From Pseudisothecium myosuroides (Eukaryota; Streptophyta; Bryopsida; Hypnales; Lembophyllaceae), in contig OX637288.1 of NCBI GenBank assembly GCA_951799445.1, forward strand, positions 47,073,288 through 47,137,287: a DNA stretch of 64,000 nucleotides, in the 5' to 3' direction. The position numbers and the translations under genes are program-made. Shown in pieces: positions 1 to 64,000 of this stretch (position 1 is the first letter of the stretch; the number at the start of each line of letters is the position of its first letter). The notes beneath the pieces are model-generated. The model ran no database searches, was not told the DNA's origin, and saw nothing but the letters and a program-made list of their open reading frames with translations.

Positions 1-1000
1 AGAATGTCCTAGAATACTTATCATTTTAGAATACTTGTCATAATGTAAATCATGAATAAATTAATTTAACAAATCATGAAAATAATTTTGACATCTATTA
101 AACATTAAATGGTAATGAGTAGAAAATAATAATTAAAATAATGGATGTTCATAGATTGATTGATCTCAATTGATCATGATTAATAAAGAAAAAAAAACAA
201 GAATAAAATTGTAAATATCATAATTTTTAGTAGCCTTCAAAAAATCTGTTTTTTTTTCTTCTTGAGTCTTCATTTATGAAGTTCATCCATAGTGGTAGAA
301 AAAGTATGCATTAGACTAAGAATGGATTTTGCCTCCCTTTGAGAATCTACACCAAATTTATAAATAATAGACTATTGCCATATTTTTTAAATATTTTTGG
401 AGAAAAAAAATTCAATTATTTTTAAAAACTTGATTATTTTTGTAAATCAGTTATTTAGAAAAAAAATCAAATCAAATTTTGGCATTATTCTATTGTTCAA
501 AGATTTGATGACCCCTATTCTATCTACGGTAGAACATTTATAGTGGCATGATTACTATTCACTATTTTTACCATGTAACCCATCACTGTTGTTGGATGTG
601 AAGTATTCCTTATCATTTTGTTAAATAAGGCCAACACAAATGAAGTCTACTGAATGTTATGTTAGCCCAAAATGTAAAATAAAATAAAAAATAATTATGA
701 AATTTTTAGCGTTTATGAAAGTATCAACAAAAAAATAATTTTAAAATTTAAAAGTAAATAAATCAACTATAAATTCTAAAACAAGAATGATTAAAAAATT
801 ATTATTTGAAAGAAGGTACAATCATAGATCATTGATTGATTATATTTAATCATAAGAAATTAATGAAAGATAACTTTTTAAAATAGAATTTAATATAATA
901 GTTTTATAAAAATTTATAATTAGATTAAAAAAGAATAACATATTTTGTCAACTTCATACATGTCATGTTATTGAATTACTTTGTGTAAAGTGCAAAAGTT
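1..1000. other. AT-rich spacer, no gene seen
   Basis: Very AT-rich DNA with many short A and T runs. No reading frame with coding character and no recognisable element was found. Confidence 0.6.
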
Positions 1001-1008
1001 ACACCACT

Positions 1009-1800
1009 CTAACTCCTAAAGTTTTGAGTGTCACTTCAAAGGATACTTGAAAGTTTAGATAGATTCCGCTATGATCTCAAGTTTCGAAATGATTTTTTAA
1101 AACTTCTTTTGAAAATAGGAAATCATATTACCTTAGTGGGAATATAATTTCCATTTCAATCAATGCTTGGGAGCAAAAATTGTGCCATTGTAAGGTCAAA
1201 AAACAATTCTATGGATAGGAAAAAAACCCCACAAAAGTTTGAAATATCTATTTTTCATTTGTTTCTTATAGATAACATTTTTGTCTATATGGAAAGCTTT
1301 AGTTCATTCCATTTGATTTAGTGATGTGAAAGTTATGGAGCTTCTTTTGTAGGCAATCCTTGCATCGCCTTGAATTTGTTTTTGAATTCAATTTTCACAA
1401 TTTAAAAAAAAAGTCCTATAGAAATCAATTCTTTGGCTAAAAGAAGGTCTCACTGTTAAAATTAGTGTATTTCAATTCCATCTTAGAGCTATTATCAATT
1501 TTGATTTTCATTCTATCTTGTACCTGCTACTCCATATCTCTTAACAATTTAAATAAAACAAAAATCAAGTTGTTGGTTTTGGAATTTCTTTACTTGAGAC
1601 TCTCAATTCCATTCTCCAATATAAAAAAGTAGTTATTCAAAATATTTAGTGTAAAAATTATAAGTTGAGAAGATTTAGTATTTTATAATCAAGTCACACA
1701 AGGTGCAAAAAAGCTTGTTTTCTTCACTTTAAATATAAATACAATATCTTGCAATCTAGGCAGTCAAAATTTCTTACACTCTCCTATTCTAGTCTATAAC
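1009..1800. repeat. Diverged copy of the TTAA/CCCCTAAAGG element family (partial)
   Basis: The block starts with a degenerate end (CTAACTCCTAAAG) and then follows the interior of the better copies at 25,752 and 30,335. Shared stretches include the passage about a bad match to 'gatttttt-aaactt-ttttgaa', a 'gggagcaaaaattgtgcca' segment, and a 'ttttgtctatatggaaagct' segment. The right end could not be placed, so the end coordinate is approximate. Interior similarity is seen by eye; membership in the family is inferred. Confidence 0.45.
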
Positions 1801-2157
1801 AAAATCCTATGCTTAGGTATGCAAAAAAAATAAAAAAGAGAAAGATAAATAAAAAAAATAAAAAAACCTTTATTCCTCCTGATACTAGATTTGATAGTTT
1901 TGAGTGCTTTTTGATGCAATAAATAGGCCTTTGGAATTTAGTGGTTGAATGTGCAGCAAAAGGGAGACTGTGGAAATGGAATCCTATCCTTCTATGAATG
2001 GAAACATGAAATTTCTCACCCTCTGAGATTGAGGTTTCCCATCACCAACTGTCCTTACCAGCGTTCACAAAAATTTGCTCCATTGCTACTTAAAATCTTC
2101 ACTAGCTAAAAGTATATTGGAGAAAATCCTTGAAAAAATTATATTTTAACCAAGACT

Positions 2158-2430
2158 GCAACAACCAATAGAATTTGATAGCCAATTTGTTACTTCTGCT
2201 ACATTGGAATTAGCATCTATTTAGTCAGTTTTGGATTATAGTACTCCCAATCATCCTTTACAACTTGCAAAATCCTTTCTTTTCTATTTTTTCTTAATGC
2301 CACTTACTCTCAAGGTAGCCAAAGTTGATATTTGTTTGTCTTGAAGGTAGCATGTTGCACTAAATTCCCAAAATTAGGTAGCATATTGCACTAAATTTCA
2401 TAAACTAGTTCTGGGATCACTGGTCCTTAC
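2158..2430. repeat. Duplicated flank block A, copy 1
   Basis: This block aligns with 34,887-35,125: both read 'tagaatttgata-ccaattt', 'cattggaattagca', 'attatagtact-ccaat', 'aacttgcaaaatc' and 'ctctcaaggtagcca-agttgata' in the same order. In copy 2 the block lies beyond the ankyrin gene promoter, so copy 1 is probably the tail of a further unit that once lay to the left. Confidence 0.7.
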
Positions 2431-3134
2431 TTTGGTTGACAAGCAGCAAGGCCTAGATCACCAGAGGTATCAAGTTCATGCTGAAATCCCTAAACATTGC
2501 ATCATACGACCATCCTTCTCTTCCAAAGTCAGAAGCTTAGTAGACACACACAGACACAATTGTATGCTAAGCAGCAGGACAACACCATACAAGCATGAGA
2601 AATCCCAACTTACTCATGTCCACGCAACCAACATCATTCTCCACTTGAGCTTCAGAAGGAAATTGAGAGAGTCAGACTGAAATTACAGTTAATTCAGGAC
2701 TCCAATTGATGCCAGTACACCTGTCACATAAATTCCTTGAATACCGAGTACCCATATCCAAAACAACCCTCTAGCCTCAATTGGCCTTTTGTGGTTTTGT
2801 TTTGTGACTCTGCCATGACCGCACGTGACTTCATCCTTCAAATTTTGAAGAAAGCAACCAGAAATTTTGTGCAAGATCAAGAGCATTGATAGCAGAAGAC
2901 AACAAGCCCTTCAATCCAAACCCGAATTGTGCAGAATGAAATATGACTGAGGAGAGAGTTGGATTCACAAGTCCTACTTTTGTATCAAATTGCCTAATTC
3001 ACATGTGTAGCATGCAATGCGTCGCCATTCGAACTTACCTACTGATGTTTGCCAAATCAGCTTGAGGATCCACTGCATCCGTAAATCCTTTGTATAATAC
3101 CCTGCAATTTGAAAACGGTGGATTTCTATGTAGA
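2431..3134. other. Intergenic, no gene supported
   Basis: Less AT-rich than its surroundings. Three short open frames occur, but none starts well, has a recognisable domain or has splice-site support. No call is made. Confidence 0.5.
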
Positions 3135-3990
3135 GAGAGAGGCTGAACAAAGATGCACAATGTATTATGAAATCAAATGGAAATGAGACAATCATGTGTT
3201 AAGGGTAACTATAGCATATTGGAGTTTATCATGCTAAAGTATTAATTAGAATCTTTTGATTGTTTAATTGATTTTTTTTTTTGCATATTTTCATTCTCTC
3301 GCTACCGGCCCATTCTATAATTTTCTAAAAGAATTAGGGTCCCTTTTCAAATTTAATGCAAATGGAGCAATAAACATGAAAGGAATGCAAATCAAGTTTT
3401 TTCTCCCAGATACCTTTCCTAACAAGTGTTTAACAAGATAGTTAAAGTTGAAGAATTGGACATACTTGCACAAATGTTTGATATTTCATTATTATAATAA
3501 GTATAAAAAAAATGCTATTTCAAGTATGAAAAAAATGATAAATCAACCACATGTCATAAAAAAAACATTATGTTTGACCGTCTATTTATGAATAAAATGC
3601 AAAAACATTGACTTCTATTTCTCACATATGAAAGTTTTTTCTATCTGTAGAAATCTCTTTGGTAGTTTGCATAATCCTAGAAGTTGGTTTCAAATTTCCA
3701 ATTTGTTTTTCTAAGATAGAAATTATATTACTCCGTATAATAAACCAAATTGGCAAAAGTGCCACCAATAAGGATTGTTTACAAATAATAAATAGTCTTG
3801 ACAGATATTTAAAAATTTCATATGATGTAAAATACTCATGAGTACCTTTTCTATAAATCTTAAGTCATTTGGAGATATAACACAAAAGCCATGGTAATGA
3901 AAAATCAACAACCTCATACATGGTACTAGTAGTGTTTTTTGCAACCATCTTTCTCCATTAACATTTTAAGCATGAAATGATTACACATTT
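3135..3990. repeat. Duplicated flank block B, copy 1
   Basis: It aligns with 27,195-29,110, which carries extra insertions at about 27,355-28,090 and 28,395-28,795. Shared segments include 'aaatgagac...tgtgttaagg', 'gttgaagaat-gga/aga-ac', 'tgatatttcattattata' and 'aaggattgttt-caaataataaatagt'. At 3,731 this copy has seven extra bases (CTCCGTA) that copy 2 lacks. Confidence 0.75.
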
Positions 3991-4210
3991 CATTGAAGAA
4001 TTTTTACATGCCAAATTATGAATATATGTGAGAGCATGTGCAACTAATTTTAGTAAAAATTTGAGAGACGACACTTAACCTCCAAAACCTATTGAAATGT
4101 AAGAGTTGTGCTTGAAATGTAATGATTATAACATGGCACTAATTGGACTTTTGTATAGGAAAATTTAGGTCCAAATAATGCTACAGGATAGCCTTTTATA
4201 TTCCACAAAG

Positions 4211-6476
4211 TTAATCTTCATCAAATATATCCAGGTCGCATCCATATCGAGATACCATCGTTTCTCTATATAAATCCAATTCACCATCTACATGTCTCTT
4301 TAGGAAGTAATTTTCTGCCACACTTTTGACGAGAAAAAATAAACTAATTATACACACCATCCCTCCAACTATTGTCGGAACTATCATATACCATTGATAC
4401 TTCAACAATGGTGTCAATATGATAGTTCCAGCTATTGCAAATGCTATTATCACAAACAACACCGAATATGCCAAGAGGATAGAAGTCACCAAAAGATTTG
4501 TTCGAAGCTTTTCCACAATTTTCTTGATAAATAAATGGCTCCTTGGTAGCACACTTCGAGCACCACAAACAACAGTTCCAATGGCAAAATAGAAGGAAAG
4601 AGCATTGAATACCCAAAATGCACGGAGTGCAATGTCATGCTCAACATCCACATAATTGAGGTCGGAAGTTGAAGGGGCAGGAATAGAGCTTGAAGATCCT
4701 TCACCAAAATAAGATGTATAACTCAAAGGCGGTTGCAACCATGAAGCGAAAGTAACGCTAGCAATGAGAGCTGCACCCACAAGAATGGCGTTAGCCGCAT
4801 CCACATAGACTTGGCGATCTCTGTATAGTGTCTCCATGTAGCCTTTAACGGAATCACATTCCATGAGTGCTCTCTCAATATCCCCAAAGTGCACTCCCCC
4901 TTCGTATGCAATTTGGATAGGTGGTCCAAGGTCTTTGTCACATGCTTCATTCAATCGAATATGATCTTTGAAGGAATCCAAGAGTGCGATCACAAATTGT
5001 GTATTGCAACAAACAATAGCCACATAGAAGGCAGAGTAGAGATCATAATCCAAATCTTTCATGTCAAGTGCCTTGTCTTGAGCAAGATAGTGGACAATAT
5101 TTGTTATGACATGAGAATCGTGATAAGGGTATGCTGCAAGGTAATGCAACGGCTTCCTTCCCCATTTATCTTCGGCATTGACATTTAGAGAAGGCAACTT
5201 TTTCAGGAAGTCGATGTCTCCATGTCGCATTGCTACATGGAGGGGATGTTTCTTCTCTTCTTCATCTTCCAGAAGTTTTACCAACATGTCTACATTTCCC
5301 ATCTTGCAAGTAAAATCTAAAGGTGTTTGACCTTTCCAATTTTGGGCATTGACATTAGCACCCTTCTCCAAAAGCACATCCAAGATGTTGCTATCTCCAC
5401 CCCCAACAGCCAATTGAAGAGGTGTAAATATAAAGCGGGGCTTTTTTGAGGTCAAAGAATCAACCCAGAAGAAGAATGACGAAGGCCTCTCTGGATCCAA
5501 TTGCGATCCGCGTAATAGCTTATCTGGAACAGAGCTTGTTTCTAAGATTTTCCAAACCATCTTGAAATCTCCCATCAATATTGCCGCATCCAAGGATGTC
5601 ATCCTCACCCCCGACTCATGTCCTCCTGTAAGCGATTTGTCAATTTCAAATTCGCAGCTATCCAAACAAGGATCAGCTCGTAATTTCTCTACAATGCTCG
5701 CAAACCAAGGACGAGCCTCTGATTCATACGTTTTGTCTTCCAAAACAATTCCAATTTCAAGCAAGTGGAAAGCCCTGTCCCAATTCTCCTTCATGTTTTG
5801 TACTTGTTGCTTGTGCGTTAGTGACCATGCACAAGATGCTTCACTACCATCACCTCCGCCACCACCATTAGAGGCCGTCGGCTCTGTAGGTCCGGGCCCC
5901 ATTGTTGCAGCAGAAGTGATTTCTCGCACCTGCAAAAGCAGGCAGTCGTCACTACTCCACTCAGCAACCATACAAATCCAAACACACACTGCACTTGCTA
6001 AAATAGTAGTAACATTCTTGCATACCACTGTTGTCAGTACAATCAGTCTATTGATTCGTGCATGACCACTTCAACCCGAAATCAAAACGTACAATCGTAG
6101 CACAGGACTGGAACGCGAAAGCTCATACTTAGTTGCAAGCACAATACTAGTTGGGATCCAACCCCTTAATCAACGGTTTGCAGCAACGATTGTTAATAAC
6201 ACTCAAATGTGGTTCCAAAGTTCACATTAAACGTTCGTAGTAAACATGGTTCAATTTAATGAACAACGTATTGGAGCATGCGTGGTGGAGCGTGGTGGAA
6301 AACGCTGTAAGTTTGCTCAAGCATGTTCGCTGAATAAATTGTTCAAGCAGGTACCAAAATTAGTCATGTAGCTAAAAACGATGGCTAAGCTCTTCAAATT
6401 CCATTCAAATTCCAGAGGTGGCAGTCATTCTTACCTCAATCACGGACACCGGTTCGGTGATGGCGCTGCCTTCCAT
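4211..6476 (-). CDS. Ankyrin-repeat / PGG-domain membrane protein, copy 1
   Basis: Two exons give 586 residues: 6476-6435 (14 codons, ATG) and 5929-4211. The junction is GAG|GTAAGA to TTTTGCAG|GTG. The open frame could run on through the intron to 6028, but the paralog has the same small first exon, the same splice phase and a matching start (MEG/MED), so the spliced model is preferred. The N-terminal third is polar. The middle has about five ankyrin repeats, with typical pieces such as 'TPLQLAVGGGDSNILDVLL' and 'TPLDFTCKMGNVDMLVKLL'. From about residue 380 a PGG domain follows (YVDAANAILVGAALIASVTF) with about four membrane spans. Plant ankyrin-PGG proteins act at membranes in defence and stress signalling; the role here is unknown. 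It is intact, with no stops. Confidence 0.88.
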
Positions 6477-7460
6477 TTGTTCTCCCCCGCAAAAATATAC
6501 TCCGTAAAGTAAACTGAAGACGCTAGCTCCACAAGCCCGTGCAGAAGTCGACCTCAGACCAGCAGCTAAAGCAGAAAAGCGAAGAATCAACACAACACAG
6601 CTAGCGTTCGCTGGTCGAAAATATCTGCCGCCCTCACGAACAACACAAACTCGGTCTGCTTGAAGAAAGAAACAAAGGATCATGGGTCTATATGAGCAGA
6701 ATACACGTATTCCCACCCCAGCATCAATCGATACACCAAGCTTTACTTCAAGAAACTCACGCACATCGACCACACCTTCAGGCCCAGGGTCGCTTCAAGT
6801 AAATACTGAGCGTCGCTCTCCTCCCTTCAGCGATCTCAAGCTAGCAGACTAGATCGAGAATGGGCTGCCAACTGATGAGACGCACCGACTTGCAGATGCA
6901 AACGAAGTTGTGAGGCGATCAAACCAAGCTGCGAGAATTTAACAACGAGAGGATCGATTGCAGTGCACACTTGTTGGTGGACTTGCTAACTGTACATGCA
7001 GTGCGGTACAGTGCAACGCGTGTTTTTTTAAACAAAACACAGTGCAACGCGTTCATTACAAATATAAAGGACTGCTAACAAGTTGCGGAGTATAATTAAC
7101 CAGTGAATCTTGTCCAGTTGCAGTTTGCGCTGGCTGACCTTCAGAATTAGATCTGACAGGCCAGGAATCCAGGATCAGGGTTGAGTTACACTGTAACGTT
7201 GAGTCCTTAAAATCCATGTTGAACTATTGATATTCCATAAACAAGTAGGATAATTTACTACGTGCAACGTGTTCTAATAGTTTGTCCTATTGAGCCGGTT
7301 TTTAGTGTGTTTCTTTGACACACATGAACGGAATGTGCCAGTTTTGAATAAATTATAGTATTGCATGTCACTGCCCTGGCGGGATTCGTGCTGCCTTGCA
7401 GGCATCCGAGGAGAACAGTGGTTGACTCCCGTGTGCTGCACATGGGAATGAAGTCTGCTA
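6050..7460. promoter_or_regulatory. Promoter and 5' region of ankyrin/PGG copy 1 (duplicated)
   Basis: The intron and about 1 kb upstream of the start codon align with 33,230-34,735, so the promoter was duplicated with the gene. Conserved stretches include the interval around the first exon, 'tcgatacaccaagctttacttcaag' in pieces, and 'gaatcttgtccagttgcag'. A 7-bp insertion (CTCCGTA) at 6,500 is absent from copy 2. No specific factor site is claimed. Confidence 0.65.
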
Positions 7461-7469
7461 TTACAGATC

Positions 7470-9830
7470 AAGTTGCTCTTTAAATTGGCTTTTGGCGGTT
7501 AGTTGTCTCGAAAATGAAAAAACTCCCCGATTCACTCCCTTGGTTCTTTGTCCTGTTTCCTCTATCAAAGAAAAGAAAAGAAGAGAAAAAGTCTGCTATA
7601 AGAGTAAATCGGAAAGTGAATCCTAGTTTGTAGAAGGGGTGTCAAAGAAAGAATTATTTTTGAAGTTTGGTCTTAGCACCCAAAATCCGATTTTGAAAAT
7701 GATTGATTATGATTTTTCTATTCAAGATTTTGTGCAAGGGTACCCATTGCAATCTTGACTTTTTGTAGTATAGAGGGCTCTTGGGAATGCGCCTTGAACA
7801 CACTAGATCTTGGAGGAAAAATCACATTAAAAATTCATTTAAAAAAATTATAGAGTAGATTTTGAAAAGCCGTAAATTGATTAAGGTTATGCATGTTAGG
7901 TCCTTTAACCTCATATTTTTTTGGTGACCAACTTTTTAGATTTGACTTGTGAAAAGAGGATTGAAAGACTTCAAGTCATTTTTGCAGTTTTAACACCCTC
8001 ATGTTCAAACATTATGATCTTTCAATTCACAAGTGATAGTATTGTGTTTTTTTCCTATGTGATCTCTAAACATGTTTAGTTTGAATTTATACGGTTACAA
8101 TTCAAAAAAAATTGATACAACTTATCAAAATCATGTTGTCTTTTTGTTCAATTTAGAGCAAATTCCTAGAAGTTCAAAAAAGGCCTTGGGCATTTAGTTA
8201 AGTTAGACCAAGTTTGATTGCTTTGGGGAGTTTTTTATTTATTTTTTATTTTTTATAAAACAAATGAACCTATTCCATTGAAACGGGAACAAGTACATTG
8301 AACCAAAGGAGCAAAGTCCTTGGCTGGAAAAAAATTAGCTTTGCTTTAAGGCAAGCTTTGGGGAATTTTGTCCTAAGTTTTTCTCAAACTCTGGATCATA
8401 GTTTTTCATTGCACACATTTTTCAATTAAGGGCTTATTTACACCAAAAATCTTTGGGTTAAGGCTCAAAGATGAGTGTTTTGATTGGAAGATAGCTATGG
8501 TACCTAGCTTTGAGTTTACACCAAATAGAAATTGGGTTGTAGCCCATCATTTTTTTAGTGGATGAAAATCTTTGTTGAAATCCTACATGGCAAAAGTGGA
8601 TAGTGACTTCTTGGACCTAAGGAGAATATTTCTTGGAAAGCTCTTGGAGGTATCCAACCCCCAAGGCTAAGAAGAAATTCGGGAAGACTTTTTTCAGCTT
8701 ATCATTTATATTTGTTTATAGCTTGTTTTTGGGTTGTTTTGGGCCAAAATTAATAAACAACAACCAAAATTTGAGAGTAGAACAAAGCAACACACAAAGA
8801 TGTAGGACAACATTGACTACAAGTGGTTCTATGACTATGGGATAAATCTAAAAATGGCTTCTATGGATTATTCTATTTTAAAAAATTCAACCAAAGTGCA
8901 CAATGGGCCATGACTCAACTCTTTTGATTTACAGCAAATGTTTAGGCCACTACTTACTTATAAATCCCTTGCTTTAATCATGGTATTCCACTTACAATGG
9001 TCTCATCTCTTGAACAAGATACCACTTGTACTCGCACTTGTGTTCATGGATTGGAGCCCAAATTTTGGGATATAAACAAGCCCTATTTCTATTATATTGG
9101 TAACCCAACAATACAAGATTCCTCAAAAAAACTACTCTAGGATTCTTCTTATAACATATATGCTTTCCAAAAAGTTCGTTTGTGTAAAAGAAGATGGGGC
9201 TCGGGGTTATAAAAAAATGTTGGGGAAATTTTTGGAGTTCTCCCAGCTACTTTCCTCCTTCCACAAAAATGGACTTGTATTTTTCAAATGGTCACCAATT
9301 GCATTTTTTCAATTATGAAAAAAATTGGTAGATCATTGCAAGAAGCACTTGTTGTTTTGTCCCAAAACAACCTGTTTCATTGAGTATTGTGACTTTTGGA
9401 ATAAATTTTTTAAATATAAAATTAAATGTAGATAATTATGAAGCATTTTCAACAATATAAGTGAAAAATTCAGGTTTAGAAAAAATTATCTCTAAAAGTT
9501 ATGCACAAAAAAAGAGCAATGCAAAATATCAAAGAAATAGATATTTTGATGTTTGATTTTTAGAAAATAGTAAGAATTTCAAAGTAATAATAATAAATTC
9601 ATTAATTACAGCTTAAAGATTCTCCCTCTCAACCATTTTTTATCTTTGGAAAAAAAATTGTATTCTTTGCACTTGCGCAAAGGAAGTGCATTTTAAGCAC
9701 ATGTGGAAGGTGGACATTTTATTACGGAGTATTACTTTTAAATCCCCTCATGGTCTTGTTTACGTTTAGTAGAAGTCCTTGTTTTCCAATTTTCACTTTC
9801 CAATTTGCATTTTTGGGTCAAAAATAGTAC
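7470..9830. other. Spacer, no gene seen
   Basis: AT-rich sequence with only short, non-ATG or unsupported frames. A TACGGAGTA 9-mer, discussed under findings, sits at 9,723. No transposon ends were recognised. Confidence 0.5.
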
Positions 9831-9833
9831 TAA

Positions 9834-10158
9834 GGTAACAGGCTCTGAAATCGCACAGGCTCTAAAACCGCCCACATCCTCAAATGTACATTGTGTGTAC
9901 ATGTTGCTTTTTCATGGCCTTCAGCAATGTACAAACAATGTACATTTTAGAAGGTGGGCGATTTTAGAACCCTATGGCATTTCAACTTCAAAATTTTATA
10001 ACTAATTCCACAAAGCTCCAAAAAACATGAAACGACTTGGGTTAGATGCCAATTCCACTTGTCTTTCAAGGAAAATTTACTGAACATTATTTTAAGAAGC
10101 TTCACCACCCAAAAATTTAGTTTCAGCTCTTAGGTGGGCAATTTCTGAACCTATTACT
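9834..10158. mobile_element. Nested foldback element (MITE-like)
   Basis: The inner arms are 9,858-9,900 and 9,929-9,971: GGCTCTAAAACCGCCCAC on the left matches the reverse complement of GTGGGCGATTTTAGAACC on the right. Both arms also carry AATGTACATTG. The outer arms are GGCTCTGAAATCGC at 9,841 and the inverse GCAATTTCTGAACC ending near 10,152. About 325 bp in all. No coding capacity; the superfamily is unassigned. Confidence 0.6.
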
Positions 10159-10159
10159 T

Positions 10160-11640
10160 TATCCCACCTACCTCCCAAATGGCCGAGGTAGACATCCAAT
10201 TGGGGTTGTTCAAAAATAGTAAAAGAATTGAAAAAATTAAAAAAAACTACTCCATGTTTACAACTACCATGTGTACCTTCATTTTAAATTTCATACAAAA
10301 TTGACATATGACACAAAAGTTATGAGCAAAAAAACACATGTCCGAGGCTAAAGGGACAAAAAGTATAAGTGTTTCTTGCAATCACCTTGGTTGTTTTCCT
10401 GCAATATCAATTTTTTATTGGCCAATTTCCTCCAAATTGAAATTTGTACCAATTAAATTGCTAAATTTTTCATTTTTCTAGTGTAATAAAAAACATTTTC
10501 AAATTGAAACTACTAATTAAAATTGCATCCTTACTAGGAATTGAATTTGGCATAGCCCTTCACCATTTAAAGGTTAAAGATCCTCCCAATTCATCCAAGA
10601 TAGAAATAGTAATGAAAAATTTACACTAGATCAAAAGATTTTAATTAGGTATAAAAGTTTTAATCTTTTTCAAATAGTTCTTCTACTATCCCTATAAGGT
10701 ACTACCCAGGATTGGTATATAAATAAAATGTTTGTAGAATAACTGCTTATGGACATTGGGATACAATGTGCAATTGACTCATCTAACTCGTGAAGGAAAA
10801 AAGATTCATTAATTGAAAATGATAAATTTAACTCATCATAATGGAAAATTTTAATTCAATTGAGGCCATATTCATATCACTAGAATCAATGAAAAATATT
10901 GTATGTGTAGGTCCAACCAAAGAATTTAAAAAACAAAGTCATTGTATATACCAACTCAAAATTTCTATTAACATAAATATGACCCAATTTGGACCTCTTA
11001 GTTTGGTTTTTAAAGGGCTAGAGGTCCAAGTTGAGATTCTGAGATTTCTACAAGAGCTCAGATAGATTGTCACAATATGAATTGAATGCATTACAAAAGT
11101 TGCAAATCAAAGCCATGAATTGCGCAAGCATTTTTTAGTATGGATTTAACTCAAATACCCAAATTCCTTAAAACTCCCACACAAGTTGTTGACCTCGTTA
11201 GTTTGATACTTTATCCAACGAGGATGATACCCAAGTATGACCGCCACCTTACTCAAGTATTAGCCAGTGAATGTTATCCCATAACAATTGAAATCCACCA
11301 AGTGTTGAAAGGAATCGGGAAAATATCTTCCAATTTGGGTGGGGGCACCAGTTGCTTTTTGGCCCTATAAATTTCCATCCGTTTTTGCATCCTTGTTTTC
11401 AAAATGCAACTAGTTTTTTCCCACTTTCACTAACTAATGTGGAACAATTGTTTCTTATGTGTATAACTTTATCCTATAAAGACGGGCTAGTCACTATGGA
11501 AATCATCCTTTTCGATACTGTGGAAATCATTGGCTAAATAAAACAAAAACACTCATTGGAGGTTAAACTACTAGGCAAAGTTTTCCCTTTTCACACAAAA
11601 TTCTAAGGATGAACTTCTGCACTTATGTCGGGAAACTTAG
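10160..11640. other. AT-rich spacer, no gene seen
   Basis: Short frames only. The part from about 11,490 to 11,640 resembles 46,130-46,270 ('gaaatcatccttt...tgtggaaatcattggct'), so it belongs to a dispersed repeat. Confidence 0.5.
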
Positions 11641-11644
11641 TAGT

Positions 11645-11690
11645 GTGAGCGGAGAGCAGAGAGCAGAGAGCAGAGAGCGGAGAGCGGAGA
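11645..11690. repeat. 7-bp tandem repeat
   Basis: About six units of GAGAGCA/GAGAGCG in a row (minisatellite-like). Confidence 0.85.
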
Positions 11691-11776
11691 ATTCAAATTT
11701 TGGTAATCAATTTCGACAGAAAGAGTGCCTATTACCGTGGATTATGGAGTTATTGTAAGCCAAATTTGTTTAAAAT

Positions 11777-11935
11777 GTACCCCAATTCTATGGAATTTCA
11801 AAAAATATTTGCCAAGATTTTTGGAAAGGTACCCCAATGCCATGGAATTTCAAAAAATATTTGCTGAGATTTTGTTTGAAATGTACCCCAATTTCGTAGA
11901 ATTCTTACATCTAATTAAATCTAGCAGCAAGTAAA
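11777..11935. repeat. 52-54 bp direct repeat, about 2.5 copies
   Basis: Units begin at 11,777, 11,829 and 11,883 with GTACCCCAAT and continue with a shared 'atggaatttcaaaaaatatt' core in the first two. Confidence 0.8.
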
Positions 11936-14900
11936 ACCTAAAGGTGTTTAACACTAAATTTATAATGAAGGACTTTGTAGAATTGTTTTTCTATAGTGTA
12001 AGGATGCAATTAGGGCTGACGTCATCAAAACAAGTTTACAATCAAACAAAAACCCAAGATAAAGTACAAGATGACTTGCAAGGATACACGTAAAGAAAAC
12101 CAAATCCCAACTCATATAAAATCCAAATCAAAACAAAGCGTAGGAACTCAAATCACTAAATCTAGAAGGCCCCATCAACGGCTAGAACTACCATTATCCT
12201 CACCCTGCTTAGCCTCTAGATCTATATAATCCAAGACACGCTTATTGAAACTGCGTACGCGAGTAGGGGGTGGTGATGGTGCCTCCGCAAACTGATGTGC
12301 AATCCCACCAGCATATGGAGGGAGCTCGAATGCCTTAGGAGGACTTGCAAACATGTCCGCAGTGAGGACACGAATTGGACTCTCCTTTGGAACTCTGAAT
12401 AGTCAAGAAAAGTAAACAAATAAGCAGAAAGAAGAAACAAGGAATAGAGAAGAAGAAACTGCAAACAAACAAAGAAGAATGCAAACAACAAACTTACGCA
12501 CAGAGCAAATCGAAGTTGCGCTTCGCCATCTTCTGAGGAGGCGGAGCAAAAACAGACCCTCGTGGTTGGGCAACCTGACGGGAAGTAGTCTTTGGGTCAA
12601 GGTCTCGCATGGGCAGGAGGAGGGCGTCGAAAATGTCGAAATCCGCCTCGAGAGCCACAATATGGCGCTGAAGTGCGCGGCACGCAATAATAGAAGCACC
12701 TAAAACACTTAGAACCACATTGTGAGAAGTTGTAACACAAAGAAATAAAGTAGTGGAAAGAGGAAGACTGAAAATCAAAGAGGTTGAAAACAAACCTAGA
12801 CCGCATTGCCAATCCATCACGATGTCGTCCTTGTCGGTGAGGGCGGAAAAAAGGATGGAGTAAAACTCGTGACGTTTCTCACGAGCACCTCTCCAGGGCA
12901 CGCCGTCCTCCCTCATAGCCTGATTCTTTTCATCCGTGAAACTATTGAGCCAACCATCCCTCTAGAGGTTGTAACCCATCTTATCAAAAGCTGTGCTTCG
13001 TACCTTAAGAACAGAGTTTACCCGAACTAACACTTTGATGAAAAACTTGCGAGTCTGAAAAAATGAAAATGAATGTATTAGTATCAATAAATCCACAAAA
13101 TGCAACTAAACTTGAGATAGAGTAGAGGGAGAAAAACTTACTACTCCCGTAGGAACCATAGGTGACTGAAGGTCGAGGTCGTTCATGCCAAACCAGTCTT
13201 CAGCCACGTAGAAGTTCATAGTGTGTGCCCAGTTGTGGATATCCCTCGATACATTGGGATCAGCGGCATGAGTGAAGACGAGGATACCGTCGTCATGGAG
13301 GTTGGCGTTTGCAAAGGCAAACAGAACCTCAAAGTATGAAGTAGACCGCTTGTTCCAAGTTGGACCATCATTTGAGCAGGTAGAGATCTGTGGCACATGC
13401 AGGTTCTCGGGCACATCTGCAAAGAGAAAATCAATGCCCGTGTGAACCTTTTCCTTGGCATTGGATTGAGTACGACCCGCTCCAACCTACACAGAGAAAT
13501 TGTTGTGAGAACTTGAAGAAGTAAGAGAAATTGAATCCTAGAAATAAGAATGAATGTAGTAGAAAAAGAAATTGTATAAAAACCTTAGTTAGGAACTCTT
13601 GAATGCGGGTGTAGGCTGAATGGCGAATCCCGGTCTTCATAAGGTGCTCAATGACCTCCACCATGTCCACATTCTCAATCAGGGTGAGCATGGAGGGTTT
13701 CTCCGAAGAAGTGGCTGAAGTATCTGGTGCAATTGCCTTCCACTTTCGCGGCTCAGAGGGAATGGTGATGTCGCTTTGAGAAGGAACGGGGGCCGGGTCG
13801 GCAGGAGCAAAGGAGGGAGCGGTGGACGGACTTCCAACGACTGCAGTGTTGGGGGTAGAGGAAGGAGGTGCCGAAGCCTTGGAACCAGAGCGAAGGGACA
13901 TACGGGGTTGAGAAGGTTGGGTACCTGAGACTGTGCCAACCAACTTGCCCTTTTTGCCCTTGGGCATGTGTATTTGCTTGGCCACCTTCTCCTTCCCGTT
14001 GTCTCGGTCTGTAGAGGCTCCAAGTCAGAAATATGATCAAGCACTGGAGCTGGAGCAGTCAACGAGGAGTGAAGTGCCACCTTAGAGACGGGGATGAAAC
14101 CCCTGGAACAATCAATGTACCAACAACAAGCCTTGAGGTGGGGATCTAGGTACTTCGCAAACCTTGTCTCTGTATACATGAATTGGGTAGATTCCGAATT
14201 CATCCAGTCCTCCAAGTAAGGTGGTAGAAACGATGTAGAAATAGCTTGCTTGGGAACAAGCTCTTGGAAGATGTACCTGAAACACAAGGCAAAGGTTAGT
14301 AAGTGAAGGGTGGAAGGAAGACGAGAACGGCAGGGAGAGGGTGTGGAATGGATTTAAACCTGTAAATCACGCGTTGTATAGTCTGGCGACCACCAAACTC
14401 ATTTAGGTCGGAGGCTTTGAAGAATCTCGGATTTGCATTGTCGTCAGAGAACTGCTCAAAGGCCGTGTCGAACAAAAAGATCCTCCAATGGTCAACAAAT
14501 TCCGCAGGTCGTAATACACCCACGGAGACATCCCAATCAATGGGTTGAGAAAAGCTCGACTCCATGGAAGCAAACTCCTCCACCACATCATGCTCCAGCT
14601 GCATTATCACAAGTAGAAAGTAAGAATCCCAAAGAATGGTACAAAACAAACATAAGAAGGGGAGGGCAGTTAGAAAATGGACCTGAGCCCAGAAAGACGC
14701 TTTGTTCAGCCAAACGTCAAGAACCCTCTCCTTAAGAGGTGCTATGGAGGGAAACTTGTTACCGCCACGGACAGTAGGGGAAGAATTCCACCACCGGAGC
14801 CAAGCAGTCTTGAAGAGAGGTTGGATGTTTGCTGTGGCAATTTTATGGAGCTTCTCAAATGTCATGTCTGCGATTGGTGGAGAAGTGCCGATCAATCTAG

Positions 14901-16739
14901 AGACAAGACCCATGGTTAAGAATATAAAAAAGAATGTTGAAGTGGAATGCGACAAACTTGAACAAGAGAGGAGGGAGAAGATAACCTCGTCAAAGAATGC
15001 TGGCTCGTGATGCGAGTTTGCTACGGCGACGTACTTCTCAAAGCTCTTGGTACGAATAGACTTTCCAACCTTCTCTTCAGTTGAGGACTTGAGGTCATGG
15101 CCTTCCAAATCCCCACACCAGTCCTTTGATTCACTACTGTTGCATCCTTGTAAGCTAGAGCGGCTGCATCAGCATCAGCTGAGATTTCTCTCTATTGAGT
15201 AGAAATGTTAGCCCATGCAAATTGCGAGAGTGACAATCAGCAAGAAGAGCGGCTAGATTAAGGATTACCTTATAGAGGAAGGAAACGAAGACGTCCATCG
15301 TGAGAGGGTACCATGTGGGAACCTTGGACTTGGCGGTGGCACATGCCTGGTAATCATCCTTGGAAATCAAGTCAGCAAAAGCCTCCAAGGGCAAGGCACC
15401 GAAGGTGCGGATGTGAAGGAGTTTTGCCGGCACGTTAGACTTGACGTGGTCGTTCTCAGTTGACCTACGCAAAAGATTAGCAAGTATAAAGCAAACAAGG
15501 TCTGAAGGTGACGAAATCATGAAAAAACAAAAAAATAAGGCAGAACTTACCAGTTAACATCGTTCATGACATTTATAAGAACACCACTGTTCTTTCGCGC
15601 ATCCAAGGCAATGCAGTGCGGGAAAATATGCCAGTGCTCCTCCGTAGGATGAAACTTGTTGACATGTCGGTACCAAGCCGTGAGACAATGGTTGCCCTCC
15701 CAGATGAAGAACATCTTGCCAACCATGTGAACAAGGTCATCATCCTGCGCCATGAGTGAGTCAAACCGCTCACTAGCAGTCTTCCAGAGTGGGTTCCATG
15801 TAGAGACGATATCCTCAGTGACATCAACAACCTCGTCTTTGTTGTTGTAGATCGACACATAAAGGACGCGGTCGCCGTCACGGTAGCCAGTGACAAATTC
15901 ATTCTCCAATCGTTAAACATCGACCTCGTTAATTGGGCGTACAAGAGGCAAGGCACGCATTCGGCAGAGGGGAATGCAAAGGCGGGACTTATTTGTGGGT
16001 CAAACTCGGAGGCGGTTAATAACCGCTGTCGAGTCGGCCTTCTGCTGCGCTCGGAGTTGATTCTCTTCTATGTCCGGATCAGCCTTCTCTGACGGTTCGG
16101 CATAACGCAGTAGAAGAGTCGGAGACTACAAACAACACAAGGTTCAGTATTGAGCATATCAAATACTAGAACAATTAAATACTCCAACATACAATGTTTA
16201 TAAATGGAATTTGAGTACAATGATTCTACATGGAAATGCATATAGAAAGCGTAGCACGCTACTCAAAATTGGAGTACTCGGACGCCCGGAGACGTTGGGA
16301 ACGTCTAGGGTTGACCCAAGCCAAAACTCGGGTAGCCTCACGGGCCCGGCGCGTACGCTGATAGTATCGGAAGGCGTAACGCCTCCTTGCCTCACGTGCC
16401 GCAGACTCTGCGGCATGAGGAGGCGTAGGGGACTGGACTATGGGATCGTCCCGACGCCTACAGGGATGTACAACAGGGAGCGCTAATACTAGAAGATGTG
16501 ATGGATAGATATCCGTCACTGAACCAAGGATCGGACAAGTGCAAAAGCTAAATTCGTATGAATCCAAATCAATCACCTCTCGTCCCCCAATAGCAATGTC
16601 GTTGGTCACTGCTATAGAATTTGGCACAAGTGGCTCCGGAGCCAAGACAGCCTGAGATGGAACAATCTCCAAGGACTGCGAAGGGTCCATCTCCCCAGAC
16701 TCCTGCCAACAGAAGGCATGAATTAGAACAAACATACAC

Positions 16740-17410
16740 AGTAGTGGAGAACCTGGCGGAACCGTGGGGTTAATTAAGAGTGTTTCAAAAAGCCTGAAGA
16801 TGGAATTGAAGGACAAGTATTTTACATTGAAATGGCAAAAACAACTTCCAAAAAAGAAGTAATAACAAAAAGAATTTTTGTACACTCATCGTAATCTACC
16901 TAGGATTGGTCTCAAATAGAACAAATAAGCACAAAATTGCTGAAAATGAGAAAAAAGAAGCAAGATAGGGCAGCCCGAGGGAACCCCGCAGTTTCGCCAA
17001 GTTCTTTCAAATGGTGCCCGAATCAACTGCGCATAGCCGCATACAAATGAAATCCAAAGTGCAAGGATTCCTAAAATATGTTCGCGGTGCCTGTAGGAAG
17101 TAAGCGCAATTGACTATGTGCGTGGCGGAATTGGGGGAACCCTGCGGATCCGCGAGGTTCCTCCAGTTGATGCCTGAACGAACTACGCACACAATTGAAC
17201 ACATGAAACCTGACTGCAAGGAATTTAAAAAATGCTCGCATTCCCGAAACTTTGCATTGTGGTACCTGTGAGCACCCAACTGTGGCGCCTTAAATCACGA
17301 TGCGGCCGACATTGAGCGCAACCGACAATGTGCACGGCTGAATTGGGGAACCCCGCGGTTCCGCGGGGTTCCCCCAAGTGGTGCCTCAATCGTTACCCTA
17401 AACCCTAACC
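16740..17410. repeat. GC-rich hairpin repeats in the methyltransferase-like gene's intron
   Basis: At 17,344-17,373 GGGGAACCCCGCGG is followed by TT and its exact reverse complement: a perfect 14-bp-arm hairpin. Diverged versions sit near 16,748, 16,980 and 17,135, each of the last two followed, as here, by a 'tggtgcc/tgatgcc' segment. The units are about 155-210 bp apart. A related hairpin lies at 18,163-18,192. The GC content is far above the surroundings. Confidence 0.75.
17393..17410. repeat. Short telomere-like tract
   Basis: CCCTAAACCCTAACC: two units of the plant telomere repeat inside an intron. Too short to be more than an interstitial remnant. Confidence 0.6.
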
Positions 17411-18699
17411 GTAAATTCTGACTCTACGCTTGTGCAAAACCCTAAATCTGATGGAAGGCAACTCAAAAAACACCCGCATACAAGCTGAACCTGAACCGCA
17501 AAGCAAAAATTCACAAAGCAAAGAAGTTCCAACTAACCTCTAGAGCCGCAAGTAAAGCAGCGCCGCTTGATTCCATAGCAACGCCATTGTTCTCCCCATC
17601 GCTCGCCATTGTTCTCCGTTGATCAGAAATGCTCTTCGCGGACATTCCTCTCCCGTCTTCTACGTTTTCATCCTCTTCATCTTCTCCTTGTCGTCCGTCG
17701 ACTTCATCCATCTCGTCATCCTCTGTCTACATCCCCCTACCAAAATACAATAGTTTTCCCTTAGATTTTGAACCCAAAATTTATTATATTTAGTAAATTT
17801 TTCTACCCGGGGAGACGTCGAGACAATCGCGGAAAATTTTACCAAAACTAAGGGAAAACTTTACCCGTCACTAACGGAAAACTGGGTTTTGGGTCATAAG
17901 TGGATGCCACTTAGGGTAGGCACTGTGGCAAAGGGGTAAAATTGTAAAAAGGGTATCCACCCTAGGTGTTTGAGTACTTGCGACCCTAGATTCACCCTAT
18001 TCTGTTGTGATGGGGGTCCGTCACGACACGACATGTCGTGACGTCAAGGCATCGTCACGTTGTCACAATAGACAACCCTGCCCACACCCCCACTCATGCA
18101 CGCACAAGATTAAATGGACAAGGATTTGACTTTTTGAAATAAAATTGAAGAAGGAGGACTTGCACGGAGAACCCGGCAAAACCGCCGGGTTCCCCCACCT
18201 CGCCCTCCGCTGCTCCTGTACCCCTAATGAACTCTATGCGAGACTGGTGCAAAGCCGCGCAAAGCCTTAGATTGCAATCACGAAGCCACAAGCAGCACCC
18301 GTGGAGCCACTGACTGCAGCCGTGAAGCGCATGAGGAATAGAAGACTGCACGCAACAAAGGAAACTTGCGCATTCACAAAAACTCAAAAATCCAACAGCA
18401 TTCAGTAGACTCACCGCAAGTGCATTCAAGAATCTCTCTCTGCTTACGCCCATTGGTGTTCCACTCGGCTTGCCATCCCCCTTCATATTGTAGCTCTCAC
18501 GCTCACACCGCCTCTCTCCAACTTTCTCCAAAACTGTATCGCGCCTCAAGTAGCTTCTGTGCTCAATGAGAACAGTGGCGCGATTGCGTGGCCCTCCAGT
18601 GTCTTGCTCGACTTGCGCCGTCTCTTGCCCTATCGAGGCCGGTGTCTTGCTTGATGGAGGTTCTTGTTCACTCAAATCTAATTGACTGGTCCCTTCATA

Positions 18700-20030
18700 A
18701 ATATTCCCACTACCACCGCTACCCTCTTTCTCTAGAACACCCCTCCCTCTAGAGTTCTAAGGTAACCTTATCAACTTGGATTTTCATCCTCATCCTCAAA
18801 GATTTTCATCCTAATCCCTAAAAATCTACTTCTACCATCTATGCTGGACCAACATCCTAACTTTTGGAGATTAACTCCAATCGTTGAACGGATTGCGCCG
18901 TTGGCTCTCGATCGCCGTGTTTAGTCCTACATTCTCCTATCCCTCGTACCGAGGCCAAAAACCCATCGTAGGCTAATTTAGTTTAAAAATCAAATCGTGG
19001 TAAAATCCTAAATCTTGGGGGTCTCCTATTTTGAAAAATGTGAATAGCCTAGGGTCTCCGGTAGGTGCGAGAGAGTTGGAAAGGACTCTTAGTTGACTTC
19101 GTTTTGCCATCGTATGGTCCTGGAATGCCGGTCAATGTCGCGGGGACCCCGCCACGTAGTAAATTCCCGAGGAATCCCGCCGGTTCGAGTACTTGCCGCT
19201 ATCGGAATGTCATGAAACTTCACGGAGCGCATTATTAACATAAAAAAGGTATGCTAATTTTTAGTGAGATTTTATTGTAACCTAAGTAATTTCCGTGAAA
19301 TTTCCGTTGGAGGTTAGAAGGGTTGACCACCTGAAAAAGGTTCTTCTGCAAATTGGAAGATGCCGGAAATTTTCACGTGACCTCTCAAGGAGTCACATGA
19401 AAGACATGTAGATGCGTTTCCGTACCTAGCACGATTGGTCAATGGAGATCAAAACTGGCCATCTCCTTGAATTAGCGACGGTGCGGAAATCTTCTGTAGG
19501 TGGAGGAATCTTGGCGAATTGATTTCGCCGTTGGATTCCTAGCATGGGATTTGCCCTAGAACACCATCCTTGGGTTGTAGATTCCTCCACGGGCCCGGTC
19601 TTGCGTTAGTGGCTCTTACATGCTAACAATTGGGATTTGGGGAATTCGTCGATCTAATGGGGAATTCTAAATCTAACTCTAGGACCCGACCTAATGGCCT
19701 CACTGTGCATCCCTCGGACCGACTTAGCCATGAATTGCCACATTCATGGTGGGATTTAGCTCTTTTGGGGCTACGTGACTCAAATCCTCCAAATTTAGCC
19801 ATTTTGTTATTTCTATTCTATTTTTAGGCAAGGTTTGGGGAGATACTAAGTATAAATACAAATCTAGACCAAATACTATAATGGGTATGACACAACCCTA
19901 TTTTGATTCTACACTCTTTTTATGGCTTTTTGTATACTTTTATCAACTTTAAATTGCAAATTTCCAAAAAAATAATTCTACGAGTCCCAAGTGACCAATA
20001 GGAAGCTCACAATGCCCCTCTGTCCTTGAA
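18700..20030. other. Intergenic, no gene assigned
   Basis: Moderate GC, with stretches resembling decayed coding or transposon sequence, but no family recognised. It separates the methyltransferase-like gene (minus) from the Harbinger transposase (plus). Confidence 0.4.
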
Positions 20031-21966
20031 ATGCGTACAGCGGCCATGGACCTCCTCAATATTCCATTGGAACTCGTTTCCCTTGCCTATGTCATGCTTC
20101 TACTACTATTCAGCGGAAGCCTCGATGAAGTGAACGTGGCTCGTAGGGCGCTACAACAATTCAAACTATAGACTATCATGGCTTTCTTGGACGACAAATT
20201 TGGTTATTGGATGAAACCGCGCTCAACCACTTGGTTTTCAAGATTCATTTTACATGAGTACGACAACGAGCGCTGGGTGCAGATGTTTCGCTTCACAAAA
20301 CGTTCAGTCTTCTCTCTTGCTCAGCATCTAGCCTCTGCTATTAGGAAGAATGACACTAATTATCGTTTGGCTATCTCTGTCGAACTACGTCTAGCTTGCA
20401 CTCTCTTTAAGCTTAGCCATGGCGCCAATCTCCTTATCTGTAGTGAACTTTTTGCAATTGGTCGGAGCAAAGTGTCATCAATTTTGCGAGACGTGGTTCA
20501 CGCTATCAACGACTTGCTTCATGGAGAAGCAGAAGAACTCACTTGGCCCAGTGGACCGGAGAATTTCTCAGCCATCACCGGTGACTTCCAACAACTATGT
20601 GGACTTCCAGGAGTTCTTGGAGCGATAGATGGAACTCAAATTGCCATTGCAAAGCCTAGCTCGTTGGATCACCAGATTACTATTATTTCAAATTTGGTGG
20701 CTATTCTATCAATTGCCAGGCCGTTGTCGATAGTTCTAAACTCTTCTTGGACTTGTACGTGGGGATGCCCGGATCCACCAACGACTCCCGCATCTTGCGC
20801 AAGTTGACACTTTACCATCGTGGCCAGCGTCAGACTCTTTGGGATGCAAGCCTAACTTTTCATGGTTTCGCACCATATTTACTTGGGGACGCTAGATACC
20901 CCTTGTTGCCCTAGCTAATGGTGCCACACCGCCATCAAGGACCGCTCTCGGTAGCAGCTGAGCTTTTCAACCGACAACTGAGCAGAGGGCGCGGAGTCAT
21001 TGAAAATGCTTTTGCTCTGATGAAATTGTCTTTCCGGGAGTTGCACACAAAAGGGTAAATGCACTTTCGGGTGGCTCATTTTTGGCAAAAGTCCAAGTCC
21101 CAAAAGTCCTTTTTTGTGAGTAAATTTTTTTAGAGTGAAATGCTTAGAAGTGAATTTTGCAAGAAACAAATTAAAAAAAAATCTAAAGCATCTAGCTTTT
21201 TAATCTCTTGTAGACCTTGGAAATTATTATACTTTAGGGAAAAAAAAATTTGAAAAAAAAAAAATTTGGTAATGAAAAGGGACTTTGGAAAATTTAGTGT
21301 TTAAAAGTCATTAAAAAGTCCCTAGCAAACACATAAAGAAGATCTACATTACAAGCCATTGATTTCTAGAAACATTAGTTCAAACTCACTATTAGAGATG
21401 TAGTTCCTAAAAGTCCCTTGGTTGACACAAAGAGGTAAAAAAAGTCCTTTTCAACTTTTGCTGACAGCAGATTTGTCACATCCACTTTTATTCAAAAGCC
21501 CCTAGTGCTTACATACTCTATAGAAAAAAAATTAAAAAATCATAGGACTATTGAACATCAAGTTAATTTACCTAAATCAAGTTGTTTCATAGAAAAAAAA
21601 AAATTTAAGTGCCCTATAGATCAATTTGAAAATGAAGTGTTTGCAATTTTCAATAATGTGACAAGAAATTGAGCCACTCAACCATGCATCTACCCAAAAA
21701 CGGATATGGATGTCACCTTTGTGCTCAACATGGTCACTTGCTGCGCCATCCTGCACAATGTGCTTATAAAACAAAACCATCACGATGTTGAGAGATTGTT
21801 GGAGATTGTGGGTGCCTTAAGTTCCAGTGCTAACAAGGGAGGAGCCGTGCCCACGCCTACAGCTGCGGTGGACAACACCGCTGATCAATGTGACGACGAA
21901 GCTGGTGAAATTAAGAGACAGGAGCTTGCTGTTTTCCTTTCACTTCAGCGCTTGCTGCCTCTGTAG
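20031..21966 (+). pseudogene. PIF/Harbinger transposase (DDE_Tnp_4 type), broken
   Basis: The frame begins with ATG at 20,031 (MRTAAMDLLNIP), meets a stop TAG at 20,169, and continues to about 20,680, where a 1-bp shift occurs. Downstream it reads DYYYFKSGGYSINCQAVVD, the usual post-DG segment. All three catalytic acidic residues can be seen: D in GAIDGTQ, D in LLGDARYPLLP and E in VIENAF. The Trp after YPLLP is now TAG. The sequence is interrupted at about 21,055-21,700 by AT-rich DNA (intron or insertion), then resumes at MDVTFVLNMVTCCAILHN, the family's C-terminal ILHN box. It would have catalysed cut-and-paste transposition together with the Myb-like partner encoded convergently at 22,658-23,930. 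Cannot be active as it stands. Confidence 0.85.
21055..21700. other. AT-rich insertion or intron within the Harbinger transposase
   Basis: It splits the transposase between 'FRELHTK' and 'TDMDVTF'. The left edge offers a weak GT (GGGTAAAT), but the right edge has no clear AG, so an insertion is at least as likely. It contains several copies of 'aaaagtcc'-like motifs. Confidence 0.5.
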
Positions 21967-22657
21967 TTGGAGCCGGTGACTGTCACTAGAAACTTGCACT
22001 TTTGTCGTTTCAAAAATGCTTTCTCTTTAGGTCCTTTGCGGCTGTGGATACATAGCAATCGTTTGCAATTCCAATTGCTGCAAGTGTTGTGTAGGGCTTC
22101 GCAAAAAATAGCGTCTCTGCTGCCAAAGTGCACATGGATTTTTTGGCAGCATGTCTATAACTCTTGTAGACTAGTGATGTGCGGTGAGCAGCCGAGAGTT
22201 TGAACCTCGTCCATTGTCCTCTTAACGCATTCCTCAGCATCCGACTTGTTTTAGCCATGTGATTTAAATGAGTTCTTTTTAATAAGTGGACTGCGACTGA
22301 ATTTGTTGCATTGTTTTCTGGACTCCTTCGTGAGATGCTGTGACGTTCATTGAGTTGTCTATGATAGGTAGAAGCGCACAACAACAGCATGTGACAACTA
22401 GTTCTCGAAATCCGATGATAGCAAAATCTTTATTTATGAACATAAGAGATTTGAACATTGACGTTGTAGGACCAAAAACGAATCCAAACATGTGACTGTA
22501 TTGTACAACAAGAGCGTGAATTGAGTGCAAGCTCAAGCCAAAATTCTTGCAAAGCTAACGACATAATTAGAATTGTATAAAGGCGTAGCATCTTCCTTGT
22601 TTCTGACTTTTGTGTTGCGGTTGCAAGTTCGTTGAGCATTGTAGATGTATTTGGCGT

Positions 22658-23930
22658 CTACAAGTCGACAATCTCGTTGAGGAAGTCGACATCAGTGGTC
22701 TCGGATGACGACGTACTGGGACCCGCTGCCGTAGCTTCAGCAGTGTTCTCCGGTGGCAGTGGGGTCCCAGAGGAGGTAGAGTCCGAAATCCAGTGTGTGG
22801 GCAAGCGACAATCAAGCCCCACACTGAGGATTGTCAATAAGTTAGCTAGACACTGGACCACTTCCGCTTGCTTTAGATAGTAAGTCTTGCATTTTCGTTT
22901 GAAACTCTAGCATGTTCTTGTAATTGTAGGTCTCGATCTCTCTGATATTGCATTTGTTCTGTAAAAAGACGGAAGTAGACGTCAATCTTTGTTTTTTCAA
23001 TGTCATGACCCGCTTCCGCCATGTCCCTCATTTGCACCGCCATAGCCTCTCCAGTCGCCTATGTGGCATCCGCAATGAGTGAATGACCTGGTAAACTTTT
23101 ACGACGAACGGCAGTACTGCCGGAGCGCCGTCCACTTCCAACATCTCCCGTATTGGAAGAACTGATAAATTGCGGAACAACACCTACGGGGATGGAGCCT
23201 CTCCGAGGCGGACTGGGATTGCGTTGTGTGAGTACGACAACAGGACGAGTTGGCTTGCTCGCTTCCACGCCAAGCGGGGACTGCGTGGAGTGAGTGACGT
23301 CGTCGCTGTTGCCAGCAGCTGCGGAGTCGTCTAAAGTGTCTTGGAAAATGTCGTTGCTTGATGCAAGTTCACTTTATTTTCACTGCATGTACCGGCCGGC
23401 TTGTAGTTGGAATCTTCAGGCGCCATGAAGTCGCACGTATGAGGCGGTTGTATGGCCGGTCACTGGCCATATCAGTCGTGGATGAGGAAAAACGCGTCCT
23501 GCGGGAAGGATCTCGGCAGGCCTTCCGCTTTTCGTTGAACAATGTTCATATTCCAATAAGTGAACTCATTGGTCCCACTCCGCGCTAAAAAGTCTGCAAT
23601 GCGCTTATACTCCAGAATGAGTTGATTCCACTTGCTCTTGCAAGCGGATCCATCTTTCAAGCATGGGGAGATATTTCCATTCATGATCACCGCACTCACG
23701 TGGAGCCACTTACTGGCGTTTGGATTCATGAGATCACGGCAATCAACAGTGTCAACCTCTTGCATGAAAAGAGAACGCTTCATTGCAATGAGGGCTTTAA
23801 TCTCCATCGCGCTCCAGTTACAACCACATTCCTTGCGCGGTCGTTTTGGAGGAGACAGAGCATCGGCAGGACGACTAGGTGCAAAGGAAGCTGCAATTCC
23901 CAGAAGGGCCTATAATCGGGCTACCAAACT
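22658..23930 (-). pseudogene. Myb/SANT-like accessory protein of the Harbinger element, broken
   Basis: The frame holds PPKRPRKECGCNWSAMEIKA at about 23,850-23,790, then a trihelix/SANT-like region (KSKWNQLILEYKRIADF) typical of the second protein of PIF/Harbinger elements, which binds DNA and helps the transposase. Past a stop after FFLIHD the coding text resumes as a Ser/Pro/Arg-rich linker (NPSPPRRGSIPVG) and a helical tail (EKTKIDVYFRLF), then shifts frame to YYLKQAEVVQCLANLL and ends near 22,658. In-frame stops include TAG at 23,910-23,912 and at 23,059-23,061. Convergent with the transposase, as is common in these elements. Confidence 0.72.
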
Positions 23931-23934
23931 TTGA

Positions 23935-25745
23935 GCAGCATTGCGTGTTTCTGCGCATGATAAATTCGACTGTCAACAAGCTTCGCGATATTGCGTTGCA
24001 GGTTGAATAAGCGCCAGGTGAGCGGCAGGTGAGCGGCAAGCAATCGCTACAGCAATTGCTTCATAAATATAGGGAATGACAAGCAAGAGTGAATGCTACA
24101 GAAAAGCTTACCTTTGGACCCCATCGGCGTTGGAGGATTGGGTCTAGAGTACGTCAGGTTAGTCGCAGCACCTGCAATCATAACATTTCCAACTTAGTGT
24201 CAACAGTCAGGTACGAGAAGAACGAAAAAAGACATATGGAAATTAAATTCCGTGCGACAGAGAGCGTCATCAGCAGTACAATCACTTCGATTACGGAATT
24301 CCGAAGTCAGATACGTACCAATGTGAATTGACGGAATCCCTGCAAGTGGAACACCGTAAGATACGGTTCTCCATTGGCACGACGTAATGAGGTCATGGAG
24401 AAGCAAGTGGCCCTCGAAATTCACGCAATCAAAGCTCTCAGAAGGCACGGATTCAGATCTCTCAGAATTGACGCAATCGAAGCCTATAACTTGCGCATCA
24501 AAGCGGGGACACAACAATCTGCAACACTACAACCGACCACGCACCTTAATCTCTCTCTCTAAGCAATCGATGAGCACAAACTATGAAGCCTACTGATCAG
24601 CTTGTAGATTGTGGAGTTCGAATCCTCCAACCTCCCTATTTATACATCTTTGGCGGTGTGTTTTTTCCGGCGCCATTGAATTCCAACGTACCCAAGTCCT
24701 TGCTATGACGCCCACATGGCTTGCACGCCCGCTATAGCAATTCATGACGCTCACTAATTTAATCCTAAAACGCCGCTGTTAGTTAATCGGGCTCTTCCAC
24801 CCTCATTAACTATAAGCAGTGTTTCCCCTATATAATCTATATTTTTCGAAGATGGACATGGTAAATCAAGAGCGCTGCTAACAGCTGCACTTAAAAAACT
24901 TAGGCGGGCGAGCGTCTCTATGCACGGGTCTTAGCGACTGCCACGTCCATGACCACGTCGGTTCGGCATTTCCAAACAAGCATTGGTGTAGACAGAGACC
25001 CAAACTGCCGTTTGGAGTTGTCCTGTACTCTTGTAGCACCGCTCATAAGGCTGGGTGCGAAGGTACCATTACCTATAGTTGTTTGTAAAAATAGACGTTT
25101 AAAAGTCTACCAATGATTTTGCATCATTTCCTTAATTTTGCATGAGGGCTTCAACCTTTTGAACTTTGCAACTTCATCTAGATGCATTATGCCATCACTA
25201 ATGTAACTGACCCCATTCTCGACACAACTTTGGATAAACCCATTGCAAATGCAATTCTTTCATTGAAGTACATATCATACAAAACATGTACTATACATCC
25301 TAAGAATTTTCGTGTCTGCAATAGGCTTGTCCAAACTTGTATCTGGAATGGGTCAGTTACCTTAGTTGAAGTTTTGACCATAAAATTAGATCTTCTCTTA
25401 CAATTTCATAACTTTATAAGTTCATTCTTGGTACATTTACAAAGTAGAAAAGTAAAAAAAATTAAGATTTCAAAAACTAAAATAATTAAATTAATGAATA
25501 TATATACACACATACATATATATATATATATATACACACACATATATGTGTGCATATGTGCAAAAAAACTTACAAAGTATAAATTATCAAACTAAAATTT
25601 CTAACAAAGCCCTTGTTTATCATATAAGTATCTATTTGAAATACACTGATTGTAAAAGTCTTGAAAGTCACCCTCTCTTTGGTCCGTAGTTTGCTAGTAA
25701 TTCTAACTTGCATTTAACGCAATCTTGAATTAGAGGGAAGGTGGC
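23935..25745. other. Right flank of the Harbinger copy; no gene seen
   Basis: Probably includes the promoter end of the Myb-like gene and the element's right terminus. I looked for terminal inverted repeats with a TTA/TAA duplication and could not settle on a pair. A TA/CA microsatellite occupies about 25,500-25,560. Confidence 0.4.
25500..25560. repeat. TA/CA microsatellite
   Basis: Alternating tatata and cacaca runs, partly self-complementary. Confidence 0.9.
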
Positions 25746-25751
25746 ACTTAA

Positions 25752-26628
25752 CCCCTTAAGGACCAAAGTCCCCGTGGGGGACTTTTGGGATTTCGGGCAG
25801 GCTCGTGTGACCTCAAATTTTGACATGATTTTTTGAAACTTTTTTTGAAGATAAGAAATGTTAGTAGCTTTCTAAATTATTTTTTTTTTTCCAATCGGTG
25901 CCCGGGAACAAAAGTTATGCCACCCTAAGTCACAAAAGTTGTTCACCGGGCAGAAAAAAAAATCCACAAAAAAATGAATTTTTTTAATTTTTAATTTTTT
26001 TCTGAAAGATCATGTTTTTGTCTACATTTGAATCTTTGATTCATTCTATTTGGACTCAAAATGAGAAAGTTATAAGCAATCTTGTTTTTTGGGCAATCTA
26101 AGCATCTTCAAAAAAAAAAACTTATAGAATTCATTTTTTAATGCAATTTTCAATTTTTTTCAATTCTTTTTTTTGAAAAGGTTAAGTTTGTACGCAAGAA
26201 CAATCCTAGCATTGGAATTATGGTGTTTTAATTCCACCTAAGAGCTATTAACAATTTAGTATTTTGTTCAATTTTGAATCTACTTCTACTTAACAATTTT
26301 TTTATATGTGAAAATCAAGTTTTGACATTCTGAAAAAAAAATTCTCTAACTCTCAACTCAAATTTTCAACATAAAAAAATTTAACTTTATGGTGTGTAAT
26401 GCAAAAAATATCCACAAAAATTTCTTTTTCCAACTTCAAATGCTAATATCTTCCAATCCATAGGGTCAAACTTCATGAAATTCTTACCACATAATCTGAG
26501 ACAAGTGAAGTACAAGATCCTACAGTTAGATTCTAAAAAAAAAAAAAATTTGGTTTAGGGAGTGATTGCAGCAGAAATGGCAGTTCTCAGTGGTTTTGAA
26601 GCCAGAAAATGACTTGGTCCTTTAGGGG
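25752..26628. mobile_element. TTAA-flanked non-autonomous element (piggyBac-like), best copy
   Basis: The ends are CCCCTTAAGGACCAAAGTC and, inverted, CCCCTAAAGGACCAAGTC. TTAA lies immediately outside on both sides (25,748-25,751 and 26,629-26,632). It is 877 bp with no coding frame. TTAA target duplication plus CCC-starting ends is the piggyBac hallmark, so a piggyBac-type MITE is inferred. Relatives: 30,335-31,264, 1,009-1,800, 45,006 onward, and single ends at 40,433, 46,105 and 49,430. Confidence 0.75.
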
Positions 26629-26639
26629 TTAATTTGTAA

Positions 26640-27190
26640 AAAATAGGAAAAACAATTTTTAAAGAAATTAAAAGTTGATTATTTGTGAAGACTTGATGGT
26701 GAAGAGATTTCACCAAAAGAATGAGCTTGAAACCGTCTTCAATGTTCAAAAGTGCATGCACTAGGGAGCTCTATTTGCACGAACGTGGAGGATATAAAAT
26801 AATCTAATTTTAGGTGACAAATGATAGGAACATGCCCACGTACTATAGAAATAGACCTCAAAGATTTCATTTCTAGGTCAATAATTTTGGGTAATCAATA
26901 GTACTAGCCAAACCCCCCCCCCCCAATTTTTTTGAAAGTGTGACAAATTATCAAAATATTTTATTTTAAATATAAAATGTTTTTTTTTAATTTCTGAAAA
27001 ATAAGAATATGATTACAATAGAGACATCCACCTCCAATAAAAAATTAAAGTTCATCTGGTTCATGCTTCAAAAGTTATGGCAAAGGACAACTTGATTATG
27101 CTATGTGTGACATAATTAAGGACTGGAGTTTCTTGCAAACACCCTAAATCCTTTTTGTGATGCCCTAAAAATGGTTGATCAATATGTAGA
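26640..27190. other. Spacer with a 14-C homopolymer
   Basis: No gene. A run of C at about 26,911-26,925 is likely to be length-variable. Confidence 0.6.
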
Positions 27191-27194
27191 GAAA

Positions 27195-29110
27195 TACTAG
27201 CTGCGCAAAGGTGTGCACTACGTTATAAAATCAAATGAAAATGAGACATGTGTTAAGGATAACAATAGTATGTTGGAATTTATTATTCTCACCATTATTC
27301 TAAAGTACTAACTAGGATTCTTTGATTGTGTAATAGATCTTTTTGCATATTTCAAGCAATGAAGATAATATTGAGGATTGCATTGAGAATTTTATAGAAG
27401 AAAACATGTGTAGATATAAAAAAAATTTCTAGGGATTGACACACTTAAGGTGAATGCGACCATGAGAAGTCAACAAAGCGTAACCATAACTCGCAAGGGA
27501 TCAAGCAAGAATTGGAGATAATGTGGAATTCTTCATTAGAGAATTTATATAAAGATGAGAGCATTACATGAAGTTTTTGGCAAAAATAAAATGGTTGAGG
27601 GCGTTAGCATCACAAATAGAAGAAAACTAGAAAGATTTACACAAATAGAAGAAGATAAATAAGAAAAAGAACAATACAAATACAAGCAAGTATAGGTGAG
27701 GGGTCGTAAATTAGGCATTGGTGATGCATGAGTCCAATGTGCAAAGTGATTGCTACTCTTGGCAACCTTGAAAAATCATCAATTAGCATTGTACAAGCGT
27801 ACGTATGTATTTATTTTTAAACAAGAGAATTTAAAAGATCCTTACAAAAAATTCTAAGTCTTTGTGATTTTTGAATACATTGCCTAAATAAGCTATTTAT
27901 TATTGTTTTAAAATTCTCCTCTATATTTTGTCTATAAAATTGTGGAACACATAAATTATTAACCAATTAAAAAATATGAGTTACTGTTAATAATGAAAAT
28001 AATACTTTTGCACAAATTATGTTGAATGGTCATTCAATCAAACTTCTCTAATGATACATTCTATAATTGAACAATCCTTCATATCATGATTTTTGAATAA
28101 AAATAGGCCATTTTTCAAATTTATTGCAAATAGAGCAACATAATATGAAAAGAATACAAATCAAGTTATCTTCTAAGATACTTTTCCTAAGAAGTGTTTA
28201 CCATGATAAAGTTGAAGAATCAGACACACCTGCACAAATGCTTGATATTTCATTATTATAAGTATCAAAAAATGCTATTTCAAGTATGGAAAAAATGCTA
28301 AATCAACCATGTGTCATAAAACCTATTACATTGTATATTTCAAGAAGAAATGTATTTATGAATAAAATACAAAAACATTAACTTCTGTTTTCTTCACTTG
28401 GGAATGATTGCAAGACACACTTGTTGATTTTGTTGCATTTGGGCTAGTACAAGGAGTACCATGAACTTTGGCAAGAAATAATTTAATAAAAAATCTAAAA
28501 ATCTTATATATATTAGTATATCATTAAAAAAAATATATTTACAAAAATCCTAGTTAGAAAAAAAATTCCAAGAATTATGATCCAAAATAAATAAATGAAA
28601 ATTTCAAGAAAACACATATTTACATGTTTGTAATTTTAGAGATAAGAAACTACTTAAAAAAAATTTCATTGTTTCTAACTTAAAGAAACTTCTTGTAGGA
28701 AAATTACATTTTAATAAAATTGCGTTTTATAAACCCTTCACTTACATAAAAAAAAGCATTTCAAGCATACATGTGAGGCAAAGATTTTAATATTTGTATA
28801 AATCTCTTTGTTAGTTTGTGTAACCCTAGAAGTTGCTTTCAAATCCCAAATTGCTTTCCTAAACTAGAAATTATATTATAATAAACCAAATTGGCATATA
28901 TGCCGCCAATAAGGATTGTTTGCAAATAATAAATAGTTTTGTTAAAAAAATTAAAGATTATATGAGATGTACAATAGACATGAGTACCTTCTCTATAAAT
29001 CTTGAGTCATTTGGAATTATTATGTAAAAGCTATGGCAATGAAAAATCAGCCACCTCAAATATATAACAAGTACTAGTCTAAGTGTTTCTTGCAACCAAC
29101 TATGTATAGT
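27195..29110. repeat. Duplicated flank block B, copy 2 (with insertions)
   Basis: Partner of 3,135-3,990. Two segments (about 27,355-28,090 and 28,395-28,795) are absent from copy 1 and are probably insertions here, or deletions there. Confidence 0.7.
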
Positions 29111-29697
29111 ACACTAACATTTTGAGCATGAAACTTCACTTCCAAAAATCATTGAAAAAAAGTTGTATTCAAAACTTAAACATTATGATCTTGCAATTGC
29201 TTGGGCTATTTTGAAGAAATTTAAAGACTAAATAATGCTTCAGAATTGTCCTTGACCTTCTAAATAATTTTGCCCCCATCATTAGAGAAATAATCAAGCC
29301 TACTTAGGACCGCTTTGCAGTGACATCGTTAAGGTTTTCCACGTCACTACCAACCGTACATATTTATACAAATACAAAAGTCAGACAAGCTGCATTCTGC
29401 AAAAGATGTCAAAAAATCAAAATATAATAATGTATGTGAAGGCAAGGGAGTACAAGGCAACAAAATACAATTATAGAAGGTGTTGAATGTGTCAATTAAA
29501 CAAATTAAGTGACTTTCAAAGTTAGCTACCAAAGGCATCTAGCTTCAAAAATCATTTGCTTATTTTGTTGTGTTAAAAAATGAGAAGAGAAGCTCTTTAT
29601 ACAAGCGGGATAATAGTAGGGGAAACAAAACATGTGGGATATGTATTTAAGAACAATAGGAACTCAACCGCTCATAGTTAAGTTAATAAAATGCAGG

Positions 29698-30061
29698 AAT
29701 TGTGTTAAAAGTTCAATTTCAGACTTCATTTAGGCATAGTAGAATAACTATTTTTAAAAAACTTTGAACAAAGTTAATGTGGAGAATTAAGTTAAATTTC
29801 ATTTCCAAAAATCCGTTTAGAGGTTTTGAGACTCCAATAAAAATTCATAGACAAATTTCAGAGAGGGTCATTTTTTTTTACATTTTCAAGCACCCTCTCA
29901 TAATTTTGTCTATAAATTTTTATTGGAGTCTCAAAACCTCTAAACAGATTTTTGGAAATGAAATTTAACTTAATTCTCCACATTAACTTAGATCAAAGTT
30001 TTTAAAAATAGTTATTCTACTATGCCTAAATGAGGTCTAAAATTTGACTTTTAACACAATT
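29698..30061. mobile_element. Long near-perfect foldback (MITE or hairpin locus)
   Basis: Two arms of about 170 bp (29,698-29,868 and 29,892-30,061) are near-exact reverse complements with about 24 bp between. For example, CATTTAGGCATAGTAGAATA in the left arm is repeated inverted in the right. Fewer than about 15 differences were noticed. No coding frame. Transcription would give a long hairpin RNA. Confidence 0.88.
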
Positions 30062-30334
30062 TCTAAGTTTTGACAATGAGCGACCAAGCTCTCAACTTCA
30101 AATTATCCCATACTCTTTGAGGATTTATGGTAAACAATTCATTTCATTATAAAAACAACCTCTTCACTCTTCACTCATACCAAATGTCAATGAGGTAAGT
30201 CTTCCACATAGCCATCAAATATTTTAATTAATGGAATATGGTCATTGAATAATCTTGGACATTTACTTTATTTTTCACAACTTGGTTAGAGTTCAATTAC
30301 CATCAAAGTTAAAGGTATTCAGTAATTGGGTTAA

Positions 30335-31264
30335 CCCCTAAAGGACCAAACACCATTTTTGGGCAACATAGCGATTTTGGGCAGCTCACTTCGAATGGAA
30401 ATTTTATTATTTTTCTTTGAAATTTTTACACAAGGTGTGCCCAAGGTGTAGCTTCAAGGTCCAACAATTTTCATAACTTTTGACTACATGGTTAAAAAGT
30501 TATTGCATGATATGTAATTTTCCACGATCGGTGGGCAGCCCAGGCAGCTCAAAAAATTCTTTAAAAATCACTTTTTTGAAAAATAAAAATTTGAAATTGA
30601 TTCTATAGATTTATATATACGGAGTATATGGGAAGCTTTGAATCATTCCATTTGGATTAATGAGTCAAAAGTTTTAGTTTGAGGGTAGTTATGGAATCTC
30701 TACTCTAAAATAAACTTTGAAGTCCTTTATTTTACTCAATTTTCAATATTTTTGAAAAAAAATAAATCATAGGATGTATATTGTTTATTACAACATTACA
30801 ACCATTGAGATTGGCATTTTTCAATTCCATAACTAAATTCTTGACAATTTAGTATTTTGAGTCATTCTCAACCTGTTTCTACTTACTATTTTTTTCGTAT
30901 ATGTTGTACAATTTCAAATGATCTGAAATTTTTCAAGCATGTATCCAACTTGCCTTGAAGAATGAATCCAAAGAGTAACCACCATTTTGAACATTTTTTC
31001 ATACAAATGTGACCTTGTGAAGGGCAGCTGCCTGTTTTTCCGCAGTAACAAAAAAAGGTTTTTTGTCAATTCAAACGCTATATCTTGCAATCCACATAGT
31101 GGAAAATTCTGAAATTTTTTCCACATCTTCTTAAATCAGTTTACTACAAGATCCTATGGTTACATGTATTCAAAAATATTTTTTTTTCTAAAATTTGGTA
31201 CTTGTATTAGAAATAGCAGTTTTGGAGCGGTTTTGGTGAAAACATAGTCAAAAAACTTTAGGGA
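30335..31264. mobile_element. TTAA-flanked non-autonomous element, second copy
   Basis: The left end CCCCTAAAGGACCAAACAC follows TTAA at 30,331-30,334. The right end CTTTAGGGA precedes TTAA at 31,265-31,268. It is 930 bp. The interior resembles 25,752-26,628 and 1,009-1,800. It contains TACGGAGTA at 30,618. Confidence 0.68.
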
Positions 31265-31451
31265 TTAAGGTGCATAAAAGTACCTTAACTTTGATTATTG
31301 AACACTTTAGCTTGAATTTAGAACAACTGATAGTCATCCGACAGCCCAACGGAAGGTGAGCGAGAATAGGAAAAAAATAAATCCTTAAGCCAAAAAAAAG
31401 GTAAACTTTGGGGTCCTTGGAGGGCTAAGAAGCAACCTTCCAAAGGCTCAA

Positions 31452-33660
31452 TCATTTCTCTAATGTATATCCTTTATCTTTTAAATAGTTTCTCACTTTT
31501 TGGTCTGATCCCTCATTATCTATTTTAATCTGTATTGAAGTTAGTTCTATTATATTTTTAATCCAAAGAGCTAAACTAAATATACACAACATCCCTCCAA
31601 CTAATGTTGGAACTATCATACACCATTGATACTTCAACAATGGTGTCAATACAATAGTTCCAGCTATTGCAAATGCTATTACCACAAACAACACCGAACA
31701 CGCCAAAAGGATCGAAGTCACCAAAAGATTTGTACGAAGCTTCAACACAGTCTTCTTGATAAATAAATGGCTCCTTGGTAACACACTTCGAGCGCCACAA
31801 ACAACGGTTCCAATGGCAAAATAGAAAGAAAGGGCATTGAATACCCAAAATGCACGGAGTGCAATGTTGTTCTCAACATCCACATAATTGAGGTCGGAAG
31901 GGGTAGGGGCAGGAAGAGAGCTTGAAGATCCTTCTCCAAAATAGGATGTATAATTCAACGGTGGTTGCAACCATGAAGCAAAGGTGACGCCAGCAATGAG
32001 AGCTGCACCCACAAGAATGGCATTGGCTGCATCCACGTAGACTTGCCGATCTCTGTACAACGTCTCAACGTAGTCTTTGATGCCATTGCATTGCATGAGG
32101 ATTCTCTCAATTTCCTTGAATTTATCTCCCCCTTCAAATGCAATTTGGATAGGAGGTCCAAGGTCTTCATCACATGCTTCATTCACTCGAATCTGGTTTT
32201 GTAATGAATGCAGAAATGCTGTCACAAATTGTACATTGCAGTTAAGAACAGCCACATAGAAAGCAGAGAGGTTTTCTTTATCCAAAGCTATCACATCAAG
32301 TGCCTTGTTTTGAGCAAGATATTGTACAACATCTGACATGACTTGGGAATTGGAAAAACGTCTTATTGCAAGGTAATGCAGTGGCGTCCTTCTCTTATGG
32401 TCCCTTGGATTGACATTTTTTTCTGGTTCTGGCAATTTTTTCATAAAGTCGACATCTCCATGTCGCACAGCTATGTGGAAGAGACCTCTCTCATCATTTT
32501 TCAGAAGTTGTTCCAACATAGGTACATTTCCCATGATGCAAGCAAAGTCTAAAGGTGTATGATTGAAGGAATTTTGGACATTGACATCAGCGCCCCTCTC
32601 TAGGAGCACTTCCACAATGTTGCTATCCCCACCCATAATGGCCAAGTGAAGAGGTGAAAATAATATAGAGGCGCTCGTAAAAAGTATACATATGAAGTCT
32701 CCTATTTTACTGCCCGAATTCTCGAGCGATCCGCGTAATACTTCACCTAGATCTGAGCTTTTTTCTAAGATCTTCTCAACCATCTTGAGGTCCCCCATCA
32801 AGACTGCCAACTCCAAGGAACTCAACTCCAACCTCCATCCGTCGACTTCTAGTTCGCAGCTATCCAAACAAGGATCAACTCGTAATTTTGCCACAACGTT
32901 AGCAAACCAAGGATCAGTCTCGAAATTGTCTCCCAGTTTAGTTTTACTATATGTCAAAACCTTTTTCCAATTCTCCTTCAAGTTTTGCACTTGTTGGTCA
33001 TGCATCAACGACCATGGACAAGATGCGGCACTACCATCTCCTCTGCCACTACTGTCGGAGGTCGTTGGCTCTGCAGGTTTGTGCCCCATTGTCGCAGCGG
33101 AAGTGATCTCCGGCTCCTACAAAGCAAAGGCAGTCGTCACTGCTTCACTCAACAACCATACAGATCCGAACACACTGCACTTGCTAAAATACTAGCAACA
33201 TTCGTGCATACCACTGTTGCCGGTACAATCAGTCTGCTCATTCATGCATGAACACTTGAACCCAAAAACATGCACAATTGTAGCAGAGGATTGGAACGCG
33301 GAAGTTCATAGTTGCAAGCACACTACTAGAATCCAACCCCTTAACCAATGGTTTGCAACAAAGATTGTTGATGACACTCACATGTGGTTCCAAAGTTCAC
33401 ATTCAATGTTTCTAGTAAACTTTGTCCAATTCAATGAACAACGTTTTGGAGCATGAATGGTAGAAAATGTTACAAGTTTGCTCAAGCATGTTCTACAAAA
33501 AGCATGTTTGTTGAATAAAAAATTTGCTCAAGCATGCACCAAAACTAGTCATGTAGCTAATAATGTTCCTAAGCCCTTCAAATTCCATTCGAATTCCAGA
33601 GGTGGCAGTCATTCTTACCTCAACCGCAGGCACCGGATTGGAAACAGCAACGTCTTCCAT
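31452..33660 (-). CDS. Ankyrin-repeat / PGG-domain membrane protein, copy 2
   Basis: Two exons give 568 residues: 33660-33619 (MEDVAVSNPVPAVE) and 33116-31452. The junction is GTTGAG|GTAAGA to CTTTGTAG|GAG, in the same phase as copy 1. Ankyrin repeats include SPLHLAIMGGDSNIVEVLL and TPLDFACIMGNVPMLEQLL. The PGG domain and its membrane spans are nearly identical to copy 1 (YVDAANAILVGAALIAGVTF). The C-terminal tail differs completely, ending in NYLKDKGYTLEK rather than LDIFDED, so the two proteins may differ in partners. Intact, with no stops. Exact biological role unknown. Confidence 0.88.
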
Positions 33661-34735
33661 TTGTTCTGAGAAATGCCCCCGAAAGAATATAAAATAAAAT
33701 AAAGACGCTATATATATAGCTCCACAAAGCCTGTGCTCAAGCCGGCCTCAGTCCAGCAGCAAAAGTAGAAAGGCCAAGAATCAACACAACACAGCGTTCG
33801 CTGGTCGAAATATCTGCCGCCCTCACGAACGACACAAACTCGGTCTGCTTCAAGAAAGGAAACAAAGGATCATGGATACGTGCAGCCCAGATCGAGTCAA
33901 TCGATACACCAAGCTTTACTTCAAGAAACTCACGCACATCGACTACACCTTCAGGCCCACGTACCGTCGCTTCAAGATCTGTGCGTCACGTACTCTCCTC
34001 CCTTCCGCAACCTCAAGCAAACCAGATCGAGAATGGGCTGCCAAATCGATGAGACGCCTCGACGTGAAGATGCAAACGAAGTTGTGAGGCGACCAAACCA
34101 GGCTTCGAGAATTTAACAACGAGAGGATCGATTGCAGCGCTCACTTATTGGTGACCTTGCTCAACAGTGGAGTACAACACGTTTTTTGCGTGTGCAAATG
34201 AAACGAAATATCATTGCAACTGAAGGGGCAAAATAAGTTACGTCACGCAGCCAACCAGCCACAATTGGGGTGGGACGTCGGGAGCGCAACCAATGAACAC
34301 AAACCACGACACGACGCGTTCATGACAAAAGCAACGTACTGCAAAGTTATAATCAATGAATCTTGTCCAGTTGCAGCGTGCGATACTGCGATGAACTTCG
34401 GAACGAAATTTGACAGGCCAGGAATCCTGGATCAGGGTTGACGCAGACTGTACCGTAGGTCCTCAATTTTCCATGTTTTTGTTTGTTTTTGATTGACACA
34501 AGTGAAACGGAATCAACTTTCCGTCCATGTTGAATTATTTATGTTGCATATACAAGAAGGATAATAACTACGTGTTGGAATGATACGGTAGTTCGTGCCA
34601 CTTTTGAAAAAATCACTGCAAGGTATTGCATCTGACTGCTCTACCTTAGCGGGATTCCTGCTGCCTTGCAGGCATCGTATGATTGACTCCGAAAGTGTGA
34701 ATCCCATGTGCTGCATGTGGGATGTCCACTACAGC
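33230..34735. promoter_or_regulatory. Promoter and 5' region of ankyrin/PGG copy 2
   Basis: Partner of 6,050-7,460: conserved intron and upstream sequence, including 'tgaatcttgtccagttgcag', 'tgacaggccaggaatcc' and 'gctgccttgcaggcat'. Conservation beyond the transcript suggests a recent duplication or retained control elements. Confidence 0.65.
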
Positions 34736-34886
34736 ACAGTAACTTATGACCAATATTTAATGGCGTTGCAGTCACAACCAGCGATCTCAAAACTGGCTAA
34801 ATTTTGCTTGATTTCTACCAAAAAAGTCCTTGCGCTACTAGTCCATTGTAAGAAAAGGCCTTTGATGAACGCATTTTAGCCAAAAT

Positions 34887-35125
34887 GACAACCCACAATA
34901 GAATTTGATAACCAATTTGCAACTTCCTCCACATTGGAATTAGCACTATTTTGTTAATTTTGTATTATAGTACTTCCAATAATCCTTGAGAACTTGCAAA
35001 ATCTTTTTTTTCTATTTTTTACTTTGATACTATTCGCTCTCAAGGTAGCCAGAGTTGATACCTATTTCTCTGAATGATAGCATATGGCACTAAATTCCAT
35101 AATCTAGTTTTGAGATCACTGGTCA
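34887..35125. repeat. Duplicated flank block A, copy 2
   Basis: Partner of 2,158-2,430; see that entry for the shared segments. Confidence 0.7.
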
Positions 35126-36240
35126 CAACCAACCTCACAGCGGCCCACATTGATGATGCATTTTGTTTTCTTGTTTTTGTTTTTGTTGTGAAACAAATGA
35201 AATGGATTCCATTGCAAATAAAATAGAATACAAAGCCAGCCACAAGTGGCCTGGCCGAGACACAACGACAAGACCATTTTTTTATTTTGTTTTAAATTTA
35301 AAAAATTCAAACCACAACTCTCACTACACTCAGTGACGATCGCTCCCCAGGAAAACACGAAAAATGAAGCCAAAACAGTATTCGAAGATATTACAGTATT
35401 TGAAGATATGTTGCAATCAGTTTGATATTCTTCAGAATTTATACTCTAAAAGTGTAAAATTTCATTACGTATAGAAAACTTTTGTTGATGAGGTGGCCAC
35501 TGGTGAAATCAAAGTTCTTTCTGGGTTTAGCCATTTTACTTTCACACATCTATTGGAACTCCTGTTCAAGATTTTACTTTTGAAGAACACATCACATATG
35601 GATTACCGAGCAAATTTGTTAGCAAATTTGTAATCACAATCCAACCTAATAAGAATTTTGGTGGAATGTTTTCCTCTATACGTAAAAAATTGGTATGGTG
35701 GAATGTTTTCCTCTATACGTAGAAAATTGGTAGGGAAAGATGGACATATAGCTTTTCCTGTACCACTATAAGCTCTCTCAATATTTGTAGGAACCCTGAA
35801 GTTTGAACCATCCCACTCGCCAGTCCTGGAACCCATTCTGGCCACCTGCAAGCGTTACACGGCCACAACAATTCTAAATATATTGCTTAGCGAATCAAGA
35901 AGCTGCTTCTCATTCAATTTGGAATTCCACTTCTTCTCGTCATGCCAGGATTGGTGCATTTGAATGACGGTAATTGTGACACGTCTTAGAGCCTTATTCA
36001 TTTTGATTCTCACGTCTTTCTGCCAATGTAATTTGTGTACAAATTACGTCAACATCACCATTAGATACTCCTTCCTGAGCGTAGTAATCATAAGAAATCT
36101 TATACTCCGAAGAAAATCTCAGCTATTTAATCTTTCATTAAAAGATCTGATATTGATACAACCGTAGGCAACTCACGAATTGCACCATCGAAAACTTAAG
36201 ATCACAACACTGATGAGGACCTTCGAGATGAAGCCGCGAT
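35126..36240. other. Intergenic between the ankyrin copy and the ClpS-like gene
   Basis: Two open stretches on the minus strand (about 35,970-35,860 and 35,845-35,610) have some coding flavour, but no recognisable domain and no complete splice model. 'ttttcctctatacgta' occurs twice 36 bp apart near 35,670-35,720. No gene call. Confidence 0.35.
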
Positions 36241-36559
36241 GCGAGCTACGCAAAATGAAAAGTGCATCTTATATATAGGGAAGTATCTCCCGATGAAGAG
36301 CAAATGCGTGGTTGCTTCATCAAATTCGCAAACCATACTTGCTCACTGAAAAATTGGTCTTCACGATTCTGACACTAACTAGCATACACTCAAGCTCCTC
36401 TGCTCCTCTGCTCCAGACTGAAGCACGTTCGTATCCCATTTAGGATATTAACTACATATTCTTAATGAAATCTGACTAGGCAATGCGCATGGTAGAGCTC
36501 TTAGACTACAAAATCAGCTTGCTGGGGCATGCGAATGTAATGGTCAAAGACACACATGC

Positions 36560-38158
36560 TCAAACAGTGGTAACATCCGGCTCAATTGTGGCTCGCAGGC
36601 GAAAGCGAGCCATGCAATAAGAATGCATTTCGGCGTGCTCCTGGTATTGTCATGCCACGGAAAGCATAAGTTGATAAGAAAATGACGGAAACCAGATTAG
36701 TCCCAAAGAAAAACGACTCAGAACTACATTTGATTCAAGCACTCAGCTGTCGGATTCGTTCCAAATAACTACTCATGAACATAATTAGCGCTTTCAGCGA
36801 AAACATAAGCATGGATACGTCTTCGGTAACCAACAGGAAGGAATGCGAACCTTCACAGTCACCATGACCACAGACTTGCCCACAAGCTTCGCTTCCATGT
36901 AACACTTCCTTGCGTGCTCAAGCGTCACCCCAGGAACTGCTTTGGGAAGAGTTTTTTCAACTGCAAAAAATTCATTGTAATACTCATCAGCCATCACCAC
37001 AGTTATCACTGTCGTCCAGATCTTCCGGAAACCATCGCAGGACCTAGAGAACCTGGACAGAAGGAGAGAATTTGGTACCGAAGATTTCAGTGTGATGATC
37101 AGCGTCCAGAAGAAGAACGCGGTAGCGGTCGCCACCTCCAGTCCGAACCCGATCTTTCTCCTTCCCACTCTCTCCTCCTGCAATAAAAGCATGAGTCAGA
37201 AGAACTGGAAAAATTGTGAACAATTTAGAAGTAGACAATTCATCCATAGAATTAGGTCAGAGATTCGGTATCCTCAAAAACGATGACTTGCAGAATTTGA
37301 GTATCAGCTAAAGAAAATAAACCAAACATAGAAATGGAGCCAAACTCGCCATCAGACATCAGATATCAGCTGCTGTACATCCTCTTACTCACTACGCACC
37401 TCTTGCCACAGAGTCGACTTCAAAACATCTACCAATTGAACTTAATCTTTCGTAACTTTTACATACAGTATCCAAATAACAAATTCACTAGTTAGTTAAA
37501 ATCCTCTCTAATTTGCAACGACAACGTATAATCATTTTACCAGAATAATATGTTCAACAGCAAAATCGGTCATTTCAAGTGTCCCTATCGCAAACAATTA
37601 TCAATAAAATAAAATCAGAAATTCGTTAACCTCAAGAACGATGAGTCGCGCAATTTGGATATCACCTAGGTTACGGCACTCTCAGCTTAATACTCAAGTA
37701 AACTGGAGGACACTAACACTAGAGACTGAAAGCTGGAACACCACAATTTAAGACGGCACCTTGTTGCCCCTCAGCCTCGCCTCAACTGACGTTCAAAATC
37801 CCTGGAAAGTTCCAAGTCTAAGAAACAAGAACAGAAAAAAAAAAAGGCGATAGCAAGCACCACAATTGAATCCTCGTGACGACGACATCGAGAAAGAAAA
37901 TTCCTATCAGTCGAGCTTCATACCTTCTTCAGTCATAGGAGTGTTATCAGAGCCGCTTTGGTCCAATTTCGGTCGCTCCAACACACCAGCACCGCGGCTT
38001 CCACCAAGAACAGCACGGGGGACGCTCCCGACGACCGCCGCCCTCGCTCCAGCGGCGACTCTCACACAAGACGCAGCTGATGCGCCGCCATCACCACTTG
38101 CTTGTTGCAATCTCAAGCACCACGCCGCGGGTGCAGCGCTTCCAATGGACACCGCCAT
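36560..38158 (-). CDS. Plastid ClpS-like adaptor domain protein
   Basis: Four exons (38158-37924, 37177-37079, 36960-36851, 36640-36560) give 174 residues; all junctions are GT-AG and in phase, ending GTT TGA. The first about 50 residues (MAVSIGSAAPAAWCLRLQ...) are rich in Ala, Ser and Arg with almost no acids, as in a chloroplast transit peptide. GAGVLERPKLDQ, the land-plant signature before the domain, follows. The ClpS core is YRVLLLDADHHTEIF, VEKTLPKAVPGVTLEHARK, VMVTVKEHAEMH and TIEPDVTTV. ClpS proteins deliver substrates to the ClpC/ClpP protease. The bacterial ligand-binding Asn-Asp pair is replaced by Asp-Ala, and the pocket His is Lys, so classical N-degron binding is doubtful. Intact. 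Confidence 0.85.
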
Positions 38159-38375
38159 TGATCTCTTGCACAAAATTTCAAAACAGAACGCCGAAAAAAA
38201 AAATTTTAATCCACCGAAATTCTGCACTTCCGCAGCTCAAATGGCAAAAATTTCCTGAAAAATTCTTCCTGAAACCCTGGTTTCTTCTATTGAAATGAAC
38301 TAAAACCACAAATGCACTGTACCACAAACGCAGGTCGAAAATTCTAGAGCGATTGAACCACTGGAGCTTCAAAGT

Positions 38376-38660
38376 TCAAACCGCATATTCTACGACCAGG
38401 AAGGCGCCAGCAATCCGACTGACGGACGAGAGAACCGGACGTGACGACACGTTGGACGACGGACGTCCGATATCTTCACGAACCCAAATCCTGGAGTGAG
38501 CAATTGGACCGACGAGAAGCTCTCCGATCGAACGTAACGTTCCGGTTCGGGCATCAATTCGACGGACGAAAGGGTCTGACGTGACGATTTGTCGGACGAT
38601 GGTGATGACATCGAACGACGGACGTCGGGTGACGTGAAGCACGAAGCTTGCCAAGTGTTG
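38376..38660 (-). promoter_or_regulatory. ACGT-rich promoter of the ClpS-like gene
   Basis: Eight ACGT cores lie between 38,439 and 38,635, mostly as GACGT/ACGTG or TGACGTGACG. They are 280-480 bp upstream of the start codon and in a stretch much richer in CG than its neighbours. ACGT is the core bound by plant bZIP factors; which factor, if any, is unknown. Confidence 0.5.
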
Positions 38661-38897
38661 GTGTGGCAATCCCGCCAGGTAATATGAGCATGACCAGGTG
38701 GTGGAATTTCAGGGAATTTGGTGATTTGTGGTGAAATTTGTGGTGTAAATGTAAAGTAGAGGAGAATTGTTGTGGGTCCATTTTTGATGAAGTGGCTTGC
38801 TTAGATTGGCTCCAAGGGTCGGAGTCAATTGACCCCTTCACTTGGCCCTCAAGTCATTCATGTAAAAAAAAAAAAAAACTATTTTTTATTGTGTTAA

Positions 38898-39292
38898 GGT
38901 AACCCCCCCCCAACTGACCGAATAAGGAATTTCGACATGATCTAGAGTAGTGAAGGCAAAACAAATATTTTTCAGAGGTACATAAATTGGAAAGACACAT
39001 ATTGCAAAAAATTTGGTAATTTTATCGCTTAAATTGAAATTACTATGAATTTTGGGAGGCAAAAAGTGCGCCGAATCCATGGCCAATATATAGACTCTTC
39101 CAATTCCGATCATTCAATAAATTTTTATCTAATCATTATTTTCCACTTTTTTTTTCACAACTTGGGACATGTGTCATGTATTTATTAGTTCCAACCTTGA
39201 AAATGAAAAAAAAACGCATTCTAAGCATGGTCGGAAATACGTGCACCTATAGGTCGGGAATGGGTCAATGGTCGGGAATGGGGGGGGTTACC
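38898..39292. mobile_element. 395-bp TTAA-flanked inverted-repeat element
   Basis: It begins GGTAACCCCCCCC after TTAA (38,894-38,897) and ends GGGGGGGGTTACC before TTAA (39,293-39,296). No coding frame. Its ends differ from the CCCCTAAAGG family, so it is a second TTAA-targeting family. Confidence 0.7.
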
Positions 39293-42200
39293 TTAAATCT
39301 ATGCTCTTCACCTCTTCACAAAATAGTGAAATTAGGTTGTCCCTTATTAATTTCTCAACATTTGACACTAAATAAATATGTACAGTCATTGTAGAAGGAT
39401 GCAATTATGAAGAAACTATGTGTGTTGTATGAATTGGTGCACTATTCATGGCTCGGGTTTAGAAAACTACATGTGCCTCCATGAAGACAAGCAGTGAATT
39501 ATGAGCTAACTTCTCTCATTGAAGGCAACCTAATTGTTAAGGCAATCCAAATTCACTATTTTGGGTAGCTAGTTTAGGGCCTCTAATTGCAAATATAAAT
39601 TCAAAATTTGCAAATTTTATCATGTGTGAAATATAAAAAATTGCAGGGTTTTCCCTCAAGGCCAAGTGAGGGGGTTAGTTTCACTTCGTCCACTCCAAGC
39701 AACTATATTATTAACCGGAATCATTGTTTTTTGTTTTGTATAGACATAATAGAATTGTTGATGAAGAACATAAGATGACTACACCTAAAATCGCACAAAT
39801 AAAAAATTTATCACAGTTTCTATTATTATATTGAAATTTTTTGTGGGGCTTGTTGGTAGTCAAAAGGCAATTTTAGATTCTTTTAGAATGCATTTTTTGG
39901 ACACTGTATGAATAAACTACAAATTTTCGAAGTGCTGAAAATAGGTGTCTAAAATCAAATATAGAATCTTATAAATAGTAGGAATGCATTTTAGGTAGGA
40001 ATCTAGAATGTGAGGTTTTAAAAAGTGATCGAAATTAGATGTAATTACCTTAGTATAATTCCAAAATTCTTGTCGAGATTGGCATCATTAATAGCCATGT
40101 GTCTCAATTCCTATGATTAACTAGTTATGAATGATAATGAAAATGTTGTGAGCCAATCCGTTTGACTGCATGCAACAATGCAACATAGCAAAAAAAATTT
40201 AATAAACAAATAAATAAATTGGAGTCCACGTAGTCACTAGTAGTGCCATATCAAACCAGTAATTTTCAAAATATTTTTTTATTTTTTAAATGTTTTTATT
40301 AAATAAATATTTATAAATAAATAAATAAATTTTGCCTTGTATTTATACCATGGCAAAAGTTCAAACAACCTTACATAGGGTTCAAATTTTTTGTAATGCT
40401 AGTTTATAGAATCCCTTCTAGATCCATATTAACCCCTAAAAGACTTGATCTATTGTAAAATGATCAAGCTTCCTTTTTGAGCTAAATTTAGCCCTTTAAA
40501 TTGTATTCAAAAAAATTTATTATACTTTTATTACTTGAAGCTCTGAATTATATATTAATGTGAGAAATTTCAATTTGCTTCATAAAAAATTGTAATTGTT
40601 ATCATTTTTGAGGTAAAAATTGAACATAAATATGTAAAAATAGTAAAAAAAATCCAAATGATTTAAAATTTTCTCAAAGAATGCAAGTAGCAATGAAGAT
40701 TATTGCATTTTTTTATAATTGGTTATTTTATTTTTTACACCCATAGCAAAGACCTTGAAATCAAATTCAACTATTAAACCAAATTTATCCTTTTATTTAA
40801 TTGATGTTTAAAATTTTGATATTTTTTGCTTGCCGAAAAATGCATTTTCTATAAAAAAAAAAAATTTCAATGACTTTTGATGGAAAAATCAAATTATTGT
40901 GATTTTGTAAAGCTAAAGGTGGAAATTAAATTATATCAATTATAATATATATTAGAAAAATCTACGATATTTACCATAAATGAAGGGTAGAATGAAAAAT
41001 ATAATTTTATAATTTAAATGTAAAATAAATTTCAAAATAAAAAATGAATGAAAAACTCACCATACTGTGTTATTTAAATTCTAACATATGGAACTTTCAA
41101 TTGCAATAAATCTTTCAATTTTTGAAATTTTCCAAAATTTTGAAATGGAATAGATATAAAATTTGTCAAGCTTCATTTTCTTAGTTTAAATCAAATTCCA
41201 AAAGTAGTTATTTTGAAAGTTACAATCAAGGTTGACAAATTTGACCAAGGTGCATCCACTTTTTGAATGCGTGGACCTTTAGAAATTAACTCTTTACCAA
41301 TCAAACTCAACCAACATGCTTAGGTTGTGTAATTGACTACCTTAGGGATTATAATAGTTATGGTGTTGATTTTTGTACAACAAGTTGGATCTACTATTGT
41401 TATAATTGTTGCCTTCAATCTGAAGTGGGCCCTCTTTACTAATTTGGTTTCGGCAGAATAGAATTGTAGATTTACAATGACTCTAGTTTCCCCTCATTTG
41501 ACAAATTCAATAGTCCACTTGGATGGTAAAGGATTAGACCCTAAGATACTGATATTTCATGATTTTGAAATGACAAATTGAATTTATCATAGTGAATAAA
41601 TTATAATGTATATAGAGCCAAAGCTTTCATAGCCAAAATCAATGACGAACCTTGCATTTGTCAATCAATCAATCAATCAAATTGGTCAGAAATTCTATAT
41701 AACACACTCAAAATTGCTAAAAGACAATATATTTAGGCCACTTGGTCTTTCCAAAGTATTTGCACTTATACTCATTGTTGTCCAAAAAACAACAGTTACA
41801 TTGAAACTAAAAAGCAACATTAAAGTGAATACCAATATTAAGAGCACAAGATGTATGCATTCACAACATGTGAGCCTATGGAAATGCAAGGTCAATATTT
41901 AGAAGAGCTATTTGACAAGACTTTGAGAATTCATATATATTCATGTAGTGTCCAAATAATATATGCTACAATGCATTAAAATCCACTTTTCACTTGCCAT
42001 AAAGATTCAATAAATGTAATTCATATTCAATGATAGTAACTTATATTCAAATTGTTAATAAAGGAGATCATGGGTGCACTTCCTTTCATAACATTTTGGA
42101 ATGACCTTTATCACATAACTCTCATATATCCATATTATTGCATAAATAGGTCTTCTTGAAATTATAAGAAGAGTGCTAGCATGTGAGCATAAAAATCTAT

Positions 42201-43307
42201 GAGCCCATGAGCCTAGGAATCTATACTTTAGACACCTTCTATAATATAGGTATCTAAATTATAGGTTCCTATGTTATAGACTCTTTCCATGTTATATATA
42301 GTGTACCTATGTTATAGATACATATGTTATAAACACCTTCAAATGGTTGTAGCTAGGTACATACCTACATGCAATTAGTTTCAAGGTTGGTACATGTTTG
42401 CATTCCGATGCGCTAGCATCATTGCTTGAAATAGTATAATTAATGAGGTTTGAACAATGATGCCAGCAACCCAAATTTTTGAACTTCAATCCAAATAAAC
42501 CCTCTTTGATATGAATAATATCAATAGAATTAACTATTCCAACAAATATTTCAAATGCCTTTCTGGTCAATTTGAGATGTAGGATTTAGGAAGAAATAGG
42601 TTACTGAATAAAAATCTCCAAGGTTTTGAAACAAAAAAATTCTTTTGTATAAATCCACAAAAATTTGAGAAACAAAATCTTGCATAAACATGTTCTTAAA
42701 TTAAAAAAATTGAGGATTCAAATGTAGATTTGAACCTTGAAAAAATACATTTTGGGAAGTTGCTTTTCAGCTCAAGAAACATATTTTCAATTTTTTTAGA
42801 TTTCCTTGGTGTCTTAGGTTAGCCTTGAAACCCTTGAAAAGAAAAGTGTTCTTTGGATGATGTTGGGAAGCTCAAGGATGGACATGTCTTTAGGGGACTT
42901 GCTTGAATCTATTTTCAATTAATGGTATTGTATATTCTTTCTAAGTAATATTTTTGACTTTTTTACATTAAAAAAAAAATCTAAGTAGTATATTTTAGCA
43001 ACTTGTGGTCCTTTATTTTGATCTTCATTTTTTCCATGAAAACGTTCTTTCCAAATTTTAATTCAACTATTGAAATGATGTTTGCCAACTTTAGCTTTAT
43101 TCCAATTTGAATATTTTTTAAATTTCTAAAATTGAATATTTTATAGCAATTTGAACTTTGACACTATATCCATGGGCTCTTGGATTTTTAATTTTAGAAA
43201 ATAATACTATAAGAAAATTTGCTCCATGATGTTCTAAATTATAATATAGACCTATAGAAATTTTTTAATCTTTTAAGAATATATAGCATTTGAATACTTT
43301 TATTAAA

Positions 43308-43346
43308 ATTTTCATGTGAAATTTTCATGTGAAATTTTCATGTGAA
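43308..43346. repeat. 13-bp tandem repeat, three units
   Basis: ATTTTCATGTGAA repeated three times without change, then a partial unit. Confidence 0.9.
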
Positions 43347-43589
43347 ATTTTTATGACTAATAGAAGAGATTTAATTACATCTCTAAGAAATAAATACAAA
43401 AAACAAATTCACAGGTATTTAAGAAATGGGGTTAAAAAAATGGTTTTAAATTTGGCTTTTTACAGGTACCATTGTGTTTACATCAAAATCTTGATACATG
43501 TAAACTCATTCTCGTGGACTTTGGAGGTGTATGTTGATCAATGATTGGAATTGGACTCTATTTCTATCAATGCATAAATCCTTTCAAAA

Positions 43590-43930
43590 ATCCCGATCCC
43601 AAAGTTGCATAGTGAACCCTTTGTTCCATTTGTTTTTATAAGTCCCATTGGTTGCCTCAAAATCTTTTTAACTTCTACATTTGAAAGGCACTGAATTCAC
43701 TTTAGATCCCAACCCCATGGTTGCAAAGTGAACCCTACATTCTACTCATTTTTATAAGTTCCACTGGTTGCTTCAAAAAACTCCAACTTCCTCATTTTTT
43801 TTAAATTCCAAATTATTCCAATCTTTGTTTTAGAAATTAGTTGAATCACAAAGGTTTGCATTGGTTTCTTCAAAAAACTTTTCCAACTCCTTCAATTGAA
43901 AAGGCACTTGATTCTCTATAAGCTTTCATT
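43590..43930. repeat. About 110-bp direct repeats, 2-3 diverged copies
   Basis: Shared order in two units: 'gatccca', 'gttgca-agtgaaccct', 'ttttataagt-cca-tggttgc-tcaaaa'. A third unit is partial near 43,850. Confidence 0.65.
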
Positions 43931-45005
43931 TTAGTTATATAACTTCAAAATTCTATTATTTTTGTCCTAGCGTCATTTTACTGATTTTGTCATAATTCCA
44001 GTCATGCCTTCAATTTTTATCATTGCTTCAAAGGCACTCAATAGTCACTAAATGGACCTTGTATATGTCAATATGTAATATTCCAAATGTCATTCCAAAA
44101 ATCAACTATACCAATTCCTATCTAAAGGCATCAATAGAACTATTTAGTATTTATGGGATGTGTATGTGTATATATATATATACACACACATGTGTATTGA
44201 AATGATAGCATTGCTATTGGAGAGGTTGATTTCCAACTATAGAATCATATTTTGAAAATATGTAGATTTCTTTAGTATCTTATTTTCACCTTGAAACCTT
44301 GAGAGGAAACATGTCCATGGGAAGATTGTGAAGGAAGCTTCAAGATTGGAAAATATTCTTTCATCTAATTGGTGGGACTTGCTTCTTAGGTCACAAAGTT
44401 GATCCTATGTATGTCATTACAAAAACCCAAAGGTCACTCCAAAAATCGGCTAAACCAATTCCGACCTACAAGTAGTCATTGATATACATACTACTCTGCA
44501 TTACTAGTAATTCCCATTGAAGTCTAGGGTGATGTTTCTAGCTCAGGAGACCTTGGCAATGGAAATTTGACCATCACGCACATGTGGGAATCCAAAAAGA
44601 GTGTTTTTTGGAATAAGTCATTGTCTTGCGTATAACAAGCATGCAATGAAATAAAAAACTCAAATAAAGCATGAAGTAAAAGCCACAATGGTAATAGAAG
44701 TGAATTGATCACATATGTTGATGTTTAAAGCAACTTCCATTAGAAGTGATCATTGTTAAATATTAAATTTTGTTTTTCCAAAAAAATGTTGCGTCGTAAG
44801 CAATATATATTTTATAATTCTAAACAAAAGCATTTGAATGGAAATTCATTATAGCAAAAATTATAATAAAATTCATTCAATTTCCATCTCAATGTGGGCA
44901 TCTTAGTAAATTTAATATAAAAAATTTACTGATTTTTCCTATTTTATTGGATTGATATTTGTTCAAAAATCTTTGATTCATTTTATTATGTTAATCACAT
45001 ATTAA

Positions 45006-45600
45006 CCTCTAAGCAAAAATGGAAGTTTCTTGTAAAGTTCCTATGATCTCAATTTTTGGCATGAATTTTTTTAATTATTTTATGAGATAGGAAAAAATAA
45101 ATCCAATATAATAATAATTTAAATTGATGCCTTAAAAGAAAAAGAATATCACACAAAGTTCAAAATAGTTGGGCAGCAAAAAAATCACAAAAACTTGAAA
45201 TAATATGTTTTGTATAGATTATATTATTGTATATATAAAAAATGATGGACTCATTTCATTTGGATTAGTATTGTAAAAGTTATGGAGCATCTTGTTTTGT
45301 CAACTATAACAGCATTTTTTGAGAAAATTAGGTATTGGATTCATTTTTGAATTCAATTTTTATAATTTATGTAATACAAAGGTTGCAGAAGGTTTACTTA
45401 GTTTATTAAGACAAGCTTACTATTGCACTAAGTGTGCTTCAAGTCCATCTTAAAAGTGTTAATAATTTATTTTTTCCTTCAATCTAGTAGTTCCAATATC
45501 CATTCATGCTCAACAATTTTTTGAAGAATGGAAATCATGCGTCATTACCTAAATCCTAATAAAAAAAAATTCTTACTCTTATGTTAACAATTAATAAAAT
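45006..45600. repeat. Partial copy of the TTAA/CCCCTAAAGG family
   Basis: It starts after TTAA at 45,002 with CCTCTAAGCAAAAATGG. The interior matches the family ('gggcagcaaaaaaatcacaaaa', 'catttcatttggattagt-t'). The right end was not found. Confidence 0.45.
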
Positions 45601-47255
45601 ACAAATACATGAAAATTTGATTTATAAATTTGAATCCAAAATAATCCTACAAATATATAATGCAATAGTCATGGTTGTACCCGGAGGGTTTCATCTTATG
45701 ATTTTAGATGTGTGGCATTATATTCCATGGATATGTCGCCCAAGGCTTCATTTCATTGTTTTAGTTGTTTGGCCTCATGACTCCATCATTGCCATGTCAT
45801 GGCCTTATTCCATTGTTTTAATCATTTGGCCTCATGATCCTATAACCAAGTCATATCTGAGTGACTCTTCACACTTAGTACATCCTATATTCATCAATAC
45901 AAAACTTTTAATCATCAAATATTGGCTAAATAATTTATAGAATGAAAAAATTGTTTTTTTGATGAAAATTTTATTAAAAAAAAATTCAAAAAATAAAAGA
46001 ATTCTAAGATCATTGGATAATTTAATAAATCCACAATTTTGAAATAAAAAATAGTCAAGTGAGAAAATCACACATATTTAGAAATTAAATATAAATATGA
46101 TTAACCCTTAAAGGACAAATTGGTGACCTTGAAAATCATCCTTTTGGAAAGTGTGGAAATCATTGGCTTAAAAAAAAGCAAAAGCACTAATTAGAAGACA
46201 TGCTATTGATAGAAGATCTCCCTTTTTTATAGCAAAATTCCAAGAATGAATAGTTGTACTTCTATCCTATATATGAGGGTTTCTCTGTCAATCATTGGAC
46301 ACAAAATGTCTGCGGCATCGTTTATGGTTTAATTAAATTTAATATAATATACTTTACTATATATATAAGTTAAATTTTTATTCAAATGTTGATCTAATGT
46401 CTAATGTAAATGAATAATGACTAATTCATTGTGAAGATAAAATTACATACCTTGTCATCAAAGAAAAAATGTGATTTAAAAAAACAATTGGCTGCTGAAT
46501 TGTTATAATTTAACCTAAAAATTTTCATTATTAAAAAGCCTTTTTGAAAATTAAATACTTAGTTCTTCTACTTTAATCTATGTATTTTTTATGTAAATTG
46601 TTTAAAATAAAATAAAATATTTTTCTTTATAATTATTAAATTAGGTCATTTTACATACATGCACTGATTTTTTTTTTCATACTTGAAGAAGCTAATAAGG
46701 CAAGTTCAGATTTTATCAATGTCAGTACTTCAATTTTTGTATACGTTACAATATGAAATTGTAAAATTTTAGAATAGATGTGAGAGAGCCATAAAATGAT
46801 TATATGAGATCACTAATACAAAAATGACTTCCAAACCAGAAATCATATCACAATTATTCTAAGATGAAAATGGTAGGAAATTTCTTGGTGTTTATTATGT
46901 AAATGTTTTTAATCTCTAAGAATGATTCTATTTTGATTAGAAAGTGATGTTTCTTTACTAGAATTCTATTTTTTTATACTTTAGGAACATGAATTTAAGT
47001 CACATCATGAAGCACAAACATTGCATTGTTAATTCAAGGGAATTTTGGGTATTTCTTTAACCAATCAATGTTTGACTTTTGAAGGAAGAATTATGAAGTT
47101 TTCATTATTATTTTTGAAGTTGAAGATTCTCCGAAAAATATCAATATTAGTTCCCAAAACAAAACATTCATAAATGGTCAATTTCATTTATATCCTCATT
47201 TATATTTTGTTATTCAATGACAATTTTAGATTTTGAAACGCTTATGTCAATGGCA
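45600..47255. other. AT-rich spacer before the succinyl-CoA ligase gene
   Basis: A left end of the TTAA family (TTAACCCTTAAAGGAC) is at 46,101. 46,130-46,270 matches 11,490-11,640. No gene. Confidence 0.5.
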
Positions 47256-47260
47256 CAATT

Positions 47261-48265
47261 ATGATGATTAGAGTATTTGGAATCATCACTCGTCATTCAA
47301 GAGTGAACAATGAATTCCATGCATTGTTGCGTAGCTTTAACAATTATACCAAGTCTATCCGTTTCATGTCAAAACCAGCTGTCTTTGTTGACAAAACAAC
47401 ACGACTTATCGTGCAAGGCATTACTGGTAAAAATGGAACATTTCATACCGAGCAAGCGATTGACTACGGAACCAAAGTTGTGGGTGGCGTCACACCCCAA
47501 AAAGGTGGGACCGAACATCTCGGCCTCCCTGTATTTAATACCGTCGCCGAAGCCAAGAAGGGCGTACAAGCAAATGCAACCGTAATATATGTCCCTCCCA
47601 AAATGGCCGGGAAAGCGATCATGGAGGCTTTGGATGCTGAATTAGATCTTATTGTTTGCATCACGGAGGGCATACCTCAACATGACATGGTGAAAGTGAA
47701 AGCCGCGTTGTTACAACAAAAGAAGACCCGTTTAATTGGTCCCAATTGTCCCGGAATTATTAAACCCGGCGAATGTAAAATTGGCATCATGCCCGGATAC
47801 ATTCACAAACCCGGTCGGATTGGCATTGTTTCAAGATCAGGAACGCTTACATATGAGGCGGTGTTTCAAACAACCGCAGTCGGATTAGGGCAATCAACAT
47901 GTGTTGGGATTGGCGGCGATCCTTTCAATGGCACGAATTTTATCGATTGTCTTGAATGTTTCGTCAAAGACCCACAAACCGAAGGGATCGTGTTAATAGG
48001 CGAGATTGGAGGCTCAGCTGAAGAAGATGCAGCGCAATTTATTATCAAGAGTAAGACCCAAAAACCAGTTGTTTCATTCATTGCGGGACTCACAGCTCCA
48101 CCGGGCCGGCGGATGGGTCATGCCGGAGCCATTATTTCGGGAGGCAAAGGTACGGCTCAAGATAAAATCAAAACACTACGGGGGGCAGGTGTAACAGTGG
48201 TAGAATCACCTGCACAAATTGGTCAAGCAATGTACAAGGTATTTAAAGAGCGTAAACTTTTGTAA
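47261..48265 (+). CDS. Succinyl-CoA ligase (succinate thiokinase), alpha subunit, mitochondrial
   Basis: A single open frame of 334 residues starts at ATG 47,261. The first about 35 residues ([17 protein letters not shown]...) are basic and hydroxylated, as in a mitochondrial presequence. The rest follows the plant protein: CoA-binding Rossmann segment ([18 protein letters not shown]), [38 protein letters not shown], and the phospho-histidine loop [15 protein letters not shown] with His at about residue 287. With the beta subunit it converts succinyl-CoA to succinate in the TCA cycle, making ATP or GTP. No stop or frame break. No intron, no poly-A tract, and visibly higher GC than the flanks: possibly an old retrocopy, still intact. 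Confidence 0.93.
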
Positions 48266-48296
48266 ATTAATTCTTTAACTTTATAATGATGTGGCG

Positions 48297-48516
48297 ATCT
48301 AAAAGTGTCCAATGGATGACTGAGAATCCTTCTATGTGAAATAGAAGTGTAATTGTTCATTCTAGAAATTTTGTTTGAAAAGGGAAGGTCTTGCACAATA
48401 GTTTGACCTCCTAGCAATCTAAAAGTATTTGATGGATGACAAAGAATCCTTCAATGTAAGACAAAAGTGCAGATGTTCTTCCTTGAAATTTTGTCTGAAA
48501 AACTTAGGTCTTACAT
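48297..48516. repeat. 120-bp tandem duplication just after the succinyl-CoA ligase gene
   Basis: Two units begin at 48,297 and 48,417: 'atctaaaagt', 'atggatgac', 'agaatccttc-atgt', 'gaaattttgt-tgaaaa', 'aggtctt-ca' in the same order. Confidence 0.85.
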
Positions 48517-48517
48517 A

Positions 48518-49662
48518 TTCCCTTTGTCCCACTAAAAACCTCCAAATCAAGCAGAATTTTTGTCCCACTAAAAAGCTCCTTTTTGTATTTTTGATTGTTT
48601 AGTGAGTATTTATTACATTGAACAAACTTGTGGGGGCAAGTGAGACAATCAAAAAGCATTTCCTTGGCCTTGCAAACTTGGCCTTGGCGATATGAGACAC
48701 CTTGTACTAATTTCTTTGTCAAATAGTAGTGTTGACAGCCTATTTAGTGACTACTTTGGTGCTATTAAAATTTGATCATAAAGTGGGATAGTTTTTTTAT
48801 TTTTAGATATTTAGGTTGGAGAGCATGTTATTACAATCCCATTGCAGCCACCACCCTTTAATCCTGGAGCGCTCCTACGTCCATTTTCTAGACGATGAAC
48901 AGATTCAGATCCTTGTTTCTGTCTCATTCCTATTAGGATGAAAGTCATCCTAATTTTTGGTGATACTTTATCAAGTTGTTGTCCTATCCATCGGTTGGAT
49001 TTGGTGTTACTAGAATATATACATTTCTAAAATTACAAATGTGGAAGTATGTCAAGTGGTCAATTTGCATTGACTTTAGTTCAAAACTAGATGTGCAAAA
49101 ATGAGGTCAAAGATGTAAAGGTCACAAAAATTTCAAAAAATCACCATATGAAGAGAACCTTATTTCAAATCCATTCCAACAAGTTTTACTCAAAAAATGA
49201 TAATATTTTGCTTGTAATTGAATTTAGAAGGAATTCTGAAATTTTCTTTTCAAAATTTATAGAAAAAGATTGGTGATAGCATTAGTAGATCTAACCGTAC
49301 GGATAGAATTTAAAAATCAAAATCTACAGCTTTCATTTGTATACCAACTCCAAAATATTCTTCCAAATTGTAGTTTATAATGGTTTTTCTCAAATCGTCA
49401 ATTTTGGAGATGAATCCAGACGTTTAGGGGTTAAATCATCTAAAATGACAAAGCTGGCAGCAATTATAAAATATGTTCAAATATCACACTTTTGACATGA
49501 ATTTTGGGTGCCTAAATGATAGTGTCTATGCTTGAGATTTTGCATAGATCTAAGGGATGGGTTATTTATTCTTGAATGAATGTATTTTTGGCACTTTGAT
49601 TGAAAATATAGTTAATTTCTTAATGGGAAGAGTTTTGGAGGTTTTTAGTGGGACAGAGAGAG
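48518..49662. mobile_element. TA-flanked mariner/Stowaway-like non-autonomous element
   Basis: Left end TTCCCTTTGTCCCAC then TAAAAACCTCCAAA; right end, inverted, CTCTCTCTGTCCCAC then TAAAAACCTCCAAA. TA lies directly outside both ends (48,516-48,517 and 49,663-49,664). A second, inner copy of GTCCCACTAAAAAGCTCC is at about 48,562. It is 1,145 bp. Ends close to CTCCCTCYGTCCCA with a TA target are the Stowaway pattern. No transposase frame. Confidence 0.8.
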
Positions 49663-49664
49663 TA

Positions 49665-52090
49665 GTAGTTTGATCTGCAATGAATGCTCTTAGTTTTTTT
49701 AAGCAAATGATTCACAATACTGGTACTAGAGAGGATGATTTCCATGGTGACAAGCTTAGCATTCAAGGGTTAATTGTAAGCTTTTGTTACACTATTATAT
49801 GAATTTAGTTGAATTGGTACAAATTTTTCATTGTTGAATAATATTATAGTAATAATGAAAAGAGCCATTTAAAAAAAAAATTACAACTGTATACATCGAG
49901 TTGCATTTTTAATGTACTACAATTGTGATGTTGAAAGCTTTTTGTTTGATCTTTTTAATTTATACTATTTTGCGAAGAGAATGCATTCATTCCTTACAAT
50001 TCCTTACACATCACATTCAAAATGTGAAGTATTATTAATTGCTACAAATTTTGATATATAAAGCTTAATTGAAAGACAAAATGATTTTACAAAAAAACTC
50101 TTAAATATGATGAATGTAGTAGTTGGTGCTTAATATTGAATTTTTTTGTATTATAATCGTGTTTAAAATCTAAATTATAAAATTTATATTTCATTAAAAC
50201 ATTCAATTTTAATGTAATTGAATTAAATATAAATTTATATCATTTATCATTTGATTACCACTTACTAAAAGTTTGTTCTATATTTGAAAATAATATATAA
50301 AGATGGATTGTGATTTAGTACAAAGATGGATTATTAAAGATAAGTAGAAAAGTTAAGTATTTTATATTATTATATTTATAAAAAGATGTAACTAAAATTC
50401 AAGCATTTGTTTAGTTGAATTATATTCATAATTGGTTTTTAAAAAGTTTATTTTTTTATTTGAATTTTTTATTACTATTATTTATTATCATTATTCTTCA
50501 CCATATCCAATAAATTGATTAAAAAATACAAAATGATTTATACTTGATATTGTTTTTTTGTATCCTATTGTAAGTTATTTAGATTTATAAATAATGCCTC
50601 AATGTAGAGTTTCCATTTTCTACTTTTGACATCATTCAGCAGGTCCTTTATCATACTTATCTCCTTTAGCTCCAAATTAGAATGTTCTTGAAGCATGTAC
50701 CCCCCAAAAAAAAATTAGCAAAAAACATTGGTAGAAAGGGTAGCCAAAGACCACTTAAGTCTTTAGACACCAAGGAATAATGCAAGAGCGTATTACCCAA
50801 GGTCTATATTGGCACCAACTTGGTATCAATGTGAGCCTTAACACTATGTTCTAATATTATTCATTGGTATCCAAAGACCACCTAACTACTAATGTAACAT
50901 GTCTTCTATTGTTTTTTTCATGTTCAAATCATATATTTTTGTTGAAAATTAAAAAAGAGATTTGAAAAAATTGAATTTGCATTCTTTCAATAATGCATAA
51001 AAGCATGTTAAAGAAAGTTGTGAAATAAATCAAAGTTATTTTAAACAAACTTTTTGTTTCTTCCCTTTTACCAATGGTTTTTAATTTAAAAATTTATTTT
51101 TTCTACATTACATATCTAGTTTTTAAGGAAAAAAAATAATTCCCTTTTTTCATTTAACTTTTGTTATTTATTTCATGTGAAAGATTATCTAGAAATTGAA
51201 TATTTTTGCATGCTTTCACCTAATCCATAAACCATATATTTGAGCACTTGCATCTCCACATTTTTTATACTATTGTTCAAGTTTGTTGCATATAGATAAA
51301 GATTTTCAAATTTCAAATAAATTATGATGAAACTTAGACTACATAGCTAGTCAAAACTTTAATGAAATTAAATGTCTTTGATGTAACAAGTTGACAAGAT
51401 TTAGCCAACAGTGGCAAATCTATTATAAATTAAAAAAAAATATCTTATAAATAAAAATCATCATTACAAACATTGAATGTTAACTCTTTAAGAGATGGAA
51501 ATTTTGGATCCAACAAGTTTTATTATTTTGTTTGTTTTGACATACAAAGTAAATGAATTGAAATACACATTAGTAACAAAATTTTGTATACATGTTGAAC
51601 TTGATTCTATAGCATAAGGCACTTCCAATTTGGATCATTATTGCACCTCTAATGTGTCCTAGAAACTACAAAATGGTCACATATTCAATATGTATGGTGC
51701 ACCATATTTGAACATTAAGATGTTAAAATGATATTCAAATGAAAGATGCTAATTGTTGTTCAAATTACCAGTCCAATGGTATATGTCTAGCTATATTTTA
51801 GAACATATTTTGTATTCTAAGAGTCAAATATGGTATCATATGATTCTTCACAAATCTGTAAGGATTAAAAATTAAAAGTAATCCAAGTATACCAATACAT
51901 TCCAATTCTATATTTAAAAAAACTTGGACTTCCTAGGCAAAAGAAAAATGTTTCTTAACAAATCCCGACCTCCCAACTACCAACTTGAATAACTTACCAT
52001 TTTTAATTTTTTAGAAGCCAAAATTTCAAAAAAAATGTTGGACCTTACATTTGGTATGATCATCACAAACTTGTTTGATCTTATAGAGAC
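49665..52090. other. AT-rich spacer, no gene seen
   Basis: Only short frames; no element ends recognised. Confidence 0.55.
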
Positions 52091-52099
52091 AACAATGAT

Positions 52100-52560
52100 C
52101 TACCCCAACTCTAACACGTTCTTCACGCCTCTATTTGAAAGTCTTTGCATAAAAGAAAGGCTTAAAAATGTAAAATCCCTATGAAAATTTCCTAATAAGG
52201 GCAATTTCATTAAAATTGAGGTATTATTGCGCCATTTCAACGGTGTGACATTTTGACCATCTAGGACAGGTATGGAGTTCAAAACGGGCATTTTGAAACA
52301 TTTAGGACAAGTATAGATTTTAGAACGACCGTTCTGCATTGTAAATGCGCCAAAGTTCAATAACACTGCCATTTTAATGAAATTGCCGACTAATACATGT
52401 GTCAAGATTTCCTTGCAAGCAATTCCTGACCTTAATTTGTCTTGCAAAATGCTTACGTCGAAAATGTCCTCTCGTTCTCCACGCTTTCCGAGAACAATCG
52501 TCCGAGCAGTTTCAACCACCTTCATGTATTCATGTATTAAAACAGAAAGTCAAGGGGGAT
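52100..52560 (-). other. Open stretch of unknown origin
   Basis: A frame starting at ATG 52,525 reads MKVVETARTIVLGKRGERED and then meets a good donor (TTCGAC|GTAAGC). I recognise no family. It could be one exon of a host gene or transposon sequence; no partner exon was found. Confidence 0.25.
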
Positions 52561-53079
52561 GAAGTTACACCCTGCAAATAAATTCCGGGGAGGGTAATGC
52601 CTCCCCATTCTTCCTGTGCACTTAGCTTGGATTCAAGCTCTCCAACTAAGAGATCAGCAGCTCAATTGCAAGAGTGCACTGACCTTTCACTGCCAATCAG
52701 TAAGATGACTTCTTCAAAGCCGTCCTTACTCACAGATTTGTGACTCCTGTCACTGGATCCACAATGAGAGTGCTGCATTGCTGTGCGTGCTCATCCGGAA
52801 GGAGAGACTCTCCTCCTCGTTGTTTAAATTGCTTACCCACTCCTGAGAAGTGGTGTGGGAGTGGTTATTAATCACATCCAGAACGATCGAAAGTGAGCGG
52901 CAAGGGAGGAAGAAGATGAATCACTGTACTGTACATCTCAAAAATTTCTGCTTGGCAGATCGTCACTGCTGCCACAAAGTTGGACACAAAGACCGATCTA
53001 GACTGCGCAAATTAAACTATAGGAGACTTTGCATGGACAGAAACAATGGTAGCACACGAGGGAGAGCCAACAAAATACT

Positions 53080-53430
53080 CACCTCACACACGAGAGGTTT
53101 TTCTTTGCAACACTATCATGGGCAGAATATTGTAAAAAAGGAGCAAGGAGGGAAATTCTCCGAGTTGACACTTTGTTCAGAATCTTGAGGTCTGTTGTCT
53201 TCACAGCTTCAGCAAGCTTGGTAAACTCGCGGTGCCAATTTGGTCCAACAGGATTGACAGGACATTCACAACAAGATGGGCCATATCGTGAACTCCAAGG
53301 ACATAAGGGGATGCCTTCTGCTTCAACTGCGTTGTTACGGGATCCTTGAAAAACAGCAACGCCGTTTGCTCCAAAGGAGATCAGCTTCTCCTCCATCGGA
53401 TAGACTTGTATGCCAACTGAGTCTCTCAAA
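53080..53430 (-). pseudogene. hAT-like (ZNF862-type) transposase fragment
   Basis: Reading across two frame shifts gives EEKLISFGANGVAVFQG, then TTQLKQKASPYVLGVHDMAH, then EFTKLAEAVKTTDLKILNK followed by RRISLLAP. These three pieces, in this order, match the central region of hAT-derived proteins in which the first is the acidic FGADG box and the second ends in the H-C-x-A-H region. No start, no end and no BED finger or dimerisation domain are visible nearby, so only a fragment remains. Confidence 0.6.
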
Positions 53431-53699
53431 GATTATCTTATACAAGTACAATTTGTTAGCTTTGGCTTCCTCTATCAGACAACAAGTGCAGAGAAGCATG
53501 GGTTGCTGAGAGAAGTTGGAAGGAGTGTGTCTTACTATTCAATTTGTAATGATTTCTCCGCTTCTTCGCTAGTTCATGGGAAAGATCGCAATTTTGAATC
53601 TAACACAACAGTGTCACTCGGGTGCCTTAACAGGAGTAGAAATTGTAAATCAACGTCCAAATCAACTGGTCTAAATTGACTAAATGTCCGTATCACCGA

Positions 53700-55490
53700 A
53701 AAAATGTCAATTCGTCCGTTACTACATACTGATGCAATGTACTACAGCGATTGAATTAAAACCTCATGGCATTGTACAGACCTCTCGGACTCTGCAGCAG
53801 CGAAAAACGACCTCTCGGAAGTGGCGATCCTCAACTGCAAATTGGTAGTTTTCAGCTGGCAAATTATAGTGAAATCAGAAGGTGGCGCTACCCGGGACAA
53901 GATAGGGAGAAGTGGCGGCTTTAGGCATCGTGGGATGACTGACAAGGGCCTCTGTGCTCGCTTGATGTTGTACTTCAATTGCATCGGACGCAATGTCCTG
54001 CCTCACACATGAGCGGATATGGCTACTGAAACCTTAAAATGACCATATTTCTCTACAGTTCAATATCGGCGAGGTAAGGTTTTGGCAAATGTTCGCCTAA
54101 AAATTAGACACTGCCCTAAACCCCAAATTACGGCCACAAGCAAAAAGACGAGCGGCTGGGAGGACGAAAGGGTCAGGATGCAACGCTCCGTTGTAGTCGT
54201 TAGAAGTACCCCAAACACATCAGCTTCCTTTCCCACTCTCAAACGTCGCAACTTCAAAACTTGTTAAATCCGCCACCTGTTTTCTTCACGCACCTCAAGC
54301 TCTACAATCTTTTGAATTAGATCACTCCCTACACGATTGAATATTTGCGTATGATGCCTCGAAACTTCAATAACCGAGCTTCGGGTGTCATTTGTGCTGC
54401 AAGTGCTTGAGTGTGTATCGGTTTGCGGGACGCAACTTACTTTGAAGCCGAAATTCAACACAAGAATTCACTTCAATGATTTGTTGCTCATGTCACAATA
54501 CCCAGACTCAAATCAACGTCTTATTCGTACCAAGAGTAAACAGTTTGTAGTTATAAGTTTGAGCGACTGAGATAGCAAGAAAAGGTAAGAGATTAATGTG
54601 AAGTATATATTCAAAGAGTCGAGAGTCATGATTTTGTAGAAGAAGGTAGGCACAGAGAAGAAGAGAGGTCGTAGTATTGCGAAGATCGTCTGCGCAAATT
54701 GCAAGAAAACATGGCCTCGAAGCAAGTAATGGGCTATTGTTTCCAAGAGCCTTTAAATAATGTGTAATGTAACAGAATTGAAGGGAACTAATGAAGTCAA
54801 GGACCATAGAATGTGAGCACGGTGCAAGGTGCAGTGGCGACGCGATGTATTGGTGCAGCACTCTGACATTGTCTCCCTCTCTGCCGTGCCGGAATCAAGC
54901 TTTTCAGTCGGAACACTGCTATGCACAGTAAGTAACACAGGGATAGCCTTGCCAATGACATTTACACCTAAGATCTTTAACAAAGCTCATTAGGTTGCTT
55001 GCTGGGTTCTAAAATTTCTATTGAGGTGTCCTGCATCATTCTTTGTTTTGTTTACGAATCTACAATTTCGTTGTTCATGACATTGGTACTTTTGGTCTTG
55101 AAACCTAACTTTATATTGACCCTAGTTTTCAGAGTTTTGTGCAGTTGAGTGTCACAATTTGGAGCATATTGAATATGTAGAGGGCATGTTGGGTTGCAGA
55201 TGGTTTTCTCTTGGTGACTAAATGAAATTACATTGACGAGTTTTTTCACTTGTCTTTCAGCATTGAAGTGTTGCCAGCCGGGACGCGTTGATCTTGTTGA
55301 TTGCTTGCGAAATCGGGAAGAAGAGAGCTGTGATACCGGCGTTAATTGTGTCGATGTCAGAATCCAAGGAGGAAAACTACTGTTGAAAACACAAACTAAC
55401 CAGATCGAATCGATTGTCCCCGCAATATGCCTGAGAAGTATCGCCTACACATCCCTTCTCCAAAATTCAATACGGCATACGTTTCACCAA
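53700..55490. other. Region upstream of the kinase gene; no gene assigned
   Basis: Mixed composition with several short frames on both strands, some with plausible splice sites (for example TTTCAG at 55,258). It could hold untranslated exons of the kinase gene. Confidence 0.35.
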
Positions 55491-55499
55491 TTACTACGA

Positions 55500-58386
55500 A
55501 TGTCTATAGGTGCAGCTCAGGGAATCTGCTGCCATGTTGAGAGAGGTTGAAGACCCCATTCCATTAATTTAGGGTTTGGGGTCTTTGCATTAGGCTAAAA
55601 TGGTGTCACAAATTGAGAGAGATGGAAAACAAGAATATTCTAGGGATCAAGTCTGGTTTGAGGGATACAAAAGTAGGGTAGAACTGCTCCATATCTTCAA
55701 AAATCAATTTCAAATTTCTTTAAACTCATTCCAATATCGCTCATTAGGGTTTTGAAAGTCGTTTGCTTGTGCAGAGTATGTTCTGCTCACAAAGAAGGGC
55801 GAAGGTACCTTCTCAGTGGTGATTCAAGCGCAATGCAGACAGACGAGCGCATTTGTGGCCGTGAAGTGCATGAAAGGCAAATTCAAAAGTATAGAGCAGG
55901 TCTGATGTGTTGGCCTCCCTTGAATTTCTTAATTCCATTACTAACAACCTTTGTGTGTGAGATTCGTATAGCCTAATTTAATGGTTGCTGAAAGATGTTG
56001 AAACTTCATAATAGTTCCAAACGGACGTTCAAGTCAAGTATTATACAAGTGGACTCTACAAAACCTTGAACAATGTGTCTCATGTTCACAACTGCATACC
56101 GTCTTTGCCATTGTCCTCAATTTCTAACACCGTAGTCTTTCCGAAGGTTATTCAAGTGGCACTGAACCTCAAGGTGTCTCATATTTGCAGGTGACAAGGA
56201 TGCGGGAGATTCGGGCTTTGCAAAAGCTGTCCCCACATCCGAACATCATCAATCTCCTGGAAGTACTATAGTATTATCACTGAACTAGACACCATCTGCA
56301 AGCTTCTTAACTTACACCAATTCATGAATGCCTCATAGATGTCAACAGACACTTGATAAAACTTTCATACAGCTTGTTGAGTCAGATAACTAAGGGCTGA
56401 GAGGAACTTGCAGCGACCCACCGACTCGGAAGTTGTGTTTGGTCTTCGATTTGATGGAGATGAATGCCTACGATCTCATTCGAGGACGTGACGATCACTT
56501 GACCGAAGATCGGATAAAGGGCTCGATGTACCAGCTTCTTTTAGGTGACACTTGCCTTTTCTAACTCCTAATTTCAAGTTTTGATGTATCACAGTTTGAT
56601 GAATAATCAATGAGTACAAGTTAGAACTCACCATTTTTCTTCTGCAGCTATGGACCACATGCATTGCAATGGGATCTTCCATCGCGATATAAAGCCAGAG
56701 AACATCCTTATAACAGGCGATATATTGAAGGTATTGCCTCCTCAGAGCCAATTCATATCAACTCTGAAGTAGTTTATTAATAGCTAATCCATATCAACAT
56801 TTCCTAATTCACATTCTCATCGTCAAACTTGAAAACGTGTTGAATGCAATGAAATTCAAGATTAGACCATACTGGTGTCCGTTCCAACATTCTTGGATAC
56901 GTATCAATCAACTGTGATGGTGCATTACAAATGCAATTTAGAATTCAAATTTCATCGCTCACGCCTAGATTCAAAGAATAATTATTCAGGTTGAATGAAA
57001 TCAAGCATTCTCGGCTGAGACAGATGAACTCCTATTTTTGTGGCTCTGTGGTGTGAGGGACATTAGCTTGCGGATTTTGGAAGTTGCCGGAGTATTTACT
57101 CGAAGCATCCATACACGGATTACGTCGCCACTCGCTGGTGACCATCTTTGTTCACTCTTTGTTGAGTCCATGACTAGTCCTGATGAATTCTTTTGTGAAT
57201 GGCACTGATGTTTTTATAATAAAAATACGACTAGTCTAACTGTTACCGAAAGTCTAAATCTTTTGTTCACAAAAGCTCGGTAGAATGGATGTGATTTTGG
57301 GACAAGGTACCGAGCACCTGAATGCTTGCTAACAGATGGACATTACACCTACAAAATGGACATGTGGGGGGTGGGTTGCGTATTGTTTGAGATAGTCAGC
57401 CTTTCCCCACTTTTCCCAGGTTCAAATCCTTATTTGCTTACTTTGTCAATGAGCTTTTTGCCTTTTTCCTGGGATTCGAATGCATTTCTTATATTGCGAG
57501 TGATTTTGCAATTACTAGGGCCTGGCTTAGACGACGAAGTTCGGGTGGGTCATGTCAGGGAACAATGAGCTGGACCAGATACAAAAGATACACCAAATCT
57601 TAGGAACACCACCACAGTCGCTTCTTGACAAGATGAAGAAGTAAGTCAGCTTTCGCTAGTCCCTTGGTGCGTTCTGCCTTTTACACCTCAATGCGTTTAT
57701 TGACGGCAATAGATTTTGGGTAACTACCGCAAGTCTTGGCTGAAAAGATTAACGGCGAGCAGGAGAACAGGACATGCAGATTTCAATTTTCCGTCATTTG
57801 ATGGCACCGGTATTGCGAGCCTGATTCCGCAAGCTTCTGCAGCTTGCGTAGAGCTGATAAACAAGTTGCTTGCCTACGATCCTGCTGAGAGGTACTTTCC
57901 CAAACGTTCATTGCAGCATTTTGATCTTCAACTTGCTCAAAATGTCCATAGACTTAATAGAGAGATGACGTCAACAAGTGCTTGTGATTAGGCCTGCCCT
58001 TTTAAATCCATTTCACTGACAACCTGAATAATACTAAACTTATGTCCAATTTCTCTCCATTCTCCCATCTTGCTGAATTCCATTAGAGAAGTGCCTGCTT
58101 CTATGGAGAAGGCTATGATTTTCTTATGTTTATCAACGCATTATCTGTGGTATCCAGTCTGGAACTGACTGAACCCTTGCAAGATTTTGGATTCAGGCTA
58201 TCGGCGAGGCAAGCACTTGCGCATACTTACTTCCAAGATTTACGAGGAGAGGAGCAACTTCCGGAAGCGTTCCATGCTGCCTGTCCAACTCAGAGTCCGA
58301 TCGTCTGGGATTCATTGATGTCGCCCCGACCGTCGAAAATCTTCAGCTTGTGTCGTGATTGCTTTGACGATGTGATCCCAATGTGA
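55500..58386 (+). CDS. MOK: MOK-family (MAPK/MAK/MRK overlapping) protein kinase
   Basis: Ten exons: 55500-55545 (tentative first exon), 55775-55899, 56191-56270, 56414-56544, 56648-56730, 57067-57137, 57307-57419, 57559-57640, 57748-57891, 58197-58386. The total is 1,065 nt, 354 residues, with every junction in phase. Visible: Gly loop GEGTFS, VAVKCMK (Lys46), [23 protein letters not shown] (Asp141), ADFG (Asp158), activation loop T-D-Y (172-174), [29 protein letters not shown]. The RCK/MOK group governs cilium length in animals and algae, so a role in sperm flagella is inferred for this plant. Known MOK proteins have TEY; here TDY. The first exon's donor (GTTGAA) is poor and that exon may be wrong. 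It is convergent with the PPR pseudogene. Confidence 0.85.
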
Positions 58387-58389
58387 CAA

Positions 58390-59380
58390 GCTGAAAAGAA
58401 AAACAAAGTCCGTACTTTTGTAATGGTGGAACATGCTTTTTCTAGATATTTTCAAGGCTTCAAATGTGGTTAAAACCGTGTGAAACAAGGTTGCTCCACT
58501 CAAAAGCGTTCACATGCTTCTGCAACAGCACTGCTCTGTACTGTTTGCATACAGTCCACTATTGTCATCATGCACGCTAGCATTCAACGACACGGACGTT
58601 TCAATAGGTAGCTTGGAAGTAGTGTAGGTTTTTCAGATTGGACGAGATTAGGTGTCCAAGGCTTTGGATCCCGCTTTGGCGGTATTGGCAATGAACAGAA
58701 AGAAGCACCTACTCGACTTCAATTCACGAAGACAACGCTCCACGCAATGAAATATGCCATCAATTTGAATTCAACAAGCAGTCTCGATTGGACTTCATGT
58801 CTCAACTTCCCACTGGATCTTTGAGTGCCTCTAAAGTAGCAAAAGAGGTAACAAATTCTTCAACCCTGGATTCCCATTAGCAAGGACGAAAGATCAAGGT
58901 TCATAATTAATCCTTCTGGTCCAAGAATATCACATCATGTCAATAACGAATGCGTCTGCTCTGAAAGACCCTTGAAGTATTCCAAAAATAATGCGATGTT
59001 TGATAAAGTGCAAAGATATGAATACAGTGACATGGCTTACTTACCAAGATCTGGGAGACAGGTTGTAACGATGGGACAACACGAAGAATTAGTTTGTGAA
59101 GTGAAAATAGGGTTCCCCCTCATGTAAGTGATTCATAGCTCAGTGCCGATAGCTTGTAATTAGTGTTCCCCACTCTCCACTCCCAGGAGCCGGGAGAAAA
59201 GTTCGACAACGCAATTCTTGCAACACTGAATCCATCATGCCTCACGAACTGAATTCTTTTTTCGCTTGCTCTTTGTATACACAATCGTAGACATATCCTG
59301 AGACGCGCAAACCCTGGATGTGATCCACATGTGTACCTTTGTTCCACATATACTGTCCAAATTAATCAGGATTGTCAAAC
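58390..59380. other. Gap between convergent kinase gene and PPR pseudogene
   Basis: Presumably the two 3' untranslated regions. No further gene or element recognised. Confidence 0.45.
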
Positions 59381-59383
59381 TGA

Positions 59384-61600
59384 TCACCAATAATCTTTAC
59401 AAGCCATTCTTGAAGTGATGAAAGCGATTCACATTCCTCACCACAATCTCTTTCCTAGTTACTTTGGAGATCAACTTGGTTGCAGTATGGCAATCTGAAC
59501 ACACCCGAAAATTCTTGTAAATACGAATCAGTTTACTAATAGGTGTGTTGATAAGTCCATACGCGATAGCCAACTTCTCACTATGAGTGCAAAGGGAAAA
59601 CTCCTTATCCTTCTCGTCAAAATTGTGCAACACAGGCCGGGTATCTGGAAGGTAACCTTCAGTCTTGATTTTCTCAGTCAATCTGCTCAGCTCTGCATAT
59701 ATCTCCTTTGTTTCTGGGTGAGATGTATCCTCTACAACAAAGGCATGAATCTTGTTATCAACTTCGATCCATAGCTACGCCCCGGTTCCTTGCGTATACC
59801 TCTTTGCTGCATCATAGTGGACACCAATGATACCTCCTCCCACTTCTCAGCTGCAGCATAGATGTTGGACAGGAGAGCGTACGTCGAGGCATCCTTGGGG
59901 TCCAACCTGACCCGCTCTCTTGCCGCAAATTCACCCAACTCCTCATTCCCATAAGATTTACAAGCACCAAGCAAAGCTTCCCAAGTTGCTCCATCTGGTT
60001 CAACTGGTATATCATCAATCAAGAGCTTTGCTTCCTCCAGACGACCTGCCCGCCCAAGAATATCCACCATGCAGTTCCAATGCTGCACATTGGGAACGAT
60101 GCCATAATCTTACGACATAGCAAGAAAGAGTTGACGGCCTTCATCAACAAGACCTGCATGACTACAGGCCAATAGCACTGCCACAAATGAATACCCATCA
60201 GGCTTCACGCCGGCTGCATTCATTTTCCTGAAAACTTCTAGAGCTTCAGACCCACACCCATGTTGCGCAGGTCCTCCAATCATCGCAGTCCATGTTCTTA
60301 CATCACGTTGCTCCATTTCGTCAAATACCAATCGCGCATCATCGATACTCCCACATTTCGCATACATGTGGACCAGAGCATTGCCCACACGCACATCTGA
60401 CTCAAATCCCCCGTCACGGGCATGGCTGTGAACCTCCTTCACACACTTCAAAGACCCTGCGCTTGAGCATGCATTCAGGATGCTCATATACGTGACTGCA
60501 TTAGGTTTGAAGCCCTCCCTGAGCATTTGGAGAAACAATAGATATGCTTCCTCCCCACACCCACTCTCGGCATATGCGCCAATCATCACAGTCCATGAAA
60601 TCGAGTTCCGTTCCTCCATTCTGTCAAATTGATCTGGCATCATCGATACTGCGACACTTTGCATACATGGGGACCAGAGCATTGCCCACACACACATCTG
60701 ACTCAAATCCCCCTTCACGAGCATGGCTGTGAACCTCCTTCACCCACTCCAAAGATCCTGCGCTTGCACAAGCATTCAGGATGCTCATATAAGTGACTGC
60801 ATTTGGTTTGAAGCCCTCTCGTTTCATTTGGACAAGAAGTTGATATGCTTCCTCACCACAACCGCTTTCTGCATATGCTCCAATCATGACATTCCAGGAA
60901 ATGACATCACGACTGGTCAACTTATCAAAAGTTTTCCTTACGCAAGGAGCGCAGTCCCCACACGCACATCTGATTCGAAGCCATCATGTCTGATTTAGGC
61001 ATGAACTTCATGTCCCCATTTTAAAGCTGATGGGCTCGCACAGGCCTTCAGGATGCTCAAATAAGTAACTGCATCCAGCTGCACACCTACTTGGCGCTTT
61101 TGATTGAAAACCTCCATTGCATCTTTTGCACGACTGTGCAGAGCATAACCTCCAATCATTTTGGCCCAGCTAAATACATCCTGCTCCACAAGTTCATCAA
61201 ACACTCCGCATGCATCTTCCAATCTCCCACATCTGATATAGGCACTTAGTAGGTCGTTTGCCACATATATATTCTGCTACATTCCACTCTCAATGATGCA
61301 TTCATGAACTTGCTTGACTGCTGTAGGATCTTCCTGCTTCACGGACCGCTTCAGAACTTCAACAAACATCTACAAGCCTGTAGCCATGCTTCGTTGTAGT
61401 CGGTTCTTCAAAACATCAACTGCTTCACTCGTGGTTTTTGCGCTTTGCATGTGCGCACTGCCACCGCCAACTTGAACGGTTTTGCTTTGACTATCTTGCA
61501 CTGGTGGGCAAAGTGTTTCTTCTTCCAAAATTGCCCTCGGGTAACCTGACTCATCAATTAACTCTTCATGAGAACAACCTTCATATCATGGGAAAGTTAA
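59384..61600 (-). pseudogene. PPR-DYW RNA-editing factor, degenerate
   Basis: Reading across breaks gives tandem PLS-type pentatricopeptide repeats (for example VYLSI/TYMSILNACASAGSLEW, NALVHMYAKCGSIDDARLVF), E motifs, and a DYW deaminase domain with the zinc signature HSEKLAIAYGL and RVCSDCHTATKLISK. Such proteins bind organellar transcripts and deaminate C to U. Breaks: the last codons, where HHFKNGL runs into TAA but KDYW-stop is readable two bases out of frame, ending at 59,384; two extra bases near 59,772 (GRS-W); stops TAA 60,110-60,112, TAA 60,995-60,997, TAG 61,277-61,279, TAG 61,370-61,372; a shift near 60,635; and a missing half-repeat near 60,945. The nearest Met of the frame is at 61,450. 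Not translatable as it stands. Confidence 0.88.
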
Positions 61601-61609
61601 TCATTATTT

Positions 61610-62010
61610 ACTAACGTGGATGCATCATATAGAACATAAATCAAAAAGTCATTGCACTTCACATGCACCTAATAGTGAATAGTGAGTATCATAAAGAAAA
61701 CAAGAAAATAATTTTGCACAAACTAAATCCTCAAACCGATCTAAGTCACAAGTTTCATGTAGAACATAACAAAACAAATGACAAAGTGTAGGTTTGACAT
61801 CCACCTTCAAATAAAAGCTTCATCAACAGCAAAGTTACTCCACCTACTTCTACATCTTGTCACATAGGGAGACAAATCATGCTCATGCAAATACCTATTT
61901 GGTTGTACATTCTTTTGAGAATCACTAGTGTGATAACCAACATGTAATGATAATTTGCTCGTCTTCACCCATGTTGGAGTTGACCAACCATCTACCCAAA
62001 GTTTTCTTTG
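61610..62010. other. AT-rich stretch, no gene seen
   Basis: Lies between the PPR repeats and the PDF-motif exons on the same strand; probably an intron of the former gene. Confidence 0.4.
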
Positions 62011-62378
62011 TCAACTTGTGTTTAAAGTCAGGTGATTTGCGATTCATCTATTGGCAACATAACACTATATCAAATATTGGAAAACAATTAAGGCATATAA
62101 ATTGTTAAACATGAAAGTGATCTAATTAGCCTTCACTCCACTCCAAAACACTTACAATATAATATGCTTCTTGTTTCTCAAAGTGCACATGACCTTGTAC
62201 AAGCAATAAATAACCTCCTCATTGCTTCCTTACAACTTTCTAACAATCCCAGTGATAATCCTAGAGGTACCTTGTAAATTCTGTTGTCCCACCACTGCAA
62301 AGGATCCGCAAAATACTCTTCCCAAACTTGATTAATGGTCTGTGCTTCTACTGATTCGACTGGACCATACTTCAAACA
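62010..62378 (-). pseudogene. OSB-type PDF motif exons, probably the 5' part of the PPR gene
   Basis: Exon ending at 62,271 encodes WEEYFADPLQWWDNRIYK with donor AAG|GTACCT. After an acceptor CCAATAG (next base about 62,050) the frame continues MNRKSPDFKHKLTKKTL. Joined in phase 0 this is the PDF motif of organellar single-stranded DNA-binding (OSB) proteins, a nucleic-acid-binding segment. It lies on the same strand just upstream of the PPR-DYW pseudogene. A single former gene with PDF motif plus PPR plus DYW is inferred. An upstream OB-fold was not recognised. Confidence 0.6.
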
Positions 62379-62619
62379 TGTCGGTCACATTTTTCTCTTC
62401 TTCCTTTTTGAGACAGATAGACAGTACTCCCTTCTTTCCATCAGAACAGGCATCTGATACATACCTGAGGCATTGGTACTCACAGATGGTCCTCTCCAAA
62501 CTGATGACGATAAACACCTAATCTTTCCGCTACTTCTTCCTCCACGGGAAGTCAAAACCAAAAATGAAAAAGGGTGTATAAGCCATAGAGGCTTCAAGAG
62601 CGTGCTCACACAGGCATCC

Positions 62620-64000
62620 TGCTCACACGGATTTCCAAAAATACGTCAAAAACACACTGGTAGAGTTTGAGCATAATATACATATCAGTACTAATATTTA
62701 ATGTTCAACATTCAACCAACCCAGTTCATGTCCTGTCACTTAGGTGGAAAGCATAACACCCTGGTCATCAAATATTGAGCTGGAGGAACCTAATATATTG
62801 GACACATATGTTGCTGCCATGATCACGCAGTACGGCAGCCTTCTCTGCGTCCTCGCCGAATTCAAGACAAGATAACGTCACAATTCATCCAACCACTTTG
62901 GTATAACAGGCGTATGGCCATAAATTAGCACTCACTGACCTGTGCAACTGTTCCGCGCACCCAGTAGCTTCTCGTTTGGTGCCTATGACACATTATAAGG
63001 AGCGCGAATGCAGACATTTCATGGCTCGGTATCTACAAACTTCTGAAGGTTCCTCTCCAACAACAAAGTAGCACCAAAATAGAAATCCAAATCCTTATGT
63101 AGAGAAAATTATTTGAACGAATATTTTGCAGTCGTCGGCTCCCTTTTATGTGTTCTCTGTCTGCTAAGTGAAGCTCCTTCTCCAAATGTATGCAGTTGAG
63201 AAAGTAGTATACAAGTATCGATTTCCTCCTTTCTACTGAGTTTGTTCTCTTCTCCAAATTGCCAAACCTCCAGGCAGGAAGAGAAACCATCCTTGTTTGG
63301 TCCACTGACCCCAGTCTTAACATTAGCAACGTCCAATGTGTACAGCAAGCCTCAAAACTTAACTTCAGCATAGACACAAAGTACCATGTACAATTGTCAA
63401 TATCTCCAATTCTGGTTCAAAAGCATCTGTTCCTTGTCTGTTTTGTATAGCTCTTTCTCCATCTTCAGCAAGAAAAAGTTCCACTGTATGCAGCTTCCAA
63501 AACTTGACTAGAAATTCACTTATGTCCAAACACAGAGTTTCATGAGCAATCCATCCCTTCAAATCTTCCACTCACTTTCAACTTTATGTGTTGTCAATTC
63601 GTTTTGTGAATTCCTCTACAAATTGCTAAACCTTAACTTCAGTAAGAGAACCTCTCCCAAAGCAGCTCCAAGGCGGCTCCTTAGGAATTACGGCCAATGC
63701 CACCTTGACTTCAATCTACACACAAAGAATCAATGTAAGAATCGTTCACTCGGAGTTCTTCAGCTACCTTCCACCTCTGTCCGCGCTTTCCTCTGAATTG
63801 CTGAACCCTAATCAAGCAGGAAGAGAACCGGAACAACGTATGCAAACTCTCAATGCATGCAAAAAATCTTCAAAACTTCACATTGTTGCAGAGAAAGGAT
63901 TACATGTGAGGAATTCAACTCTGAAAGTTTCCTGCTCCGTTTGCGAAGGTTTACCTGGAAGTGGAGACTCAACGAGCGGAAGCTCGGAAGTTAAATTTTA
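62620..64000. repeat. Diverged tandem units of about 175 bp at the right edge
   Basis: From about 63,250 a core (TTGCYRAACCY followed by AGGAAGAGAACC-like text, then 'caaaacttnac') recurs near 63,251, 63,440, 63,615 and 63,790. 62,620-63,250 shows no gene. No frame with coding character was found. Confidence 0.4.

Follow-up and report, generated by a model that had tools for sequence, protein, structure and literature searches.

The gene in the window (the whole stretch of 64,000 nucleotides analysed here) is a broken copy of the accessory (second) gene of a large, many-copy DNA transposon family. The same genome contains at least 150 matches to its ParB exon, on all 11 large contigs, and many of them are intact. 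Two young copies that are about 99% identical define an element of 16.1 kb, which carries the ParB-methyltransferase gene and a divergent transposase-like gene (this neighbor was examined in copies A, B, and C8). The element family is recently active. The TIRs are imperfect (46 bp, 82.6%); in copy A they start 6 bp in from the ends, and the terminal 6 bp do not match. Copies A and B are the two that could be assessed at both ends; copy A has an exact 10-bp TSD, and copy B has no match. The TIRs and a TSD in the 9-11 bp range, represented by copy A, fit a Mutator-like DNA transposon. Candidate MULE-type DDE and SWIM finger motifs were recognized by eye in the transposase-like gene. Pfam, applied to four translated stretches of element A, gave no match to the catalytic part, and the SWIM finger reached E 0.16. 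MULEs with second ORFs are similar in having TIRs, a TSD of 8-11 bp, and, in many cases, a SWIM finger (PMC6446971). They differ in their extra motifs or ORFs, which in the available text of that paper are PMD, FAR1, SET, OTU, DUF, or unknown; "methyltransferase" and "ParB" do not occur in its main text.

The window gene is on the minus strand and has 12 exons between 17711 and 12175. The initial annotation had joined 13 exons in phase; spliceable exons are present, but 12 were found and not all of them join in phase. The 14986/14867 junction has no settled splice phase, and more 5' coding sequence may lie in an open stretch at 18094-18756, which leaves the true 5' start uncertain.

17538..17711, minus strand: exon 1, with ATG at 17711, from open frame and splice signals
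16317..16703, minus strand: exon 2, 3' boundary approximate
15551..16125, minus strand: exon 3, ParB/Srx-fold domain (predicted from relatives, family model, and fold search), with GNHC, one in-frame TGA, and one in-frame TAA
15269..15464, minus strand: exon 4, STENDHVKSN..., continuing the ParB part, from splice phase and relative P0001, which spans exons 3 and 4
14986..15191, minus strand: exon 5, middle part, frameshift near 15095
14683..14867, minus strand: exon 6, middle part
14360..14598, minus strand: exon 7, middle part
13584..14276, minus strand: exon 8, middle part and low-complexity linker, frameshift near 14010; same exon in relatives P0131, P0190, and P0197
13142..13486, minus strand: exon 9, motif-IV-like FADVPEN and strand ILVFTH
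12796..13054, minus strand: exon 10, up to motif-I-like DIVMDWQCGL, in-frame TAG
12498..12699, minus strand: exon 11, remainder of motif I, GASIIACRALQRHIVALEAD, from intronless relatives
12175..12394, minus strand: exon 12, ending with TGA at 12175

Damage to this copy thus amounts to three in-frame stops and two frameshifts. In protein order, the ParB-like exon is followed by a long middle part, the motif-IV-like FADVPEN, and then the motif-I-like MDWQCGLG. The strings on which the initial annotation was built were all found in the order it gave: exon 16125-15551 contains KMFFIWEGNHCLTAW, exon 13486-13142 contains FADVPEN and ILVFTH, and VMDWQCGLG-AS spans the 12796/12699 splice.

Exon-length queries against 5.8 billion proteins identified 115 relatives of the ParB part (exons 3-4), all at E <= 3.5e-12, and 113 relatives of the methyltransferase part, all at E <= 4e-12. 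These matches to the window gene are far beyond chance. The relatives are exon-sized fragments, presumably of plant origin, and three of them (P0128, P0138, and P0164) cross the motif-I splice without an intron. A full-length protein query returned nothing at E <= 0.001; its length filter probably excluded exon fragments.

ParB/Srx proteins carry a phosphate-binding box, G-x-[HR]-R-x-x-A. This box is present in the ParB-exon family, and a ParB/Srx fold of the exon 3 domain, as proposed initially, is well supported as a prediction by the family model and the fold search. The GNHR motif is retained in 73 of the 86 relatives in which it could be read (115 in all, 29 unreadable by pattern), and the window copy has GNHC. 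Direct sequence searches returned little. When 54 ParB-exon relatives were compared with Pfam, all matches were weak (best E 0.012, for DUF6551 in 4 of 54). Two profile searches of the PDB by sequence gave no match at E <= 1 apart from an unrelated one (E 0.92). Against phage sequences, tblastn with the ParB part reached a best E of 0.6 among 92 records at E <= 10, and none of the 30 matches listed is annotated as ParB.

The C-terminal domain probably descends from beta-class DNA methyltransferases, a reading supported by sequence and less by fold. The beta-class order claimed for it is borne out, since motif IV can be read directly ahead of motif I and the domain is related in sequence to phage and bacterial N6-adenine methyltransferases. 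Beta-class N6-adenine and N4-cytosine enzymes (PF01555, phage methylases, M1.HpyAVI) share this order, and they resemble the moss family around motif I, with a weak collinear match at motif IV. They differ in having DPPY where the moss family has D[VI]PE, and D-x-F/T-x-GSG where it has DWQCGVG. The moss family also falls below the Pfam gathering score: spliced exons 9-11 scored 15 bits against PF01555 (26.7 required), the full-length model was unmatched, and 1 of 60 relatives matched at E <= 1. Profile comparison with hhalign scored 59.0 against a phage set that had been picked by tblastn matches to the same family and is therefore not independent at motif I. The main match covered columns 172-226; a second, alternative match at columns 17-26, on the DPP region, had by itself a probability of 0.8%. 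In 55 of 60 column shuffles the score was 18.5 or less, and the other five were degenerate alignments of 2-7 columns scoring 131-137. A separate control gave a mean of 15.9 and a maximum of 137.8 over 30 shuffles, and 23.6 for the reversed profile. Weak phage methylase matches comprised 22 records including duplicates, or 17 distinct phages, 14 of them annotated as methylase. The structure model of the methyltransferase half was poor (pLDDT 56), and its structural matches were mixed.

One alternative is that the protein methylates DNA (N6A, N4C, or another target) and that the transposon uses it to mark itself. This would agree with descent from methyltransferases by sequence, with the relation to phage methylases, and with conservation among relatives of the motif I GxG and of an acidic residue past the next strand (ALES/ALED). 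SAM binding by the domain is plausible. However, motif IV across the family is D[V/I]PE(N). DPPY or SPPY, for which the initial annotation proposed a check in intact copies, occurs in none of the 54 relatives that span the four motif-IV columns, and [DNS]PP[YFW] is absent from all 113; therefore, judging from these motifs, ordinary N6A/N4C catalysis is doubtful. METTL14 is one example of a non-catalytic partner whose motif is altered, and the D[VI]PE seen throughout this family is reminiscent of such changes. We regard an active enzyme as rather unlikely. Transposable elements carrying methyltransferases have been described in eukaryotes (PMC5890265, PMC3627910). In the available text of these papers the captured enzymes differ from the one here: retrotransposons carry C5 methyltransferases, and Mariner-type elements carry C5 or Methyltransf_26 enzymes; "ParB" does not occur in PMC3627910.

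Palindrome arrays accompany the gene. A 14-16 bp palindrome, CCTCGTTNACGAGG, is common to two distant subfamilies, where it is repeated in tandem arrays upstream of the gene; apart from the palindrome, the arrays of the two subfamilies are unrelated. Elements A and B have their palindrome sites between the two divergent genes and none at the termini. The window subfamily has a different palindrome.

16746..18195, no strand assigned: iterated imperfect palindromes of about 30 bp near GGGGAACCCCGCGG-nn-CCGCGGGGTTCCCC, at 16746, 17134, 17345, and 18166, in intron 1 and upstream

The window copy has four of these, C8 and C1 have five each, and C9b and C2 have six each. None occur in the C9 stretch, where that part of the element is absent, in the rest of the window, or (as a mean) in 20 shuffles of each stretch. 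L062 has no iterated palindrome.

We put the probability at about one half that the protein is a self-recognition factor, probably anti-silencing, of a Mutator-like transposon, comparable to VANC and possibly working in ParB/parS fashion. By analogy with ParB at parS and VANC at its motif arrays, it would bind the palindromes of its own element. A possible mode is that it loads as a nucleotide-gated clamp and then spreads over the element, where the methyltransferase-like domain could mark the element or compete with host silencing. Transposon copies would thereby stay recognizable and expressed. More tentatively, a eukaryotic transposon may have taken up ParB/parS-like self-marking, with a ParB-fold clamp and a repurposed methyltransferase that load at arrays between divergent genes, spread, and ward off silencing, while palindrome and protein co-evolve as private codes of each subfamily. 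ParB/parS, KorB, and Noc share the ParB/Srx fold and the G-x-H-R-x-x-A box, and short repeated palindromes next to the gene are a likely further similarity. They differ from the moss protein, which belongs to a eukaryotic transposon, is fused to a methyltransferase-like domain, and has a putative DNA-binding part and putative CTP use. No ParA partner was noticed; the Pfam scan covered four translated stretches of element A. To our knowledge, there are few worked examples beyond VANC of plant DNA transposons that defend their own expression. A many-copy family whose ParB-fold protein includes a methyltransferase relative with a changed catalytic motif, and whose palindrome arrays are private, offers a directly testable protein-site pair; if the link is true, a bacterial partition-type fold would be working in a eukaryotic nucleus.

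VANC is the anti-silencing protein of VANDAL Mutator-like elements of Arabidopsis (PMC5735166, PMC10398659). As described in the available text of these papers, VANDALs are likewise plant DNA transposons with a transposase and another gene, and their introns and upstream regions have gathered copies of a short motif within rapidly changing tandem repeats. Sequence-specific self-recognition would be a further likeness, proposed for the moss element by analogy. In contrast, that text mentions no ParB or methyltransferase domain for VANC, and the VANC21 motif, YAGTATTAY, is no palindrome (PMC5735166, PMC10398659).

A role in transposition itself, through binding of the ends, choice of target, or cutting of DNA, is about as unlikely as active methylation; the palindromes would then be accessory sites for the transposase and not anti-silencing sites. 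The gene adjoins a transposase-like gene, and some ParB/Srx-fold proteins have been reported as nucleases, yet the palindromes of elements A and B are between the genes and not at the termini.

The initial annotation offered horizontal transfer or travel with a mobile element as the origin. Travel with a mobile element stands on the TIRs, the TSD, the transposase-like neighbor, and near-identical dispersed copies. Recent horizontal gain of a phage ParB-methyltransferase gene is not supported and is improbable, despite the phage-like fold and motif order and the weak phage methylase matches. The relatives found all belong to one exon family; outside it, word-based searches of the 5.8 billion proteins, able to detect close relatives, gave none at E <= 1. 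In IMG/VR and GTDB, scans of the same reach found 24, 1, and 80 stretches that fitted the patterns, none confirmed as a relative. The gene copies are also rich in introns and have diverged deeply from one another inside the plant genome. Still less probable is an ordinary expanded host gene family rather than a transposon gene, which would suit the introns and the long intact open frames under selection (measured on the ParB exon) but is contradicted, barring exceptional captures, by the inverted termini, TSD, transposase-like neighbor, and near-identical dispersed copies, with A, B, and C8 as the copies examined for the neighbor.

The window copy of the transposon is truncated.

11630..18728, minus strand: truncated transposon copy, the stretch homologous to the C8 sibling
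18738..20011, no strand assigned: unrelated repeat abutting the cut right side, 89-91% in C2 (twice) and C1, 66% in C9

Its left terminus is near 11630-11633 (GGGAAACTTAGTAGTGTGAGCGGAGAG...). The right part with the transposase is gone, whereas the C8 sibling retains a broken transposase. Identity to C8:16.51-16.52 Mb is 94.4% over 7126 columns with sharp ends, and the C8, C9b, and C2 stretches run on beyond 18728. The sequence GGYAAAGTTTTCCCTT at 11574 and 17848 (two matches, 0.15 expected) was considered as a terminal repeat and rejected; 11574 is outside the left end (11630) and 17848 is inside the element. The C2 and C1 copies also have the 18738..20011 repeat next to or inside them.

The minus strand of the window carries a ParB-methyltransferase gene, checked through its reading frames, splice sites and spliced product. 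The spliced model has 12 exons, opens with an ATG at 17711, closes with a TGA at 12175, and gives a product of about 1229 residues in which the ParB-like box, FADVPEN, ILVFTH and a motif-I-like string follow one another in the order stated in the initial annotation. The upstream open stretch at 18094-18756 may be extra 5' coding sequence, so the start of the gene is uncertain. The window copy is broken: its ParB exon contains a TGA and a TAA, a TAG lies within exon 13054-12796, frameshifts occur near 15095 and near 14010, and the model phase at the 14986/14867 junction is unsettled. The full-length protein query had no match in the protein collection at E ≤ 0.001, probably because relatives there are exon fragments. 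Exon-length queries identified 115 relatives of the ParB part and 113 of the methyltransferase part, all strong. The exon model agrees with the borders in the relatives inspected, and the motif-I intron is absent from three relatives.

The proposal that the gene travels with a mobile element is supported by A and B, two young copies of a related transposon on contigs C4 and C7 of the same genome. Their comparison delimits a 16.1 kb element with sharp ends and two blocks of 98.7% and 99.1% identity; the sole break in the alignment is a stretch near 9.45-10.99 kb of A that is absent from B.

C4:28818625-28834769, element copy A, from the comparison with B

The termini form inverted repeats that match imperfectly: identity is 82.6% across 46 bp, and the outermost 6 bp are unlike. 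An exact 10-bp duplication, AATCGCAACA, is present on both sides of A, and the compared flanks of B have no matching duplication. In A, the ParB-methyltransferase gene is on one strand, and a long second gene is divergent to it. This second gene has D...D...CxxH-like motifs mid-gene and a SWIM-like finger at its end (Pfam E 0.16); the Pfam scan of its catalytic part gave no match, and it is called a putative Mutator-like transposase by motif and target-site duplication length. The full-length sibling of the window copy, on C8, shares this divergent gene (56% and 48% identity) in an interrupted form. In the left flank of A, an open frame (L056 446-1537) appears by eye to be piggyBac-type transposase-like; another part of that flank recurs, inverted, next to B.

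The host genome assembly totals 388 Mb; of its 222 contigs, the 11 largest measure 17-55 Mb. C8 carries one full-length sibling of the window copy, at 94% identity, and C1, C2, and C9 each carry an interrupted copy. For the ParB exon, 150 of 423 candidate places were scored; all 150 match at E ≤ 3.1e-33 and are spread over all 11 large contigs, and the exon is stop-free in 30 of the first 50. In subfamily A, ParB exon dN/dS is 0.16-0.56 (15 pairs, six copies).

Upstream of the gene, A has a 79-bp unit repeated 10.6 times in tandem, in which perfect CCTCGTnnACGAGG occurs six times; conservation is only slightly higher in the palindrome columns (0.94) than elsewhere in the unit (0.89). The L055 subfamily is distant from A, with saturated synonymous divergence (pS ~0.82, pN ~0.41), and its array contains A's palindrome, with nothing else common to both arrays by blastn.

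L055 72-1174, array of a 115-bp tandem unit containing ACCTCGTTGACGAGGT as its palindrome, with an intact ParB exon downstream

With two mismatches allowed, at least two sites are present in 23 of 30 ParB loci, and the total is 93 versus 0.12 in shuffles. Because 22 of these 23 loci belong to subfamily A, the independent evidence comes from two subfamilies. Sites are absent from seven loci, namely L048, L052, L054 and four loci of the window type. In the window subfamily the A-type site is missing, and four to six imperfect 30-bp palindromes lie in intron 1 and upstream, in stretches holding that part; none occurred in 20 shuffles per stretch or in the remainder of the window. In L062, from a third subfamily, CCTCGTTNACGAGG was not found, and the palindromes listed differ from the 30-bp window type; one of 18 bp, TCAGTCGGGTCCGACTGA, occurs once.

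Since a ParB-fold protein is encoded beside repeated palindromes, self-element recognition is suggested. VANC, the anti-silencing protein of Arabidopsis VANDAL Mutator-like transposons, is described as binding a short motif, which has built up within tandem repeats located in introns and upstream regions, and as bringing about loss of silent marks (PMC5735166; PMC10398659). By this likeness, we propose that the ParB-methyltransferase protein most likely does VANC's job for its own element, the ParB-type domain and methyltransferase relative performing the role together. The protein would bind the palindromes, spread, use a nucleotide and counter silencing. The methyltransferase relative probably retains SAM binding and may lack methyl transfer of the usual kind. 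C5-type methyltransferases in transposable elements are already known (PMC5890265; PMC3627910). A ParB-methyltransferase gene in a eukaryotic transposon was not found in the open-licence literature searched, including text of PMC6446971, PMC3627910, and PMC12695648. We file the element among Mutator-like transposons, its second gene being of a new sort.

The window copy retains its left terminus at 11630 and ends at 18728, where an unrelated repeat starts. Its neighbors are as follows.

4211-6070, minus strand, ankyrin-repeat protein with PGG domain, first of a related pair
18738-20011, unrelated repeat, also in fetched stretches of C2 (twice) and C1 at 89-91% and C9 at 66%
20172-20807, plus strand, remnant with HTH_Tnp_4 (E 0.003)
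23472-23909, minus strand, Myb/SANT-like protein (PF13837, E 1e-6)
31452-33116, minus strand, ankyrin-repeat protein with PGG domain, second of the pair
47237-48265, plus strand, succinyl-CoA ligase-type protein, open frame
60110-60739, minus strand, pentatricopeptide-repeat protein fragment

The HTH_Tnp_4 remnant with the Myb/SANT-like protein resembles a PIF/Harbinger-type element.
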